Below, in pieces: positions 1 through 64,000 of a stretch of DNA of 64,000 bases. The notes under the pieces were generated by a model. It saw nothing but the letters and a program-made list of their open reading frames with translations, made no database searches and had not been told where the DNA came from. The stretch is from Chryseobacterium capnotolerans (GTDB lineage: Bacteria; Bacteroidota; Bacteroidia; Flavobacteriales; Weeksellaceae): assembly GCF_021278965.1 (NCBI RefSeq), contig NZ_CP065589.1, positions 377,001 to 441,000 of the forward strand, written 5' to 3'. The translations under genes were made by a program, and so were the position numbers. Numbering within the stretch: the first letter of the stretch is position 1; each line of letters starts with the position of its first letter.

Positions 1-2824
1 ACAAGTTCAAACTTTGGTGGGGCCTCAAGTGTTGTAATACGTGGGATGAAATCTATTGGGGGGAATAACCAGGCGCTTTTCGTAGTAGATGGGGTTCCGA
101 TTAGTAATAACAACAATACTATTTCTTCTTCTTATACAATTTTTGATGGTGGTAACTCTATCTCTGACTTAAACCCCAATGATATTGAAAGTGTTAACGT
201 CCTAAAAGGGGCTGCAGCTTCTGCTCTATATGGGGAAAAGAGCTTCCGCAGGGGTTGTGGTAATTACTACTAAAAAAGGAAAATCCAGAAAGAATGATGA
301 ATGGGGGGTAACTCTTTCTACAGAATATCAGTATGGAGAAATTGATAAATCAACCTTTGCAAAATACCAAAATAAATATGGGGCTGGATATGGCCCTGCT
401 TCAACATTCTTGAAAAGAGACGTAGATGGAGATGGTGTTCTTGATCTGGTAGTAGGAACAAGTAATGATGCTTCTGTAGGGGCAGCTTTTGATCCGAATC
501 TGATGGTTTATCAGTGGTATTCTTTATACCCACAACTTGCAGGGTATCATAAAGCGACTCCTTGGGTAGCAGCGAAACATACACCTATAGATTTCTTTGA
601 AAGTGCACAAACCACTTCCAATTCAGTTACTATTGAAAAAGGAGGTGAGAATGGAAGCATTTTATTAAACTATAATAACTTTTTAACTACAGGGGTTCTT
701 CCAAATTCTGAACAAAAGAAAAATACGCTTTCTGCAAAATTTGATTATAAAATAACAGATAAACTTACTGCAACTGTTTATTCTTCTTTAACCATGCAGA
801 ATACGGTGGGTAGAAATACAACAGGATATAATGATAATATTCTGACAGGATTTAGACAGTGGTGGCAAACCAATGTAGATATTTATCAGTTAAGAGATGC
901 TTATTTTGGCACGGGTGGGCAAAACATAACATGGAACCCTTACGGGTATGATGATCCAGATAATTTCCAGGCACCTGCATACTGGAATAATCCTTATTTT
1001 GATCGTTATCAAAACTACCAGAGTGATTATAGAACTCGTTTCTTCGGATATGCGATGTTGAATTATAAAATCTCCAATGCTGTGAGTATAACGGGAAGAC
1101 TATCATCTGACTTTTCAAACCAAAAAACAGAGGTAAGAAAAGCTGTAGGTAGCCACCCAGAATCTTTTGGAATTGTTTCCGGTGTTCCAACAACGTTAAA
1201 TCCACAACCAAATGCTTCATCAGGTTATTACTTAGGCAATTTATATACTAATGAAATCAACTTTGATTTATTTGCTAATTACAATAAAAAATTTGACAAT
1301 GATATTAGCTTAGGAGCTTTATTAGGTACTTCCTTAAGAAGAAACTCTATTGAAACAACTGACGCTTCTACTCAACCGGATCTGTCTGGAGCAGGGTTAA
1401 TTGTACCTGGTTTATACGCTATTAGAAACTCTGCGGGGCAGGTGGTTCCTACTCAGGAATATACTGCAACTGCTACGCTACCTAGAGCTTACGGTCAGAT
1501 TTCCTTGGGGTATAAAGATACTTATTTCTTGGAAGGTACTGGAAGTGTTGATAAATCTTCCAATTTACCAAGTGGTAATAATGTGTATTTTTATCCATCA
1601 ATTTCAGGATCTGTAGTGTTATCTAATCTTATCAATCAAGATTGGCTTTCTTTCTTAAAAGTGAGAGGAAACTGGGCTCAGGTCGGTAAAACTACAGATA
1701 ACTTTAGATTAATAGATACCTATAATATCAGAGGCCTATATAATGGAATTCCAATTGTAGACCCCAATAGTACTAAAAATAATTTTAACTTAAAGCCTGA
1801 AAGATCTACCGAAGTAGAGGTAGGTATGGAAGCTAGATTTCTTAACAACAGGATTGGGTTTGATGTGAGTTTGTATAAAACAAATTCAAAAGATCAAATT
1901 CTGGTAGTTCCAATATCTGGAGCATCTGGTTATACAAGAAAATTGTTTAATGCTGGTGAATTGGAAAATAAAGGAATTGAAGTTCAGTTAAATCTAGTTC
2001 CATTAAAAAGTGAAAACTTTAGATGGGATATGAACTGGAACTGGGCAATCAACCAGAATAAAGTAGTAAGTCTTAATGAAGGAATGAAAAACTTACAACT
2101 GGGAAGAGCGGTAAATGATGTAACATTTAATGCGCCTGTAGGTGAAGCTTACGGACAAATTTGGGGTACAGATTATATATACTCACCAGATGGACAAAGA
2201 GTAATTGATCCTAATACTGGAAAGTATATGATCACAACTTCTAAAACCAATGTGATTGGTAACATTATGCCACAATACACATGGAGTGTAAGGAATAATA
2301 TTAGTTATAAGGCATTTACTTTCACTTTCCTTATTGATGGGCAACAGGGAGGTAGTGTATTCTCGGGAGATATGTTGTATGGAACTGATACTGGATTGTA
2401 TCCTGAAACATTGGCTATCAGAGAACCTGGAGCTATATTACCAGGGGTAGTAATGCAAAATGGACAGTATGTTCAAAATAATGTTCCGATTAAAACCGTA
2501 TCTGGATCACTATTACGTACAGGACAATATGCGGCAAAAGAATTCGTTTATGATGCAACCTTCATTAAATTAAGAGAGGCTGCAATCTATTTTGATGTGC
2601 CAAAAAGCTTATATGCCAATACTTTTATCAAGAGTATGAAGTTTGGAGTATTTGGAAGAAACTTGTGGATTATTCATAAGAATTTGCCTTATGCAGATCC
2701 TGAAGCAGGGTATACAGGAGGTTCGGCTACTGGAGTACAAGGTGCTAATTTATCTAGAGGATATTCTATTGGAGCCATGCCGACAACCAGAACTTTCGGA
2801 GCTAATTTTACCGTTAATTTTTAA
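1..2824 (+). CDS. SusC/RagA-family TonB-linked outer membrane transporter (5' truncated by window, one frameshift)
   Basis: Outer membrane, TonB-dependent importer that pairs with a SusD lipoprotein to take up a nutrient; the substrate cannot be read from the sequence. The window opens inside the plug domain (ASSVVIRGMKS, FVVDGVPISN, LKGAAASALYG). The barrel follows and ends in the usual aromatic C-terminus (TFGANFTVNF). The plug is read in frame 1 up to about 235 and the rest in frame 2. The family motif ALYG-(S/K)RASAGVVVITTKKG is restored if one base is removed from the GGGGAAAA at 232-239. The signal peptide and carboxypeptidase-like domain lie outside the window. The SusD gene follows after 11 bp, so the two form an operon. 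Family assignment is certain; whether the frameshift is real is not. Confidence 0.93.
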
Positions 2825-2835
2825 TTGAAGTCAAA

Positions 2836-4263
2836 ATGAAAAAAATAATATTAAGCCTTTTTATAACTAGCATGGCTTTAATATCATGCGAAAGGGACAT
2901 TACCACGCTAAATGAGGATACTAAGAACCCGGCAAACGTAAACCCTGAATTTATGTTCGCATCAGCGGAAGTCGGACTATTAACTCAAATGACCAGCCCA
3001 AGTGTAAATTTAAATATCTTTAGATTCTTTACTCAACAATGGGCTGAAACTCAATATACTGATGAATCAGTGTACAATCTTCCAAAGAGAAGTGTGCCGG
3101 ATAATAATTGGAATATTTTATATGCTCAACTATTGAAATTAGAACAAGTTAGAACTGCAACTAATGCGATAGGAGATGCTTCTCTTAAAGCAAGTAAAAT
3201 TGCAACCATCGAAGCTTTGGAAATATATATTTATAGCGTATTGGTAGATACTTATGGAGATATTCCATATTCTCAGTCTATTAAAGTTGATCAATATCCA
3301 AACCCTGCTTACGATGATGGAAAGACTATCTATGCAGATTTAATCAAAAGAGCTGATGCTGCTATTGCTTTATTAGCAACTTCAACTTCTTCAGGTTTTG
3401 GCTCAAGTGATGCAATCTTTGGAGGAGATAGAGATAAAATCAAAGCATTCATTAATAGTACAAAACTTAGATTAGGTTTAAATTTAGCTGATGTAGATAA
3501 TGCTTTGGCAAAATCAACTGTTGAAAGTGCTGTAACTAGTGGTGTAGTTCTTACAAACGCTGATAATATTGGATTAAAATTTGCGTCATCAGGTCAATTT
3601 GTTAATCCTATGTTTATAGAAATGGTATCTAGTGGTAGAAATGATTTTATACCATCTGATGTATATTTGGATGCAATGAATGCTGAATCAGATCCAAGAC
3701 GTCCAAGCTACTTTACAACTGCTCCTTCAGGACAATATGTGGGAGGTGTGTATGGTTCTGAGAACGTGTATGGAAGTTTTTCGCATGTGAATCCTGAGCT
3801 TTTAAAGGCTGATAGTTATGCTTATCTTTTCGATGCTGCTGAAGTTAATTTTATGCTAGCTGAAGCTGCAGAAAGAGGATTTAATGTTGGAGGTACAGCG
3901 GCAACTTATTTTACTAATGGTATTAAAGCTTCAATGGACTTCTGGGGAGTTAGCCCAGCAAATCGTGATGCTTACGTTGCAGCTCATAATTATACAACAT
4001 TACCAGGAACATGGAAACAAAAAATAGGAAATGAAGCTTGGATTGCAGCTCATAACAGAGGATTCGAAGCATGGGAGTTCTCAAGAAGGCTAGACTTTAG
4101 GGTGTTTGTAAAACCAGAAACCAGAGATGTACCTACAAGACTTTATTATCCAATTAATGAAGGAAGTGTGAATGGTGCAAATAGAGCAAATGCATGTATA
4201 AAGCAATGGGGATCTGTAAATGGAGACACTCAGGGAGCTAAAGTCTTCTGGGATAAGTTTTAA
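2836..4263 (+). CDS. SusD/RagB-family nutrient-binding outer membrane lipoprotein
   Basis: A 475-residue cell-surface lipoprotein that caps the upstream SusC barrel and captures its substrate. A signal peptide ends in a lipobox with the lipidated Cys at residue 18 (ALISC-ERD). The body has the alpha-helical TPR-like pattern of the SusD-like family (NWNILYAQLLKLEQVR, LEIYIYSVLVDTYGDIPYSQ, AEVNFMLAEAAERG) and a typical end with AWEFSRRLDFR and YPINEGSVN. It lies 11 bp after susC. No glycosidase or peptidase gene neighbours the pair, so the substrate is open. A long-armed inverted repeat follows within 30 bp and probably ends the operon transcript. Confidence 0.93.
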   Translation: MKKIILSLFITSMALISCERDITTLNEDTKNPANVNPEFMFASAEVGLLTQMTSPSVNLNIFRFFTQQWAETQYTDESVYNLPKRSVPDNNWNILYAQLLKLEQVRTATNAIGDASLKASKIATIEALEIYIYSVLVDTYGDIPYSQSIKVDQYPNPAYDDGKTIYADLIKRADAAIALLATSTSSGFGSSDAIFGGDRDKIKAFINSTKLRLGLNLADVDNALAKSTVESAVTSGVVLTNADNIGLKFASSGQFVNPMFIEMVSSGRNDFIPSDVYLDAMNAESDPRRPSYFTTAPSGQYVGGVYGSENVYGSFSHVNPELLKADSYAYLFDAAEVNFMLAEAAERGFNVGGTAATYFTNGIKASMDFWGVSPANRDAYVAAHNYTTLPGTWKQKIGNEAWIAAHNRGFEAWEFSRRLDFRVFVKPETRDVPTRLYYPINEGSVNGANRANACIKQWGSVNGDTQGAKVFWDKF

Positions 4264-4288
4264 TAATATTTTCTCTATAACAAATATA

Positions 4289-4391
4289 AGAGGCTGTCTC
4301 AAAAGTACCCCCTCTCTCGAACTCCTGTCTGACAACTTTTGTTGTTTAGGAGATTCTCGGAGCGTTAGTTTACCTTTTGAGACAGCCTCTT
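4289..4391 (+). terminator. Long-armed inverted repeat, probable terminator of the susCD operon
   Basis: Perfect 18-bp arms at 4289-4306 and 4374-4391 (AAGAGGCTGTCTCAAAAG and its complement) flank a 67-nt loop. The loop holds weaker nested pairing (CAAC-TTTT-GTTG near 4333-4343; CTCCT/AGGAG). The right arm runs into TTTTGTTTATAT, as in a Rho-independent terminator. The long, structured loop is unusual; a small MITE-like element used as a terminator is an alternative. Confidence 0.6.
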
Positions 4392-4492
4392 TTGTTTATA
4401 TGGATTTATATTCAAGAATGTTAAAAGATAGATTAGTTAATTAATGGATCAAAAATATTATTATATTTAAATTCACAAATAAAATAAATGAT

Positions 4493-4629
4493 ATGAAAAA
4501 TTTGAAAAAAATTTCAAAGCAAGAATTGAAGAATATTCAAGGTGGTTCTGCACCAGAATGGTGTGTAGGTCCAGGAGGATGTTGGGATCCTATTAAAAAA
4601 GATGTTATCCAGCGGGAGAATGCCCTTAA
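4493..4629 (+). CDS. Double-glycine leader peptide with four-cysteine core (frameshifted as read)
   Basis: Small precursor peptide with a Bacteroidota GG leader (MKNLKKISKQELKNIQGG, residues 1-18), the kind cleaved by peptidase-containing ABC exporters. As read, the frame runs to 4678 with a tail unlike the family. If the A6 run at 4595-4600 is one A short, the frame becomes ..CWDPIKKRCYPAGECP and stops at 4627-4629. That gives 45 residues with Cys 24, 30, 38 and 44, matching the cysteine pattern of the second peptide at 5158. No transporter or modification enzyme is nearby. Function unknown: bacteriocin, signal or secreted defensin-like peptide are all possible. The leader call is firm; the corrected tail is inference. 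Confidence 0.7.
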
Positions 4630-4735
4630 CACAATTTTAAAAAAAATCTTATTCTTGCATTGCACTCAGAATACTTGAGCAATAAAAAAGTACCTGGGAA
4701 TGGTGAGTTTTTTAGAAAAGAATAGAAGATTTATT

Positions 4736-4757
4736 AAAACTGCCTTCTGGCGGTTTT
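4736..4757 (+). terminator. Rho-independent terminator after GG peptide 1
   Basis: Stem AAAACTGCC/GGCGGTTTT (one G-U pair) with loop TTCT, followed by TGTTTTTA. It lies about 105 bp after the corrected peptide stop. Confidence 0.6.
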
Positions 4758-4920
4758 TGTTTTTACCTATGACAATGTTTAGACTTTATTATTATGGTAA
4801 GAATGTTTTTTTGCAAGATGAATTTTTTTGATTTTCAGAATAAATATTTAAAAACCTGTCAATTGAATATATATGATTGATCTTTTTTATTTCACTAAAG
4901 TACATACTTTAAATTTTGAG

Positions 4921-5072
4921 ATAAATTATAAAGATATTCTAGTGTAGAAGCCTTCGTCTATTATTTTAAATATGTATTGGTAAAGCCATCAAGCTGGAAG
5001 TTCAGGAAAATAAACGGAATTCAAGGATGACTTTACTATTGTTATTTCTCTGGTGCTAAATTGTTAAAGAAT
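4921..5072 (+). pseudogene. Decayed duplicate of the 5' end of argS
   Basis: This stretch aligns along its length with the first ~50 codons of the intact argS at 5496. Examples: ATAAATTATAAAGATATT against ATGAATATTAAAGATATT, and a 24-nt identical core at 4991-5014 and 5568-5591. After that TAAACGGAATTC.. matches TAAAACGGAATTT.., and GACTTTACTATTGTTA matches GACTTTACCATTGTTA. The start codon is ATA, and small indels and stops destroy the frame, so it is not translated. The rest of argS is missing. The second GG peptide gene lies between this relic and the functional argS. Confidence 0.8.
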
Positions 5073-5157
5073 TGATTTAAATATTATTTCCACAAAATTA
5101 AGTTTGCTATTTAGGGTTTATTTGATATATTAGTTGTGAATTTAACATCAATTAAAA

Positions 5158-5316
5158 ATGTCAATTATGAAAAAATTAAGAAAGTTATTAAAATCTGATT
5201 TAAAAATTATTTCTGGAGGCTGGGTTCCGCCGCCAGGTGGGAGATGCCCTGAAGGGACATGTCAATACAGAGAGAATGGTCCATGTAGAGATTATAATCC
5301 AGATAAGTGCTATTAG
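5158..5316 (+). CDS. Double-glycine leader peptide 2, four-cysteine core
   Basis: Precursor peptide of 52 residues from ATG 5158, or 49 from ATG 5167; the second start gives the family-type beginning MKKLRKLLKSDLKIISGG. The core after GG is rich in Pro, Gly and Cys (WVPPPGGRCPEGTCQY..) and counted from 5167 has Cys 27, 32, 40 and 48. It is a paralogue of the peptide at 4493 in leader and cysteine layout (C-x4/5-C-x7-C-x5/7-C). No exporter gene is near, so maturation would depend on a transporter elsewhere. A strong terminator follows at 5381. It is real by leader similarity; function unknown. Confidence 0.72.
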   Translation: MSIMKKLRKLLKSDLKIISGGWVPPPGGRCPEGTCQYRENGPCRDYNPDKCY

Positions 5317-5380
5317 ATAAATTCATCTAATTGAAGGAGGATATTTAAAGATAAAGAATAAATACATCCATAAATTTTAA

Positions 5381-5411
5381 AAAGAGTTCGGTAACTGTTA
5401 CCGAACTCTTT
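5381..5411 (+). terminator. Strong terminator after GG peptide 2
   Basis: Near-perfect palindrome with 15-bp arms, AAAGAGTTCGGTAAC and its complement, separated by one T. It ends in CTCTTTCC. It separates the peptide gene from argS. Confidence 0.75.
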
Positions 5412-5414
5412 CCG

Positions 5415-5422
5415 TATATTTG
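5415..5422 (+). promoter_or_regulatory. Possible -7 box of argS promoter
   Basis: TATATTTG matches the Bacteroidota -7 consensus TAnnTTTG about 75 bp before the argS ATG. No TTG stands at the proper 17-23 nt upstream because the terminator hairpin occupies that place, so this is only a weak call. Confidence 0.3.
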
Positions 5423-5495
5423 TACCTCAAAATAGTTGAGGTAAAACGTTTGTTAAAATTTTTATTTCAAGCGATTAAGAAAAGAACTTAGAAAC

Positions 5496-7256
5496 ATGAA
5501 TATTAAAGATATTATAGAACAAAAACTTTCAGAGGTCATTTTAAATGTATTTCAGTTAAAAGACATTAAGCTGGAAGTTCAGGAAAATAAAACGGAATTT
5601 GAAGGTGACTTTACCATTGTTACTTTCCCATTGGTAAAACAATTGAAGAAAAATCCTGAGAGTATTGGAGTAGAATTGGGTGAAGCTTTAACAGAGCAGA
5701 CAGATATTTTTGAAAGCTTTAATGTGGTTAAGGGATTCCTTAATGTTAAAGTAAAAAATCAGCTGTTTGTAGATAATTTCAGATCTGTACACACTGGTTT
5801 TTCAACAATAGAGAAGAAAAATGCTACCGTAATGGTGGAATATTCTTCACCAAACACCAACAAGCCTTTGCACTTGGGGCATATCAGAAACAACCTGTTA
5901 GGTTTTTCTGTGGCTCAGATTTTAAAAGAGGCTGGCTATGATGTGATCAAAACCCAGATCATCAATGACAGAGGGATTCATATCTGTAAATCGATGTTGG
6001 CTTGGGAGAAATTCGGAAATGGTGAGACTCCTGAAACAACTAATACAAAAGGAGATAAATTTGTTGGAAACTACTATGTAGAATTTGACAAAAATTATAA
6101 AAAAGAAATTGCTGAACTTGTCGCTCAGGGAGCAACAGAAGAGCAGGCTAAAAAAGATGCTCCGGTAATGAAGGAAGCTCAGAAGATGCTTCTGGATTGG
6201 GAAAATGGAGATGAAACGGTAAGAAATCTTTGGGCAGAAATGAATTCCTGGGTATACAAAGGATTCAACGAGACGTATAAAAGATTAGGCGTTGATTTTG
6301 ACCAGGTTCAGTATGAAAGCAATACGTATATTTTAGGAAAGGATCTTATCCAGGCAGGTTTGGATAAAGGAGTATTGTATCAAAAAGAAGATGGTTCTGT
6401 GTGGTGTGATCTTACAGATGAAGGACTTGATCAAAAACTATTATTACGTTCTGATGGTACTTCTGTGTATATGACTCAGGATCTGGGAACAGCAGTAGAG
6501 CGTTTTAAGCAAAACAATATTCAAAAGCTTATCTATACGGTAGGAAATGAACAAGATTATCACTTCCAGGTTTTATTCAAAATCCTTAAAAAATTAGGAT
6601 ATGAATGGGCCGATCAGTTATTCCATCTTTCTTACGGGATGGTTGAATTACCAGAAGGAAAAATGAAATCTCGTGAAGGAACTGTAGTAGATGCGGATGA
6701 TCTAATGCAGGAAATGTATGAAACTGCAAAGTCTAAAGCTCAGGAACTAGGAAAGCTTGAAAGCCTTTCTGAAGAAGATAAAGAAGTCTCTTATGAAACC
6801 GTAGGATTAGGAGCATTAAAATACTTCATGCTGAAAGTAGATCCTAAGAAAAAAATGCTTTTCAACCCTGCTGAAAGTATTGACTTTAATGGAAATACGG
6901 GGCCTTTCATTCAATATACATATGCTCGTATTCAGTCATTGTTGGCAAAAGCAGCGTTTGCATATGCTGAAACTGCTGATGTAACTTTGAATCAGTTTGA
7001 AAAAGAATTGATTATGCAATTGGCTAACTTTAAAACAGTAGTGGCTAAGTCTGCAGAAACATTGAGCCCTGCATTAGTGGCTAACTATGTGTATGACCTT
7101 GTGAAATCGTATAACTCATTCTATCAGAATAATCCTATTTTGAATCAGGATGATGAAAATATGAAACAATTCCGTCTGAATTTATCAGACCTTACAGCAA
7201 AGACGATCAAAAAATCGTTAGAATTACTGGGAATTGGAACAGTAAACAGAATGTAA
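5496..7256 (+). CDS. argS: Arginyl-tRNA synthetase
   Basis: Cytoplasmic class I aminoacyl-tRNA synthetase that charges tRNA-Arg with arginine using ATP. It has 586 residues, normal for the family. An N-terminal additional domain (residues ~1-105) is followed by the catalytic core with the HIGH-type signature PLHLGHIRNN (H126-H129) and the KMSKS-like loop EGKMKSREGT. The C-terminal anticodon-binding helical bundle ends in LELLGIGTVNRM. It is transcribed alone and closed by a good terminator at 7261. A degenerate copy of its first ~50 codons lies 575 bp upstream. Confidence 0.98.
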   Translation: MNIKDIIEQKLSEVILNVFQLKDIKLEVQENKTEFEGDFTIVTFPLVKQLKKNPESIGVELGEALTEQTDIFESFNVVKGFLNVKVKNQLFVDNFRSVHTGFSTIEKKNATVMVEYSSPNTNKPLHLGHIRNNLLGFSVAQILKEAGYDVIKTQIINDRGIHICKSMLAWEKFGNGETPETTNTKGDKFVGNYYVEFDKNYKKEIAELVAQGATEEQAKKDAPVMKEAQKMLLDWENGDETVRNLWAEMNSWVYKGFNETYKRLGVDFDQVQYESNTYILGKDLIQAGLDKGVLYQKEDGSVWCDLTDEGLDQKLLLRSDGTSVYMTQDLGTAVERFKQNNIQKLIYTVGNEQDYHFQVLFKILKKLGYEWADQLFHLSYGMVELPEGKMKSREGTVVDADDLMQEMYETAKSKAQELGKLESLSEEDKEVSYETVGLGALKYFMLKVDPKKKMLFNPAESIDFNGNTGPFIQYTYARIQSLLAKAAFAYAETADVTLNQFEKELIMQLANFKTVVAKSAETLSPALVANYVYDLVKSYNSFYQNNPILNQDDENMKQFRLNLSDLTAKTIKKSLELLGIGTVNRM

Positions 7257-7260
7257 AAAA

Positions 7261-7286
7261 GCCTCCTGATTTCAGGAGGCTTTTTT
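7261..7286 (+). terminator. Terminator of argS
   Basis: Stem GCCTCCTG/CAGGAGGC with loop ATTT, followed by six T. It lies 4 bp after the argS stop. Confidence 0.9.
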
Positions 7287-7318
7287 GTATTTATATGCTA
7301 ATGATAGCTGCGTAATAA

Positions 7319-8254
7319 TCATTCACTTTTCTCACCATGCATCTGCTTCAAACTATCTGCATAGAGTTTTGCAGGAGTCCATCTTGCATGCTTAGAGAGA
7401 ATGACTTTGTAACCTTTTTTATAGGTGTATACTTTAGTGAACTTGGCACCAAAAAATATGAGCATACAAGAATAGTTGATCCACATCATAATTAAAATTA
7501 CTGTTCCGGCAGCTCCAAATGCTGAAGTAGGCTTAACCTGATTGAAATAAAGACTCAATAAAAATTTCCCCAGCGTAAATAAGGTTGTTGTTAAAAAAGC
7601 ACCTCGCCAAACAGATTTCCAGGTAATTTGTACATCCGGAAGCACTTTAAACATGAGAGCAAATAAGAGCATAACAAGCCCAAATCCGATGGAAAAATTG
7701 ACGACCTCAACAAGCAGGTAAGTTTCAAATCCAAAATATTGGGTGATGATTGTATTAAAAAGACTGATCAAAGAAGATAAAATCATGGTAATCATGAGAA
7801 GGAATCCAAGGATCAGGATCATTCCTAAGGAGTTGGCTCTATCCAGCAAAAATTTAAGCAGCGCTTTCTTCGGTGCAGATTCCACATCCCAAAGGGAATT
7901 CAATGTATGCTGAAGTTGGAAAAATAGAGTAGTAGAACCAAAAACCAAAGCTCCTACTCCTACAGCCTTCATAAAAATATTCTTTTTGTCAATTAAGGCA
8001 CCTGCAAGCATTCCTTCTATGCTTTTCGCGACATCAGGCCCCATAATTCCACTGATTTGAGTGCTGATCTGTCCACGGATAGCCTCTTCACCAAAGAAAT
8101 TCCCTAACACCCAGATAATAATAATTAATAATCCAGGGATAGAAAAGATGGCATAATAAGCCAGGCTCGCTGAATCTTTGGATGCAGAAGAGCTGTTCCA
8201 TTCAGTAAAGGTTTCTTTTAAAACTTCCCAGAAAAATTTAGCATGATTAATCAT
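7319..8254 (-). CDS. YihY/virulence factor BrkB family inner membrane protein
   Basis: Multi-pass inner membrane protein of the YihY/BrkB family; its molecular role is not settled. I choose ATG 8254 (MINHAKFFWEVLKET), one base after the tamL stop, because the longer frame begins with TTG inside tamL. That leaves 311 residues. Hydrophobic segments include YYAIFSIPGLLIIIIWVLG, a helix around GVGALVFGSTTLFFQLQ, several central helices, and LIMMWINYSCMLIFFGAKF near the end; the region before residue 45 carries the typical KDSASLAYYAIFS. It is the last gene of the tamB-tamL-yihY operon. Confidence 0.9.
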   Translation of the reverse strand: MINHAKFFWEVLKETFTEWNSSSASKDSASLAYYAIFSIPGLLIIIIWVLGNFFGEEAIRGQISTQISGIMGPDVAKSIEGMLAGALIDKKNIFMKAVGVGALVFGSTTLFFQLQHTLNSLWDVESAPKKALLKFLLDRANSLGMILILGFLLMITMILSSLISLFNTIITQYFGFETYLLVEVVNFSIGFGLVMLLFALMFKVLPDVQITWKSVWRGAFLTTTLFTLGKFLLSLYFNQVKPTSAFGAAGTVILIMMWINYSCMLIFFGAKFTKVYTYKKGYKVILSKHARWTPAKLYADSLKQMHGEKSE

Positions 8255-8255
8255 A

Positions 8256-10582
8256 TTAAAAAGGATATCCGATGGCAATATTTAATACAAGGTTGTCTTT
8301 CCTCCAGCTTGGATCTCCGAAATTGATTTTGTCGAAGGCCCATCTGTTCCCCTTTTCATAGTAAGGTACTCTCAATGGCATAGCAAGATCTAATCTTAAG
8401 ATCAGAATAGAGAAATCAAGTCTTAGACCAACACCGGCTCCTACAGCAACTTCATCCAGAAAATCTTTGGAAAACTTAGCTCCCGGCCTGTCTGGATCAG
8501 TATTTAGCAACCAGATATTTCCGGCATCTACAAAGACTGCTGCATTTAAAAACTTATATAGATTAGCTCGGTATTCTGCATTTAATTCCAGTTTAATATC
8601 CCCGGACTGGTCAAAATAAGCTCCCTCTGGGATTGTCCTTGGATCAAAACTTCCCGGACCTAATGTTCTCGCACGGAAAGCCCTGATGCTGTTACTTCCT
8701 CCCGAGAAAAACTGCTTGGAAAAAGGAACAAATTCTGAATTTCCATATGGATAAGCAATTCCTGCAATAAGCCTTGTAGCCAGTGATGATTTTTCGGTTA
8801 GTTTATGATAAAACCTGAAATCATTTTCAATTTTGGCGTATTGACTGAAAGGAATACCAAAAATCTTTTTTGCTTATCTTCTTTTACATTAGCCCCTGTC
8901 ACTAAGCCAGTGATATTTCCTGCCAGATCAAGAGTTCCTTTATAATAAAAGGTATTCTTCTTCGGAAGCATACTGTTGGTATAGGTATATGAATAGGTAG
9001 GGCCGAAAATAAGCTGTTTTTCAACAATTCGCTTCATTGCTGGATTATTGGCGGAGTTCGCTTCATATTCAGCCGTAACTTTTTGTGGAGAAACAAGGGT
9101 GATATCAATTACTTTCAGGTCATGTTCCTTTCTGGCATTTTCCTTCCACACATATCCAAATGAACCGGTGAAATTGTTAAGGGTATAATATTGGGTTCTG
9201 TTCTGGAATTCATATCCTAATGTAATATTTGTTCTCGGAACAAATTCACTGGAAGAATGAAAACGGAACGGTGCCACAATTCTTGGTATAGAAAGTTGAA
9301 CATTTGCCCCGGCACGGAAAATATTATTTGCATTCTGAGAGCCACCCATCTGGAAATCAAAAGCTCCAAAAATGGCCGCTTTAAATTGTTCTGCCCCTCT
9401 GAAGAAATTTCTATGCGTCCAGTTCAGGTTAAGCTCGCTACCTGCATAGTTGGCAGAGTTGGTTCTTCCTAATGCTTCAAGTCTTAATGACTGAATTTGT
9501 CTTGGAGTTAATAAATAATAGGTGTCAAATTTATGATTCAAAGAATCCGAAGTCACAAATTCATTTTTCACAAACTTGAATACTCCTAAACTGATTAATC
9601 GGTTTAGGGTAAGATTGTGGTTAGAACGGTTGTATAGGTCTCCTTTTTTAAAGTATAAGGCTCTGTCGAAGATTTTCGGTTTGAATTTATGCTGCGGATC
9701 AATGACGTAAATATCATCAAATGCATATTTGCTCAGAGAATCACTGTTCATCGGAACACTGTATTTTCCTGCTTTTACATCCTGAATATTGTAATTCGGG
9801 AATACAATAACTTTATCAATGCTGAACTGTTGAGTTGACAGGTCAGGAGTGTTATCTTTAAGCTTTACATTCAGCTCAACTTTATGGTTTTTGTGAACTG
9901 TACTGTCTGCCTGTACAATAATATTATCCGGATGAAAATAATAAAATCCTCTTTCTTTTAGCCTGTTATCAATTCTTTCTCTTTCTGCTTTGATGACATC
10001 CAGATCAAAGGGTCTTCCGTTTTTAAGAAGTGTCCTTGCAGCTGTATTCTGAATTTCCTGATTAATGAGAGTTGAGTCTTTTTGAAATTTCACTCCATCA
10101 ATCAAATACCTCGCTCCAGGCTTTAAAGTATAAATTACCTTTGCCTTTTTATTTTTTGAAACAGTGTCATACGTAGCTCTGGCATTGAAGTATCCTTTAT
10201 TTTCAGAATAATTCTCAATGATATCTTTGTTAAACTCACGGTCTACATCTCCTAATAATACAGGTTTTTCCCCCATTTTATATTTAAGCCAGTAATTGAA
10301 GCCTTTATCTTTTTTAGGCTCCTTTGCGATATTGTAGAAATAAAGCTTAGGTCTCATTCCTAAAAATGTAGAATTGGGCTTAGGGGTAAGGTTCGCTTCC
10401 AGAGCAGCCTGAAGATCCTTTTTATCTTTTTTAGAAATAGTGTCACTCTCAATTTTTACTTCAGCACCGGTATACAGCATCTGGCCTTCTTTCAAAAACC
10501 TGGTATTGCTGCAGGAAACTACTGCCGAAGCTAATCCGGAAATCAACAGATATTTACAGTATGTTGGAAATGTATTACTCAT
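8256..10582 (-). CDS. tamL: TamL: lipidated BamA/TamA-family outer membrane protein (one frameshift)
   Basis: Omp85-superfamily partner of TamB, thought to help insert outer membrane proteins or move lipids. Unlike proteobacterial TamA it starts with a lipoprotein signal (lipobox AVVSC, Cys 24, then SNTRFLKEGQ), the hallmark of Bacteroidota TamL. POTRA-like repeats (GVKFQKDSTLINQEI..) are followed by a 16-strand barrel with GSNSIRAFRARTLGPGSF and a C-terminal Phe (NIAIGYPF). As read, the frame breaks at a six-T run (8866-8871). Adding one base gives continuous KKIFGIPFSQYAKIENDF.. to the stop at 8256. Its ATG overlaps the tamB stop (TAATG). Confidence 0.92.
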
Positions 10583-13500
10583 TATTTAAATTCTACCACT
10601 TGATTGTTTTGATTCTTTTTAGGCTTTTTCTCTTTGGATTTCTGGAAAATCTCACGGAATTTGTCGTAATCTAACGTGATGATAAATCCAACTCCTGTTT
10701 CTATAATCTGCCCCTGAAGAGCTACCTGATATTCATCTTTACGATAAGCTCGCAGCATATATCTTCCATCTTTGGAAAGACTGTAATCCACAGAAACATT
10801 TCCTGCAATATTGGTCATGTTTTCATTCTGACGAGCTTGTCCTTCTAACCCAAAATTACTTCCTACCGTTACTTTCAGCCTGTCATTCAATAATTTTTTA
10901 CTGATGTCTACATTCAGATCGGTTCTGGTATTTTTTTGTCCTGTGGAATAATCTTCTGAAGAATCAAGACCGAAATTAAGATCTACCCCCTTGATCAGTC
11001 CGGAAGCCAGGTTATTTAACTGTTGAGAAAGAATTTTACTCACACTTTGTCTTGCCATCGTTTCCGCAGACATTCCGGCACCGCTTTCAAAAGGGTTTTC
11101 TCCAATGAAACGATTCAGAAGAAGCAGTGCAAATACCTGCTTATTCAATTCAGACTCTTGAGTTCTAAGCTGAGCCAGTTTCTGATCAATGACATCTTTA
11201 ACATTGGAGGATACCGCATTGTTTTTCTCTTCTGTAGTAATATCGAAAGTCAGTTGTGGCTTTAGTAATTCACCTTTCATTTTTAACAGCGTATTGAAAG
11301 GGATTCTTTGTTTATACTGATTCATAGTAGATGCAGTTTCATTACTAATCTGCTGTTCTACAAGATCAATTGGAGCCGCTTCAGTTTTATATACTGCCGT
11401 AATATCCATTATAGCTGTAGTTGGTTCTCCGGTCCAGGTAATGGTACTTCCTTTCTGGATATCAAACTTACGCTTCAGGAAACTTACGGAAAGATCATAG
11501 CTTCCTTTATTCACTTCATACACTCCAACCAATGTGGTTTTTCCTGAAGGATCTATTCCTCCCGTTAATTCTGCTTCTCCCTGTAACTGCACGAAATCTC
11601 CGTTTGCTTTATCAATAACGATAGATAATTTCGCCTCTTTACTTACTTCAATATTGACGCTTACGTCCATTCCTTTGATACGGCTCTGGGCGTTAAGAGA
11701 GTCTGTCTTGATGGTTTTGTTTAAAACCACCTGATCCTGATCGACAAATTCTACAATTCCGTCTCTTTCCTGTAAAGAAGGATTAGATTGAGGAAGAACA
11801 AAAGTGAAATCGGTATTGTCTGCAACACTTAATCTCCCGTCTACTTTTGGAAGATCCAGATTGCCGCGGATATGAAGACCGGCATCAATAGCCAGAACTC
11901 CATACATCATTGCATCATTTGATTTTTGTGAGTTGACTACCTTGAAATCTTTGGCATTTACGTTCAGATTGAAGGCGAAATCTCTATAGGTTTGGGTAAG
12001 AACCTGTCCGTCCACAACCAGAGCATTTCCATCTTTATCTTTGATTTTAAATTTATCGAATTCAATACCACGGCTGGTAAAATTAATCTCATCATTCAGT
12101 TTTCTGAAATCACTTCCTGTTTTTGCAATTTCTAATCCAGCATCATTGAATTTAACTTTTCCAATAATATTAGGCTGACTTGTGGTTCCAGTGATTTTCA
12201 AATTTCCTGAAAGATATCCTTCTGTATTGGTAATTGCATTCATAGAGAATCCTTGAATACTCTTCATCTGAAGCTGATTGATCGCCATATTCAGATCAAA
12301 TGAACTGGAAGCCGTATTATAATCTCCCAGAATTTTTACATCATTATTGTTACCTGAAAGGGCAATGTCAGCATTTAAAATTTTCGGTGAAGAATTATTT
12401 ACTTTTACGGCAAGATTTCCTACAGGATTTCCATAGACAATAAGATTAGAAACATTTAAATCAGAGGTGAAAGTCATATCTTTCATCACATCCCGAAGCT
12501 GGGCTGTTCCGTTGATGGTTCCTCTGGCCAGAACTGTATCTTTTTTGATGAGTTCCGTAATGGTTTCAATTTTAAAATCTTTCAGAACGATGTTCAAAGG
12601 GCTACTTGGGATTTCGTTTTCCGATTGAAGGGAAATTTCGCTTCCGCCATTACTTAATCTGAAATTATCTGCTAAAATTCCTTTTTTACTGATCTGAATT
12701 TTATTGTTTTCAGCCACATTCCAATCCGCATAATTTAGTTTTAAACCATTTGGATTCAGGGAAACTTCTGTAATGTCATTCAATGATTTTGCATTTCCGG
12801 CAATCAGGAATTGGGTAACATCTTTATCATCTTTGGTGGTAATATTGTAGTTGATTGTATTATCAGCAACATCACCATCGATATTGATTTTTTTCAATGA
12901 AAAGCTTGAACTTTTTAAAGCCGCAACATTCAGATTGTATTGTAGCGCCTGATTTTCATTGGTCACTTTTAAAGTCCCTTTTTCAATCGTATTTTCACCA
13001 TACAGCAATTGAGGAATCTGGCCGTCAATTTCTATTTTTTGAGAATCGGCATCATAGTTTCCTGCCAGATTAATGGTTTCGAAACTTTTCAGATCCGGAA
13101 CAAATTTTCTGATCAGATCATCATTTTTAATCTTAGCATTAAAGGCAAAATGCTGCCCCGGATCAATTTTTTGCGTTTTATCCGGTTTCTGGAACTGATA
13201 ATACTGATTGATAGTTTGTGTTAAAGCACCAAAAATCTGCGTCAGTTTATATTTTCCTTTCAGTTCAGCATCAGCAATTTGAGAATTGAAAATAATTTGT
13301 GTAGAATCTGTTGTGGAAGATGCTTTCAGGTTGACTTCCTGTACCGGATACACTTCTTTGGTATCTGAAAAAGCAAAGTCTTTAAGGTTTAAATATCCGT
13401 TCAGGTTATTCGGATCGAGGCTGGTAAAATCGCCATCTATCTTTCCGGCCAGAATCATCGGTTTTTCATAGAAACCAAGCTTGTTGACAGCCAGTTTGAT

Positions 13501-15630
13501 CACTTCACCATTGACTTTCACCGTTGGATTTTTTTCATCATACATCCCTGAAGCGGTTAACAGTAAACTGGCGTTCGGATCTTTTGAATTTAAAATAACA
13601 TCATAAGCTCCTTTGTTGATCTTACCGGTTAAGTCCATATTCTGATATCGATAGCCTTTATACACGGCAGATGCAATATGTCCTTTTAAGTTGGCCTTGG
13701 CATTTTTGAAATCAAAACTTTCTCCTTTTGCAGAAATCTGTGTGGTGATAGGACCTATATCTTTATTTTGGATGATTTTTCCAACCTGTATTCCCTGAAG
13801 GTTGGCTTTTACATCATAGAGTTCGTGGTTTTTTCTACGCATATCCACATTGGCAACAATGGCAGCATTTCCAAGGGTAGAGTAGAGGTTAAGGTCTGTG
13901 TCGACCATTTTTGTAGTTCCTTTTGCATTTCCTTTAATACTGAAGTTAGAAGGAAGGGAGATATTTGAAGGAATGGTATTCTTTGGAACTAAATTGAAAA
14001 TTGTTTTAGCGTTGGAAGAAAATTCTCCAACCCTTAGATCGTAATACAACTGATCGGGATTCATTGCATTTTTAACTCTTCCGGATGCATTCACTCTCAA
14101 TTGATCCAGCCCTGTAACTTTTAGATCTTGGATTAAAAGATCATTTACACTTCCTTTTACATTGGCATTAACATTCAGGATGGCGTTTGGATATTTATTG
14201 AATGGGACAGTATTTTTTAAAGTAGGGACAAGATTTAAAATATCCGCAAATCCGATTTTTGAATCTTTGATATTGGCAGAAATTTTTACTGCTCCTAAAT
14301 TTGAAGTCAGCTGATCGATGGAATTATAATTTAAAATAACCTCATCACGTAATAATGTCTTTGGCGTTTGCAGGTACAGATCTTTCAGGTATGCTTCTTT
14401 TTCTGCGTACACAAAATCCGTATTGAATTTTTGAATATCCAGCCCTCTTGCTTCTTGAATTTCCGCAGCGTTCACTGTTCCTGCGAAAGTATTGTTCTCC
14501 ATTTTAAAACTTCTCACCTCAACATTCATTTTAGAGAAATTCAGGTGATTAAAGTCTATTCCTTGCTTCGTAGGGGCAATTGCTGTATTATTATAGGCTA
14601 CTTTTACATCATTTAAAACCAGCTTTCCTAACAAAAGATTCATCGCTTTATCCTGTTCGGAAACTTTTGAAACTTCTGGTTCTTTTTTATTTTTTGGATT
14701 GGCATTTTGAGCTGGAAGGTAGAGGTTGGCATTGATGTCAGCTCCGGAAAGGAATACATTGGAAACATTAAAGGCATTCTTTTCAAGATCCAATTTATTG
14801 ACCTTTGTACTTAATTCTTTAAATAAAACTTTAGCATAGGTCCTGGTGTTTTCGTCACCATAGTCAATGTTAAAGTTGGTAAGTTTGATGCCTCTTAAGC
14901 CAATATTCATCGGCTTTTTATCATTGAGTGAATCTACTTTTTTTTCAACCTTCTTGGTAACTTCTTCTACAATGCCTTGTTTCAGTTTTAATTTTAATCC
15001 ATCAAGATTAATATCATTAACCGCGTAAGTATTTTTACTAAGATCGAATTTTTTTACCCTGGTGTCAAAAGATTTAAAATAAAGATTAATGTCATTTTTT
15101 GACTGTTGATCATTAAAGGTAACACCGATATCTTTTAAATTAATTTTATCAAGAGAAATAATGAAGGGTTTGGAAGGACTTTCTTCCTTGTCAGTGGTTG
15201 CAAAAGCGTCAATAATATAATCAAAATTGAATTTACCATCAGGCTTTCTTACCACATTGGCTCGGGCACCTTCCATATCTACAGAGGTGATGTCAGCTGT
15301 AGAGTTGATAAGTTTTAGCATGTGTAAGCCAACATCCAGTTTTTTTACAGCTAAAAGGGTGTCTACATCCTGTCCTTTGAGGTAGAGGTTTTCCATCACA
15401 AGGCTGTTGGGGAAACCGATATAGACTCTTTCCAGGCTTACTTTGGTGTTGATTTTTTTCTCCAGGTAAACAATCAATCTGTCTTTGATGAAGTTTTGAA
15501 CGGCTGGAAGTCTTAAGCTTAAGATCAGCAGGGTAAGCAAAACCAATATTGAAATAAAGATTATTGCAATACGCCTTAAGAGTTTGGTAATGTTGATTTT
15601 CAGTTTCAAAAGTGAGAAGGTTTCTAACAA
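10582..15630 (-). CDS. tamB: TamB family translocation/assembly protein (AsmA-like, DUF490)
   Basis: Very large periplasm-spanning protein of 1682 residues. An N-terminal membrane anchor (IAIIFISILVLLTLLILSL, ~21-39) is followed by long beta-rich AsmA/TamB repeats and a C-terminal DUF490 domain (GIDPSGKTTLVGVYEVNKGSYDLSVSFLKRKF, LLLNRFIGENPF). TamB bridges the inner membrane to the TamA/TamL barrel and is linked to outer membrane protein assembly or lipid transport. The frame opens with TTG, with no ATG before residue ~55. TTG 15609 (KLKINITKLLRR) is an alternative, because a -7 box TATCTTTG overlaps 15628-15635. It heads the operon with tamL. Confidence 0.93.
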   Translation of the reverse strand: MLETFSLLKLKINITKLLRRIAIIFISILVLLTLLILSLRLPAVQNFIKDRLIVYLEKKINTKVSLERVYIGFPNSLVMENLYLKGQDVDTLLAVKKLDVGLHMLKLINSTADITSVDMEGARANVVRKPDGKFNFDYIIDAFATTDKEESPSKPFIISLDKINLKDIGVTFNDQQSKNDINLYFKSFDTRVKKFDLSKNTYAVNDINLDGLKLKLKQGIVEEVTKKVEKKVDSLNDKKPMNIGLRGIKLTNFNIDYGDENTRTYAKVLFKELSTKVNKLDLEKNAFNVSNVFLSGADINANLYLPAQNANPKNKKEPEVSKVSEQDKAMNLLLGKLVLNDVKVAYNNTAIAPTKQGIDFNHLNFSKMNVEVRSFKMENNTFAGTVNAAEIQEARGLDIQKFNTDFVYAEKEAYLKDLYLQTPKTLLRDEVILNYNSIDQLTSNLGAVKISANIKDSKIGFADILNLVPTLKNTVPFNKYPNAILNVNANVKGSVNDLLIQDLKVTGLDQLRVNASGRVKNAMNPDQLYYDLRVGEFSSNAKTIFNLVPKNTIPSNISLPSNFSIKGNAKGTTKMVDTDLNLYSTLGNAAIVANVDMRRKNHELYDVKANLQGIQVGKIIQNKDIGPITTQISAKGESFDFKNAKANLKGHIASAVYKGYRYQNMDLTGKINKGAYDVILNSKDPNASLLLTASGMYDEKNPTVKVNGEVIKLAVNKLGFYEKPMILAGKIDGDFTSLDPNNLNGYLNLKDFAFSDTKEVYPVQEVNLKASSTTDSTQIIFNSQIADAELKGKYKLTQIFGALTQTINQYYQFQKPDKTQKIDPGQHFAFNAKIKNDDLIRKFVPDLKSFETINLAGNYDADSQKIEIDGQIPQLLYGENTIEKGTLKVTNENQALQYNLNVAALKSSSFSLKKINIDGDVADNTINYNITTKDDKDVTQFLIAGNAKSLNDITEVSLNPNGLKLNYADWNVAENNKIQISKKGILADNFRLSNGGSEISLQSENEIPSSPLNIVLKDFKIETITELIKKDTVLARGTINGTAQLRDVMKDMTFTSDLNVSNLIVYGNPVGNLAVKVNNSSPKILNADIALSGNNNDVKILGDYNTASSSFDLNMAINQLQMKSIQGFSMNAITNTEGYLSGNLKITGTTSQPNIIGKVKFNDAGLEIAKTGSDFRKLNDEINFTSRGIEFDKFKIKDKDGNALVVDGQVLTQTYRDFAFNLNVNAKDFKVVNSQKSNDAMMYGVLAIDAGLHIRGNLDLPKVDGRLSVADNTDFTFVLPQSNPSLQERDGIVEFVDQDQVVLNKTIKTDSLNAQSRIKGMDVSVNIEVSKEAKLSIVIDKANGDFVQLQGEAELTGGIDPSGKTTLVGVYEVNKGSYDLSVSFLKRKFDIQKGSTITWTGEPTTAIMDITAVYKTEAAPIDLVEQQISNETASTMNQYKQRIPFNTLLKMKGELLKPQLTFDITTEEKNNAVSSNVKDVIDQKLAQLRTQESELNKQVFALLLLNRFIGENPFESGAGMSAETMARQSVSKILSQQLNNLASGLIKGVDLNFGLDSSEDYSTGQKNTRTDLNVDISKKLLNDRLKVTVGSNFGLEGQARQNENMTNIAGNVSVDYSLSKDGRYMLRAYRKDEYQVALQGQIIETGVGFIITLDYDKFREIFQKSKEKKPKKNQNNQVVEFK

Positions 15631-15683
15631 AGATAATAATACTATTTTATTCGGTCTTTGTTGTGGTATCCCTTATCAATGCA

Positions 15684-15774
15684 AAAATCCTGCCTTGGCT
15701 GCCTTATTATGGAATTTTTAGTTGTGTAGTTGTCAAGTGAATAGTTGAGTAAGACGAGCCAAGGTGCGGATTTT
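15684..15774 (-). terminator. Long-loop hairpin, second terminator after ccoP
   Basis: Arms at 15684-15700 and 15757-15774 (AAAATCC..CCTTGGCT and AGCCAAGG..GGATTTT) pair with a small bulge around a loop of about 56 nt. On the minus strand the second arm ends in a T-run. It stands between the ccoP end and the tamB start. Confidence 0.5.
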
Positions 15775-15784
15775 GTTTTTTAAA

Positions 15785-15874
15785 AAGCCCCCTTTAAATC
15801 ATTTTTTGAAATGTTGAAAAGGTTAGTTAGCAAAAATGAAAATTCAAATGTTAGTGTAGTTGCAAAGGGGGCTT
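15785..15874 (-). terminator. Long-loop hairpin, first terminator after ccoP
   Basis: Arms AAGCCCCCTTT (15785-15795) and AAAGGGGGCTT (15864-15874) are perfect complements around a 68-nt loop. On the minus strand they end in CTTTTTAAAA. It is placed 34 bp after the ccoP stop. Confidence 0.55.
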
Positions 15875-15907
15875 GGCATGGTTTGTATTAATCAGATAAT
15901 AAATCTT

Positions 15908-16794
15908 CTAGTTATTTCCGTTTTCCCATTTCACTTCCTCTCCCTGTGGAGCGGCACCACCTTGAGCTTGTGTAATAGGAGCAGTTTCCTGGTTAATGTG
16001 ATAGATATAGGCTGCAATTTTTTCTGCGTCTCTTCCGGTAATGGTTCCTTCTTTAATGAAAGGTCTCATGGTAGGATTATTTGGAGAACCGTTTTCAAGC
16101 ATCCAGAAAACATTTTTAAATAAACTTTTTTCTTTAATGTTGATCCAGTGTGTATCAGTAAGATTAGGACCAATACCGCCTTTTCCTCCGTCTCCGTGGC
16201 AGGTTACACAGTTGGTTTTAAATAATTCCTGACCTTCTGCAATATTATCTGCACTGTATTTTGCGGATTCCAGATTAATCTGTGGAGCACTTTTTTCATA
16301 CTCTTCAATAGATGCCAGCATTAGTTTAGATTCTTTTGTGTATTCTGCTTCCGGGTGGGCATAATCTGTGAAAGAGAAGGCTACCAGATAAACAGCGCAG
16401 AAAATACATCCGAACCAAAACAAGCCTATCCACCATTTGGGAAGAGAATTGTCAAGTTCTGTAATTCCATCGAAACCGTGGTCAATCAGGATATCTTTTT
16501 CTTCAGTAGCAGACTGCTTCTTGAAGGCAGAGTTCCAAAGTTTCTGATAATAAGGAACATTTTTTTCTTCCAGATACTGCTTTTTTCTTCCTCAGAAAGT
16601 CTGCTGAAACTTTCGTTTTCAATCATGTCTCCAATGGAGTTCATAATCATAAGAAGAATAATCGCAATCAATATCAATGCCCAGAAAAATGGAGAAGAAA
16701 AATATCCTGAATCACTGGCGAACATTTCAAAGGCCATGATCGTTAAGCCTATCGTTGTTGCGATATATATTGAAATTGGGGTTCTCGTTTTCAT
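15908..16794 (-). CDS. ccoP: cbb3-type cytochrome c oxidase subunit CcoP, single-heme type (one frameshift)
   Basis: Membrane-anchored cytochrome c subunit that passes electrons to the CcoNO core of the high-affinity terminal oxidase. Corrected length is about 295 residues: two N-terminal helices (SIYIATTIGLTIMAFEMF, PFFWALILIAIILLMIM), a linker, a further helix (WWIGLFWFGCIFCAVYLVAF), then one cytochrome c domain with CVTCH and a later Met ligand (TMRPF). Only one CxxCH is present, where proteobacterial CcoP has two. As read, the frame breaks at the six-T run 16581-16586; one more base gives EEEKKQYLEEKNVPYYQKLW.. into the downstream frame. It follows ccoNO by 18 bp. Confidence 0.92.
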
Positions 16795-16812
16795 TACATC
16801 AATTTTTAATGA

Positions 16813-19092
16813 TTACTCTACACTTGCGGTTTGGATCTGTGTGGTCTTAATGTCGGTTCCTAATCTTTGCAGATAGGCGATCATTGCTACGATTTCTCTT
16901 TGTTCAAGCGGTATATAAGAAGCTCCTTTTGCTGTTTTTTCTTTTACCATCTGATCTTTTACGTCAGTAGCTTCAGAGTAAATTCTCTGTACAATAGCCT
17001 TTGATTGGTTGTCTGCCCATTGGTTGGCAGAATCGATCTGAGCTTTTGTATAAGGAACATCGAATGAATTTTTCATTAACCTCATTTTATCCACCATTTG
17101 AGTACGGTCCAGTTTATTGGTAATTAACCAAGGGAAACGTGGCATGATAGAACCGGCAGAGGTAATTCTTGGGTTATACATGTGCTTGAAGTGCCATGAA
17201 TCAGGGTTTCTGCCTCCTTCTCTGTGAAGATCCGGTCCTGTTCTCTTAGAGCCCCAAAGAAAGGGTCTGTCATAAATGAATTCCCCAGCTTTTGAGTACT
17301 GGCCGTTCTTTCCTTCAAATCTTACTACTTCATCACGGAAAGGACGGATCATCTGAGAGTGGCAGGAGTTACATCCTTCACGGATATACAAATCTCTTCC
17401 TTCCAGCTCCAACGGGGTGTAAGGTTTCACTGCGGTGATCGTAGGAACACTTTGCTTCAGTGATAGCGTCGGAACAATTTCTACAAGTCCACCTATCGCG
17501 ATGGTAATGAAAGCCAGGATAGAAAGCAGGGTAGGTGTTCTTTCTAACCAAAGGTGTACGCCTTCACCCTCTTTTCTTGTTCCTCCGATATTGGCTAATG
17601 CAGGGGCTTCCGCAGGAACATTTTTCTGGAATGAACCGGCTTTGATGGTTTTGATCACATTCACTACCATTAAAATCGCTCCTGATAGATATAAGATACC
17701 TCCTAAGAATCTCATTTTAAAGTAAGGAATGATCGCAGTAACTGTATCTAACCAGTTTTTCCACAATAAAGTTCCGTCCGGGTTGAACTGCTTCCACATT
17801 AATCCCTGTGTGAACCCTGAAATATACATGGGTACTGCATAGAAAATGATTCCTAATGTTCCTAACCAGAAATGCCAGTTAGCTAATTTTACAGACCAAA
17901 GTTTAGTTCTCCACATGATTGGAATCAGGTAATATACCACACCGAATGCCATAAAACCATTCCATCCAAGAGCTCCCAGGTGTACGTGACCGATAACCCA
18001 GTCAGTATAGTGTCCAATTTTATTTAAAGATTTGGTTGCCAATAAAGGTCCTTCGAAAGTGGCCATCCCATAACAGGTAACTGCTACCACGAAGAATTTA
18101 AGGATTGGGTTTTCTCTTACTTTATCCCAGGCTCCTCTTAAGGTAAGAAGACCATTCAGCATTCCTCCCCAAGATGGTGCAATAAGCATGATAGAGAAAC
18201 CGGTTCCTACAGCCTGTGCCCATGCTGGTAATGCTGTATACTGAAGGTGGTGAGGCCCAGCCCAAAGGTATACAAAGATCAGCGACCAGAAGTGAATAAT
18301 GGATAATTTGTATGAGAATACCGGTCGCTGAGCTGCTTTTGGCATAAAATAATACATAAGACCTAGTACAGGGGTCGTTAATACGAATGCTACCGCATTG
18401 TGACCGTACCACCATTGTACTAATGCATCTTTTACACCTGCATATACTGAATAAGATTTCCAGCTTGTGAAAGATAACGGAACTTCAAGGTTATTGAAGA
18501 TGTGAAGCATTGCTACGGCAATCCATGTGGCCAGATAGAACCAGATGGCTACATACAAATGTCTCACTCTTCTTTTTGCGATCGTTCCGAACATATTGAT
18601 ACCGAATACGATCCATGAGAAGGCAATTAATATATCAATAGGCCATTCATGTTCAGCATATTCTTTAGAAGTGTTGATTCCCATTAAGAAGGTAATCACT
18701 ACGGTAACAATCATAAACTGCCATGACCAGAAGTGAATCCATGAAAGGGTATCACTATACATTCTTGTTTTCAGCAATCGCTGCATACTATAGTAAGCAC
18801 CACAGAAGAAGGAATTACAAACGAAAGCAAAAATAACGGCACTCGTGTGAAGCATTCTGATTCTTCCGAAGCCCATGGCTCCCTGAGTATTAATTAATCC
18901 CTGAATATTGCCCGAAGCTAAACTTTTAATCGTTGTATCATCCGTACCGAATAAAAATTCAGGTAACTCAGGATAAAAAAGCATCAATGCGGCAGTAAGC
19001 CCAAGCAGAAATCCGACGAGTCCAAATGCAACTGTTGCATAGAGGAATGCCCTGACAATATTATTGTCATAATTAAATTTTTGCGTCTCCAT
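16813..19092 (-). CDS. ccoNO: cbb3-type cytochrome c oxidase, fused CcoN-CcoO subunits
   Basis: Catalytic subunit of the cbb3 oxidase, which reduces O2 at low concentration and pumps protons across the inner membrane. Residues 1 to ~480 are the 12-helix CcoN domain with conserved His-rich segments (RIRMLHTSAVIFAF, WWYGHNAVAF, AGPHHLQYTALP, GHVHLGALGW). The C-terminal third is CcoO with heme motif CNSCH near residue 574 and a Met ligand in GSIMPRFPW. The fusion is common in Bacteroidota. ATG 19092 (METQKFNYDNN) is preferred to the TTG nine bases earlier. No ccoQ lies between it and ccoP, and no ccoS, ccoG or ccoI is in the window. Confidence 0.96.
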   Translation of the reverse strand: METQKFNYDNNIVRAFLYATVAFGLVGFLLGLTAALMLFYPELPEFLFGTDDTTIKSLASGNIQGLINTQGAMGFGRIRMLHTSAVIFAFVCNSFFCGAYYSMQRLLKTRMYSDTLSWIHFWSWQFMIVTVVITFLMGINTSKEYAEHEWPIDILIAFSWIVFGINMFGTIAKRRVRHLYVAIWFYLATWIAVAMLHIFNNLEVPLSFTSWKSYSVYAGVKDALVQWWYGHNAVAFVLTTPVLGLMYYFMPKAAQRPVFSYKLSIIHFWSLIFVYLWAGPHHLQYTALPAWAQAVGTGFSIMLIAPSWGGMLNGLLTLRGAWDKVRENPILKFFVVAVTCYGMATFEGPLLATKSLNKIGHYTDWVIGHVHLGALGWNGFMAFGVVYYLIPIMWRTKLWSVKLANWHFWLGTLGIIFYAVPMYISGFTQGLMWKQFNPDGTLLWKNWLDTVTAIIPYFKMRFLGGILYLSGAILMVVNVIKTIKAGSFQKNVPAEAPALANIGGTRKEGEGVHLWLERTPTLLSILAFITIAIGGLVEIVPTLSLKQSVPTITAVKPYTPLELEGRDLYIREGCNSCHSQMIRPFRDEVVRFEGKNGQYSKAGEFIYDRPFLWGSKRTGPDLHREGGRNPDSWHFKHMYNPRITSAGSIMPRFPWLITNKLDRTQMVDKMRLMKNSFDVPYTKAQIDSANQWADNQSKAIVQRIYSEATDVKDQMVKEKTAKGASYIPLEQREIVAMIAYLQRLGTDIKTTQIQTASVE

Positions 19093-19273
19093 AAATTCCA
19101 ATAGTGTTTACCGAAGTGATATTTACTCTGAAAAAGGTGTTATTTTTTTCCGTTTTCTATGTTAAAAGTAAATATCATGTAACGTGTATAATGTTTTGCC
19201 AAAGGTATTTATTAACTTTGTTGGAGGCTAATAGTTAAACTTCTAAAATATACCGAAAACTACTAAAACAGAA

Positions 19274-19585
19274 ATGATGAAAATATGTGGACAAAATATC
19301 AGGAAAATCCGTAGGAGTAAAGATCTTACACAGGAATATATGGCTTTCGAAATGGGGATTTCCCAAAAAGCATATTCAGATATTGAAAATTCTAAAGTGA
19401 AGATCAACCTGGAAATCCTGACTAAAATCTCAGATATTTTAGAAATCAAGCCTTCTGATATTTGCAGTATTTCTCATAAATGCGGAACTGACGATGGGTA
19501 TGAAGATAAATACGAGAGTCTTCTGGAGTATATGAAAAAGAATAATATTCCGATTCCTGATGAATATCTCGATAATAGAAAATAA
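19274..19585 (+). CDS. XRE-family helix-turn-helix transcriptional regulator
   Basis: Small DNA-binding protein of 103 residues. Residues ~3-62 form a complete HTH_3 domain (GQNIRKIRRSKDLTQEYMAFEMGISQKAYSDIENSKVKIN split over five helices), with the usual LTQ..A..MGISQ..YS.IE signature. The short tail (YEDKYESLLEYMKKNNIPIPDEYL) is charged and has no known domain. It is divergent from ccoNO and shares the ~180-bp upstream region, so it might act on either promoter, but nothing proves this. No toxin partner is adjacent. Confidence 0.88.
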   Translation: MMKICGQNIRKIRRSKDLTQEYMAFEMGISQKAYSDIENSKVKINLEILTKISDILEIKPSDICSISHKCGTDDGYEDKYESLLEYMKKNNIPIPDEYLDNRK

Positions 19586-19808
19586 TTAAAATATCCTGAC
19601 AATAGGATTTTAAATAATTACCAATTAATCAGTTTTTACACAATGGTAGAGACTGATTTTTTTATAATTATTCTCAGAGCTCCTTGAAACAGAAAGGATG
19701 ATATACTTGTATTTCTTATTTTAGCTTACCTGATTTCTCAATTTACCCCATGGAATGTGAATTCCTCTGAAAAGTTTTTATATATTTAGCGACCGAATAA
19801 TTCATTCA

Positions 19809-21227
19809 ATGAGCAACGAAAAAAATACAGGACAAAACGAGACTTTAGTTAGAGGATTAACAAATCGACATATACAATTAATTGCCCTTGGAGGTGCCAT
19901 AGGAACAGGATTATTTCTGGGAATCGGGCCGGCAGCAGTATTGGCGGGACCCTCAGTAATTTTAGGGTATGCCTTAGCCGGAATTATTGCCTTCTTTATC
20001 ATGCGTCAGCTTGGTGAAATGGTCGTTCAGGAGCCGGTGTCGGGAAGTTTTAGCCACTTCGCGTATAAATATTGGGGAAATTTTCCAGGTTTTGCTTCAG
20101 GGTGGAACTATTGGATTCTTTATATTCTCGTAAGTATGGCTGAACTTACGGCAATTGGCCATTATATCCATTTTTGGTGGCCGGAAATACCGCTTTGGGT
20201 ATCCAGCTTATTCTTTTTCGTAGTCATCACTGCGCTTAACCTTGCTTCTGTAAAGGTATATGGGGAAACAGAATTTTGGTTTTCTATTATCAAAGTGATT
20301 GCGATTATTGCAATGATTGTTTTCGGTGTTTATCTGTTGATCAGCGGAACTGGAGGCGAAAAAGCTACAGTTGCGAACTTATGGAATGACGGGGGATTCT
20401 TCCCAAAGGGGCTATTCAATAAAAGTGAAACCGGATTCTCCGGATTATTTGCTGCAATGGCCATGATTATGTTCTCTTTTGGAGGGTTGGAATTAATTGG
20501 AATTACTGCTGCTGAAGCTAAAAACCCTGAGAAAACCATTCCACAGGCAACCAATCAGGTGATCTACAGAATTTTAATTTTCTATGTAGGAGCTTTAGTG
20601 ATCTTGTTCTCATTAAGTCCATGGAGAGAAATTACAGAAGGTTCAAGTCCGTTTGTAATGGTATTCCAGAACCTAAATGGATTAGAATTCAGCCTTTTCG
20701 GTAAGGTTATTCAATTCAATACCTTGATTGCGAATGTTCTGAATCTTATTGTTTTAACAGCTGCTCTGTCAGTATATAATAGTAGTGTTTATAGTAACAG
20801 CCGTATGCTTTTTGGATTGGCTCAACAAGGGAATGCACCTAAGTTTTTGAAGAAATTGAACAAAAATTCAGTTCCTATCAATGCTATCCTTGTCTCTTCA
20901 TGTTTTGCAGGAATCTGTATTATCATTAATAAACTGGTACCGGAAAAAGCATTTCAGTATCTGATGGCTCTGGTAGTATCTACATTGATTATTAACTGGC
21001 TGATGATCTGCTACACCCATTTGAAATTTAAAAAATCCATTACTAAAGAAGGAATTCAATCGAAATTTCCATCTATATTTTATCCGATTTCCAATTACAT
21101 CTGTATTGTATTTTTAGTGCTGATTTTAGGATTGATGAGCATTACAGGAATGGAAATTCAGGTAATTCTGATACCGGTCTGGATAGGGTTTTTATTTGTC
21201 ATGTATAAATTATATAAACCGAATTAA
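19809..21227 (+). CDS. APC-superfamily amino acid permease (AroP/ProY/GABA-permease type)
   Basis: Inner membrane secondary transporter of 472 residues with about 12 helices. The N-terminus RGLTNRHIQLIALGGAIGTGLF is the signature of the proton-coupled amino acid transporter group that holds AroP, PheP, ProY and GabP. It is followed by PVSGSFSHFAYKYWG and the mid-protein GGLELIGITAAEAKNPEKTIP typical of the family. Substrate cannot be told from the sequence. It is a single gene, with no clear regulator other than the HTH gene 220 bp upstream. Confidence 0.93.
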   Translation: MSNEKNTGQNETLVRGLTNRHIQLIALGGAIGTGLFLGIGPAAVLAGPSVILGYALAGIIAFFIMRQLGEMVVQEPVSGSFSHFAYKYWGNFPGFASGWNYWILYILVSMAELTAIGHYIHFWWPEIPLWVSSLFFFVVITALNLASVKVYGETEFWFSIIKVIAIIAMIVFGVYLLISGTGGEKATVANLWNDGGFFPKGLFNKSETGFSGLFAAMAMIMFSFGGLELIGITAAEAKNPEKTIPQATNQVIYRILIFYVGALVILFSLSPWREITEGSSPFVMVFQNLNGLEFSLFGKVIQFNTLIANVLNLIVLTAALSVYNSSVYSNSRMLFGLAQQGNAPKFLKKLNKNSVPINAILVSSCFAGICIIINKLVPEKAFQYLMALVVSTLIINWLMICYTHLKFKKSITKEGIQSKFPSIFYPISNYICIVFLVLILGLMSITGMEIQVILIPVWIGFLFVMYKLYKPN

Positions 21228-21314
21228 TCGGTTGTAAATACAATAAAGAATATGGTTTTTGGAAACTTTTTAGCGGTACAAAAGCCATATTTTATTTTTA
21301 AAAAGTATCTCTTG

Positions 21315-22274
21315 ATGAAACATCTATTTTGTTTTCTGCTCATATGTTTGTTTTCAGCTTCGGCTATTGCTCAGAAGCCGAACTTTACTGTTTATATTGA
21401 AACTTCCGATATCGGAAATTTTTGGACAGCCTATGATGAGGTTCAGAAGATCAGTAACACAGAACAAAAGATATCCACATTTCAAAAGCTATATGTGTAT
21501 AAAGCAACTCCTGGGTTAAAAGATTTTGTTCAATCAAGGAACTTTACCTCTGAACAATGGATTGAATCTTTTGAATCAAAGCCGAAATTCTGGAAATCTA
21601 TCAGAAATAAAACAGAGGAAATTCAAAAAGATTTTAAAAATATAGAAACCCTTTATCAAAATTTTAGTCAGTTATATACCGATTTTTCACCGCCTAAGAT
21701 TTATTTTACGATGGGAAATCTTAAAGGTGGTGGCACTGTAATCAATGGAAATCTTATCATAGGTTCTGAGCTGGCTGCTTCAGATAAAACAGTGGACTAC
21801 TCTGAGTTGTCCAAAAACTATCAGGACAGGATGAAGATCAATTCAGGGATTATTTTTCTTACTGCCCATGAACTGGTTCATACTCAACAAAATTTAAGAG
21901 GGACAAAAACTAATTTATTAGGCCTTTGCTTGAAAGAGGGATCTGCAGATTTTATAGCAGAGCTATTAACCGGGAAAAAAGTTGAAGCTCCTTATATAGA
22001 TTACGGAATGAAGCATCAGGACTTTCTGTGGAATGATTTCCAAAAAGAGATGAAAGGTGATAATTTTCAAAACTGGTTATCCAATACCGCTGTCATCAAA
22101 GATAGACCTGCGGATCTGGGATATTTTATGGGATATATCATCACCAAAAGATTTTATGAAAGATCTGGAAATAAAAAATTGGCGATCAATACTATCATAA
22201 ACCTGGATTTCAGTAATACAACTGAAACAGAGCAATTTTTAGATAAATCAGGATATAAAACTGAAATAAAGTAA
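21315..22274 (+). CDS. Secreted putative Zn-dependent protease (DUF2268-like)
   Basis: Exported protein of 319 residues from ATG 21315. This start gives a clean signal peptide (MKHLFCFLLICLFSASAIAQ); the frame extends 21 codons further up without one. The centre holds HELVHTQQ, an HExxH zinc site, followed ~25 residues later by CLKEGSADFIAELLTG, whose Glu fits the third ligand of gluzincin-like peptidases. This resembles DUF2268-type putative proteases. No partner gene is evident, and the substrate is unknown. Confidence 0.72.
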   Translation: MKHLFCFLLICLFSASAIAQKPNFTVYIETSDIGNFWTAYDEVQKISNTEQKISTFQKLYVYKATPGLKDFVQSRNFTSEQWIESFESKPKFWKSIRNKTEEIQKDFKNIETLYQNFSQLYTDFSPPKIYFTMGNLKGGGTVINGNLIIGSELAASDKTVDYSELSKNYQDRMKINSGIIFLTAHELVHTQQNLRGTKTNLLGLCLKEGSADFIAELLTGKKVEAPYIDYGMKHQDFLWNDFQKEMKGDNFQNWLSNTAVIKDRPADLGYFMGYIITKRFYERSGNKKLAINTIINLDFSNTTETEQFLDKSGYKTEIK

Positions 22275-22588
22275 AATATCAAACATCTATAATACTTGTA
22301 TGAATAGTCTCATAGAATAGAGTCTATGTCTTCCTAATCATATCGTAATTTTCAACATGTTTTTTTCAAACTTTTCAACTAAATACTATTGACTAGATTT
22401 TATCATTGATATATAATATAGGCTGCCCAATGATTTGCAGAACGTTAAGTAGCTTAGTCTATTATTTTTCCGTAAATTAGTAATAGGGTATTATTCAATT
22501 TCAGGTGAAAATTGTTATCTGATTTTAAATTCCGGCGGACAAGCCGAACACCGCATCACAAAGTAGGCACACTTAAAAAAACACTCCT
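22275..22588. other. Intergenic region without recognised gene
   Basis: About 310 bp of AT-rich sequence. I see no open frame, terminator or promoter with proper spacing. A short GC-richer patch (about 22532-22572) is the only compositional change; I could not assign it. Confidence 0.4.
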
Positions 22589-23221
22589 ATGGCTAATCTA
22601 TTTCAAACACTCACCAATACAGTTAAACATTGGTATATTCCATTGATCTTTGGAATTCTCTTTCTGATCTGCGGTTTCTATGTATTTAGTGTACCGTTAG
22701 CAACATATGTAACATTGTCTATCTTTTTTAGTGTTTCATTCCTATTCTCGGGGATTACGGAAATCTTTTTTTCCATACAAAACAGTAAATCTCTTCAGGG
22801 CTGGGGCTGGTTCCTTGTAAGTGGGCTGCTTACCACGGCAATTGGAATTTATCTGATTGCTTATCCACAAATTTCAATGTCTATTCTTCCTTTTGTGGTA
22901 GGATTCACCCTATTGTTTCGTTCTTTTCAGCTGCTAGGTTTTGCTTTTGATCTGAAAAGCATGAAAATAATGAGCTGGGGAAATGTAGCGTTAGCAAGTG
23001 TAGGAGGTATTATTTTTTCTCTGCTATTAATATTTAATCCCGTATTTACAGGGATTTCATTGGTGACATTAACTGGAGTTTCTTTTATTTTTATGGGAAT
23101 AGCTTCTATTATGTTGGCTTTAGATCTTAGAAAAGTTAAAAAGATTCCCGGAAAAGTAAGCCAAGAGCTTAGAGATAAAATCAGATCTATACAGGAAGAA
23201 ATAGATGATCTCAAAAAATAA
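22589..23221 (+). CDS. HdeD family (DUF308) membrane protein
   Basis: Inner membrane protein of 210 residues with six predicted helices arranged as three DUF308 hairpins (WYIPLIFGILFLICGFYVF, GWFLVSGLLTTAIGIYLIAYP, GNVALASVGGIIFSLLLIFNP and their partners). The charged C-terminus (KVSQELRDKIRSIQEEIDDLKK) looks like a short coiled coil. HdeD in E. coli is tied to acid resistance at high cell density; the role here is only inferred by family. It is a single gene with its own terminator. Confidence 0.85.
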   Translation: MANLFQTLTNTVKHWYIPLIFGILFLICGFYVFSVPLATYVTLSIFFSVSFLFSGITEIFFSIQNSKSLQGWGWFLVSGLLTTAIGIYLIAYPQISMSILPFVVGFTLLFRSFQLLGFAFDLKSMKIMSWGNVALASVGGIIFSLLLIFNPVFTGISLVTLTGVSFIFMGIASIMLALDLRKVKKIPGKVSQELRDKIRSIQEEIDDLKK

Positions 23222-23240
23222 TTGATTAGTAAATAATGAT

Positions 23241-23268
23241 AAAGATCTCCATTGGAGGTCTTTTTTTT
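23241..23268 (+). terminator. Terminator of the HdeD-like gene
   Basis: Stem AAGATCTCC/GGAGGTCTT (one wobble) with a short loop, followed by a run of eight T from 23261. Confidence 0.8.
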
Positions 23269-23518
23269 ATTTTAATTAAACAAAATGCGATTTTGAATTA
23301 AACAGCTTTTAAGGTTCAAATCCTTGACAAGGCTGCCAAACTCATCCCAATAGATTTTCATTCTCCTTAAAATATATTCTCAAAACAATTTTCAAGTATT
23401 TTTAATTCTTATTCTCGGGCTTTTCTTTCAATTGTTTTTGTTTAAATTAGCCCTGGACTAACGTAGTTGATGTTCTGATAAGAGTAAGAATGAACTACTT
23501 CTAAATGCCCATAGAAAT

Positions 23519-23971
23519 ATGAAAAAAATAACACTAATAACCTGTATAACTATATCCACTATAGTATTTTCTCAAAAAAACTCAAATAAAGGAGAAACCA
23601 AACTGGTCAACAAATATGAGTCAAAGCAATCACAGGATTTCTCCGTTCCTCCACCGCCTGTTAATCCTTTTCCTGCTCAGTTTCCTGATGGAAATAAAGC
23701 ATTTGTCAAAAAGATTGAGCAAAATCTAAATAAGGCTGCTTTAGCCTCCTTGTCAGGAACTCTTACCACAGAATTGATTGTAAAAGTAGATGATGAAGGT
23801 AATATAATCAATATTTCCACTTATGGGAAAAATGAGATATTTAATAATGAAGTTAAAACGGCAGCTACAAAATCTACAGAGAAAATAAAATGGGTAATAG
23901 GAAAGAATAACAAAGGAGAGAAAGTAGTAGATATTGTGAGAATTCCGTTTCGTTATAAAAGTAGTAAATAG
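23519..23971 (+). CDS. Secreted protein with TonB C-terminal-like domain
   Basis: A 150-residue exported protein. A signal peptide (MKKITLITCITISTIVFSQ) leads to a Pro-rich stretch (FSVPPPPVNPFP) and a C-terminal domain of ~95 residues. That domain follows the TonB-C pattern (GTLTTELIVKVDDEGNI, then KTAATKSTEKIKWVIG..VVDIVRIPFRY). Unlike true TonB it has a cleavable signal instead of a membrane anchor, so it is probably a periplasmic relative rather than an energy transducer. Such proteins are common in Chryseobacterium; function unknown. It stands alone. Confidence 0.7.
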   Translation: MKKITLITCITISTIVFSQKNSNKGETKLVNKYESKQSQDFSVPPPPVNPFPAQFPDGNKAFVKKIEQNLNKAALASLSGTLTTELIVKVDDEGNIINISTYGKNEIFNNEVKTAATKSTEKIKWVIGKNNKGEKVVDIVRIPFRYKSSK

Positions 23972-24062
23972 ACCATATTCTGATTTGGAAAATAATAGTG
24001 TTATGGTTTAATCAACAATTAAAATAAAACAAGTAAGTTTTTCGGCAAAAAAATAATTAATT

Positions 24063-24460
24063 ATGGAAGGTGAGGTGAATTTAAATAATATTTTGAAAAA
24101 TTTAAATCCTGTATTGAATGAAGGAAAGTACGTTTATTGTACGGTGGATCACATTGATGATATTCTTTTTTCTAAAGTCCTGTTTCTGTTTAAGGAAACC
24201 GAAAGTATAACAGTTGTAGTAAAAAAGAAGATGCAGAAGAACTGAATTTAAGTTTTAGCTATGTGGCTTCATGGATTACTTTAGAGATTCATTCCTCTTT
24301 ATCTGCAGTTGGGTTAACGGCAAAATTTTCACAGGCTTTGAGCGATGCAGGGATTAGTTGCAATGTAGTGGCTGCCTATTTTCATGATCATATTTTTGTT
24401 GATGAAAAAGATACCACACAGGCTATTAAAGTATTGAATGCACTTAAAAGGATGGGATGA
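24063..24460 (+). CDS. ACT domain-containing protein (COG3602-like), frameshifted
   Basis: Small cytoplasmic protein, about 132 residues after correction. The first half (EGKYVYCTVDHIDDILFSKVLFLFKETESITVVVKK) and second half (SWITLEIHSSLSAVGLTAKFSQALSDAGISCNVVAAYFHDHIFV) together form the double ACT-like fold of COG3602 proteins, which probably bind amino acids. The halves are in different frames; one extra A in the run 24221-24226 gives VVKKEDAEELNLSFSYVAS and joins them. A homopolymer error is the likely cause. Neighbours give no pathway. Confidence 0.75.
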
Positions 24461-24485
24461 CATAAATCTTTAACATAAATAGGTT

Positions 24486-24806
24486 ATGAAAAATAAGGAT
24501 ATAAGTATTTTGCATATCAGGAAGCTTATCAATATTTTGTCTGATGAATTAGAAAAATTAGAACATAAGAATGTTGCAGTATTAGAAAATGATTTGTATT
24601 GGAATATTCTTGATGAAGAACTTTATAACCCTTGCCATGAACCTGCAAATCTCACAATAGGAAGCATTACAGAAGACTGGGAATTCTTACAAAAAGTTCG
24701 AGATGGAGGACGTGAGATGATTGATTATGACTTGTATAAACTAGCTTCAATTTTAAGATTTTTAGGTAAAAAAAATATAATTAGTGAGAAGCAGAGTAAT
24801 ATTTAA
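24486..24806 (+). CDS. Hypothetical protein, possibly paired with the downstream membrane peptide
   Basis: A 106-residue soluble, acidic protein that I do not recognise. It starts with a charged helix (ISILHIRKLINILSDELEKLEHKNV) and has a middle with WNILDEELYNPCHEP and LTIGSITEDWEFLQKV. The size and composition resemble small immunity-type proteins, but no toxin is present and this is only an impression. The next gene starts 6 bp after its stop, so the two are probably cotranscribed. Confidence 0.6.
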   Translation: MKNKDISILHIRKLINILSDELEKLEHKNVAVLENDLYWNILDEELYNPCHEPANLTIGSITEDWEFLQKVRDGGREMIDYDLYKLASILRFLGKKNIISEKQSNI

Positions 24807-24811
24807 ATAAT

Positions 24812-24988
24812 ATGGTGTTTATAACATTATTAATAGGTTTAGTACTTATCTATTTTAAACTAAGCTCTAAAGAAAATGTCTTTAACGTGAAAAGAGATGA
24901 TGATTCTATGTATGATAAAATGCTTTATTATAGAGGATGGGTTATTGCTGTTTTATTAATTGTGATCTCTTTGGCAACCCCTTTTTAA
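24812..24988 (+). CDS. Small two-helix membrane protein
   Basis: A 58-residue frame, ATG 24812 to TAA 24986-24988. It has one hydrophobic segment at each end (VFITLLIGLVLIYFKL and WVIAVLLIVISLATPF) and a charged loop between them (KENVFNVKRDDDSMYDK). The hairpin layout and the tight 5-bp gap after the 106-residue gene argue that it is translated. No family recognised. Confidence 0.55.
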   Translation: MVFITLLIGLVLIYFKLSSKENVFNVKRDDDSMYDKMLYYRGWVIAVLLIVISLATPF

Positions 24989-25153
24989 AATATTATAGAT
25001 TGTATTAAATAAAAAATATTAATCATCATCATTATTTTTTATGAATAAATAATAAAATCCTATTAGGAAACAAGCCGGGTATATTTCTTATGGTTTTCCG
25101 TATTTTTTTTCTTGAATCTCGATATAGCTTTGTGAAAATTAAAATCTGAAAAC

Positions 25154-25351
25154 ATGAAAAAATTAATTGCGTTGCTTGTATTGCTGTCAATATTTGTCAT
25201 TTATTCTTGTGGAGGAAGTGATGGGGAATCGGAATATTGTAAATATAACGGTCATACACTTTATACGGGTGAGAAAGGCGGATGCTATTATCTATCTTCG
25301 GGTGGAAATAAAGAATATGTTGATAAAAGTTATTGTAGAGGGTGTAACTAA
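25154..25351 (+). CDS. Small Cys-rich lipoprotein with PBCV-adaptor-like motif
   Basis: A 65-residue lipoprotein. The signal ends in VIYSC (Cys 19), so the mature part is anchored in a membrane. The mature part carries LYTGEKGGCYYLSSGGNKEYV, which resembles the short YTGxxGGxYYxxxxGxKxYV repeat seen in PBCV basic-adaptor-type domains, plus four more Cys. A -7-like box TAGCTTTG lies at 25125-25132 but has no TTG at the right distance. Function unknown. Confidence 0.68.
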   Translation: MKKLIALLVLLSIFVIYSCGGSDGESEYCKYNGHTLYTGEKGGCYYLSSGGNKEYVDKSYCRGCN

Positions 25352-25365
25352 GAAAATTGAAAGAT

Positions 25366-25397
25366 AAAAAACAGGTATTTTAGTATCTGTTTTTTTA
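25366..25397 (+). terminator. Terminator of the small lipoprotein gene
   Basis: Stem AAAAACAGGTA/TATCTGTTTTT with one G-U pair and a T-rich end, 15 bp after the stop codon. Confidence 0.65.
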
Positions 25398-25416
25398 TGA
25401 ATCATTATAAAAACAA

Positions 25417-25441
25417 AAACCACCCTTAAAAAGAGTGGTTT
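25417..25441 (-). terminator. Terminator of tRNA-Gln
   Basis: Stem AAACCAC/GTGGTTT; on the minus strand it is followed by TTTTGTTTTT. It begins just past the 3' end of the tRNA. Confidence 0.7.
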
Positions 25442-25442
25442 G

Positions 25443-25513
25443 TAGACTCACAGGGATTCGAACCCCAGATGACTGAACCAAAATCAGTAGTGTTACCGCT
25501 ACACCATGAGTCT
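25443..25513 (-). tRNA. tRNA-Gln (anticodon TTG)
   Basis: 71-nt cloverleaf on the minus strand. The acceptor stem is AGACTCA/TGAGTCT with discriminator A. The anticodon arm ACTGA-TTTTGGT-TCAGT places TTG at positions 34-36, and the T arm is GGGGTTCGAATCCC with the conserved TTCGAAT loop. CCA is not encoded. Confidence 0.95.
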
Positions 25514-25611
25514 GTTTGTTTTAGTGGTGCAAATTTACAGCTTTTTTCTTTAGATGCAAGAACTTTTTGAATTTTTTTTTAAATTTACTGTAGATTTTAT
25601 TTACTGAAAAC

Positions 25612-26646
25612 ATGCTGATAGATTTCAATAATCTCAATATTAATCAATTATCCTTTAAATCGGAATTTGAAAAAAAAGTTGAAAATTTTATAGAAGAATG
25701 GACTTCTGAAGGAGAAACTGTAAAAGTACAGACTTCCGGTTCTACAGGAGTACCTAAAATCTTTGGGATCGAAAAACAGAAAATGATTAATTCTGCGGTA
25801 ATGACCTGCAATTTTTTAGGGCTGAAAGAAGGAGATACTGCATTATTATGCCTGCCGGTAGAATATATTTCCGGTAAAATGATGGTGGTACGCTCTATGC
25901 AAAGAAAACTCAGGTTAATAGTGAGCGAACCGTCGTTACGACCTGTTGAAAATCTGGAGCAGGAAGTCGATTTTTGTGCAATGACTCCACTTCAAGTAGA
26001 GAATTCATTGGACAAATTGCATTTAATCAGAAATTTGATTATTGGGGGTGCCGCTGTTTCTGAAAGTTTGAAAAGTAAGATTCTTCAGATGAATCTGAAC
26101 CGTTCAAACCGAATCTTTGAAACCTATGGAATGTCTGAAACACTTTCTCATATCGGTTTGAAGCAACTCATGCCTGAACCGGAAGACTATTTCACCGTTT
26201 TTGAAAATGTCTCCATTTCCCTGGATGAAAGGGGTTGCCTGAGTATCTTTGCTCCTAATGTGAATGCTGAACTGCTGGTAACTAATGATTTAGTTGAGAT
26301 TAAAAATGATAAACAATTTAAATTTCTGGGACGAATAGATAACGTAATTAATTCCGGTGGGGCAAAAATTTTTCCGGAAGCATTAGAGAAATTGGTTAAA
26401 AAAGAAATTCCTAATGAGGCTATCTTTGTAGGTTTACCCGATGAAAGTTTGGGCCAGAAATTGATTTTGGTCATTGAAGGAAGTCCATCAGATGAGGTTA
26501 TTCAAAAAATTTCAGAAGTTGATTTTGATAAGAACTTCCACAAACCAAAAGAAATTATTTTTATCGATGAAATACCAAGAACCCCTAATGGGAAAGTGAG
26601 CAGAATGGAGCTATATAAACTTGTCAGTGAAAAAAATAAGAAGTAG
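25612..26646 (+). CDS. menE: AMP-binding enzyme, o-succinylbenzoate--CoA ligase-like
   Basis: ANL-superfamily acyl-CoA ligase of 344 residues, short for the family. The ATP loop is VQTSGSTGVPK, the A5 motif FETYGMSETLSHIG and the A7/A8 region LVTNDLVE..FKFLGRIDNVINSGGAKI. The C-terminal lysine region is RTPNGKVSRMEL. The size and the GGAKI/PNGK motifs fit MenE, which activates o-succinylbenzoate for menaquinone synthesis; menaquinone is the usual quinone in this clade. No other men gene is nearby, so the substrate is inferred. Confidence 0.78.
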   Translation: MLIDFNNLNINQLSFKSEFEKKVENFIEEWTSEGETVKVQTSGSTGVPKIFGIEKQKMINSAVMTCNFLGLKEGDTALLCLPVEYISGKMMVVRSMQRKLRLIVSEPSLRPVENLEQEVDFCAMTPLQVENSLDKLHLIRNLIIGGAAVSESLKSKILQMNLNRSNRIFETYGMSETLSHIGLKQLMPEPEDYFTVFENVSISLDERGCLSIFAPNVNAELLVTNDLVEIKNDKQFKFLGRIDNVINSGGAKIFPEALEKLVKKEIPNEAIFVGLPDESLGQKLILVIEGSPSDEVIQKISEVDFDKNFHKPKEIIFIDEIPRTPNGKVSRMELYKLVSEKNKK

Positions 26647-26681
26647 GATTGCATAGTGCCAATTCTCAAAATTTAAAAACA

Positions 26682-27073
26682 ATGAAAGAATTTTCAAAAG
26701 AACTCAGTTTCAAAACTTCTCGCAGCAGTGGAGCGGGAGGGCAGAATGTCAATAAAGTCGAGACTTCGGTAACTGTACTTTGGAAAGTTATGGCTTCTGA
26801 ATTTTTCAATGATGATGAAAAAACATTGATTCAGGAAAAGCTTAAAAACAGAATCAATGCAGATGGATTTTTATTTCTAACAGTTTCAGAAAGCAGGACC
26901 CAGCTGATGAATAAAAATAAAGCGATCGAAAAAATAACGGAAATCGTAAATAAATCTTTGATTGTTCCTAAAAAAGAACTGCTACGAAACCTTCAAGAGC
27001 CCAAAAACAAAAGAGATTGGATAGCAAAAAGAAGCTTTCTGATAAAAAAGAAAACAGGAGATTTAAATTTTAG
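26682..27073 (+). CDS. arfB: ArfB/YaeJ-type peptidyl-tRNA hydrolase, ribosome rescue factor (frameshifted)
   Basis: Short release-factor-like protein that enters stalled ribosomes and hydrolyses peptidyl-tRNA. The ATG at 26682 gives MKEFSKELSFKTSRSSGAGGQNVNK with the catalytic GGQ. The stretch to LIVPKK is typical. As read, the frame then runs into the next gene. One more A in the run 26970-26975 yields the basic family tail (RTATKPSRAQKQKRLD, then SKKKLSDKKENRRFKF) ending at TAG 27071, as expected for ArfB's ribosome-tunnel tail. Corrected length is ~130 residues. It follows menE by 35 bp. Confidence 0.9.
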
Positions 27074-27120
27074 TTGTCTGCTCCCTGGAAAGCCTTATTT
27101 TTGGCGGAAATTTTTCAAAA

Positions 27121-27759
27121 ATGATCAAAAAACTAATGCTATTGGGAGCTATTTCGACTTCTTTATTTTCTTTTGCCCAAAAAATTTCATTTGTCCCTTC
27201 CGTTGGATATGCGTGGAGAGTTGCTGAAACCCCTTCAGGATTTTCAAAACAGGAAAAAGATTACATCAAAGGATTAAAAAGCGGACTTCATTTTGATCTT
27301 TCGGCCTATTATCACATCAATAAGGTGGGAATTGGGTTAAAGTTTTCAAATTACAACGCATCAAGCAATGGAATGATAGCTGTGAATAATTCTCAAAGGG
27401 GGACTATCTTTGTACCTGTAAGTACAACAGATAATATTACTTTTATTGGGACTTCCATCATGTATTCCAATTATAATGATCCAACAAAACATAAATTGTT
27501 TGTTGATGGCTCACTAGGGATTATTTCCTATACCACAAAAACGGGTAATGTAAAAGGAACAGGATCTAGTCTGGGATTAGATGCCGGTTTTGGATATCAA
27601 TACGCTTTGTCTAAAAATATTTTTATTGGACCTAAATTAAGTGTGACAGCAGGAACATTAACCAAAATGAAAATTAACGAAACAACAGTTGAGTTAGGAG
27701 ATGCAAAAGAAGGGTTAACCAGAGTTTCTTTAAGTGGAGTTGCTACATTTCATTTTTAA
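27121..27759 (+). CDS. Outer membrane beta-barrel protein
   Basis: Exported 212-residue protein. The signal peptide MIKKLMLLGAISTSLFSFAQ is followed by alternating hydrophobic strands and an aromatic C-terminus (RVSLSGVATFHF), the features of a small porin-like barrel. Strands around ISFVPSVGYAWRV, GIGLKFSNYNASS and LGLDAGFGYQYAL support this. No specific family recognised and ligand unknown. It starts 47 bp after the corrected arfB stop. Confidence 0.72.
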   Translation: MIKKLMLLGAISTSLFSFAQKISFVPSVGYAWRVAETPSGFSKQEKDYIKGLKSGLHFDLSAYYHINKVGIGLKFSNYNASSNGMIAVNNSQRGTIFVPVSTTDNITFIGTSIMYSNYNDPTKHKLFVDGSLGIISYTTKTGNVKGTGSSLGLDAGFGYQYALSKNIFIGPKLSVTAGTLTKMKINETTVELGDAKEGLTRVSLSGVATFHF

Positions 27760-27771
27760 GTTCTATCTTTG
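27740..27771 (+). promoter_or_regulatory. Bacteroidota-type promoter for a candidate small RNA
   Basis: TTG at 27740-27742 and TATCTTTG at 27764-27771, separated by 21 nt. This is a full match to the -33/-7 layout TTG-N17-23-TAnnTTTG. Transcription would begin near 27778, and no long gene starts until 28057. Confidence 0.65.
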
Positions 27772-27777
27772 TTAGAA

Positions 27778-27932
27778 TTAACAACAACATTATAATGACA
27801 GCAACCATCTTTTTATCGGCACAACGCAGAGGAACAGGATTGTTGCTGTCATTACTGTATTTACATACTGATTCTTTTCTGAAAAGTTCCAAGGACTTTA
27901 TCAATTAAGCCCTGTCAGGATCCAAGACAGGG
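27778..27932 (+). ncRNA. Candidate structured small RNA or leader with 37-codon ORF
   Basis: Directly after a good promoter lies a perfect 13-bp inverted repeat (TAATGACAGCAAC at 27793-27805, complement at 27842-27854). A second hairpin follows, CCCTGTC/GACAGGG (27910-27916, 27926-27932), and after it a T-rich stretch to 27963. A 37-codon frame runs from 27795 to 27908 (MTATIFLSAQRRGTG..), and its start codon sits within the first arm. It could be a small RNA, a leader with attenuator ahead of the GreA-like gene, or a sequestered small ORF. I match no known riboswitch. Confidence 0.45.
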
Positions 27933-28056
27933 AAATTATTCCGGATTTTTATTTATTATTTTTTTGCGGTTTTCTATGGAAGGAGACAGGTTTATGTCTG
28001 AATTCTACATTGGATCGTTCTGGAATACTGCATTTCTAATCTTAAAAATTGAAAAC

Positions 28057-28437
28057 ATGTCCGATCATATTACGGTAACCACTGGAATTTATGATGCTAT
28101 AAAAGATACACTCAGAAGAAAAAAAGTAAGCATCGAAGAAGAGAAAAGATTGGCTGATGAACTGAGAAAAGCCAAGCAGGTGCTAAGAAGAGATCTGCCA
28201 GAAGATATTGTAACAGTTAACAGAAAAGTGACTTTAAAAGATCACACCCTGGATTTTGAGCATGAATATATTTTTGTGCCTTCTACCAGAGAAAAGCTTA
28301 AGAAGAATAAACATTCCATTCTTTCAAATATAGCTTTGGCTGTAGTGGGGTATAAAGTTGGTGATATCATCGACTGGCCTTTCAGAGAAGGGGAAAGAAA
28401 AATTGAAATTGTAAAAGTGGAAGCCTGGGAAGGATAA
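28057..28437 (+). CDS. GreA/GreB-family transcript-cleavage-factor-like protein
   Basis: 126-residue protein from ATG 28057 (MSDHITVTTGIYDAIKDTLRRKKVS). The frame is open further up, but the upstream part looks non-coding. A charged helical N-terminal part is followed by the GreA/GreB C-terminal FKBP-like domain (VTLKDHTLDFEHEYIFVPSTRE, then SILSNIALAVVGYKVGDIIDWPFREGERKIEIVKV). It is shorter than GreA (~158) and resembles the GreAB-C/Rnk-type proteins that bind RNA polymerase. Lacking the full acidic-tipped coiled coil, it may not stimulate cleavage. Confidence 0.8.
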   Translation: MSDHITVTTGIYDAIKDTLRRKKVSIEEEKRLADELRKAKQVLRRDLPEDIVTVNRKVTLKDHTLDFEHEYIFVPSTREKLKKNKHSILSNIALAVVGYKVGDIIDWPFREGERKIEIVKVEAWEG

Positions 28438-28516
28438 CACTTGTCATATAGGGTTGAATTTACGAAGAAGACGTGGTCCATTTTGGGCTGCGTTTTCTGT
28501 TTCTTGAGATAAAAAT

Positions 28517-28833
28517 GTTGGAAAACGCTAAGGCGCAAGTTTTTTACCTGCGATAAAATTGTATACCATTGAAAAATTCCACGAGTACACGAATAATTTT
28601 AATTACATTGTCATTTATGTGCCTATTTGATAAAAGATTTTAAACCACATAGGCACATAGATTTTAGAGAAGATAAGGAGTTGTTGGATTTAATATAAAA
28701 AGCATTTATAAAAGAAATTCGTGCATTCGTGGCTAAAAATAAGTATTATTCTTGCTGAAGATCTTTTGATCTTCTTGCGCCTTAAAATATACATAATCCT
28801 GATAAGGCCTTTGCGCCTTCGCGTTTATCCAAC
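28517..28833. repeat. Intergenic repeat element with inverted ends, copy 1
   Basis: Non-coding 317-bp block bounded by GTTGGA..CGCTAAGGCGCAA (28517-28538) and its imperfect complement TTGCGCC..GCGTTT.TCCAAC (28811-28833). It contains phrases seen in other gaps of this window: AACCACATAGGCACATAG, TTCGTGCATTCGTGGC and CTTGCGCCTTAAAAT. No ORF. Its right third is present inverted at the left end of copy 2 (31882-31985). Confidence 0.7.
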
Positions 28834-28916
28834 AAAATATACCCTAGTATAAGTTTTAGCCTGATTATTTAACAAATGATAAAAAAACATCTTGATATGA
28901 GACTTTCTTCAAGTGC

Positions 28917-28950
28917 TTGGGCTGCATTCCGTTTTTAAGTTTTATCTTTG
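28917..28950 (+). promoter_or_regulatory. Promoter of the deoxyhypusine synthase-like gene
   Basis: TTG at 28917-28919 and TATCTTTG at 28943-28950 with a 23-nt spacer, the upper limit of the known range. The -7 box ends 14 bp before the ATG, so the leader would be very short. Confidence 0.55.
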
Positions 28951-28964
28951 CAAAAATTAAAAAA

Positions 28965-29939
28965 ATGAGCAAACCGATAACTGAATTCATAGAAAAGTAT
29001 TACCTGCACTTCAACGCAGCTGCATTGGTGGATGCTTCTAAAGGATATGTTGCACATCTTAAAGATGGCGGAAAAATGATGATTACTTTAGCAGGAGCAA
29101 TGTCTACTGCTGAATTAGGGAAGATTCTTGCTGAAATGATCCGTCAGGGTAAAGTAGACTTTATCTCTTGTACAGGAGCAAACCTTGAAGAAGATTTAAT
29201 GAATCTTGTAGCACACTCTCACTATGAAAGAGTTCCTCATTACAGAGATTTAACTGCTCAGGATGAGTGGGATCTTTTGGAAAGAGGTCTGAACAGAGTT
29301 ACCGATACTTGTATCCCTGAAGAAGAAGCTTTCAGAAGATTACAGAAGCACATCGTGGAAATCTGGAAAGATGCTGAAGCTAAAGGTGAAAGATATTTCC
29401 CACACGAATTCATGTATAAAATGATCCTTTCAGGAGTATTGGAGCAGTACTATGAAATTCCTAGAGAAAACTCTTGGATGATTGCTGCTGCAGAAGCAAA
29501 TTTACCAATCGTAGTTCCGGGATGGGAAGATTCTACAATGGGTAACATCTTCGCTTCTTACTGTATCAAAGGAGAGCTTAAGGCTACTACAATGAAATCA
29601 GGTATCGAATACATGACTTACCTTGCAGATTGGTATACTAAAAACTCAGCAGGGAAAGGAGTTGGATTCTTCCAGATTGGTGGAGGTATTGCAGGAGATT
29701 TCCCTATCTGTGTAGTGCCAATGCTGTATCAGGATATGGAAATGCATGACATTCCATTCTGGTCTTACTTCTGCCAGATTTCTGATTCTACTACTTCTTA
29801 CGGTTCTTATTCAGGAGCTGTTCCAAATGAGAAAATCACTTGGGGTAAATTAGATATCACTACACCGAAGTTTATCGTTGAAAGTGATGCAACAATCTGT
29901 GCACCATTAATGTTCTCTTATATTTTAGAGAATGCTTAA
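28965..29939 (+). CDS. Deoxyhypusine synthase family protein
   Basis: 324-residue cytoplasmic enzyme of the DHS fold, which uses NAD and transfers the aminobutyl group of spermidine. Bacteria lack eIF5A, so bacterial members may make homospermidine or another product. The family blocks TLAGAMSTAELGKILAEMI, VDFISCTGANLEEDL and VGFFQIGGGIAGDFPICV are clear. The catalytic lysine is kept: ITWGKL (K295) matches SWGKI of human DHS. I start at ATG 28965, just behind a promoter box; the longer frame would cover the promoter. It is a single gene with its own terminator. Confidence 0.9.
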   Translation: MSKPITEFIEKYYLHFNAAALVDASKGYVAHLKDGGKMMITLAGAMSTAELGKILAEMIRQGKVDFISCTGANLEEDLMNLVAHSHYERVPHYRDLTAQDEWDLLERGLNRVTDTCIPEEEAFRRLQKHIVEIWKDAEAKGERYFPHEFMYKMILSGVLEQYYEIPRENSWMIAAAEANLPIVVPGWEDSTMGNIFASYCIKGELKATTMKSGIEYMTYLADWYTKNSAGKGVGFFQIGGGIAGDFPICVVPMLYQDMEMHDIPFWSYFCQISDSTTSYGSYSGAVPNEKITWGKLDITTPKFIVESDATICAPLMFSYILENA

Positions 29940-29969
29940 GAAATAAACTCTTTTACGAGATTACATAGG

Positions 29970-29999
29970 AGCGCTTCAATTTTTTGGAGCGCTTTTTTT
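29970..29999 (+). terminator. Terminator of the deoxyhypusine synthase-like gene
   Basis: Stem AGCGCTTCAA/TTGGAGCGCT with one wobble and a 4-nt loop, followed by seven T. Confidence 0.8.
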
Positions 30000-30420
30000 A
30001 TTTAAACCTCTGATGCTCTTTTTAGCTCTCGCAGATTTTGCAGATGACACAGATTCTCTTTAATGGGGTTATAAACTGTAAGACACAAATATTTTATCAG
30101 TAGCGTAAGAATTAAGGTCAGCAACGACCACGTAGATATTTTTGCCACGGATGCACGAATATATGAAGTGTAATATTCTATGTGCCTATGTGGTTTAAAA
30201 AAATTGAACCACATAGGTAATAAGTATCATTATTCGTGGCAATATTCAACATTATACAATTTTATCGAAGATAAAAATCTTGCGCCTTAAAGCATTATGC
30301 AGGTAAAAGAAACTTGCGTCTTAGCGATTTCCAACAAACTGAGATTAATATAAAATAAACTCAGCATTATCCGCTAAATCTGCGAGTCAATAGATTTATT
30401 CTAATCGAGATCTGTGAAAA
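30000..30420. repeat. Intergenic repeat block, copy with partial ends
   Basis: A 420-bp gap with no gene, made of the same phrases as the blocks at 28517 and 31882. These are GTGCCTATGTGGTTT (30183-30197), AACCACATAGG, TTATTCGTGGCAATATTCA, AATTTTATCGAAGATAAAAA and CTTGCGCCTTAAAGC. The right end TTGCGTCTTAGCG..TTCCAAC (30314-30335) matches the element end; no clear left end is found. Phrases such as CGCAGATTTTGCAGATGACACAG add another recurrent module. Confidence 0.6.
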
Positions 30421-30435
30421 TTGATTGAAATAAAA

Positions 30436-30582
30436 TCAATCCAAAGAATTAACCAGCACAAAATAGCGATACGCCAGAATTCCTTTTTCAACTTTTGTCA
30501 GCTTGTTTGGGTCCTTATTACTGAGCTTTGGAAGAACCTTTTTATTAATTACATTCAGTAAATGGAAAAATGATTTTTTCAT
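30436..30582 (-). CDS. Small conserved flavobacterial protein
   Basis: 48-residue basic protein from the ATG at 30582 (MKKSFFHLLNVINKKVLPKLSN..). The frame is open upstream to 30723, but that would overlap the ATL gene and adds an unlike sequence. The pattern MKK-FF-LN-INK-LP, followed by LTKVEKGILAYRYFVLVNSLD, resembles a short protein seen widely in Flavobacteriia as I recall. Function unknown. It is divergent from the ATL gene. Confidence 0.6.
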   Translation of the reverse strand: MKKSFFHLLNVINKKVLPKLSNKDPNKLTKVEKGILAYRYFVLVNSLD

Positions 30583-30670
30583 ATCTTTATCTTTTAATGA
30601 AACATCATTGATACTATAAGAGTTCAAAAATGATGCAAAAATTAAATATTCCCCCTCAAGATCTGAAAAT

Positions 30671-30967
30671 ATGGATGAAATTTTCAAACAACAGGTATAT
30701 GAAGTAGCGAGGCTTATCCCCAAGGGAAGAGTTTCTACATATGGTGCTATAGCGAAAGCCGTAGGGTATCCTAATCACTCCCGCCATGTCGGAAAAGCGA
30801 TGGGTGGCTGTCCTGAAGATGTTCCTGCACATCGTGTTATTTCAAGTTCAGGAACATTATCTGTTCCGGAGTTCCAGAAGAAATTGGAAGCTGAAGGGAT
30901 TACTGTGGAAAACTTAAGAATAAAAGGGTTTAAAAAACTGTTCTGGGATCCTATGAATGAATTATAG
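30671..30967 (+). CDS. Alkyltransferase-like (ATL) protein, MGMT fold without catalytic cysteine
   Basis: 98-residue homologue of the DNA-binding domain of O6-alkylguanine-DNA alkyltransferase. The helix-turn-helix region is plain (GRVSTYGAIAKAVGYPNHSRHVGKAMGG). The active-site PCHRV motif reads PAHRVI with Ala at residue 53, so it cannot accept an alkyl group. ATL proteins instead bind O6-alkylguanine, flip it out and recruit nucleotide excision repair (UvrA). Most bacterial ATLs carry Trp at this site; Ala is also known. Length matches ATL rather than full Ada/Ogt proteins. Confidence 0.9.
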   Translation: MDEIFKQQVYEVARLIPKGRVSTYGAIAKAVGYPNHSRHVGKAMGGCPEDVPAHRVISSSGTLSVPEFQKKLEAEGITVENLRIKGFKKLFWDPMNEL

Positions 30968-31154
30968 CTATTCGTGAAATTTTTTCAATAAATATAAATT
31001 CGCGCATTCGTAGCAAAAAAGTAAGTGTTTTTGAAAACTTTGCGTTAAAATAATTCCCACAGATTACGCAGATCTCACAGATTTCTAAATAAAAAATATC
31101 ACCCATACCATTGATATGAGTGATACAAATATTTTGCAGCCTAAAACTGTATTA

Positions 31155-31568
31155 TTATTTCTTTGCTCTTGTTGAAGGAGGTTGAGGGCCTTTTAATTCT
31201 TCTTTAAGCCTTGCGTTTTCTTCTTTTAATAATGCAATATATCCCTGTAAGTTTTCAATAACAGCCCCTGGAATATTATCATAATTATTCTGGTTATTAA
31301 TTAGTCCTGCAGAAGTAGATCTATCATTAAATACAGGATGATCATTATTCACAACTACTGGAGCTGTCTCTTCTTCATAAATATCTTCAACCGGTACTTC
31401 TAAGAAACGGGCAAGTTTATCCCATTCATCCTGAATGATTCTTACATCCCCACTTTCTTTTCTGCTATAGTTAGATACATCCGTAGCGATGTAATCAGCT
31501 ACCTGTTGCTGAGTATATCCTTTTTGCTTTCTGATAAGACGTAATTTTTCTTTTTGCATGACCGACAT
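31155..31568 (-). CDS. XRE-family helix-turn-helix regulator with C-terminal coiled coil
   Basis: 137 residues from ATG 31568 (MSVMQKEKLRLIRKQKG); the longer frame starts at TTG. Residues ~3-60 are an HTH_3 domain (RKQKGYTQQQVADYIATDVSNYSRKESGD). A linker follows, and the end is a short Leu/Glu-rich coiled coil (NLQGYIALLKEENARLKEELKG) probably used for dimerisation. Such regulators are frequent in Chryseobacterium. It stands alone between repeat blocks; targets unknown. Confidence 0.85.
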   Translation of the reverse strand: MSVMQKEKLRLIRKQKGYTQQQVADYIATDVSNYSRKESGDVRIIQDEWDKLARFLEVPVEDIYEEETAPVVVNNDHPVFNDRSTSAGLINNQNNYDNIPGAVIENLQGYIALLKEENARLKEELKGPQPPSTRAKK

Positions 31569-31881
31569 TTTATACAAAAATGGCAAAAAAGCACAATGTA
31601 TACAATAGAAAACTGAAAAAACAGCAGATGAATTTTCACTATTCAGAGAATATGAACCACAAAAGGCACAAAAGCTTTATGGTTACACAGTTTGGCTCAT
31701 TCAGGAAAGTTTAAAATAATATTGTTTAAAAGTTCACATCAGTAGAAAATCAAAGATATTTAAAACTTAAGTGCTCTTCTCAACATCTAGCTTATCACTA
31801 AAATAAACTAAAGTGTTTAAAATCTTTTGTGACTTTTATGTCAAAAAATAGATGATAGGATGTTTTTATAATGATTTTAAT

Positions 31882-32156
31882 GTTGGATGGACGCTAAGGC
31901 GCAAAGGCATTACTAAGATTATGTATATTTTAAGACGCAAGAAGATCAAAGATCTTCAGCAAGAATTATGCTGATACTTTTTAGCCAAGAATACACGAAT
32001 TTTTTATTAAATCTTTCGCCACGTAGGTTATAGGTATAATAAAAAATTCGTGCATTCGTAGCAATATTCAGCGGTCTACAATTTTATCGTAGATAAAAAT
32101 CTTGCGCCTTAAGAACATCATGTATGTAAAAGAATTTGCGCCTTAGCGTTTCCAAC
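31882..32156. repeat. Intergenic repeat element with inverted ends, copy 2
   Basis: 275-bp block bounded by GTTGGA..CGCTAAGGCGCAA (31882-31904) and TTGCGCCTTAGCG..TCCAAC (32136-32156). The first ~100 bp are the reverse complement of the last ~95 bp of copy 1 (28740-28833). The right part has TTCGTGCATTCGTAGC, AATTTTATCGTAGATAAAAA and CTTGCGCCTTAAGAAC as in the other copies. No ORF. Confidence 0.7.
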
Positions 32157-32171
32157 ATTATAATACAAAAA

Positions 32172-32197
32172 AAGACTGTCTCATTCGAAACAGTCTT
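32172..32197 (-). terminator. Terminator of htpG
   Basis: Stem AAGACTGT/ACAGTCTT with a 10-nt loop; on the minus strand it is followed by a long T-run. It begins 8 bp after the htpG stop. Confidence 0.85.
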
Positions 32198-32204
32198 CAG
32201 TATA

Positions 32205-34097
32205 TTATTTTTCAAGTTGCTTATAGCTCCTTTGTATAAAATCAGTAAGGTCTTTTCCTTTCAATAGATTTTGAGATAGCTTGGCAAGATCTAAAGCATG
32301 TTTAATTAAGCTTTTCTTTTCCTCAGTATTCTCAGTTTTCAAGATCTGATTAGACAGTTCACTGTTGGAATTTACCACTAAGTTGTACATTTCAGGGAAA
32401 CCACCCATTCCAAACATACCGCCACCGCCGGTTGCCTGCATTTCTTTCATTCTCCTCATAAACTCAGGCTGAGTAATGGTAAATGGAGCATCACTGCTGT
32501 CAAGGTCTTCAAGCTGAACGGTGAATTTAGAATCCTGGATGGCTTCTTCTACGTTCTTTTTTAAAGACTCTTTTTCAGTTTCATTTAGTTTTGAAATAAC
32601 TGGCTCATCTTTCTTGATAAGGTTGTTGATGTGATCAGCGTCTACTCTTGCAAATGAAATATTTTCCTTTGTAGTTTCAAGCTTCTGGATAACGTGAGAA
32701 ATGATTGGAGAATCTAATAACAGAACTTCATATCCTTTATCTTTTGCAGATTGAATATAGCTGTGCTGCTCATCGGCATTGGTTGCATAAAGAATTACAA
32801 GCTTGTTGTCTTTATCCGTTTGTGTAGCGGTGATTTTATCAACCAATTCATTCCAAAGGAAGAATTTTCCGTCAGTTGTTGGGTATAAAGTGAATTTGTC
32901 GGCTTTTTCAGCAAATTTCTCTTCTGTAACAACTCCGTATTCGATGACTACTTTAATGTCATTCCATTTTTGTTCGTAATCTTCACGGTTTTCATTGATT
33001 AAAGAAGCCATTTTATCTGCTACTTTTTTCGTGATGTAAGAAGAGATTTTCTTTACAGCGCCATCAGCCTGAAGATAAGAACGGGATACATTCAACGGGA
33101 TATCCGGAGAATCAATTACCCCTCTTAAAAGCATTAGGAAATCCGGAACGATACCTTTTACCTCATCGGTTACAAATACCTGATTTTGGTATAACTGGAT
33201 CTTATCTTTATCAATATTTAAGTTGTTGCTTAGTTTAGGGAAGAATAAAACCCCCGTAAGATTGAAAGGATAGTCTACGTTCAGGTGAATGTGAAATAAA
33301 GGTTCTTCAAACTGCATTGGATACAGTTCGTGGTAGAACTTCATATAATCTTCATTAGTAAGATCACTTGGAGCGATGGTCCATGCCGGAGTAGGATTGT
33401 TGATAATGTTGTCTACTTCTTCAGTTTCAGCAACAGCATCTTCCGGAGCATCTTCCGGTAAAGGAAGCGTATGTGTTTTTGTTCCGAATTTAATAGGAAC
33501 AGGCATGAATTTGTTATACTTTAATAACAGTTCACGAATTTTTGTTTCTTCTAAAAACTCTACAGAATCTTCAGCAATGTGAAGAATGATTTCAGTTCCT
33601 CTATCTGTCTTGTCAGTTGTTTCTTCAAGAGTAAACTCAGGGCTTCCGTCACAGATCCATCTTACAGCTGGTTCATCTTTGTAAGATTTTGTAAGAATTT
33701 CTACTTTTTCAGCTACCATGAAAGCAGAGTAGAATCCAAGACCGAAGTGTCCGATAATTCCAGAATCCTTTGCCGTATCTTTATATTTCTCTAAAAACTC
33801 TTCAGCTCCTGAGAATGCCACCTGGTTGATATATTTTTCAACCTCTTCACCGGTCATACCAATCCCTTGATCGATGATGTGTAATGTTTTTTGTTCTTTA
33901 TCAATTTTAACTTCAAGCTTAGGATTTCCATATTCTACTTTTGCTTCACCAATACTTGTTAAATGTTTTAGCTTTAAAGTAGCATCCGTAGCGTTAGAAA
34001 TCAGCTCTCTTAAGAATATTTCGTGGTCACTATAAAGAAACTTTTTAATAAGTGGGAAAATATTTTCCACCGATACATTAATATTTCCTTTCGTCAT
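32205..34097 (-). CDS. htpG: Molecular chaperone HtpG (Hsp90)
   Basis: Cytoplasmic ATP-dependent chaperone of 630 residues, the usual bacterial length. The N-terminal GHKL ATPase domain shows FLRELISNATDA (catalytic Glu and Mg-binding Asn), DQGIGMT, and IGHFGLGFYSAF (glycine-rich lid). The middle domain has the NVSRSYLQAD segment. The C-terminal dimerisation domain contains a short Gly/Met-rich insert (ATGGGGMFGMGGFPEM). A paired TGACA motif upstream at 34158-34170 may be part of a heat-shock promoter. Confidence 0.97.
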   Translation of the reverse strand: MTKGNINVSVENIFPLIKKFLYSDHEIFLRELISNATDATLKLKHLTSIGEAKVEYGNPKLEVKIDKEQKTLHIIDQGIGMTGEEVEKYINQVAFSGAEEFLEKYKDTAKDSGIIGHFGLGFYSAFMVAEKVEILTKSYKDEPAVRWICDGSPEFTLEETTDKTDRGTEIILHIAEDSVEFLEETKIRELLLKYNKFMPVPIKFGTKTHTLPLPEDAPEDAVAETEEVDNIINNPTPAWTIAPSDLTNEDYMKFYHELYPMQFEEPLFHIHLNVDYPFNLTGVLFFPKLSNNLNIDKDKIQLYQNQVFVTDEVKGIVPDFLMLLRGVIDSPDIPLNVSRSYLQADGAVKKISSYITKKVADKMASLINENREDYEQKWNDIKVVIEYGVVTEEKFAEKADKFTLYPTTDGKFFLWNELVDKITATQTDKDNKLVILYATNADEQHSYIQSAKDKGYEVLLLDSPIISHVIQKLETTKENISFARVDADHINNLIKKDEPVISKLNETEKESLKKNVEEAIQDSKFTVQLEDLDSSDAPFTITQPEFMRRMKEMQATGGGGMFGMGGFPEMYNLVVNSNSELSNQILKTENTEEKKSLIKHALDLAKLSQNLLKGKDLTDFIQRSYKQLEK

Positions 34098-34157
34098 AAT
34101 ATTTTAGATTTTTTAATTTTCAAATCTTTCTCAAAAAAAATACCATCGGGCAGAAAG

Positions 34158-34170
34158 TGACAGAATGACA
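34158..34170 (-). promoter_or_regulatory. Direct TGACA repeat upstream of htpG
   Basis: TGACA-GAA-TGACA on the plus strand (TGTCATTCTGTCA reading toward htpG), 61-73 bp before the ATG. The position fits an operator or a -33 element of a stress promoter. This is inference from position and symmetry. Confidence 0.35.
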
Positions 34171-34251
34171 TTTTTTCGATAGTTATAAACGGGAAGTTAT
34201 GAGGATTTGTCAAAGAAATATCCTATTTTTAATCCTTAAAAATTTTTTAAA

Positions 34252-37134
34252 ATGAAGTTGAAATGTACAATTTTTATTCTGTTCATCATGGCTTGCAGTC
34301 TCTATGGGCAGAAGAAACCTTTGGACCATTCTGTCTATGACAATTGGCAAAATATAGGTTCGAGAAAAATCTCAAATGATGGAAAATGGATTGCCTATTC
34401 TGTAGATGTTCAGGAAGGAAACCCTAACCTTTTTTTATATTCTGTTAAAAATAAAACATCGAAGACGTTTACCAGGGGGACAAAAGTAGATTTTACGAAT
34501 GATTCCAGGTTTGCTGTTTTTCAGATCCGCCCATTGTATAAAGATATAAAAGCGGTAAAAGATAAAAAGCTAAAAAAAAATAAGCTTACAAAAGACAGTC
34601 TTGCTATTGTAGATGTTTTAAATGGGCAAACAGAAAAAATTCCTAATGTCAAAACGTTTAAAATTCCCGAAAAAGCTGGTTCTTACGTTGCTTATCTTCT
34701 GGAAGATACCAAAGATAAATCTGCAGATAAGGATGACAATGACGAAAATAAGGAGGAAGATAAAAATGTAAAACCATTGCAGTTGGTAGTACGAAATCTT
34801 CTGGATGGAAAAAGTACAACGTATGATAATGTAATCCGTTATGAGTTTAGTAAAAATGGGAAACAGCTTGCTTTTGTAACCAAGAAGCCGGACGAAAAAA
34901 AGGATAAAAAAGAAGGAAAAGATTCAACGGAAGATAAAGCTGCAGATAAAAAAGATACAGACAAATCTAAACCAAAGAAATATGCGCTTGAAACTGTACA
35001 GGTAGTAGATTTACAGAAAGGAACTGTTACTAAAATTTCTGAAATGGAAGGCGACTTTTCACAGTTATCTTTTGACGAAGATGGAAATCAATTGGCCTAT
35101 GTGGGAACCTCTTCTGCTCAGAATGATCTGGTAAAGCTGTACAATTTGTATTACTTTAATTTTAAAGGAAATAAAAACGAAATCATAACCAATGAAAATC
35201 CCCAAATGAAAAAGAATTGGGTAGTTTCTGAAAACCGTTTGCCCCTGTTTAGTAAAAACGGAAAGCAACTGTATTTTGGGGTAGCTCCAAAACCTATTGC
35301 CAAAGACACTGCGATGATAGCAAACGATCATGCTGTGGTAGATATCTGGAATTACAGAGATGACTATTTACAAACCGTACAGCTAAAAGAATTGAAAAAT
35401 GACCTGAAAAAATCTTATGCTGCAGTCATGCAAACAGAGAAACCAGATTTCTTTAGAAATATTGATGGTGAGGATTTAGATACTTTACGAGTGGTAAACG
35501 AAGGAAATGCTGATTTTGCATTGGGAGTTACCAGTTTGAATAACCGTATTCCTTCACAATGGGAAGGTTCCATAAAGAAAACATATTTTCTGATTGATAA
35601 CAAGACAGGAAACAGAACTGAAATTATTAAAAATCTGGATGGTTCGGTTGCCGTATCTCCGCTTGGAAACTTTGTTGTGATTTTTGACAGAGAAAAAGGA
35701 CACTGGCTGAGCTATAATGTTAAAACGAAACAAACACTTCCTCTTAGTAGTACATTGCCTGTTTCTTTTGTAGATGAAGAGTTTGATATGCCGGATTTTC
35801 CGTACTCTTATGGGATTGCATCCTGGACAGATAAGGATGAATCTGTAATTATCAGAGATCGTTATGATCTATGGGAATTTTTCCTGAATGGCTCGAAAAA
35901 ACCAAGAAATATTACGAATGGATATGGACGAAAAAATAAAATAACCTTTGATACTTATGATTTAGATAAAGATATTAAAAGCTTAAACCGGAAGTCAGCC
36001 ATTTATTTATCAGCATTCGATAATACTTCCAAAGCCAACGGAATTTTTAAAACCTCTATTCAGTCGAATGCGGATCCCGTAAAAATCCAAATGGAAGATG
36101 TTTGGGGATATAGAAGTCTTCAGAAAGCAAAAAATGCAGAAGAATATATTGTTGTAAAGGAGTCGTATACAACTTCACCCAATATTTTTACGACCTCAGA
36201 TTTCTCAAAACAAGAAAAATTAAGCAATACCAATCCACAGCAAGAGCTTTATAATTGGGGGACAGATGAATTGGTCAACTGGACAACACCAAAAGGAAAT
36301 ACTTCTACAGGAGTTTTATTCAAGCCAGAAAATTTTGACCCGAATAAAAAGTACCCTATGATTGTCTATTTCTATGAAAAACTTTCAGATAATCTGAACC
36401 GTTATGTAGCTCCATCTCCAACCCCTTCAAGATTAAATATTTCTTATTTTGTAAGCAACGGATATTTGGTTTTCACTCCTGATATTTCTTATAAAGACGG
36501 CTTCCCTGGAGAATCTGCGATGGAATATATTAATTCCGGAGTTGAAAAACTAAAGCAGAACTCTTGGGTAGATGGTACTAAAATTGGAATTCAGGGACAA
36601 AGTTGGGGCGGTTATCAGGTAGCGTATCTGATTGCCCATACGGATATGTATGCAGCAGCCTGGACTGGTGCTCCTGTTGTGAATATGACTTCCGCTTATG
36701 GTGGAATTCGTTGGGGATCTGGTATGAACAGACAATTCCAGTATGAAAAATCGCAAAGTAGATTAGGAAAGAATTTATGGGAAGCGCCGGATCTATATAT
36801 TAGAAATTCACCGCTTTTTGCCATTGATAAAGTAAAAACTCCGGTAGCCATTATGAGTAACGATCAGGATGGTGCAGTGCCATGGTATCAGGGAATTGAA
36901 ATGTTTACCGCATTGCGCCGTCTCGGAAAACCTGCATGGCTTCTGAATTATAATGGTGATGATCACAATCTGATAAAACGCCAGAACAGGAAAGATATTC
37001 AAATTCGCGAACAGCAGTTTTTTGATTATTATCTCAAAGGGGCTAAGGCTCCGGTCTGGATGACCAAAGGAATTCCGGCCACCCAAAAAGGGAAAGATTG
37101 GGGATTTGAGTTAACGGATGATAAGCCTAACTAA
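34252..37134 (+). CDS. S9 family prolyl oligopeptidase-like secreted peptidase
   Basis: Exported serine peptidase of 960 residues. A signal peptide (MKLKCTIFILFIMACSLYG) leads to an N-terminal beta-propeller with long Lys/Asp-rich insertions around residues 155-245. A C-terminal alpha/beta hydrolase domain follows. The nucleophile lies in GQSWGGY (Ser ~784); the Asp is probably in SNDQDGAVPW and the His in NGDDHNL. The class contains dipeptidyl and oligopeptidases that cut short peptides in the periplasm. It is transcribed divergently from htpG and has a strong terminator. Confidence 0.9.
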   Translation: MKLKCTIFILFIMACSLYGQKKPLDHSVYDNWQNIGSRKISNDGKWIAYSVDVQEGNPNLFLYSVKNKTSKTFTRGTKVDFTNDSRFAVFQIRPLYKDIKAVKDKKLKKNKLTKDSLAIVDVLNGQTEKIPNVKTFKIPEKAGSYVAYLLEDTKDKSADKDDNDENKEEDKNVKPLQLVVRNLLDGKSTTYDNVIRYEFSKNGKQLAFVTKKPDEKKDKKEGKDSTEDKAADKKDTDKSKPKKYALETVQVVDLQKGTVTKISEMEGDFSQLSFDEDGNQLAYVGTSSAQNDLVKLYNLYYFNFKGNKNEIITNENPQMKKNWVVSENRLPLFSKNGKQLYFGVAPKPIAKDTAMIANDHAVVDIWNYRDDYLQTVQLKELKNDLKKSYAAVMQTEKPDFFRNIDGEDLDTLRVVNEGNADFALGVTSLNNRIPSQWEGSIKKTYFLIDNKTGNRTEIIKNLDGSVAVSPLGNFVVIFDREKGHWLSYNVKTKQTLPLSSTLPVSFVDEEFDMPDFPYSYGIASWTDKDESVIIRDRYDLWEFFLNGSKKPRNITNGYGRKNKITFDTYDLDKDIKSLNRKSAIYLSAFDNTSKANGIFKTSIQSNADPVKIQMEDVWGYRSLQKAKNAEEYIVVKESYTTSPNIFTTSDFSKQEKLSNTNPQQELYNWGTDELVNWTTPKGNTSTGVLFKPENFDPNKKYPMIVYFYEKLSDNLNRYVAPSPTPSRLNISYFVSNGYLVFTPDISYKDGFPGESAMEYINSGVEKLKQNSWVDGTKIGIQGQSWGGYQVAYLIAHTDMYAAAWTGAPVVNMTSAYGGIRWGSGMNRQFQYEKSQSRLGKNLWEAPDLYIRNSPLFAIDKVKTPVAIMSNDQDGAVPWYQGIEMFTALRRLGKPAWLLNYNGDDHNLIKRQNRKDIQIREQQFFDYYLKGAKAPVWMTKGIPATQKGKDWGFELTDDKPN

Positions 37135-37138
37135 TAAA

Positions 37139-37171
37139 AAACTCGGCGGAGCCAAAGGCTCCGCCGAGTTT
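37139..37171 (+). terminator. Terminator of the S9 peptidase gene
   Basis: GC-rich stem AACTCGGCGGAGCC/GGCTCCGCCGAGTT with loop AAA and a T-run. It lies 4 bp after the stop. Confidence 0.95.
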
Positions 37172-37289
37172 TTTATTTTAAATGTATCCCAGAAAAACTT
37201 AGCAAATCTTAAACTGACACAATGGCATTTTTTTTATGATGGGCCTATTGCGAGCTTTTATTATATTTACCGCCAATTTTAACAACAAT

Positions 37290-38750
37290 ATGGGAATCTT
37301 TGATTTTTTTAAGAAGAAAGACAACAGACAGGAAAATGTCAGTACTCCGGTTCAGCAGCAAGAGATGCCAGAGGAGAAAGTAGTAGAGCAGATCGTGGAA
37401 GAAGAAGTGGTAGAAACAATACCGGAAACAGTATTGGAAATGCCTGTACAGCCACAACCTGCGGAAGAGAAAAAGGTGAATGAATTATATGAAAAAATCA
37501 AGATTTATGGTGATTATATCGTGTATTCTATTGCACTTCAATTAAGAGGAGACTTTGCTCCTATCTCAGCATTTGAAAAAGAGAGTGGGGAAGTAGAAGG
37601 ATTCGCTTATATGATTACAGATCCTACTTATGGGCTTTCACCTCAGGTAGTATTGAGTAATATGAAAGAAAAGTTTGAAAGTGAGTTGAAAGAAGGAAAA
37701 ATCAAGTCATATGCTATTCTTTATCATTCTCAGTTTAATGATGATGGGAATCATGCATTAGCCGTTAATCCGGAAGATCTAAAAGCCATTACTCTTTCCT
37801 ATCATTTTAATGATGGAGAAGAAGGAAATATTGCATTGCCTTACACTTTCGAGAATGAGAATGTTACTTTCAAAGGTTTTGCTGAGTTCTCTCATGAAGA
37901 AAATAATGAGATCATGAATAATCAGCTGGTAGATGGGAAGGATTATTTTCCAAACAGAGAGGAGATCAAAAGCCCTGAAGCTACCAATGAGGCTGGAATC
38001 ATTATGAAGAAATCAAATGTTCATTCTCTTGCCAATATGTGGGGCGGAATTTTTGGCTTTCAAAATTTCCAGACTCAGCAAAAGTTTTCACAATATTTGA
38101 TGGAAACGATGGCTTTATGCAGAGTAGATGAAATACCCGCAGAGGAAAAGGCTAAGCATACTGAATTTAAGGATGTAACATTCAGAACCATTATTTCTGA
38201 TGATTTTAATACCATTTATCCTGAAGTAAAAACTGATTTCTCTCTTGATTTTGAGACCAAAGAAATTCGTGAATGGGAAAATGTGGATAACAATGAAGCT
38301 ATTGTAGGCGGGGTGGCCAGAGATACTTTTGGACTTTGGTTCTTTCCTACAGATTATGTAGAAAACAAAAACCAATATCTGACGCAGAATAAACTGAATA
38401 TTAATGTTAGCGGAATCATTTTCGTACTAGATCTTCATCAGAGCTTTGATTTACCGGATGGAACCAAAACAGATGAGGAATTTACAGCTTATAAGCCAAG
38501 CCAGGATCTTCCTGATTATGGATGCATCGACTTTATTGGTAAGGTACTTGACATTCAGGAGACTGAAGTATTGGAGGATGGCAGTGTGAAAGGATTTATC
38601 CTGAAATTAAGACTGATCACCAATGCGGAAGCAGAAGACTTCTTCACCGTTGATGCTTTTGTGAACAAAGAAAATATCAGATTTGAAAATCTTACAGTAG
38701 GAATGCAGGTTGCAGGTGCAATGCAGGTGCAGGGAAAAATTATAGGATAA
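37290..38750 (+). CDS. Hypothetical protein with acidic N-terminal segment
   Basis: 486 residues from ATG 37290 (MGIFDFFKKKDNRQE); the longer frame begins 18 codons up with no leader logic. The basic FFKKKDN start is followed by a Glu/Val/Pro-rich low-complexity stretch to about residue 65. A large globular part follows without recognised domain, and the C-terminus reads DYGCIDFIGKVLDIQETEV..FFTVDAFVNKENI, suggestive of a small beta-barrel. No signal peptide or membrane helix is seen, so it is cytosolic. I do not recognise its family. Confidence 0.72.
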   Translation: MGIFDFFKKKDNRQENVSTPVQQQEMPEEKVVEQIVEEEVVETIPETVLEMPVQPQPAEEKKVNELYEKIKIYGDYIVYSIALQLRGDFAPISAFEKESGEVEGFAYMITDPTYGLSPQVVLSNMKEKFESELKEGKIKSYAILYHSQFNDDGNHALAVNPEDLKAITLSYHFNDGEEGNIALPYTFENENVTFKGFAEFSHEENNEIMNNQLVDGKDYFPNREEIKSPEATNEAGIIMKKSNVHSLANMWGGIFGFQNFQTQQKFSQYLMETMALCRVDEIPAEEKAKHTEFKDVTFRTIISDDFNTIYPEVKTDFSLDFETKEIREWENVDNNEAIVGGVARDTFGLWFFPTDYVENKNQYLTQNKLNINVSGIIFVLDLHQSFDLPDGTKTDEEFTAYKPSQDLPDYGCIDFIGKVLDIQETEVLEDGSVKGFILKLRLITNAEAEDFFTVDAFVNKENIRFENLTVGMQVAGAMQVQGKIIG

Positions 38751-38770
38751 TAAATATCGGGATACAATAA

Positions 38771-38802
38771 AAAAACGGTCTGATTATATTCAGACCGTTT
38801 TT
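38771..38802. terminator. Bidirectional terminator between the 486-residue gene and recA
   Basis: Perfect 13-bp arms AAAAACGGTCTGA and TCAGACCGTTTTT with a 6-nt loop and A/T runs on both sides. It serves both convergent genes. Confidence 0.9.
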
Positions 38803-38808
38803 TATTTA

Positions 38809-39810
38809 TTATTTGTTTTTCAACTCTTCTTTGATCTTGTTTTCCAATTCCTCGGCAAGTTCAGGATTGTCTTTTAAAACATCTTTTACAGCATCACGTC
38901 CCTGGCCTAATTTAGACTCTTCGTAGCTGAACCAAGAACCGCTTTTTTTCACAATTCCCATGTCAACTGCTGTATCAAGGATTTCTCCAACTTTAGAAAC
39001 TCCTTCACCGTACATAATGTCGAATTCTGCTTGTTTGAAAGGTGGAGCTACTTTATTTTTCACAATCTTCACTTTCACTCGGCTTCCGATCGCTTCGTCA
39101 CCTTGTTTAATTGGCGCACTTGCTTTTCTGATATCAATTCTTACAGAAGCGTAAAATTTAAGAGCATTACCACCGGTAGTTGTTTCAGGGTTTCCGAACA
39201 TTACACCAATTTTTTCTCTTAATTGGTTGATGAAGATTACAGTACACTTCGTTCTTGAAATCGTAGCGGTTAATTTTCTTAATGCCTGAGACATTAATCT
39301 TGCGTGAAGACCCATTTTAGAATCTCCCATTTCACCTTCAATCTCCGCTTTTGGAGTAAGTGCTGCAACAGAGTCAATAACAACAATGTCAATAGCTCCT
39401 GAACGGATCAGGTTATCAGCAATTTCTAATGCCTGCTCACCATTGTCCGGCTGAGAAATGATAAGATTTTCCAAATCGATTCCTAATTTTGCAGCATAAG
39501 TTCTGTCGAAAGCATGCTCAGCATCAATAAATGCCGCAATACCACCTGCTTTTTGAGCTTCAGCAATAGCATGAAGGGTTAATGTTGTTTTACCTGAAGA
39601 TTCAGGACCATATATTTCAATGATTCTTCCTTTTGGATATCCTCCTATACCTAATGCGATATCTAATCCTAAAGATCCGGAAGGAATAACCTCTACTGTA
39701 TTGTCTATAGATTCATCACCTAAAGTCATTACTGTTCCCTTTCCGTATGTTTTATCTAGCTTGTCAAGCACCAATGCGAGTGCTTTTTTCTTATCATCAA
39801 TGTTACTCAT
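38809..39810 (-). CDS. recA: Recombinase A
   Basis: 333-residue recombinase that forms filaments on single-stranded DNA, drives strand exchange and triggers SOS self-cleavage. The Walker A motif GPESSGKTT, the Walker B region [12 protein letters not shown], and the L1/L2 loop segments ([24 protein letters not shown] around, [20 protein letters not shown] around) are all intact. The C-terminal tail is acidic/Lys-rich as usual. It is transcribed alone on the minus strand. Confidence 0.98.
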
Positions 39811-40121
39811 CTCTATTAAAATAATTTCTCAAAAATACATAATTTCTCAATCAAAAACTAATATTATTTCTCTTTGAAACTGGTTTTTAAAGTTAAAAAA
39901 TGATAAAATTGAATGGCTGATGTTCTTCATAACGAGATAGATGGGAGAGGTAAGAATAAAGGGTGCTGAAAAAATAAATTCAACATAAGAAAGTTACTGT
40001 TAGAGGCCTTAAACGGAAAGATGGAAGTTATTTTGAACCGATGATTTCTAGGAGCTTCGTCTTTACAATTCATCCCATATAAAAAAAGCTTATCTTAAAA
40101 CATTCTTTTAAAGAGCATTCT
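39811..40121. other. Intergenic region upstream of recA
   Basis: About 310 bp of AT-rich sequence between divergent genes. A TATTTTTG -7-like box facing recA lies at 39830-39837, but no TTG stands at the expected distance. I see no LexA-type palindrome and no ORF. Confidence 0.35.
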
Positions 40122-41331
40122 ATGGACAGAAAATTAAAACTATTCCTGATTAAATCTTTTGCCGTATTAGCCTTCATACATTTGGCCTACTTTATTTACG
40201 GGTATGTGAAGTTTAAAGGCCTTGGGGATATTAATATTTATACAGAGTTTTACAGATTCAAATTTTATGATGATGTCTCCATTTCTCACGTTTTCGTAAC
40301 CGGTCTTTTTTTGTTTTTCTTTGTTATTTTTCTCCTTAGAAATCATACTAAAAAAAGAACAGGATTTTCCCAAAAATTGAGAATGGGTGCTATACTTCTA
40401 TTAGTGTCTTTTTTTTTCTTTGACCTTTTTCATCAGCTATAGTTTTGGATTCAATGCAAAGCTTAGAACGGATTTGCCTGAAAAGGATCTTAATAAAGAT
40501 AAAACACTGCTGAATGTCTTACAGCCTTTTTTATACAACTATACTTCCTATAGCTCGGAGTCGCTGTTTAACCCCGAAAATATTTTATATCCCAAACCTT
40601 ACCCTGTGATTGAACAGAGAGATACAGTGTACTACGATCCGGATAATAAGGAGTATTACTCAACAGAATCTACTTATTATAGTATTGATACTCTAAAAAT
40701 GCTGAGTACTGATCATAAAAAATTAAGCAGCAAAGCTGAGGGGATGCTTGATATTCTTGGGTTTGATGATAAGGAACTGGAAAAAAGAATCATTTCTAAG
40801 AAAAAGATAGGGGATAGTACCGAAGTTATATTTAAAGGAGTACAAGTAAATCCTCAATACGACGAGAAGATGTGTATTTTTCTTGAAAACAAATTTTTGT
40901 TCTATCCATTGCGTAAAATCCCTGAACACAAGCAGCAGTATCAAAACGCAGTTAAAAGATATAATCTGCTTTACCAATACAGCCAGGATTCACTGCTAAC
41001 CTCATTTCAGAAACTGGATGTCCTTTTTAAAAAATATGATATAGAAACGCAGATCGTTCCGAAAGACCTGACTAAAGATGTATTTTATTACCGGGATCAT
41101 CACCAGGAGCCTCTGAATGCAATACAAAATACTTATGAAAGAAAGGACTTAAAGGATAAATTTGCAACCCTTGACCGCTTGTTCTATAAACCGAATTATC
41201 TTCATCCTTCCATCAGGGAAATTTTTTTCAGTGCTGTCATTGGTGTCTGGTTTATTTTATTTTTACTGTATCTGATCTGGAATTTCACTAGAAAAAATCT
41301 TTCTTCAGATAGTGTCAAAGAAAATGCATAA
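40122..41331 (+). CDS. Hypothetical membrane protein (frameshifted)
   Basis: About 403 residues after correction; no family recognised. The N-terminal part has three helices (FLIKSFAVLAFIHLAYFIYGY, ISHVFVTGLFLFFFVIFLL, and one spanning the break). A long soluble domain with many Tyr and Asp follows (DTVYYDPDNKEYYSTES), then a C-terminal helix (EIFFSAVIGVWFILFLLYLIW). As read, the frame ends at 40442 and resumes from a TTG at 40420. One extra T in the nine-T run 40409-40417 joins the parts as VSFFFSLTFFISYSFGF. The topology suggests a large periplasmic or cytosolic loop between membrane anchors. Confidence 0.65.
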
Positions 41332-41424
41332 AGAGAACATTACATCTTTTTTCAACTATATTGAGCGTGTCAGTTTTCAGATAAAAATAACTGTCAGTTT
41401 CGTATTTCCTTGAAAAATGGAGTT

Positions 41425-42609
41425 TTAATGAAAATTTGAATTTTTAGTGATATTCAGATAGTCTTTCAATACTTTCATCTGGTCTTTATTTCCTCTCTTT
41501 ATCCTTGAATCCCGGCTTACAAGACGATCATAAATTCTATTGAAAAGTATTTTTGATTTTGGAAATAACAGCTTATTAGAAACTTCAGGAATCTGTAGTC
41601 TTTTGCAAACTTCATCATCCAGCAGAAACCAGGTACAGCAGATGTGAAGATATCTTAGATTTTTCCTTTGAAATTCAAATTTTAAAATAGGATTTTCTAA
41701 TGATTCATCCAATAATGAATGAGCCAGTAGAACAGAATCTTTATCTGATGGCGGCTGAATGGAAGTCCATAAGTAAAAATACTCCGTAGCTTGCTTTTTG
41801 TCATTGGGAAGAAGCTGTTCAGGAATTCCCAGCAGATATCCTACATATTTCCACAGGTGAAAAATGCCCTGTTCTTCTTCAATGGAAAAAGTATTTCCTA
41901 ATTTCTGAAGGCTATGGAGAAAAACTAAACTGAAACCAATATAGGTGGCCATCATATCCCAGGAATTGATAGGTTCACCCCAGTTTTCAGTATCCCATTC
42001 TTGATAATGTTTTTTAATGGAAAGTCTTGCATATGAATGGATCAGACGGGTTTTTATGGCAAATTCATAACCTTTAGCATGAATCTCCAATGCATCATAT
42101 CGGGTAGCGTTTACCCAAAAATCCAATGTTTCCGAAAGGCGCTTCACAGCTCCTTTTTTTAAAGCTTCTGTAGCAATGAGGGGTTTGTTGAGGTAAGCAT
42201 AATCATAACCTCCAATCAGGCAATAATCTCTTAAGGAAATTAAAGAATCTAGGTTGCTTCGCATGCAAAGCTCAGCTCCACTTTTCAACAAATTATAATC
42301 CAGCCACTCCGGAATTTTTTGTGTTTGGGCGAAAAGCTTTTTTACACTTTCTGGAACATTCTCATGTTCAGACACTCCGTTTCTGATATACCCTTCAATT
42401 TCTCTTGATGCTTCATGGAATTTCTTAGTAAAATAAACATCTTTTACAACATTATCTCCGGTTTCATCCACATGATAAAAGAAAGGAGCGTATTGTTCAA
42501 AATCTTTAAAGCTCACTTCAGCACCAGAAAACTCAATTAATTGTTTTCCGTTACCGTTTTCCCAAAAGTTTCTGAAATGCGGAGCATCTTTAAATCGGGG
42601 CTGTATCAT
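41425..42609 (-). CDS. Oxygenase MpaB family protein (DUF2236)
   Basis: 394-residue protein with the pattern of the MpaB/Lcp family, alpha-helical heme proteins that include rubber oxygenase and MpaB. Matching segments are SGAELCMRSNLDSLISLRDYCLIGGYD, then ALEIHAKGYEFAIKTRLIHSYARL, then NSWDMMATYIGFSLVFLHSLQKLG. The His in IHSYARL and nearby residues may be heme or metal ligands. No signal peptide is seen. Substrate unknown. It is one gene, leftward, next to the LuxR-type regulator, but no operon link is shown. Confidence 0.8.
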   Translation of the reverse strand: MIQPRFKDAPHFRNFWENGNGKQLIEFSGAEVSFKDFEQYAPFFYHVDETGDNVVKDVYFTKKFHEASREIEGYIRNGVSEHENVPESVKKLFAQTQKIPEWLDYNLLKSGAELCMRSNLDSLISLRDYCLIGGYDYAYLNKPLIATEALKKGAVKRLSETLDFWVNATRYDALEIHAKGYEFAIKTRLIHSYARLSIKKHYQEWDTENWGEPINSWDMMATYIGFSLVFLHSLQKLGNTFSIEEEQGIFHLWKYVGYLLGIPEQLLPNDKKQATEYFYLWTSIQPPSDKDSVLLAHSLLDESLENPILKFEFQRKNLRYLHICCTWFLLDDEVCKRLQIPEVSNKLLFPKSKILFNRIYDRLVSRDSRIKRGNKDQMKVLKDYLNITKNSNFH

Positions 42610-42690
42610 TGTTCATTCCTTAGATAGATAAAAGTACAAGTTTTATGCTGAAGTTTTGTAGTGAGATTTGTCAGGATTTCTATTTAGATG

Positions 42691-43488
42691 TTATAGATAT
42701 CCCCATTCAATAGCTTTTTTGACGAGTTCCGAACTGTTTCTGCAATCAGATTTTCTGATAATGTTTTTTCGATGGGTGCGAACTGTTTCTTCTGAAATAT
42801 TGAGCGTATTGGAAATTTTTAAAGCAGAATATCCCTTTGCAATATAGGTGATGATCTCAACTTCTCTTTTGGTAAAGATAACAGACAGAGGTTCAGGGAT
42901 CGGGTGATATTTTTGCCATTGCATCTGATAGAAATCTTCACGTCCGTTAATTCCTGTGACTAAGACCATGTAAGAATTCTGATGGGTAATATGCTCAATA
43001 TTGGTATGGATATTTACAGCCTGAAGAAGTCTGCCATTTTCATCTTTGTAGGTATGTAAAGCCTGATGGTGAAAAAGTTCATAGTTGCCTTTTGAAGTTC
43101 TCATTCTGAAACAATAACTGGTTTTTAGTTCCTGCTGGTAATCAAAACCGTCAATCTCTTTCATTTTTTCTATGGACATTCTTTCGGCTTCCATGACAAA
43201 TTCTAAGTCATCAGGATGGATGAGGTCTATGATTTCTTTCAGGTGGGCAGGATATTTATTAAGCCCATGTATTTTCAAAATATCTTCATGATGATTACAA
43301 ATGGTACTGTCTGCAAAATTAATGACATAATAATAGAATTTACCCGGAGCAAAGACTTCTCCAATAAGGTGTTCAATAGAGGGAATAGGTAATATTCTGT
43401 TATTATTCTGGAGAATTTCAGGGTAATCATTCCAGACTTTAATGAGGGGATGCGGTTTTTTTGCGTGAGTCAAATGTTTTTTCTTCAT
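42691..43488 (-). CDS. LuxR-type regulator with PAS-like sensor domain
   Basis: 265 residues. The N-terminal ~170 residues are a PAS-like sensor (FADSTICNHHEDILKIHGLNKYPAHLKEIIDLIHPDDLEFV across, then a PAC-like strand set). The C-terminal 65 residues form a GerE/LuxR helix-turn-helix (FTKREVEIITYIAKGYSALKI, then ISEETVRTHRKNIIRKS). The layout is common in Chryseobacterium; the signal is unknown. It lies ~80 bp upstream of the MpaB-like gene on the same strand, so it may control it, but this is inference. Confidence 0.85.
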   Translation of the reverse strand: MKKKHLTHAKKPHPLIKVWNDYPEILQNNNRILPIPSIEHLIGEVFAPGKFYYYVINFADSTICNHHEDILKIHGLNKYPAHLKEIIDLIHPDDLEFVMEAERMSIEKMKEIDGFDYQQELKTSYCFRMRTSKGNYELFHHQALHTYKDENGRLLQAVNIHTNIEHITHQNSYMVLVTGINGREDFYQMQWQKYHPIPEPLSVIFTKREVEIITYIAKGYSALKISNTLNISEETVRTHRKNIIRKSDCRNSSELVKKAIEWGYL

Positions 43489-43682
43489 TGGTTAAGGTTT
43501 TATTAAAATTAATAAAATTATGTTAAATAAAATCACCCTTTTGTGGTATTTTATGTAGTAGGAAAGTATTATAACTTTATATAAAATTAATGACCATGGA
43601 AGCTCGATTTCTAAACTATTTTGTGCTTTCTATTCTTTTTTATTTCCAATCAAAAAAACTTTAACCTGAAAAACAAATAATC

Positions 43683-44821
43683 ATGAAAACAAAAATTTTA
43701 TTACTGTTTCTTTTCTGGACGGGAGTATCATTTGCTCAAATTCAGAAAGATGAAATATTAAAAGAAGCGGAAGCTAATATTATTAAAAAAGGAAAGGAAA
43801 TAGATTCAATTAATGAAAAAATAAAAACCTTAAATAAATTATTAGAAAATGCTACTGTTAATATTAATCAAAAAATATCTGGTATAAAGGAAAAATTAGA
43901 CTTGATTGAGCAATCTCAGATGAAAATGCAAGAAAGAGAAATTGAAATATATCAAAGCAATTTTTTTGCATCTTTGTTCTCTTTGCATAAAATTAATCAG
44001 GACATTGATAAGCTAAAGCTAGTTAATTCAACTAAAAAATTTTATAGTAAGTTAAAAGACGTGGAAAATCCAATGAGGTATCCAGAATTTAATACTTGGT
44101 TGATAGACTTCAAAAAATATATTGAGAAAAAAAAGAAAAAAGAAGCCAATCTATACCTATTAGATCTAATATTTAAGGAAAATTCTATTGGAGGATTGAT
44201 AGGAAGTAGCGTACCTTTTCTAAATTCTCTGACCGAAGGAGTTGCTTCATATATTAATACTTTAGCAGATGAAAACACAAATGATATTCAAAAAGGACAA
44301 AAGATGTTAGCTTTTATATTAAAATTGGAGAAATTTAGCTATGGAAATATAAATAATAATGAACTTTTATCTGATAATAGATTTATGGAGTTAAAAACAT
44401 TATATAACGAAATTTTATTATCTCAGTTAACATTAATTGGTGAAAATAAAGATGATTTTCTTGCCAATAGAAGTGGTGATCCAGGGGGGAAGTCCAGTAT
44501 CTTAAAAGTATAGAACAAAAGACCAAATCATTTATTGAAGATTTGAAGAAAAAAGATTCAAAAAATTGGAAATCACATATTAATAAACATCTATATGTAA
44601 CACAATCTTTCAACACAGATTTTGCTTCGCTGCTTTTAAAAATAAAAGAAGAAATGGATGGATATATTAAAATCTTAGATAGTTATAAGAACGATGAAAT
44701 ACTTAAAAACAATATTACTTCAATTAAAAAAGATCTTGAGGATATGAAAAGTGATTTTGAGATAGCATATTTACCCAAACAATACTTGTTGAATGTTAAT
44801 AAAATGTATTTAACACCCTAA
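43683..44821 (+). CDS. Exported coiled-coil hypothetical protein (frameshifted)
   Basis: About 379 residues after correction. A signal peptide (MKTKILLLFLFWTGVSFAQ) precedes a Lys/Glu-rich coiled coil (residues ~20-110). A helical body follows with one hydrophobic patch (NSIGGLIGSSVPFLNSLTEGVASYI). As read, the frame stops at 44513 and resumes in another frame. One extra G in the six-G run 44484-44489 gives SGDPGGEVQYLKSIEQKTKSF and an open frame to 44821. No known family; codon use is more AT-rich than the neighbours. Function unknown. Confidence 0.65.
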
Positions 44822-44831
44822 TAAAACAAAA

Positions 44832-44852
44832 AGCCTTCCCATCGGGAAGGCT
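44832..44852 (-). terminator. Terminator of gapA
   Basis: Stem AGCCTTCCC/GGGAAGGCT with loop ATC; on the minus strand it is followed by TTTTTGTTTTAT. It lies 30 bp after the gapA stop. Confidence 0.85.
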
Positions 44853-44882
44853 CTATATTACTCATTGCTTATCACTCATTAC

Positions 44883-45902
<1,020 letters not shown>

Positions 45903-45923
45903 TTATTAGATTTATAAAAATAA

Positions 45924-46910
45924 TTAGATTGCTAAAATTTCTGAAATCAACATTAAATCTTTATTGATTTCGTTATGTTTTTTAATGGCTTCTTCAATAG
46001 GTGTATACACCACATCGTTAGAACGCATTCCTGCCATTACATTGGTTTGTCCATCCATTAATCCTACTACTGCACCATATCCCAATCTGCTGGCAAGCAC
46101 TCTGTCTGCACAGCTAGGAGAGCCTCCTCTTTGCATATGTCCCAATACCGCTACACGGATATCATAATCAGGGAATATTTGTTTTGTTTTTTCTGCAAGG
46201 TCATAAACATTGGCTAGTTTTTCTCCTTCTGCCACTACAACAATGCTTGATGCTTTTCCTGTTTTTTCGGCTTTTCTGAATTTTTCAAAAAGATCATCCG
46301 TGCTGTCTTTTTTCTCAGGAATCAGGATATCCAAAGCACCTGTTGCTAAACCGCTGTTTAAAGCAATAAATCCAGCATCACGACCCATTACTTCCACAAA
46401 GAAAACCCTGTTGTGGGAAGTTGCTGTATCTCGGATCTTATCAATTGCTTCCATGGCAGTATTCAAGGCCGTATCATAACCGATTGTATTATCCGTCCCA
46501 AAAATATCATTATCGATAGTTCCAGGAATACCGATTACTCTGATTCCAAATTCTTCACTGAAGATCTTGGCACCGGTAAAAGTTCCATCTCCACCAATAC
46601 ATACCAATCCGTCGATACCCAGCTTTACACAGTTATCATAAGCCTTTTGACGGCCTTCTTTGGTTCTGAATTCAGTAGATCTGGCAGACTTTAGAATCGT
46701 TCCACCTTGGTTGATTATATTTTTTACGGAACGGGCTCCCATTTTCAGGAAATCATTGCTGATAAGGCCGTTGTAGCCTTCCCTTACTCCGTAGCATTCA
46801 ATATTATAGTAATTGGCGGTTCTTACTACCGCTCTTAATGCTGCATTCATACCTGGAGAGTCTCCTCCTGAAGTAAGAACTGCAATCTTTTTTACAGCAC
46901 TCTCTTTCAT
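45924..46910 (-). CDS. pfkA: 6-phosphofructokinase (ATP-dependent)
   Basis: 328-residue enzyme that phosphorylates fructose-6-phosphate. The start AVLTSGGDSPGMNAALRAVVR, the ATP/Mg region CIGGDGTFTGA, GIPGTIDNDI (catalytic Asp), EVMGRDAGFIAL and HMQRGGSPSCADR are all family marks; the Gly of GGDGT indicates the ATP type. It is the first gene of a pfkA-gapA unit. A -7-like TAAATTTG box lies at 46931-46938 but lacks a spaced TTG. Confidence 0.97.
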   Translation of the reverse strand: MKESAVKKIAVLTSGGDSPGMNAALRAVVRTANYYNIECYGVREGYNGLISNDFLKMGARSVKNIINQGGTILKSARSTEFRTKEGRQKAYDNCVKLGIDGLVCIGGDGTFTGAKIFSEEFGIRVIGIPGTIDNDIFGTDNTIGYDTALNTAMEAIDKIRDTATSHNRVFFVEVMGRDAGFIALNSGLATGALDILIPEKKDSTDDLFEKFRKAEKTGKASSIVVVAEGEKLANVYDLAEKTKQIFPDYDIRVAVLGHMQRGGSPSCADRVLASRLGYGAVVGLMDGQTNVMAGMRSNDVVYTPIEEAIKKHNEINKDLMLISEILAI

Positions 46911-46993
46911 CTAGTAAAAAATTTCGAACACAAATTTACAAAAACAAGTTCAGATAATCGTAGTAACTTTTCAATAGTTTTGAATATATAGAA

Positions 46994-47872
46994 TTAAAAG
47001 CTTCTGAAGTTTGTAGGTTTAAAAATATACCGTGCGGTTTTGGTCTCAGGAGCATTAATATCAAGGTCATACCATGGCGAAAGATTTTTTTGAAAAGGGT
47101 TGGATAATAGGTGTATAGATTGAGCAGGAGTGAATCCTTCACCTAACAAAAATAATTTTTTTCCTTCCTTATTTTTACAGATTCCAGCAATAAAAACCAC
47201 ATGTCCCGGGCTTCCCGGGGTGATCAGAATGTCTCCTGTTTTTAAATCTGAGCTTTTTGTCACTGGTCGAGTTTCCTTATTAAGCGAAATCGTTCCTGCA
47301 TAATTAAAGATGAGGTCCAGATAATTTCTGAAACCCTGATAGGAATCATCAAAATCAGCTGCTTTTCTAAAACTTACCGAATTACCATTCACAAAAGCTC
47401 TTGTTCCGTTTTTATAATCATTCCAAGTGAGAAGATGCCCACTGGTAAAATGAAACTTAATATCATCTGTCTTTTTTATTTTGTATAAATATTCAGCTCT
47501 CAGTCGGATCACTGCATCGGCACATTGCTGAAGATCCTTATTTCCGGTATCAATATCAAAAACAGCTTCATGAAGATGCTGGGTGGAAATAGGAGATCCA
47601 TCATATCTTACAATCTTGCTTCCATAAGGTTTCAGTTTAAAGTTTTCTATGAAATAGCCAAAAGAATCAGGTTTTTCTTCCTGCCATTGATAATCTTTGG
47701 GCGGAGAAAATCTTTCTCTGGCTGTATTTTTATCCTTATTGATTTGCACTGAAGTTTCAGAAGCTAGAATTTCAGGTTCATCAGAATTTCGGTTTGATGA
47801 AGTCTTATCTTGAGTACATCCCAATAAAATAATGGTCATTACCAGTCCTGAAATAATTTTTTTCATATTCAT
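46994..47872 (-). CDS. DUF4846 domain lipoprotein
   Basis: 292-residue lipoprotein. The lipobox is VMTIILLGC with Cys near residue 19. The mature part carries the DUF4846 pattern (FGYFIENFKLKPYGSKIVRYDG, HEAVFDIDTGNKDLQQCADAVIRLRAEYLY, F.SGH..TWNDY). It ends with a region resembling an NlpC-like turn (LKTGDILITPGSPGHVVFIAG), in which a His stands after GSPG. The role of DUF4846 is not known. It lies 83 bp upstream of pfkA on the same strand, with no sign of coupling. Confidence 0.82.
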   Translation of the reverse strand: MNMKKIISGLVMTIILLGCTQDKTSSNRNSDEPEILASETSVQINKDKNTARERFSPPKDYQWQEEKPDSFGYFIENFKLKPYGSKIVRYDGSPISTQHLHEAVFDIDTGNKDLQQCADAVIRLRAEYLYKIKKTDDIKFHFTSGHLLTWNDYKNGTRAFVNGNSVSFRKAADFDDSYQGFRNYLDLIFNYAGTISLNKETRPVTKSSDLKTGDILITPGSPGHVVFIAGICKNKEGKKLFLLGEGFTPAQSIHLLSNPFQKNLSPWYDLDINAPETKTARYIFKPTNFRSF

Positions 47873-48009
47873 TTGATTCGGTTACAAATATGGGATTTTT
47901 TGTGATATGTTGAAATATAGAATCTAAGCTATTATTCTCCACCGTTTTTTTTGACATGAATGGATGAATTTCTTTTTTACTGCTGCTAGAATAAAATAGA
48001 TTTCTGCTT

Positions 48010-48117
48010 TTAAGCCTTACGTATTCAATTTGATATATATAATATTCATAAAATAAAATTATTAGTGCATTAGTGGCTATGATTTAGCAGTATCCAATTT
48101 TATCGCAGATAAAATCT
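48010..48117. repeat. Left half of an intergenic repeat interrupted by the IS110 element
   Basis: Carries the recurrent phrases ATTAGTGCATTAGTGGC, CAATTTTATCGCAGATAAAATCT in broken form (AATTTTATCGCAGAT at 48096-48110). In other copies the next bases are TTGCGCCTTAA; here they are found at 49488, after the IS. Confidence 0.5.
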
Positions 48118-48179
48118 CCTATGTTTGTATAAGTTATAATTTGCTTTATCTCAAATATTATCTTAGCCATAAAGTGAAT

Positions 48180-48250
48180 AAGAATGAGAGTTGAATAAAA
48201 ATCCAATAGTTCAAAGAAACATATTCGGCGCAAGAAACGACCTCATTCTT
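48180..48250 (+). ncRNA. Hairpin in the IS110 left end, possible bridge-RNA part
   Basis: Perfect 9-bp arms AAGAATGAG (48180-48188) and CTCATTCTT (48242-48250) enclose 53 nt, followed by TTTTATC. IS110 elements of the IS621 type encode a guide (bridge) RNA in the left non-coding end, and this hairpin is in the right place. It could also be an ordinary terminator that shields the transposase from outside transcription. Confidence 0.35.
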
Positions 48251-48366
48251 TTTTATCTTTTAGAGTCAGAGCAGAATGTAAGGAATTAAAAACCTCATTT
48301 AATATCCAGAATATCCAATCAGGAGAAAAGACGAAGGAAGATATCTCACTTAAAAAGTAATAAAAG

Positions 48367-49344
48367 ATGAAAGTATTAAAACAAGTAGCCGGTATAGATG
48401 TGTCTCAAAAAGAATTAGTAGTTACTTTAGGTTGTCTATATGAAGATCAAACTATAAAATTTCTAGCTTATAAGGTATTTAAAAACACAGATGTTGGAAT
48501 CCCATTATTGATTAATTGGATTGAAAAACAAAGTGTTGAAGATCAGGAAATTCACTATGTTATGGAAGCCACAGGGGTTTATCATCAGAAGTTCGCTTAT
48601 TATCTTGCTGAGAATAATAAAAAGGTCTATATCGTTTTGCCCAATAAAATAAGTAGCTACCTAAGAACTCTTGATATAAAAACGATAACTGATAAAAGTT
48701 GTTCTCAGGCTATTACTCAGTTCGGTCTTGAAAGAAAATTAAATCATTGGAAAAAACCTGATCAGACTTATAATGAGCTGCAACAGCTTACCAGAGAGCG
48801 CGATCAAATTGTTCAGGAGCGGAATGTGATAAAAAATCAGCTTCATGCAGAAACTATTCAAGCTTCTCCTCATTTAAAAAGTATAGAAAGAATGCAAGCT
48901 CGTATGAATTTGCTCAATGCTCAAGAAAAAGCAATAAAGAAAGATATCGATACTATTATCAATACTAATCCTGTGATAAAACAATTGATAGAACGACTTA
49001 CAACAATACCGGGAGTTGGTGTTTTAACTGCGGTTACTGTTTTGGGAGAGACCAATGGCTTTGAACTGATTAGAAACAAGTCTCAATTATCAAGTTATGC
49101 AGGGTTAGATGTTAGAGAAAAACAATCTGGAACGTCGGTAAAAGGTAAATCACGGATATCAAAAAAAGGAAATAGAATGTTAAGGAAATGTTTGTTTTTG
49201 CCGGCTTTAACAATTGTGAAGTGGGATGATAACTTCAAAGAAGTTTATATAAGACTCACTTCAAAACATGGAATAAAAATGAAGGCTTTAGTAGCAATCC
49301 AAAGAAAAATATTAGAATTGATCTATATTCTTTTTAAAAAATGA
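48367..49344 (+). CDS. IS110-family transposase (RuvC-like DEDD recombinase)
   Basis: 325 residues, normal for the family. The N-terminal RuvC-like domain shows AGIDVSQKEL (D11), VMEATGVYH (E67) and TITDKSCSQ (D109); a coiled-coil middle follows. The C-terminal Tnp domain has LTTIPGVGVLTAVTVLGETNGF and LSSYAGLDVREKQSGTSVKG with its serine. The fourth acidic residue of the usual DxxDA is Cys (C112) here. The gene is full length and looks intact. Confidence 0.93.
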   Translation: MKVLKQVAGIDVSQKELVVTLGCLYEDQTIKFLAYKVFKNTDVGIPLLINWIEKQSVEDQEIHYVMEATGVYHQKFAYYLAENNKKVYIVLPNKISSYLRTLDIKTITDKSCSQAITQFGLERKLNHWKKPDQTYNELQQLTRERDQIVQERNVIKNQLHAETIQASPHLKSIERMQARMNLLNAQEKAIKKDIDTIINTNPVIKQLIERLTTIPGVGVLTAVTVLGETNGFELIRNKSQLSSYAGLDVREKQSGTSVKGKSRISKKGNRMLRKCLFLPALTIVKWDDNFKEVYIRLTSKHGIKMKALVAIQRKILELIYILFKK

Positions 49345-49345
49345 A

Positions 49346-49409
49346 ACCGTTTATGACGGTAAATATAAATCAAAAAATAGCGTGAAAACTGAGATAGTAT
49401 AGCACGCTA
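49346..49409 (+). ncRNA. Hairpins in the IS110 right end
   Basis: Two stems follow the transposase stop: ACCGT/ACGGT (49346-49360) and TAGCGTG/CACGCTA (49378-49409). Elements of the related IS1111 group place their guide RNA downstream of the gene, so this is a second candidate site; it could also be a transposase terminator. Confidence 0.3.
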
Positions 49410-49486
49410 CAGAGTCTAGCTCTAGGCCGACTTAAAAAACAAATTTACAAAAAAATATAAATATTATTTGCAGATTAACACAGAAT

Positions 49487-49610
49487 CTTGCGCCTTAAAA
49501 CATGATGCATGATAATAATTTGCGTCTTTGCGTTTTTCAATAATTCAAATTGATACGAAACAGTATAACAAGATCTGCCTAATCAGCTAAATCTGCGAGA
49601 CTAACAATCA
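49487..49610. repeat. Right half of the interrupted intergenic repeat
   Basis: Carries CTTGCGCCTTAAAACAT, TTTGCGTCTTTGCG and CTAAATCTGCGAG, the continuation of the block at 48010. No ORF. Confidence 0.5.
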
Positions 49611-49613
49611 ATT

Positions 49614-49961
49614 TTAAACTTCCGTATTCTCCATTTCAGGAATCAAGAGCTTTCCCCAATCATTCAACTGCCATAAAATAGCAACCAACTTTTCCCCAAG
49701 CTCAGTTAATGTATATTCAACCCTGGGAGGAAGCTCATTAAAAGATTGCTTCGTCAGAATACCATCCTCTACCATTTCCGTGAGCTGCTGATTAAGAACC
49801 CTGCGGTCTACTTTTGCAATTCCCCGTAAAAATTCACTGGGACGTTTCTTTCCTTCATTGATTTGCCAAACGATAGGAATTTTCCATTTTCCACTGATCG
49901 TATTGACGGCAACTTCTAATGGACAAATTTTATTTTCTTCAGCTCTTCCCTTTATTTCCAT
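49614..49961 (-). CDS. HxlR-family winged-helix transcriptional regulator
   Basis: 115-residue MarR-like repressor/activator. The HxlR pattern is complete: CPLEVAVNTISGKWKIPIVWQ, then RPSEFLRGIAKVDRRVLNQQLTEM, then YTLTELGEKLVAILWQLNDWG. The Cys near residue 13 is the conserved redox-capable one. It is divergent from a peroxiredoxin-like gene 95 bp away, which suggests it responds to oxidants or electrophiles and controls that gene (inference from orientation). Confidence 0.9.
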   Translation of the reverse strand: MEIKGRAEENKICPLEVAVNTISGKWKIPIVWQINEGKKRPSEFLRGIAKVDRRVLNQQLTEMVEDGILTKQSFNELPPRVEYTLTELGEKLVAILWQLNDWGKLLIPEMENTEV

Positions 49962-50056
49962 AAAATTGACTTTTTTATCCCTATGGGTGAAAAATATGCG
50001 TTATTGCTTATGTGTAAAGCCTTTTCGACCTTTGTAAAAATAATAAAATTTTAAAA

Positions 50057-50695
50057 ATGAATACACTGGCTAAACAGATTGAACATTTGAATCAGGAATT
50101 ATCTTCTCAGCTTCCACAGGAAATATTAGAAACTTTTGGAAAGTCTATTGAGGACTTGAAGACCAGAAAACTTGAAGAAAATAGCATTCAGATAGGAAAT
50201 CAAATGCCGGAGTTTTCATTACCCAATGCTTTGGGAAAAATTATCAATTCTGAAGACATTCTAAAAGATGGGAAAATGATTTTAGCCTTTTACAGAGGAA
50301 GCTGGTGTCCTTACTGTAATCTGGAGTTAAAATTTTTGCAAGACCATCTTTCCAGAATAAAAAATAAAGGAGCCGCTTTAGTTGCTGTTTCTCCACAAAG
50401 TCCGGATCATTCCCTGAGCATGGCAGAAAAAAATAATATTGAGTTTGAAGTGTTGACAGATGCTGATAATAATTTGGCTAAAAAATTAGGGATCACTTTT
50501 CAGTTACAGGACTTCGTAATTCCTTACTATAAAAGTCTTGGAATTAATCTTTTTGATTTCAATAAAAACAATGATAATGTTTTACCGGTTCCGGCTGTTT
50601 TTATTGTGGATGAAAATAGAATGGTGACGTATAAATTTTTAGATGTAAATTACATGAATCGAGTTGATATGGAAGAATTAATACAAGCATTATGA
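50057..50695 (+). CDS. Peroxiredoxin-like thiol oxidoreductase (AhpC/TSA fold)
   Basis: 212-residue thioredoxin-fold protein. A helical N-terminus of ~45 residues precedes the AhpC/TSA domain with FYRGSWCPYCNLEL (Cys 84 and 87). This puts the redox motif CPYC where true peroxiredoxins have a single peroxidatic Cys after PxxxT. The later LSMAEKNNIEFEVLTDADNNLAKKLG is typical of the peroxiredoxin-like group. It probably detoxifies peroxides or acts as a reductase. The next gene starts inside its stop (ATGA overlap), so they form an operon. Confidence 0.88.
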   Translation: MNTLAKQIEHLNQELSSQLPQEILETFGKSIEDLKTRKLEENSIQIGNQMPEFSLPNALGKIINSEDILKDGKMILAFYRGSWCPYCNLELKFLQDHLSRIKNKGAALVAVSPQSPDHSLSMAEKNNIEFEVLTDADNNLAKKLGITFQLQDFVIPYYKSLGINLFDFNKNNDNVLPVPAVFIVDENRMVTYKFLDVNYMNRVDMEELIQAL

Positions 50696-51492
50696 CAGAA
50701 AAAAGAAAAGGGGCCCGTTCTATAAAAGATATTCCTGCGGATATTTTAATCCAATTGAATAATGGAGAAATTGAAACAGTAAATCTTACGGAATGGCTGG
50801 CTGTTAATCAAAGGTTGTTGCTGGAAAACCTGTTAAAACAGAACAATCGGTTAGAATATTTGCAACCCATTCTGAATAGAGTAGACCAATTGAAAAAACA
50901 AACTGTCAATACGGTCAATGAAGTAATTGGTCTGGGTATTCTTGATCTTACGCTTAAAAATAAGGATGAAGATTTTCTTTCAAAGTTATCCACACATCCC
51001 GCAGATCTGGTTCGTTGCTGGGCTGCTTATACCATTGGGCGGAATAATGCTTTTAGAACAGAAGAAAAATTAAAAAAGATTCAGGATTTTGCTGCAGACA
51101 CGCATTTTGGGGTACGAGAAATATGCTGGATGACAGTACGTCCGGATATTTCCAAAAACCTTAAACAATCATTATCTATTTTATCAGTATGGACAAAACA
51201 TGAAAATGAAAATATCAGACGCTTTGCCAGCGAATCCACAAGGCCAAGAGGGGTGTGGTGTGAGCATATTGATGCATTAAAACAAAATCCAGGATTGGGA
51301 CTAGAAATTTTAGAACCATTAAAATCAGATCCATCAAGATATGTACAGGATAGTGTAGGCAATTGGCTGAATGATGCCAGTAAATCCCAACCAGAATTTG
51401 TAGTAGAAATTTGTGATGAATGGCTTAGGGAGAGTAATACCAAAGAAACTCAATATATTGTCAAAAAAGCCTTGCGTACTATCCGTAAATAA
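50692..51492 (+). CDS. DNA alkylation repair HEAT-repeat protein (AlkD/AlkC-like, COG4335)
   Basis: 266-residue all-helical protein made of HEAT-like repeats (DFLSKLSTHPADLVRCWAAYTIG, then THFGVREICWMTVRPDI, then NIRRFASESTRPRGVWCEHID, then SDPSRYVQDSVGNWLNDAS). The conserved Trp and Arg/Asp pattern matches the AlkC/AlkD group of glycosylases that excise alkylated bases such as 3-methyladenine. It overlaps the peroxiredoxin-like gene by 4 bp, linking redox stress and DNA repair. Which lesion it removes is not known. Confidence 0.82.
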   Translation: MTEKRKGARSIKDIPADILIQLNNGEIETVNLTEWLAVNQRLLLENLLKQNNRLEYLQPILNRVDQLKKQTVNTVNEVIGLGILDLTLKNKDEDFLSKLSTHPADLVRCWAAYTIGRNNAFRTEEKLKKIQDFAADTHFGVREICWMTVRPDISKNLKQSLSILSVWTKHENENIRRFASESTRPRGVWCEHIDALKQNPGLGLEILEPLKSDPSRYVQDSVGNWLNDASKSQPEFVVEICDEWLRESNTKETQYIVKKALRTIRK

Positions 51493-52598
51493 AAGTTATC
51501 CATAATAAGCTAGTGTAAATTGGCTTTTAAATGTATGTGTCTTTTAATTAGATAGTTGTGTTTGTTTTGTTCTCGAAAATAATTCTTGAATACAAATGAA
51601 AACAATCGATTTATAAAAGTTATCCACAATGCAAAAACTTGAATAAACAATCTTCTCAGATCTTTTTAGGAGAAAACGTCAGCTCAAAAAGTAATCATCT
51701 ATGAAAATTTGTGTAATCCGTGGTTGAAAAAGTTATCCACAATATGAGATTGTATAATAAATAGTATCATATCTGTCACAAATGTAGTTGGTTATAAAAT
51801 AAGCCTGTGGAAAAGGTTTTTCGAAAATAAGTCTAATTTATAGTATGGAAAAGTTATCCACAATATCAAAATATGAATTAAAAAATCATTTTAAATTTCT
51901 TCAACTCAACATATCATTAAAAAAGAATCATCTAGGTAAATCTGTACAATTCGTGGTTAAAAAAGTTATCCACAATATGAGATTGTATAATAAATAGTAT
52001 TATATCTGTCACAAATGTAGCTGGTTATAAAATAAGCCTGTGGAAAAGGTTTTTCGAAAATAAGTCTAATTTATAGTATAGAAAAGTTATCCACAATATC
52101 AGAATATGAATTAAAAATCCTATCAATATTTCTTCAGCTCAAAATATCATTAAAAAAAGAATCATCTGTGTAAATTGGTGTAATCCGTGGTTAAAAAAGT
52201 TATCCACAATATGAGATTGTCGATTGATATATACTATATCTATCACAAGTATAGTAGTTTATGAAATATGCTTGGTGAAAAGGTTTTTCAGGAATAACTC
52301 TAATCAGTAAGATGAAAAAGTTATCCACAATATCAGAATATGGATTAAAAATCATCTCAAATTTCTTCAGTTCAAAATATCATTAAAAAAAGAATCACCT
52401 GTGTAAATTGGTGTAATCCGTGGTTGAAAAAGTTATCCACAATATAAGATTATATAATAAATAGTATCATATCTGTCACAAATTTAATTGGTTATAAAAT
52501 AAGCCTGTGGAAAAGGTTTTTCGAGCATAAGTCTAATTTATAGTATAGAAAAGTTATCCACAATATGGAAATTTGAATTTGAATTACACTATTTAAAA
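51493..52598. other. DnaA-box array: candidate oriC or DnaA-titrating locus
   Basis: 1.1 kb without any gene, very AT-rich. Perfect TTATCCACA boxes on the plus strand start at 51620, 51733, 51854, 51966, 52087, 52200, 52321, 52433 and 52554, with steps 113, 121, 112, 121, 113, 121, 112, 121. A near-match TTATCCATA lies at 51496. The inverted related box TGTGGAAAA (TTTTCCACA) occurs at 51806, 52039 and 52506. Both fit the DnaA consensus TTWTNCACA. dnaA itself is not in the window. Confidence 0.7.
51733..52562 (+). repeat. ~233-bp tandem repeat, about 3.5 units
   Basis: Units start at each odd DnaA box: 51733, 51966, 52200 and 52433 (the last partial). Shared landmarks in order are: TTATCCACAATATGAGATTG, ATAAATAGTAT, ATATCTGTCACAAAT, GGTTATAAAATAAGCCTG, TGGAAAAGGTTTTTCG, TCTAATTTATAGTAT, a second TTATCCACAATATCAGAATA, TTTCTTCA, ATATCATTAAAAAA, GTAATCCGTGGTT. 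Units 1, 2 and 4 are closest; unit 3 has diverged in its central box. Confidence 0.85.
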
Positions 52599-53357
52599 TC
52601 ACCATTTTTCGGTCAGATACTTCCAATACCTTTTAGGAACATGTTGTACATGGAGTTTCAGGTTTTTCCTTTCAACAATATTAGTCTTAGTAAAATACCG
52701 TTGCCAAAGTGTTTGATAGTTCTTTTCTTCATCATGAAACTTCTCCTGATAATTCTTGATATCCAGTTTTTCATCAGGATAAAAGAAATCAGCGGTTTCC
52801 AGGTCATAAACAATTCCATAATTTCTTCTCAAGTCATAGATCATCCATTTCTGATCCTGATAGCGGTCACTAAAATGTTTCCTGATTAAAGGAAGAACAT
52901 TGAAATCAGGATCTATTTTTGAAAAGAAAATCCCATCCTGCATCTTCTCGAAACGTACAAATGCTGTCATGCGATGGCTTTCTCTGTCAACCGATTTACA
53001 GATTTTGGAGATTTTCATAACGTCAGTATCTGCGTAGTTTTCCAGAATATTTTTTTCAGGATTCTTTATAGATTGCCTTACTGCTGATAATATTACCTTC
53101 TCCAATTCGGGATCTTCAGATAAGAAAACTTTTAAAAGTTTATGAATACCCTGCTTACCAAGATTTTGTTCTAATTTTTTGAAAACCCGCTCAGATTTAT
53201 CCGTTTGGGTAATAACCTCATGGATCTCAGCAAAAATATTTTCCTGATGAAATCTTTCTCTGTTAACAATTTCAACATCTTTAAAACGGTATTCAAATAC
53301 TTCAAATATCGCTGTGAAAAGACCATCAAAACTGCCGTCGTAAAGTATTGTGTTCAT
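52599..53357 (-). CDS. TIGR03915 family putative DNA repair protein
   Basis: 252-residue protein of the family that pairs with the TIGR03916 radical SAM protein. Matching features are the start TILYDGSFDGLFTAIFEVFE, the SVDRESHRMTAFVRFEKMQDGI block, and the end WQRYFTKTNIVERKNLKLHVQHVPKRYWKYLTEK. The pair is thought to act in DNA modification or repair; no reaction has been settled. Its partner lies 2.5 kb away at 55825, separated by two genes on the other strand. The DnaA-box array begins directly downstream of its stop. Confidence 0.88.
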   Translation of the reverse strand: MNTILYDGSFDGLFTAIFEVFEYRFKDVEIVNRERFHQENIFAEIHEVITQTDKSERVFKKLEQNLGKQGIHKLLKVFLSEDPELEKVILSAVRQSIKNPEKNILENYADTDVMKISKICKSVDRESHRMTAFVRFEKMQDGIFFSKIDPDFNVLPLIRKHFSDRYQDQKWMIYDLRRNYGIVYDLETADFFYPDEKLDIKNYQEKFHDEEKNYQTLWQRYFTKTNIVERKNLKLHVQHVPKRYWKYLTEKW

Positions 53358-53518
53358 CTGATGTAATAAATCTAAATTCTATAAATAATTTTTTGAAAAC
53401 GGTTAGATTATTTAATCATCTTTAAAAGCTTTCTAACCCAAGAAAGTTTATTAAATTTATTTTTCGGAATCCGTCTTTAAATTCAGTACCGAAGATACTC
53501 TAAAAATAAACTACTAAG

Positions 53519-54355
53519 ATGAACTCAATGATCATAAAACCTAAAAATGAGATTCTGAAAAAATATATTCAGTATTTCCTGTTCTTTAAAAAAACGGATC
53601 AGGAACTTTTAAATTATACTACTTTTCCCAATACTAATCTCTGTCTTGCAATTTATAAACACAATCAGGTTTCCTATACGAATGAAGGCGAAACTAACCT
53701 TTGTGAAATTACCGATGGTAATACTTTTATAAGCCGGTTATATGGATTTCATAAAGCTCCTTTTAATGTTAATATCCATTGTGCCCTGGATCAGATATGC
53801 ATTGTTTTTCAACCTTCGGCTCTAAGGGCTTTTACTGATGAGTCTTATGAAAACCTCATGCTTTCCGATACTGTTTTTGATGATATATTCTCTTTTGAAA
53901 GAAATTTCCTTGATAAAATCTTTGATATGGCTGATTTTGCAAAAAGAGCTGATGCGCTGGAAATTTTGCTTTGTGAAAATTTAAAAGATAATATCCCCTG
54001 CAAAATAAAAGAAGCATTACTCATTGTTAATAATAATGAATTTCTAAGTATTGATGAACTTTCTAAAAATCTAAAAATGAGTGAACCTACATTATTTCGT
54101 TTATTTAAAAATAATGTAGGGCAGAATCCTAAATCTTACCTAAAAACACTTCGGTTCAGGAACGTATTAAATGATATTCTGAAACCAAAAAATTCTCTTA
54201 CAGGAATTGCATATCAAAATCAATATTATGATCAGTCTCATTTTATTAAAGATTTTAAGAACCTTACAGGATTTGCGCCCAATAAAATAGCAGGAAAAAT
54301 ATCAGTGACCCAAAAAGATTTAACATGGATTTATCAAAAAATAAAAAATGAATGA
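53519..54355 (+). CDS. AraC-family transcriptional regulator
   Basis: 278 residues: an N-terminal ligand-sensing half without clear match (FPNTNLCLAIYKHNQVSY, IHCALDQICIVFQPSALRAF) and a C-terminal AraC double HTH. The HTH region reads FLSIDELSKNLKMSEPTLFRLFKNNVG, then GIAYQNQYYDQSHFIKDFKNLTGFAP. It lies 54 bp before the S41 peptidase gene on the same strand and may be cotranscribed with it. Ligand unknown. Confidence 0.9.
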   Translation: MNSMIIKPKNEILKKYIQYFLFFKKTDQELLNYTTFPNTNLCLAIYKHNQVSYTNEGETNLCEITDGNTFISRLYGFHKAPFNVNIHCALDQICIVFQPSALRAFTDESYENLMLSDTVFDDIFSFERNFLDKIFDMADFAKRADALEILLCENLKDNIPCKIKEALLIVNNNEFLSIDELSKNLKMSEPTLFRLFKNNVGQNPKSYLKTLRFRNVLNDILKPKNSLTGIAYQNQYYDQSHFIKDFKNLTGFAPNKIAGKISVTQKDLTWIYQKIKNE

Positions 54356-54409
54356 TTTTTACAATTTTTATAATCTTTAATTGTTGTTTTTTGTCTGAAA
54401 ATATTGTTA

Positions 54410-55828
54410 ATGAAAATTAAACTTTTTGTGTGGATTGCTGTTGTGTTTTCTTGTAATCTTTGGAATGCGCAGACCTCATGTAATTGTAATGAGGCGTTAC
54501 AGAAGATAATTTTGAAGATTGAAAGCGAATATCCCGGATTTGATACCAAAACAAAAGATAAGTTTCTGTATGAAACTTTGAAGAAAAATACACTCACTTC
54601 TTCTGATAATGTGAAGAATGATGAAGCTTGTTTGGATGTGTTGAAAAGCTATACAGATTTTTTCAAAGACAGACATATCTGGGTTTTACCCAATCAGGTC
54701 AGCCAGCACGTCCCAAAACTGGAGATTAATACTAAGCTATTAGATATAAATCTTAAAAAATTCAAAAAAGATATTCAAAAACAAAAAGATAAATTTGAAG
54801 GAATTTGGAAAAATGAGGGTTATGAAATTGGCGTCAAAAAAATAAATGATAAAGAATATGTAGGATTTATTATAAAAGCAGACCCAAAATACTGGAAGCC
54901 TAACGAAATTAAATTCAGATTATTCTCAGATGGAAGTTATGAATATTATAGCCAGGATCATTCTATACAAAAAGGGAAATATACGATGTATGATAACACA
55001 CTTTTATCATTTAATGAGATCAAAACCATTTTTGTAAAACAACTCCCTCATCCAGCATTGAGTGCTACAGAAATTGAAAATAAAGTAAGCGAAATCAATG
55101 GAACTTATATCAAAAAAGTAAGCTCAAAAACAGTGATGATCAGGCTTCAATATTTTAGTTATTCATTTGTGGATAGTATAGAAAAACTACTGAAAGACAA
55201 TAAGAAAATTTTGGAGGAAGCAGAGTTTTGGATTATTGATGTAAGAGGGAATGGAGGTGGAACAGATAATGCTTACAGAGCTATTTTACCTTATATTATG
55301 ACCAATTCTATAAGAAAACTTGGCGTTGAATATTTAGCTTCACCTACATTAATCCAGACTTCGGAAAATTATTTAAAAGGAATAACTAAAGATTCTATTA
55401 AAAATAAAGAAGAAATAATCAATTTAAAGACAAGAATTGCCCAGTTAAAAAATAGTCCGGGAGAGTATGTGAATTATAACCAGAGTAAAGTGGCTGTTGA
55501 TTCAATCTCCTTAGCCGTTAAAAGTCCTGCTCAAATTGTGATTTTAGCAGATAACCATACCGGAAGTGCTGCTGAAAATTTTCTTTTAAGTGCGAAACAA
55601 AGCAAAAAAGTTAAAATTATGGGAAGGCCTTCTTCAGGAGTACTGGACTATGCTAATGCTATGTTTTTCGACTATGGATGCAATAATTACAAATTACTGA
55701 TGCCTACTTACCGATCTTTCAGATTACCGGATTATCCTATTGATAACATCGGAGTTCAGCCAGATATTTATCTTGATGAAAGTGTTAAAGACTGGGTTCA
55801 GTTTGCGGTAGACTATTTGGAAAATTAA
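54410..55828 (+). CDS. S41 family C-terminal-processing-type peptidase, exported
   Basis: 472 residues from ATG 54410 (MKIKLFVWIAVVFSCNLWNAQ, signal peptide); the frame opens two codons earlier at TTG. The C-terminal half is an S41 peptidase: WIIDVRGNGGGTDNAY, and the nucleophile region VILADNHTGSAAENFLLSAK with the Ser in GSAAE. It ends MGRPSSGVLDYANAM.. and QPDIYLDESVKDWVQFAVDYL. No PDZ domain is evident, so it is closer to the TSP-like S41 group of secreted Bacteroidota proteins. Its end overlaps the convergent radical SAM gene by 4 bp. Confidence 0.9.
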   Translation: MKIKLFVWIAVVFSCNLWNAQTSCNCNEALQKIILKIESEYPGFDTKTKDKFLYETLKKNTLTSSDNVKNDEACLDVLKSYTDFFKDRHIWVLPNQVSQHVPKLEINTKLLDINLKKFKKDIQKQKDKFEGIWKNEGYEIGVKKINDKEYVGFIIKADPKYWKPNEIKFRLFSDGSYEYYSQDHSIQKGKYTMYDNTLLSFNEIKTIFVKQLPHPALSATEIENKVSEINGTYIKKVSSKTVMIRLQYFSYSFVDSIEKLLKDNKKILEEAEFWIIDVRGNGGGTDNAYRAILPYIMTNSIRKLGVEYLASPTLIQTSENYLKGITKDSIKNKEEIINLKTRIAQLKNSPGEYVNYNQSKVAVDSISLAVKSPAQIVILADNHTGSAAENFLLSAKQSKKVKIMGRPSSGVLDYANAMFFDYGCNNYKLLMPTYRSFRLPDYPIDNIGVQPDIYLDESVKDWVQFAVDYLEN

Positions 55829-57084
55829 AATAAACTCAGCTGCTGTGAAAATTGATGATGAAATTTAGAAGAACTTCCACCAATCAATAGTTGTCTGAAG
55901 TTTTTATCCGTTAAATATTTCAGATAGGCATTACCGGCATTGAAGTCAATAAAATATTTAGCTCTGTTCACAGCTGCTCCCAATTGCTTCAAATGATCCA
56001 GTGTTAACATCTGAAAACGTCTTGCGCTGATGATCTTTTGAGCAGATTTGACTCCAATTCCGGGAATTCTTAAAATCATCCGGTAATCGGCAGTCTGAAT
56101 ATTTACAGGAAACTGATCCAGATGCCTTAATGCCCAGCTTAGTTTTGGATCCATTTCTAAATCAAGGAAAGGAATATTGGGATCTAAAATCTCTTCAGCT
56201 TTAAAGCCATAAAATCGCATCAGCCAATCCGACTGATACAATCTGTTTTCACGAAGCATCGGAACTTCAGTCGTAAGAGAAGGAAGTCTGTTGTCTTCTA
56301 AAACCGGAACATAGCCTGAATAATACACCCTTTTCAGGTTGAAATTTTTATAAAAATGATCTGCAACTTTGATAATTTGCAGGTCATTTTCGTTAGTGGC
56401 TCCTACAATCATTTGAGTGGATTGCCCTGCAGGGGCAAACTTGGGAACTTTCTTTAAAATCTTTTTCTCGTCCTGATATTGGATAATCCCTTTTTGAATA
56501 TATCTCATAGGATTAATCATATCCTCACGATTCTTTTCTGGGGCTAATAGTTTTAAGCCGCTTTCAGTTGGGATTTCCAGATTTATGGAAAGTCTGTCTG
56601 CATATAATGCGGCTTCCTGCATGAGTTCATCACTAGCTCCTGGGATAGATTTTAAATGAATATATCCGTTGAAATTCTCTTCCAGACGCAGTTTTTTGGC
56701 AACCCGAACAAGTCTTTCCATGGTTGTATCTGCATTTTTGAAAATTCCGGAGCTTAGAAATAATCCTTCAATATAATTCCTACGGTAAAAATTAATTGTT
56801 ACGTCTACAACTTCCTCTACTGTAAAGGCAGCCCTTTTTATATCATTGGAACTTCTGGAAACACAATAAGCACAATCATAAATACAATGATTGGTCAATA
56901 AAATTTTGAGTAAAGAGACACATCTGCCATCTTCCGTATAGGTATGACAAATTCCGCTTACAGAACTGTCCCCCAAAGCCCCTTTTTTATTCTTTCTTGT
57001 TCCTCCGCTGGATGAGCATGAAACATCATACTTTGCAGCATCAGCAAGGATTTCAAGTTTTTCTTTAAGACGGTCAAAATTCAT
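55825..57084 (-). CDS. Putative DNA modification/repair radical SAM protein (TIGR03916)
   Basis: 419 residues. The radical SAM cluster motif CIYDCAYC (Cys 67, 71, 74) binds the 4Fe-4S cluster and S-adenosylmethionine. A TIM-barrel body follows (FLSSGIFKNADTTMERLVRV, SINLEIPTESGLKLLAPEK), then a C-terminal helix-hairpin-helix (LRIPGIGVKSAQKIISARR) that probably contacts DNA. It forms a functional pair with the TIGR03915 gene at 52599, on the same strand but not adjacent. The modification made is unknown. Confidence 0.9.
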   Translation of the reverse strand: MNFDRLKEKLEILADAAKYDVSCSSSGGTRKNKKGALGDSSVSGICHTYTEDGRCVSLLKILLTNHCIYDCAYCVSRSSNDIKRAAFTVEEVVDVTINFYRRNYIEGLFLSSGIFKNADTTMERLVRVAKKLRLEENFNGYIHLKSIPGASDELMQEAALYADRLSINLEIPTESGLKLLAPEKNREDMINPMRYIQKGIIQYQDEKKILKKVPKFAPAGQSTQMIVGATNENDLQIIKVADHFYKNFNLKRVYYSGYVPVLEDNRLPSLTTEVPMLRENRLYQSDWLMRFYGFKAEEILDPNIPFLDLEMDPKLSWALRHLDQFPVNIQTADYRMILRIPGIGVKSAQKIISARRFQMLTLDHLKQLGAAVNRAKYFIDFNAGNAYLKYLTDKNFRQLLIGGSSSKFHHQFSQQLSLF

Positions 57085-57182
57085 ACGCTAAATGGTTTGA
57101 TATTGTTTGTATCAATTATTGTTGTAAAGTGTGTTCAAATTTAATTCCAAAATTGATAAATGTCAACCTTTTTTCATAGAAG

Positions 57183-57191
57183 TTATCCACA
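57183..57191 (+). promoter_or_regulatory. Isolated DnaA box upstream of HMG-CoA reductase
   Basis: A single perfect TTATCCACA 50 bp before the ATG at 57241. It is 4.6 kb from the array and may be chance or a DnaA-controlled promoter. Confidence 0.3.
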
Positions 57192-57240
57192 AAAAAGAGT
57201 CTCAAAATCATTATATTTACGCCTCATTAAAGTTTATATT

Positions 57241-58569
57241 ATGAATCATAAACCGATCGAAGGGTTTTCCAAGCTTCCAAAGCAAGGGAAAATCGACTGG
57301 CTTGTAAACGAATATCTTGAAGGTAACCAGGAATATCAAAATATATTAAAACAATACTGGAATGAAGATCCGGATCTTCAGAAACTTCACGAAGAATTTT
57401 CTGAAAATACAATTTCAAATTTCTATATGCCGTACGGAATTGCTCCGAACTTTTTAATTGACGGAAAACTATTGGCATTACCAATGGCTGTTGAAGAAAG
57501 TTCAGTAGTAGCAGCAGCTTCCAAGGCAGCAAAATTCTGGATTGATAAAGGAGGTTTTAAAACAACCATCATCAATACAGAGAAATTGGGACATACTCAC
57601 TTTATATTTAATGTAGAACCCCATAAATTATTACACTTCTTTAATTTCAGTTTAAAGAAAAAATTACTTGAATCTACAGAAGAGATCACTGCCAACATGA
57701 GAAGACGTGGAGGTGGTATTCTGAACATCAGTCTAGTGGATAAAACTGCAGAAATGCCAAATTATTACCAGTTAAAGGCGAGCTTTGATACAGTAGATTC
57801 AATGGGAGCCAATTTTATTAATTCATGTCTTGAGCAGTTTGGAAGAACATTGAGACAGGAAGTAGCAACCAGTGAAGATTTCACCCAGGAAGAAAAGAAT
57901 TCATTACAGATCGTGATGAATATTCTTTCCAATTTTACGCCTGATTGTGTTGTAAGAGCTGAGGTTTCATGTAAAATGGAAGATTTAAAAGATGACAGCG
58001 GAATTTCTCCTGAAGAATTTGCTGCTAAATTTAAACAGGCCGTTACTATTGCTGAAATTGAACCTTACCGCGCTACAACTCATAATAAAGGAGTAATGAA
58101 TGGAGTAGATGCTGTAGTAATTGCCACAGGAAATGACTTCAGAGCAACAGAGGCTTGTGCTCATGCCTACGCTGCAAGGGATGGACAATACAGATCTTTG
58201 ACCCACTGTACAACAGATAATGGAGTTTTCAGATTCTGGATAGATCTTCCGATTTCCGTAGGAGTAGTAGGAGGTTTAACGAACCTTCATCCTCTGGTAA
58301 AATTCTCTTTAGCATTACTTGGAAAACCATCTGCTCAGGAATTGATGAGTATTTTGGCTGTTTCAGGACTAGCTCAAAACTTTGGAGCATTGCGTTCTTT
58401 GGTAACCACAGGTATTCAAAAAGGCCATATGAAAATGCACTTACTGAACATTCTGAACCAACTGGGAGCTACAGAAGAAGAAAAACAACATTTTGTAGCG
58501 TACTTCAAAGATAAGACGGTGAGTCATCATGAGGTAATTAATGAGTTTAACCGTATGAGAGGAAACTAA
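57241..58569 (+). CDS. Hydroxymethylglutaryl-CoA reductase
   Basis: 442-residue enzyme from ATG 57241 (MNHKPIEGFSKLPKQGKIDWL); the longer frame passes through the DnaA box. It reduces HMG-CoA to mevalonate. Family blocks are PMAVEESSVVAAASKAAKF (substrate-binding Glu), SFDTVDSMGANFINS, IATGNDFRATEACAHAYAARDGQYRSLTH split across, and GHMKMHLLN with the catalytic His. By sequence it is the bacterial class II form, often labelled degradative, but Flavobacteriia make isoprenoids by the mevalonate route, so biosynthesis is likely. It starts a tightly packed run of genes. Confidence 0.95.
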   Translation: MNHKPIEGFSKLPKQGKIDWLVNEYLEGNQEYQNILKQYWNEDPDLQKLHEEFSENTISNFYMPYGIAPNFLIDGKLLALPMAVEESSVVAAASKAAKFWIDKGGFKTTIINTEKLGHTHFIFNVEPHKLLHFFNFSLKKKLLESTEEITANMRRRGGGILNISLVDKTAEMPNYYQLKASFDTVDSMGANFINSCLEQFGRTLRQEVATSEDFTQEEKNSLQIVMNILSNFTPDCVVRAEVSCKMEDLKDDSGISPEEFAAKFKQAVTIAEIEPYRATTHNKGVMNGVDAVVIATGNDFRATEACAHAYAARDGQYRSLTHCTTDNGVFRFWIDLPISVGVVGGLTNLHPLVKFSLALLGKPSAQELMSILAVSGLAQNFGALRSLVTTGIQKGHMKMHLLNILNQLGATEEEKQHFVAYFKDKTVSHHEVINEFNRMRGN

Positions 58570-58736
58570 TGGTACAGATCATTCTCCCCATCCTGTTTCT
58601 GGCCTTTGGATTCTTTTTAAAGAAAACAAAATCACCTGGTTTCAGAGGCTCCAAGAAATTTGCTAATATGTTTATCATACTAGGGATTTCAACGTTGGTA
58701 GCCAAGTTTATTTTAATGTATTTAAATTCAAAATAG
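58569..58736 (+). CDS. Small two-helix membrane protein
   Basis: 55 residues. Its ATG overlaps the HMG-CoA reductase stop (TAATG) and its TAG shares a base with the next start (TAGTG), so it is translationally coupled on both sides. Hydrophobic segments VQIILPILFLAFGFFL and FIILGISTLVAKFILMYL flank a basic loop KKTKSPGFRGSKKFAN. Function unknown. Confidence 0.75.
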   Translation: MVQIILPILFLAFGFFLKKTKSPGFRGSKKFANMFIILGISTLVAKFILMYLNSK

Positions 58737-59803
58737 TGAAGAAAAGTGTCTTGTTTTTTCTGTTTATTTCCGGATTAAGTTTTTCGCAGAAAAATTTAAA
58801 AATAAGTGACTTGCAGCCAAAAACAAAAGATTTTGTTTTTCCTGTGGTTTCCTATTCCGATCATTCCAGAGTAGAAAACAAGATCAATCTTTTTCTCCAG
58901 GTAAGTGAATTGGAATACATTCCCGGATCAGAAGGAAATCCCTCTAAAAAGGTGAATGCAGGAGCTGCTTCATACGCAAACTATGTGTATTTCTATGATT
59001 GGAAAAAGCTGGAAACTCCAAAAAATATTCTAAGTATCAGTATTGATGGTGAAGCTTCGGGAGCTTACCCAGAAGAATTTTCAGACTGGAAAAATTTTGA
59101 TATCAGGACCGGAAATTACATCAATGCTGAAGACTTATTTCAGACAGGTGCTATTAATACAGTCAATGGTTTGATTCAGAAGAAAATTAAAAAAAGAATC
59201 AATACCTTTCTCGTGAAGCTGAAATCTGAGAAAAATGCTTCAGAAGATGTTCAGGAGCAAATTGGTTTATATGAAGGATGTTTTACAGATTATACATTGA
59301 ATGGCATCAGATATTTCTTTGGCAAGGATAAGTTGACTTTTGTAGCAGGCAGATGCTCTAACCATGCAATGCGGGCATTGGATGATTTGGGAAGTCATAA
59401 GCTCGAATTTACCTATAAAGAACTGGAGAAATATTGGAGTCCTTATGCCCAAAATCTGATTTCCGGTTCTGAAAAAATCGATAGAACAGGTCCTGGAAAT
59501 AAGTTATACAAAGGAAAAATTGATGGAAAATATCCGGTGACGGTTTTGTTCAACGATATTAATGAGGATGATTCCTTTTCGGCTACCTATTGGTATGATA
59601 AGAATAAAAGTCCTATCAATTGGAGAGGAGAATTTGTTCATGACCATTTTTCTATCACAGAAGACGGTTACCATAGTGAAGAATTGAAACAATGGATCCC
59701 AAGAGCCTTAGTGGAAGCCGATTTAAAAGGAAATAAAATCATCGGAACCTGGCAGGACAATAAAACAAAAAAATATTTAACCCTAGAATTAGAAGAGTTA
59801 TAA
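58736..59803 (+). CDS. Exported protein of unknown function (GTG start)
   Basis: 355 residues with GTG as start codon, one base inside the previous stop. The signal peptide is KKSVLFFLFISGLSFSQ. The mature part has a DUF3298-like feel (NILSISIDGEASGAYPEEFSDW, FDIRTGNYINAEDLF), seen in periplasmic proteins. It ends with a second domain (GKIDGKYPVTVLFNDINEDDSFSATYWYDK) that may be beta-rich. No motif for catalysis seen. It belongs to the HMG-CoA reductase run by overlap. Confidence 0.75.
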   Translation: MKKSVLFFLFISGLSFSQKNLKISDLQPKTKDFVFPVVSYSDHSRVENKINLFLQVSELEYIPGSEGNPSKKVNAGAASYANYVYFYDWKKLETPKNILSISIDGEASGAYPEEFSDWKNFDIRTGNYINAEDLFQTGAINTVNGLIQKKIKKRINTFLVKLKSEKNASEDVQEQIGLYEGCFTDYTLNGIRYFFGKDKLTFVAGRCSNHAMRALDDLGSHKLEFTYKELEKYWSPYAQNLISGSEKIDRTGPGNKLYKGKIDGKYPVTVLFNDINEDDSFSATYWYDKNKSPINWRGEFVHDHFSITEDGYHSEELKQWIPRALVEADLKGNKIIGTWQDNKTKKYLTLELEEL

Positions 59804-59804
59804 A

Positions 59805-60191
59805 ATGAAAACAATTACTTTAGTTTTTGGAGCGGTTTACGGAATGGTATCTGTAATCCTTGGTGCATTCGGAGCCCATGCTTTAAAGAAAATATTATCG
59901 GTGGAAAGGCTTGAAAGTTTTGAAACAGGAGTAAGGTACCAGATGTATGCAGCTTTTTTCCTGCTGATCATCGGATATATTTTAAAATTTGAAACTTCTG
60001 CTGAAAGATGGACGTCCATTTTAATGATTGCAGGTACACTTTTATTCTCAGTAAGTATTTACTTCCTGAGCATGCAGGATTATCTGGGAATGAATCTTAA
60101 ATTCTTAGGGCCTATTACTCCGCTTGGAGGGCTGATGATGATCTTAAGCTGGGGAATGCTGATTCTTTATTTTGCTAAAAATAAAATTTAA
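59805..60191 (+). CDS. DUF423 family membrane protein
   Basis: 128-residue protein with four helices. The DUF423 pattern is clear: GAVYGMVSVILGAFGAHALKK (with the FGAHAL motif), SFETGVRYQMYAAFFLLIIG, then LFSVSIYFLSM and FLGPITPLGGLMMILSWGML. Such proteins sit in the inner membrane and have no assigned role. It starts 1 bp after the previous stop and is followed 2 bp later by the ClC gene. Confidence 0.93.
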   Translation: MKTITLVFGAVYGMVSVILGAFGAHALKKILSVERLESFETGVRYQMYAAFFLLIIGYILKFETSAERWTSILMIAGTLLFSVSIYFLSMQDYLGMNLKFLGPITPLGGLMMILSWGMLILYFAKNKI

Positions 60192-60193
60192 GG

Positions 60194-61470
60194 ATGAAAA
60201 TCAACAGAAGAAGACGGATTATAAGAACGTTTAACCTTTTGGATCAACCGATGAGGTTCAATCCGTTCGTATTCAGCCGTACTTTTTTCATGTGGGCCTT
60301 TACAGGCTTAGTTGGTGGTATTATTGCCGGCGGATATTGGATTGTACTGGAACATTTTACTGAGTTTTTAGCTCACTTTCAAGGCTGGCAGGTGATTCCA
60401 ACCATGGCTATTTGTGGATTGCTGGCTGGGCTGGTGATTCATTTTATAGGAGATCCCGGAGAAATCCATTTGATTGTAAATAACATCAGGTTCAATAAAG
60501 GAAAACTGGAGCCTAAAAACAATCCGTCCATGATTCTTTCTTCACTTTTTTGTGTGGCATCAGGAGGAAGTTTGGGACCGGAAGCTCCTTTAGTACAGGT
60601 AACGGGATCTACAGGAACCTGGCTTGGAAAAATTTTCAGATTGAAAGGCGAAGAACTGCGTTCATTAAGTATTGCCGGAATGGCCTCAGGTTTTACAGCT
60701 CTTTTCGGAGCACCACTTGGAGGAAGTCTTTTTCCCTGGAAATTTTACACCACAAACATGCGGTTGAGTATTATAAAGCCATTATTCCGGCCTTGGTAGC
60801 AAGCTGTTTCAGCTACTTGATGTTTGCATTAATTATCCATTTGGGAATTGGGGCAACATGGGATCTGAAAGCTTATCATTACACCGGAGTCTATGATTTT
60901 CTATATGCTACCTTATTTGGAATTGTAGGAACTCTTTTCGGTTGGATTTTCATCTTCGTAGTGAAGTTTTTTAAAAAGATTTTTGAATACAGAAAATTTC
61001 CGATCTATATCAAAACATTAGTAGGTGGAATTATTTTAGGAGTTATCGCTTACAATTTTCCAATTACAAGATATTTCGGTCACAACGAGATCAATCAGTT
61101 AATCGGAGGAAGCTTCGGATTGAATTTCCTGATTCTGGTTTTGGTCTTTAAAATACTAGCCATTGCGATTACGGTAACTTCGGGTTGGAGAGGTGGTTTT
61201 ATCATTCCGCTCTTCTTTGTAGGAACTACTTTAGGACTGATTATTCATAATTTATTTCCTGCTGTAGATACAACCTTAGCTATTGTAAGCTGTATGGCAG
61301 CGATTAATGCCTGTGTAACGAGAACACCGATGAGTACCACGATTATTTTGGGAACACTAACGGGGTTTACTTATTTTGTGCCAATATTATTTGCGAGTCT
61401 TACCGGATATTTTCTTGCTCCAAAGATTCCATTTATTGGATCACAGTCTGAAAAATTAGCGGAAGAATAA
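60194..61470 (+). CDS. ClC-type voltage-gated chloride channel/antiporter (frameshifted)
   Basis: About 425 residues after correction. ClC marks are SGGSLGPEAPLVQVTGSTGTWLG (GxGxPE-type anion filter) and GMASGFTALFGAPLGGSLF; the second half follows after the break with WRGGFIIPLFFVGTTLG and ACVTRTPMSTTIILG. As read, the frame ends at 60799. The other frame carries ALEILHHKHAVEYYKAIIPAL, the expected continuation. The break is near the five-T run 60729-60733 (one base missing, T or G). ClC proteins exchange chloride for protons; no CBS domain is seen. Confidence 0.9.
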
Positions 61471-61532
61471 GGAAAAATGTATAAACATGTCAAAAATCAA
61501 GGAACTAATCTTTAATTTTTGAATGAAGAATC

Positions 61533-61562
61533 TTGAACTTCCATGTCTTTTTAGTAAATTTG
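61533..61562 (+). promoter_or_regulatory. Promoter of sucC
   Basis: TTG at 61533-61535 and TAAATTTG at 61555-61562 with a 19-nt spacer, an ideal Bacteroidota promoter, 38 bp before the ATG. Confidence 0.65.
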
Positions 61563-61600
61563 TCAACCTTTAAATATTAAAATAAAATAATAAAAATAAT

Positions 61601-62791
61601 ATGAATCTTCACGAGTATCAATCAAAAGAGATTTTATCAAAGTATGGAGTAGCTATCCAACGTGGTTTCGTTGCAAACAACGTAGATGAAGCTGTAGCAG
61701 CTGCTGAAAAATTGACTGCTGAAACCGGAGCTCAGGCTTGGGTTGTAAAAGCACAGATTCACGCAGGTGGTCGTGGTAAAGGTGGGGGTGTTAAGTTTTC
61801 TCCAAACATGGATAAGCTTAAAGAAAACGCTCAGAATATCATCGGAATGCAGTTGGTAACTCCACAAACTTCTGCTGAAGGTAAAAAAGTACACTCTGTT
61901 TTGGTTGCAGAAGATGTTTATTATCCTGGAGAATCTGAAACTAAAGAATTTTATGTTTCTATTCTTTTAGATAGAGCTGAAGGGAAAAATACAATCGTAT
62001 ATTCTACTGAAGGTGGTATGGATATTGAGCATGTTGCAGAAGTAACTCCTCACTTAATCCACAACGAACTTATTGATCCAGCTATCGGTCTTCAAGGATT
62101 CCAGGCTAGAAAAATTGCTTTCAACCTAGGTCTTGAAGGAAATGCATTCAAAGAATTTGTGAAATTTATTTCTTCTCTTTACAATGCTTATACAGGTATT
62201 GATGCTTCTCTTTTCGAAATCAACCCAGTGTTGAAAACTTCTGATAACAAAATTATCGCTGTAGATGCTAAAGTAACTTTAGATGATAACTCATTGTTCC
62301 GTCATAAGGACTTAGCTGAACTTAGAGATACAAGAGAAGAAGATCCAATGGATGTAGAAGCTGGTGAAGCTGGTCTTAACTTCGTAAAATTGGATGGTAA
62401 CGTTGCTTGTATGGTAAACGGTGCTGGTCTTGCAATGGCAACTATGGATATCATCAAATTATCAGGTGGTAACCCGGCTAACTTCCTTGACGTAGGAGGT
62501 ACTGCTGATGCTCAGAGAGTACAGACTGCTTTCGGAATCATCTTAAGAGATCCAAACGTAAAAGCAATCTTAATCAACATCTTCGGAGGTATCGTAAGAT
62601 GTGACAGAGTAGCTCAAGGAGTTGTAGATGCTTACAAAGCTATGGGAAGCCTTCCGGTTCCATTGATCGTAAGATTACAAGGAACTAACGCTGTAGAAGC
62701 TAAAAAATTAATTGATGAGTCTGGTCTTCCGGTTCACTCTGCAATTACTTTAGAAGAAGCTGCAAACAAAGTAAAAGAAGTTTTAGCATAA
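61601..62791 (+). CDS. sucC: Succinyl-CoA synthetase (ADP-forming) beta subunit
   Basis: 396-residue TCA-cycle enzyme subunit that couples succinyl-CoA cleavage to ATP or GTP formation. The start MNLHEYQSKEILSKYGV, the ATP-grasp KAQIHAGGRGKGGGVK, LFEINPV, and the GLAMATMDIIKLSGGNPANFLDVGG stretch are invariant family features. The alpha subunit sucD is not in the window. It is transcribed alone between a promoter and a good terminator. Confidence 0.98.
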   Translation: MNLHEYQSKEILSKYGVAIQRGFVANNVDEAVAAAEKLTAETGAQAWVVKAQIHAGGRGKGGGVKFSPNMDKLKENAQNIIGMQLVTPQTSAEGKKVHSVLVAEDVYYPGESETKEFYVSILLDRAEGKNTIVYSTEGGMDIEHVAEVTPHLIHNELIDPAIGLQGFQARKIAFNLGLEGNAFKEFVKFISSLYNAYTGIDASLFEINPVLKTSDNKIIAVDAKVTLDDNSLFRHKDLAELRDTREEDPMDVEAGEAGLNFVKLDGNVACMVNGAGLAMATMDIIKLSGGNPANFLDVGGTADAQRVQTAFGIILRDPNVKAILINIFGGIVRCDRVAQGVVDAYKAMGSLPVPLIVRLQGTNAVEAKKLIDESGLPVHSAITLEEAANKVKEVLA

Positions 62792-62814
62792 TCTAAAATT
62801 TTCATATAAATAAG

Positions 62815-62840
62815 AAACCGTTCCATTTTTGGAACGGTTT
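62815..62840 (+). terminator. Terminator of sucC
   Basis: Stem AAACCGTTCC/GGAACGGTTT with a 6-nt loop, then TTTT. Confidence 0.85.
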
Positions 62841-62867
62841 TTTAATGCGTATAAGAAACAAGTATTC

Positions 62868-63356
62868 ATGAAAAACTTATACGTTCCAAAACCTTGTTCC
62901 GAAAACTGGGAAGCTATGTCTCCACAGGGAAAAGGCAGATTTTGTGCTGTCTGCAACAAATGCGTAATTGATTTTACCCAAAAGCAGCCTGAAGAAATTC
63001 TGCAAATTCTCACTGAAATAGAAAATGAAAAAGTTTGTGGAACATTTTATAATCATCAGTTAAATATTGAAGAAGAAAAATCACAAAAAGTAAAAAATCA
63101 ATTCTTCAGATTGATCCCTAATATTTTTCAAAACAGTAGAGTTACACTTGCTGTACTTTCTTTAATCCTCTTTCTGACCGGATGCTCAAAAGATAGACCT
63201 CTCAGAACAGGTGAGGTGGCTGTGGAGCTAAATGAAGACAGTCTGAGTAATGATGGTATTACTATAGGAGAAGCTATTATTGTTGACAATGATTCTGTTG
63301 CTAAAGTTCCTCAAAAGGACAGTGCTATCGTTTCTAAAAAGCATAATGAAAAATAG
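62868..63356 (+). CDS. Hypothetical protein with N-terminal Cys-rich motif and membrane helix
   Basis: 162 residues from ATG 62868 (MKNLYVPKPCSENWEAMSPQG); the open frame extends up but covers the sucC terminator. The N-terminal unit KPC-x2-W-x2-M-x6-GRFCAVCNKCVIDFT is a recurrent Bacteroidota motif with C-x2-C-x2-C, probably metal-binding. A helix (VTLAVLSLILFLTGC) follows with a lipobox-like end in mid-protein, then an acidic low-complexity tail. Topology suggests a cytosolic metal site and an outward tail. Function unknown. Confidence 0.68.
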   Translation: MKNLYVPKPCSENWEAMSPQGKGRFCAVCNKCVIDFTQKQPEEILQILTEIENEKVCGTFYNHQLNIEEEKSQKVKNQFFRLIPNIFQNSRVTLAVLSLILFLTGCSKDRPLRTGEVAVELNEDSLSNDGITIGEAIIVDNDSVAKVPQKDSAIVSKKHNEK

Positions 63357-63359
63357 CTT

Positions 63360-63582
63360 ACCGGATATTAGAAGAACACAAAGTCTTTTTTAAGATACAT
63401 TCTATGTGAAACCTATGTGGTTCGAAATTTTTAAAACAACATAGCCACATCGGCTTTATGTCCCATAAAAATTATTCGTGTATCCGTGACAAACATTCAG
63501 CAGTTTACAATTTTATCGGAGATAATCTTGCGCCTTTTCATATTCATGATATCCTGATCTTTATGCCATTGCGTTTACCAAC
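63360..63582. repeat. Intergenic repeat block, partial copy
   Basis: A gap of ~320 bp (63357-63676) without a gene, mostly made of the recurrent phrases: AACCTATGTGGTTCGA-like, CATAGCCACAT, TTATTCGTGTATCCGTGAC, AATTTTATCGGAGATAATCTTGCGCC in pieces (63508-63534) and an end GCGTTTACCAAC. No complete left end. Confidence 0.55.
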
Positions 63583-63615
63583 AAAAAGTCGCTCCAAAAA
63601 TTGAAACGACTTTTT
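63583..63615. terminator. Terminator between the Cys-motif gene and mscS
   Basis: Stem AAAAAGTCG/CGACTTTTT with a 15-nt loop and A/T runs on both sides, suited to both strands. Confidence 0.65.
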
Positions 63616-63676
63616 ATGATTCTAATTTATGCACAATTATCTGCAGAATTGGCGAAACCTGTGTGATGTAAAGGAA

Positions 63677-64000
63677 TTATTTATCCTGGCTTTCCGGTAA
63701 ATTGTTTTCTCCACTGGTAATACTTATACTTGTAGGAGTCACCAACTGAATTTGATCAATATCAAATCGTTCCTTAATATTTAAATAAGCCTTGCTTCTC
63801 ACTTGTGCCAGGTTTGCACCTATTTTGATCCAAAACTTAACCTGAAGATTGAATGAGCCCTGCTTCAGGTCGGTAAAAATAACTTCCGCAGTATCTAATT
63901 TATCTACATTATCAAGATTTTTAACGACTTCAAGAATGCTTTTTTGAGCCTTACTGATATCTTCATCAGCAGGAATTTCAAAATTTAAAATAATTCTTCG
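63677..64000 (-). CDS. MscS-family mechanosensitive ion channel, C-terminal part (truncated by window)
   Basis: The last 107 codons of a leftward gene whose start lies beyond the window. The cytosolic C-terminal domain of small-conductance channels is visible: RRIILNFEIPADEDISKAQ (from which beta-domain starts), VIFTDLKQGSFNLQVKFWIK, and RSKAYLNIKERFDIDQIQLVTP. MscS channels open under membrane tension and release solutes after osmotic downshock. Pore helices are not in the window, so subfamily cannot be assigned. Confidence 0.85.
   Translation of the reverse strand, partial: RRIILNFEIPADEDISKAQKSILEVVKNLDNVDKLDTAEVIFTDLKQGSFNLQVKFWIKIGANLAQVRSKAYLNIKERFDIDQIQLVTPTSISITSGENNLPESQDK

Follow-up and report, generated by a model that had tools for sequence, protein, structure and literature searches.

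Among the closest described counterparts of the locus reported here are the chromosomal DnaA-box loci of Escherichia coli. datA is a non-coding cluster of DnaA boxes away from oriC, at a conserved relative distance from it (PMC4585315, PMC10950094). Published descriptions give it five boxes plus an IHF site, or, for a minimal form, four boxes with a single IHF site. DARS1 and DARS2 likewise carry DnaA boxes in non-coding DNA and occupy fixed positions relative to oriC (PMC4585315), the former with three boxes and the latter with six in addition to an IHF site and a Fis site. An excess of boxes within 5–10 centisomes of oriC in E. coli, with a lagging-strand preference, was described as a titration reservoir, and much of the titration during slow growth was attributed to datA and the DARS loci (PMC12371093). 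DnaA-box clusters were also reported in Bacillus subtilis and Streptomyces coelicolor. Literature searches on DnaA boxes, titration and oriC in Bacteroidetes, Chryseobacterium and Flavobacterium returned no title naming such a locus among the matches listed.

A 64,000-bp stretch of the genome of Chryseobacterium capnotolerans (hereafter the window; bases 377001-441000 of the 5,357,258-base single contig, G000:C1) contained nine exact DnaA boxes, TTATCCACA, at 51620..52562, on the + strand throughout. The boxes started at 51620, 51733, 51854, 51966, 52087, 52200, 52321, 52433 and 52554, that is, with steps of 113, 121, 112, 121, 113, 121, 112 and 121 bp, confirming the nine same-strand boxes in 943 bp with alternating 112-113- and 121-bp steps described in a first-pass annotation of the window. 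They formed a tandem array of 233-bp two-box units, and the software TRF identified a tandem repeat with a period of 233 and 3.8 copies at 51686..52566 (+). The array was located in a gap of 1106 bp (51493-52598) with a GC content of 25.9%, in which the longest stretch free of stop codons was 64 codons, in agreement with its earlier description as a gene-free, AT-rich block. Upstream of the gap, a gene at 50692..51492 (+) encodes a 266-aa protein with a partial match to the Pfam family DNA_alkylation, which we take to be a HEAT-like protein; downstream, a convergent gene at 52599..53357 (-) encodes a 252-aa TIGR03915 putative DNA repair protein (DUF4130). A degenerate box, TTATCCATA, at 51496..51504 (+), 3 bp past the stop codon of the upstream gene, represents a decayed tenth box, the first of the row by position; an exact box was found at this position in many relatives, including the 20 loci with the minimal form described below. 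A gene for an IS110-family transposase was also present about 2 kb upstream of the array (window 48367-49344), without a match in the nine relatives (ten loci) with a syntenic array.

The window contained 13 exact boxes in total, compared with a mean of 0.79 and a maximum of 4 in 100 dinucleotide shuffles of the same sequence. Four of these were located beyond the array (22861+, 38282-, 50986+ and 57183+), rather than the one noted in the first-pass annotation. The Poisson estimate for nine boxes within 943 bp was approximately 4e-21 but ignores tandem duplication, and cross-species conservation therefore constitutes better evidence than this figure. Within the array, units of the first type were 72-98% identical and those of the second type 84-93%, indicating that the duplication was not all recent, and the identity of the boxes between copies of one array is partly an effect of recent duplication. 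The inverse boxes, TTTTCCACA, reported previously were present on the - strand at 51806..51814, 52039..52047 and 52506..52514. By eye, no such box was found in the array copy at 52200-52329 or in the matching sequences of the relatives G005 and G068, and none was present within the array part of locus L073. The inverse box, which varies between relatives, is therefore not a constant part of the array. At 52160..52198 (+), a box is preceded by a copy of a dispersed repeat that is about 39 bp long and contains ATCTGTGTAAATTGGTGTAATCCGTGGTTAAAA; it had many matches, and stretches resembling it were scattered across genomes of the genus. A second copy of the two-box unit was found in an unrelated gap at G000:C1:502,064-502,191 (L224:5065-5192) with a similar dispersed repeat nearby, from which it follows that units can be copied elsewhere.

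The array was present between the same two convergent genes, with its strand unchanged, in nine relatives (ten loci, one genome being split over two contigs). A broader sample was obtained by a protein search with TIGR03915, from which the best 80 of 101 relatives were taken as loci with organism names. At least two boxes were found in the gap between the DNA_alkylation and TIGR03915 genes in 36 of these 80 loci, and 44 had no box cluster at the locus. Clusters were present in 33 of the 38 loci in which the upstream gene was detected adjacent, and in three of the 42 in which it was not (one of the three at a contig end); for the latter 42 loci the gap was defined as the approximately 1.1 kb past the TIGR03915 gene, and the remainder of each locus contained at most two exact boxes. 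The 36 gaps contained 165 exact boxes, 164 of which shared a strand, and the number of boxes per cluster ranged from 2 to 10 between species, with shifts in spacing as well. When the extended core was sought in all 80 gaps without filtering, 162 boxes were exact, six had one mismatch (one of the six belonging to a locus that lacked a cluster) and 31 had two or three mismatches. In a tree of the TIGR03915 genes (midpoint root, 81 rows), all 29 rows of the group that includes the window carried boxes; the absence from close relatives that the first-pass annotation would have taken as refuting its proposal was thus not seen. Eight further box-bearing rows lay outside this group, comprising L098 and seven in a mixed group; the distribution of boxes needed four changes over the 81 rows, with some box-bearing rows among box-free ones.

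The minimal form, found in 20 loci, had three boxes at 3, approximately 182 and approximately 300 bp past the upstream stop codon, corresponding to spacings of about 179 and 118 bp. In an alignment of these loci, which were picked for three exact boxes from 22 loci having three (a selection that the unfiltered search of all 80 gaps avoids) and whose box columns are identical throughout, the other columns had a mean pairwise identity of 71%, or 68% at more than 12 bp from a box. The boxes are therefore kept independently of any amplification. At box 2 there was an invariant run of 18 bases, AAAAGTTATCCACAATAT, preceded by two TTAAC-type motifs; at box 3 the invariant core was 16 bases, and at box 1 only TTATCCACAA was invariant. 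Judged from these comparisons, the array is an old locus kept by selection. Using the 18-mer core with at most one mismatch, matches were obtained in 50 of 118 genomes of the genus, with at least two matches in 46 of 118 (a hand count), compared with 1 of 118 for the reversed control. Of 148 genomes of the family, 128 belonged to other genera; 22 of these 128 matched the core, each once except for one genome with two matches at contig ends, and the reversed control matched in one. In one of these other genera, g24, a box in the context AAAGTTATCCACATTATG was located approximately 395 bp from the 5' end of a 16S rRNA gene (L219:5705, L220:5373), and many further matches in this genus were near contig ends. 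These single-box matches were rejected as clusters, both loci looked at adjoining an rRNA operon. L082 and L083, with weak DNA similarity to the array, were likewise rejected as relatives of it, having no syntenic flank in common and no exact box.

The array is probably a replication-control site, a feature that is real and conserved. On balance, and with moderate confidence, we interpret it as a chromosomal DnaA-box cluster away from oriC that would bind and titrate DnaA, perhaps also speeding its inactivation. In support of titration, exact consensus boxes were retained and held in place within a group of species while the spacers between them diverged; of the functions put forward in the first-pass annotation, an origin, a datA/DARS-like locus or both, the titration part was thereby strengthened. 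Binding of DnaA at the array is inferred. The DnaA of this genome contains the sequence GGKDHSTV in its C-terminal domain, which we take to resemble known box-binding domains, this motif presumably recognising the box. A search of the genome with PF00308 (Bac_DnaA; E <= 0.001) matched dnaA only, and by that test no Hda-like paralogue was found. Counting against the titration interpretation are the 44 relatives with no cluster at the locus, the four changes that the distribution of boxes needs on the tree, the lack of an IHF consensus in 32 of 36 clusters, the length of the invariant cores at boxes 2 and 3, and the contrast with E. coli in the position and strand preference of the boxes.

Like datA, the array is non-coding, lies outside the predicted oriC and has its DnaA boxes clustered; in contrast to datA, these are consensus boxes that share a strand, are tandemly expanded and follow one another at regular steps, of 112-121 bp in the window and of about 179 and 118 bp in the minimal form. 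It is proposed to work like the clusters of B. subtilis and S. coelicolor, which belong to other phyla; it differs from them in that its boxes form a tandem array of long period within a single intergenic gap and number 2-10 depending on the species. An exact match to the IHF consensus TAANNNNTTGATW was absent from the window and from 32 of the 36 clusters, the consensus being that of E. coli as quoted in PMC10950094, which may not fit the proteins of Bacteroidota. Because of this absence, the array was not classed as datA; it would resemble datA or the clusters of other phyla in how it works, and membership in either class is not claimed. The same data bear on the alternative that the array is a DARS-like nucleotide-exchange locus or a datA-like (DDAH) hydrolysis locus, acting on the ATP/ADP state of DnaA and not by simple sequestration. 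Three boxes at near-fixed places past the gene suggest a defined complex, as do further conserved motifs such as the paired TTAAC before box 2. However, besides the missing IHF consensus, the variation in box number and spacing contrasts with the constrained E. coli loci (PMC4585315), and we regard this alternative as unlikely. The array may act by DnaA sequestration alone or may also promote ATP hydrolysis.

The invariant cores at boxes 2 and 3 are longer than the nine bases of a DnaA box, which could indicate that a different DNA-binding protein, such as one acting in the nucleoid or in segregation, recognises the core and that the resemblance to the DnaA box is in part coincidental. We consider this quite unlikely, as the sole invariant run at box 1 was TTATCCACAA and in view of the consensus boxes elsewhere in the genome. 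Excluding the array and the micro-ORF repeats described below, the origin half of the chromosome contained 94 consensus boxes compared with 34 in the other half, a split that was mapped for this motif alone and in which 46 boxes were assigned above 4.1786 Mb from an ordered list. In this respect the genome resembles E. coli, in which boxes are enriched near the origin; it differs in having two discrete clusters 14-16 centisomes away, the array being at 16 with its boxes in the direction of the fork. In addition, a facing pair of consensus boxes was located at G000:C1:3,566,251-3,566,279 (L046:16252-16280), approximately 90 bp upstream of a gene for a ParA-type ATPase followed by parB, and control of parAB by DnaA is possible. 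The facing-pair pattern matched somewhere in all 118 genomes of the genus and near-identical pairs recurred among the matches listed; the adjacency to parA was checked in the C. capnotolerans genome only.

A neutral or selfish tandem repeat with chance box-like sequence would be compatible with the unit copied to 502 kb, the dispersed 39-bp repeat inside units, the variable copy number and the additional matches to the core that at least nine of the listed genomes have outside the main locus. Its chance of being correct is nevertheless slim, given that the 20 minimal-form loci retain all three boxes while their other columns are 68-71% alike. Slimmer still is that of a local element serving the flanking genes, by DnaA-controlled transcription or as a 3'-end signal of the convergent pair. 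The first box of the minimal form lies 3 bp past the upstream stop codon, and box clusters largely coincided with the adjacent upstream gene (33 of 38 loci). Against such a role, L122 and L125 had three boxes without a detected adjacent upstream gene, five loci had the upstream gene and no boxes, both neighbouring genes have their 3' ends at the gap, and no terminator was detected within it when the window and L115 were scanned. Two other candidates were rejected. For a structured RNA, an analysis of 12 of the 20 minimal-form sequences predicted 18 pairs, one of which had changed on both sides, and an Rfam search of the window gave two matches, both below threshold. For a plasmid, phage or iteron origin, a search of 72,556 plasmid and 50,697 phage records yielded no match; no replication initiator gene was encountered beside the array, the flanks of which match DNA_alkylation and TIGR03915.

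Several lines of evidence place oriC elsewhere. In sampled stretches of the genome, the GC skew turned from minus to plus near 4.94 Mb, with exceptions at 1.15 and 5.03 Mb that ran against the trend and both contained long reading frames on the - strand only. Within 4.88-4.99 Mb, the minimum of the cumulative GC skew was at 4.942-4.944 Mb, far from the array at 0.429 Mb, so that the skew check proposed in the first-pass annotation spoke against its origin reading; the skew was positive on either side of the array in the stretches sampled (at 300 kb, in the window and at 495 kb). The parS pattern TGTTNCACGTGNAACA matched the genome only twice, far from the array and on either side of mnmG, at 4.935 and 4.937 Mb, and two such matches flanked mnmG in all six genomes compared (this one and five others). 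In approximately 914 kb of sequence from this genome (small overlaps included), at least five boxes with at most one mismatch within 600 bp were found at three places, the array, a cluster at 312 kb and 4.9429 Mb, the last with seven one-mismatch boxes and no exact one. This weak-box cluster, between pgk and rnr at approximately G000:C1:4,942,900-4,943,600 (L061:2900-3600), is the predicted oriC. A similar cluster lay in the same interval in five of five relatives, and an exact box was absent in four of these (five of six including the present genome). A predicted oriC with three DnaA boxes was described for Elizabethkingia meningoseptica (PMC8994065). The gene dnaA is located at 2.929 Mb. With the skew minimum, parS and the weak-box cluster approximately 843 kb away and no cluster at the locus in 44 of 80 relatives, the array is very unlikely to be oriC, and the idea of a chromosomal or second origin there, suggested by consensus boxes within an AT-rich gap, carries next to no weight.

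The cluster at 312 kb (G000:C1:311,901-312,072; L032:11902-12073) is a compact group of consensus DnaA boxes that has an AT-rich flank and lies 726 kb from the predicted oriC; by eye, its boxes are partly arranged as inverted repeats. It was considered as a candidate oriC on account of its facing boxes and AT-rich flank and rejected, skew and parS being against it. At the corresponding place in ten array-bearing relatives (L204-L210, L215-L217), which were chosen since a box pair had already shown there, at least three exact boxes within 700 bp were found in all ten, and nine of these loci had at least one flanking gene in common with the locus of C. capnotolerans. The distance between this cluster and the array was 117 kb in C. 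capnotolerans and 92-136 kb in the nine relatives with both on one contig. Three array-free genomes, likewise chosen by a box pair, had box clusters 17-19% of the chromosome from mnmG, for which no flanking gene in common was found. A further row of TTATCCACA at 4.762 Mb was rejected as a second array, the motif there lying at the end of 16 tandem micro-ORFs. These have a period of 119 bp (G000:C1:4,761,767-4,763,638; L050:11768-13639) and encode 20-residue peptides, MTQVDKPIDNDFFDFNLIC(G/K), nine with a final G and seven with a final K. Their neighbours are genes for a SagB-type dehydrogenase, an ABC transporter and a TonB-receptor-like protein, and the row looks like a set of precursors of modified peptides.

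The distance of 843 kb between the array and the predicted oriC amounts to 16% of the chromosome. Among 13 genomes with the array and mnmG on one contig, 12 had the two separated by 15-19% of the chromosome and the remaining one by 24% (six genome sizes were rounded, one genome consisted of two contigs and G077 was 75% complete). As with datA, the relative distance from oriC, measured here through mnmG, is thus conserved, although conserved synteny alone could give the same result. The direction of the boxes coincided with fork movement in 13 of 13 genomes, which is weak evidence because inversions across the origin preserve it automatically; inherited synteny could likewise explain the constant position and strand of the array, both of which are retained in such an inversion.

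According to the titration interpretation, DnaA would fill the consensus boxes of the array before the weaker boxes of oriC. Passage of the fork through the array, at approximately one-third of the length of the arm, would double the number of sites, so that free DnaA would drop and re-initiation would be delayed. The three-box form would be the older one, from which longer arrays may have grown by tandem duplication of the two-box unit. More tentatively, and as a possibility we would not press, the array may act as a sponge for the initiator that evolution can tune. Sites of high affinity for DnaA would form a polar row on the same strand, at about one-third of the length of one arm; tandem duplication would alter the length of the row, and its box number (2 to 10) would set the time of re-initiation in each species. 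Its partners would be the partly palindromic consensus cluster, closer to the origin by approximately 0.1 Mb, and an oriC of mostly weak boxes. The timing of replication in Bacteroidota seems to have been little studied. The series of array lengths at one syntenic place, from 2 to 10 boxes, beside lineages free of boxes would make the titration model testable by comparison and by deletion of a non-coding stretch of DNA.
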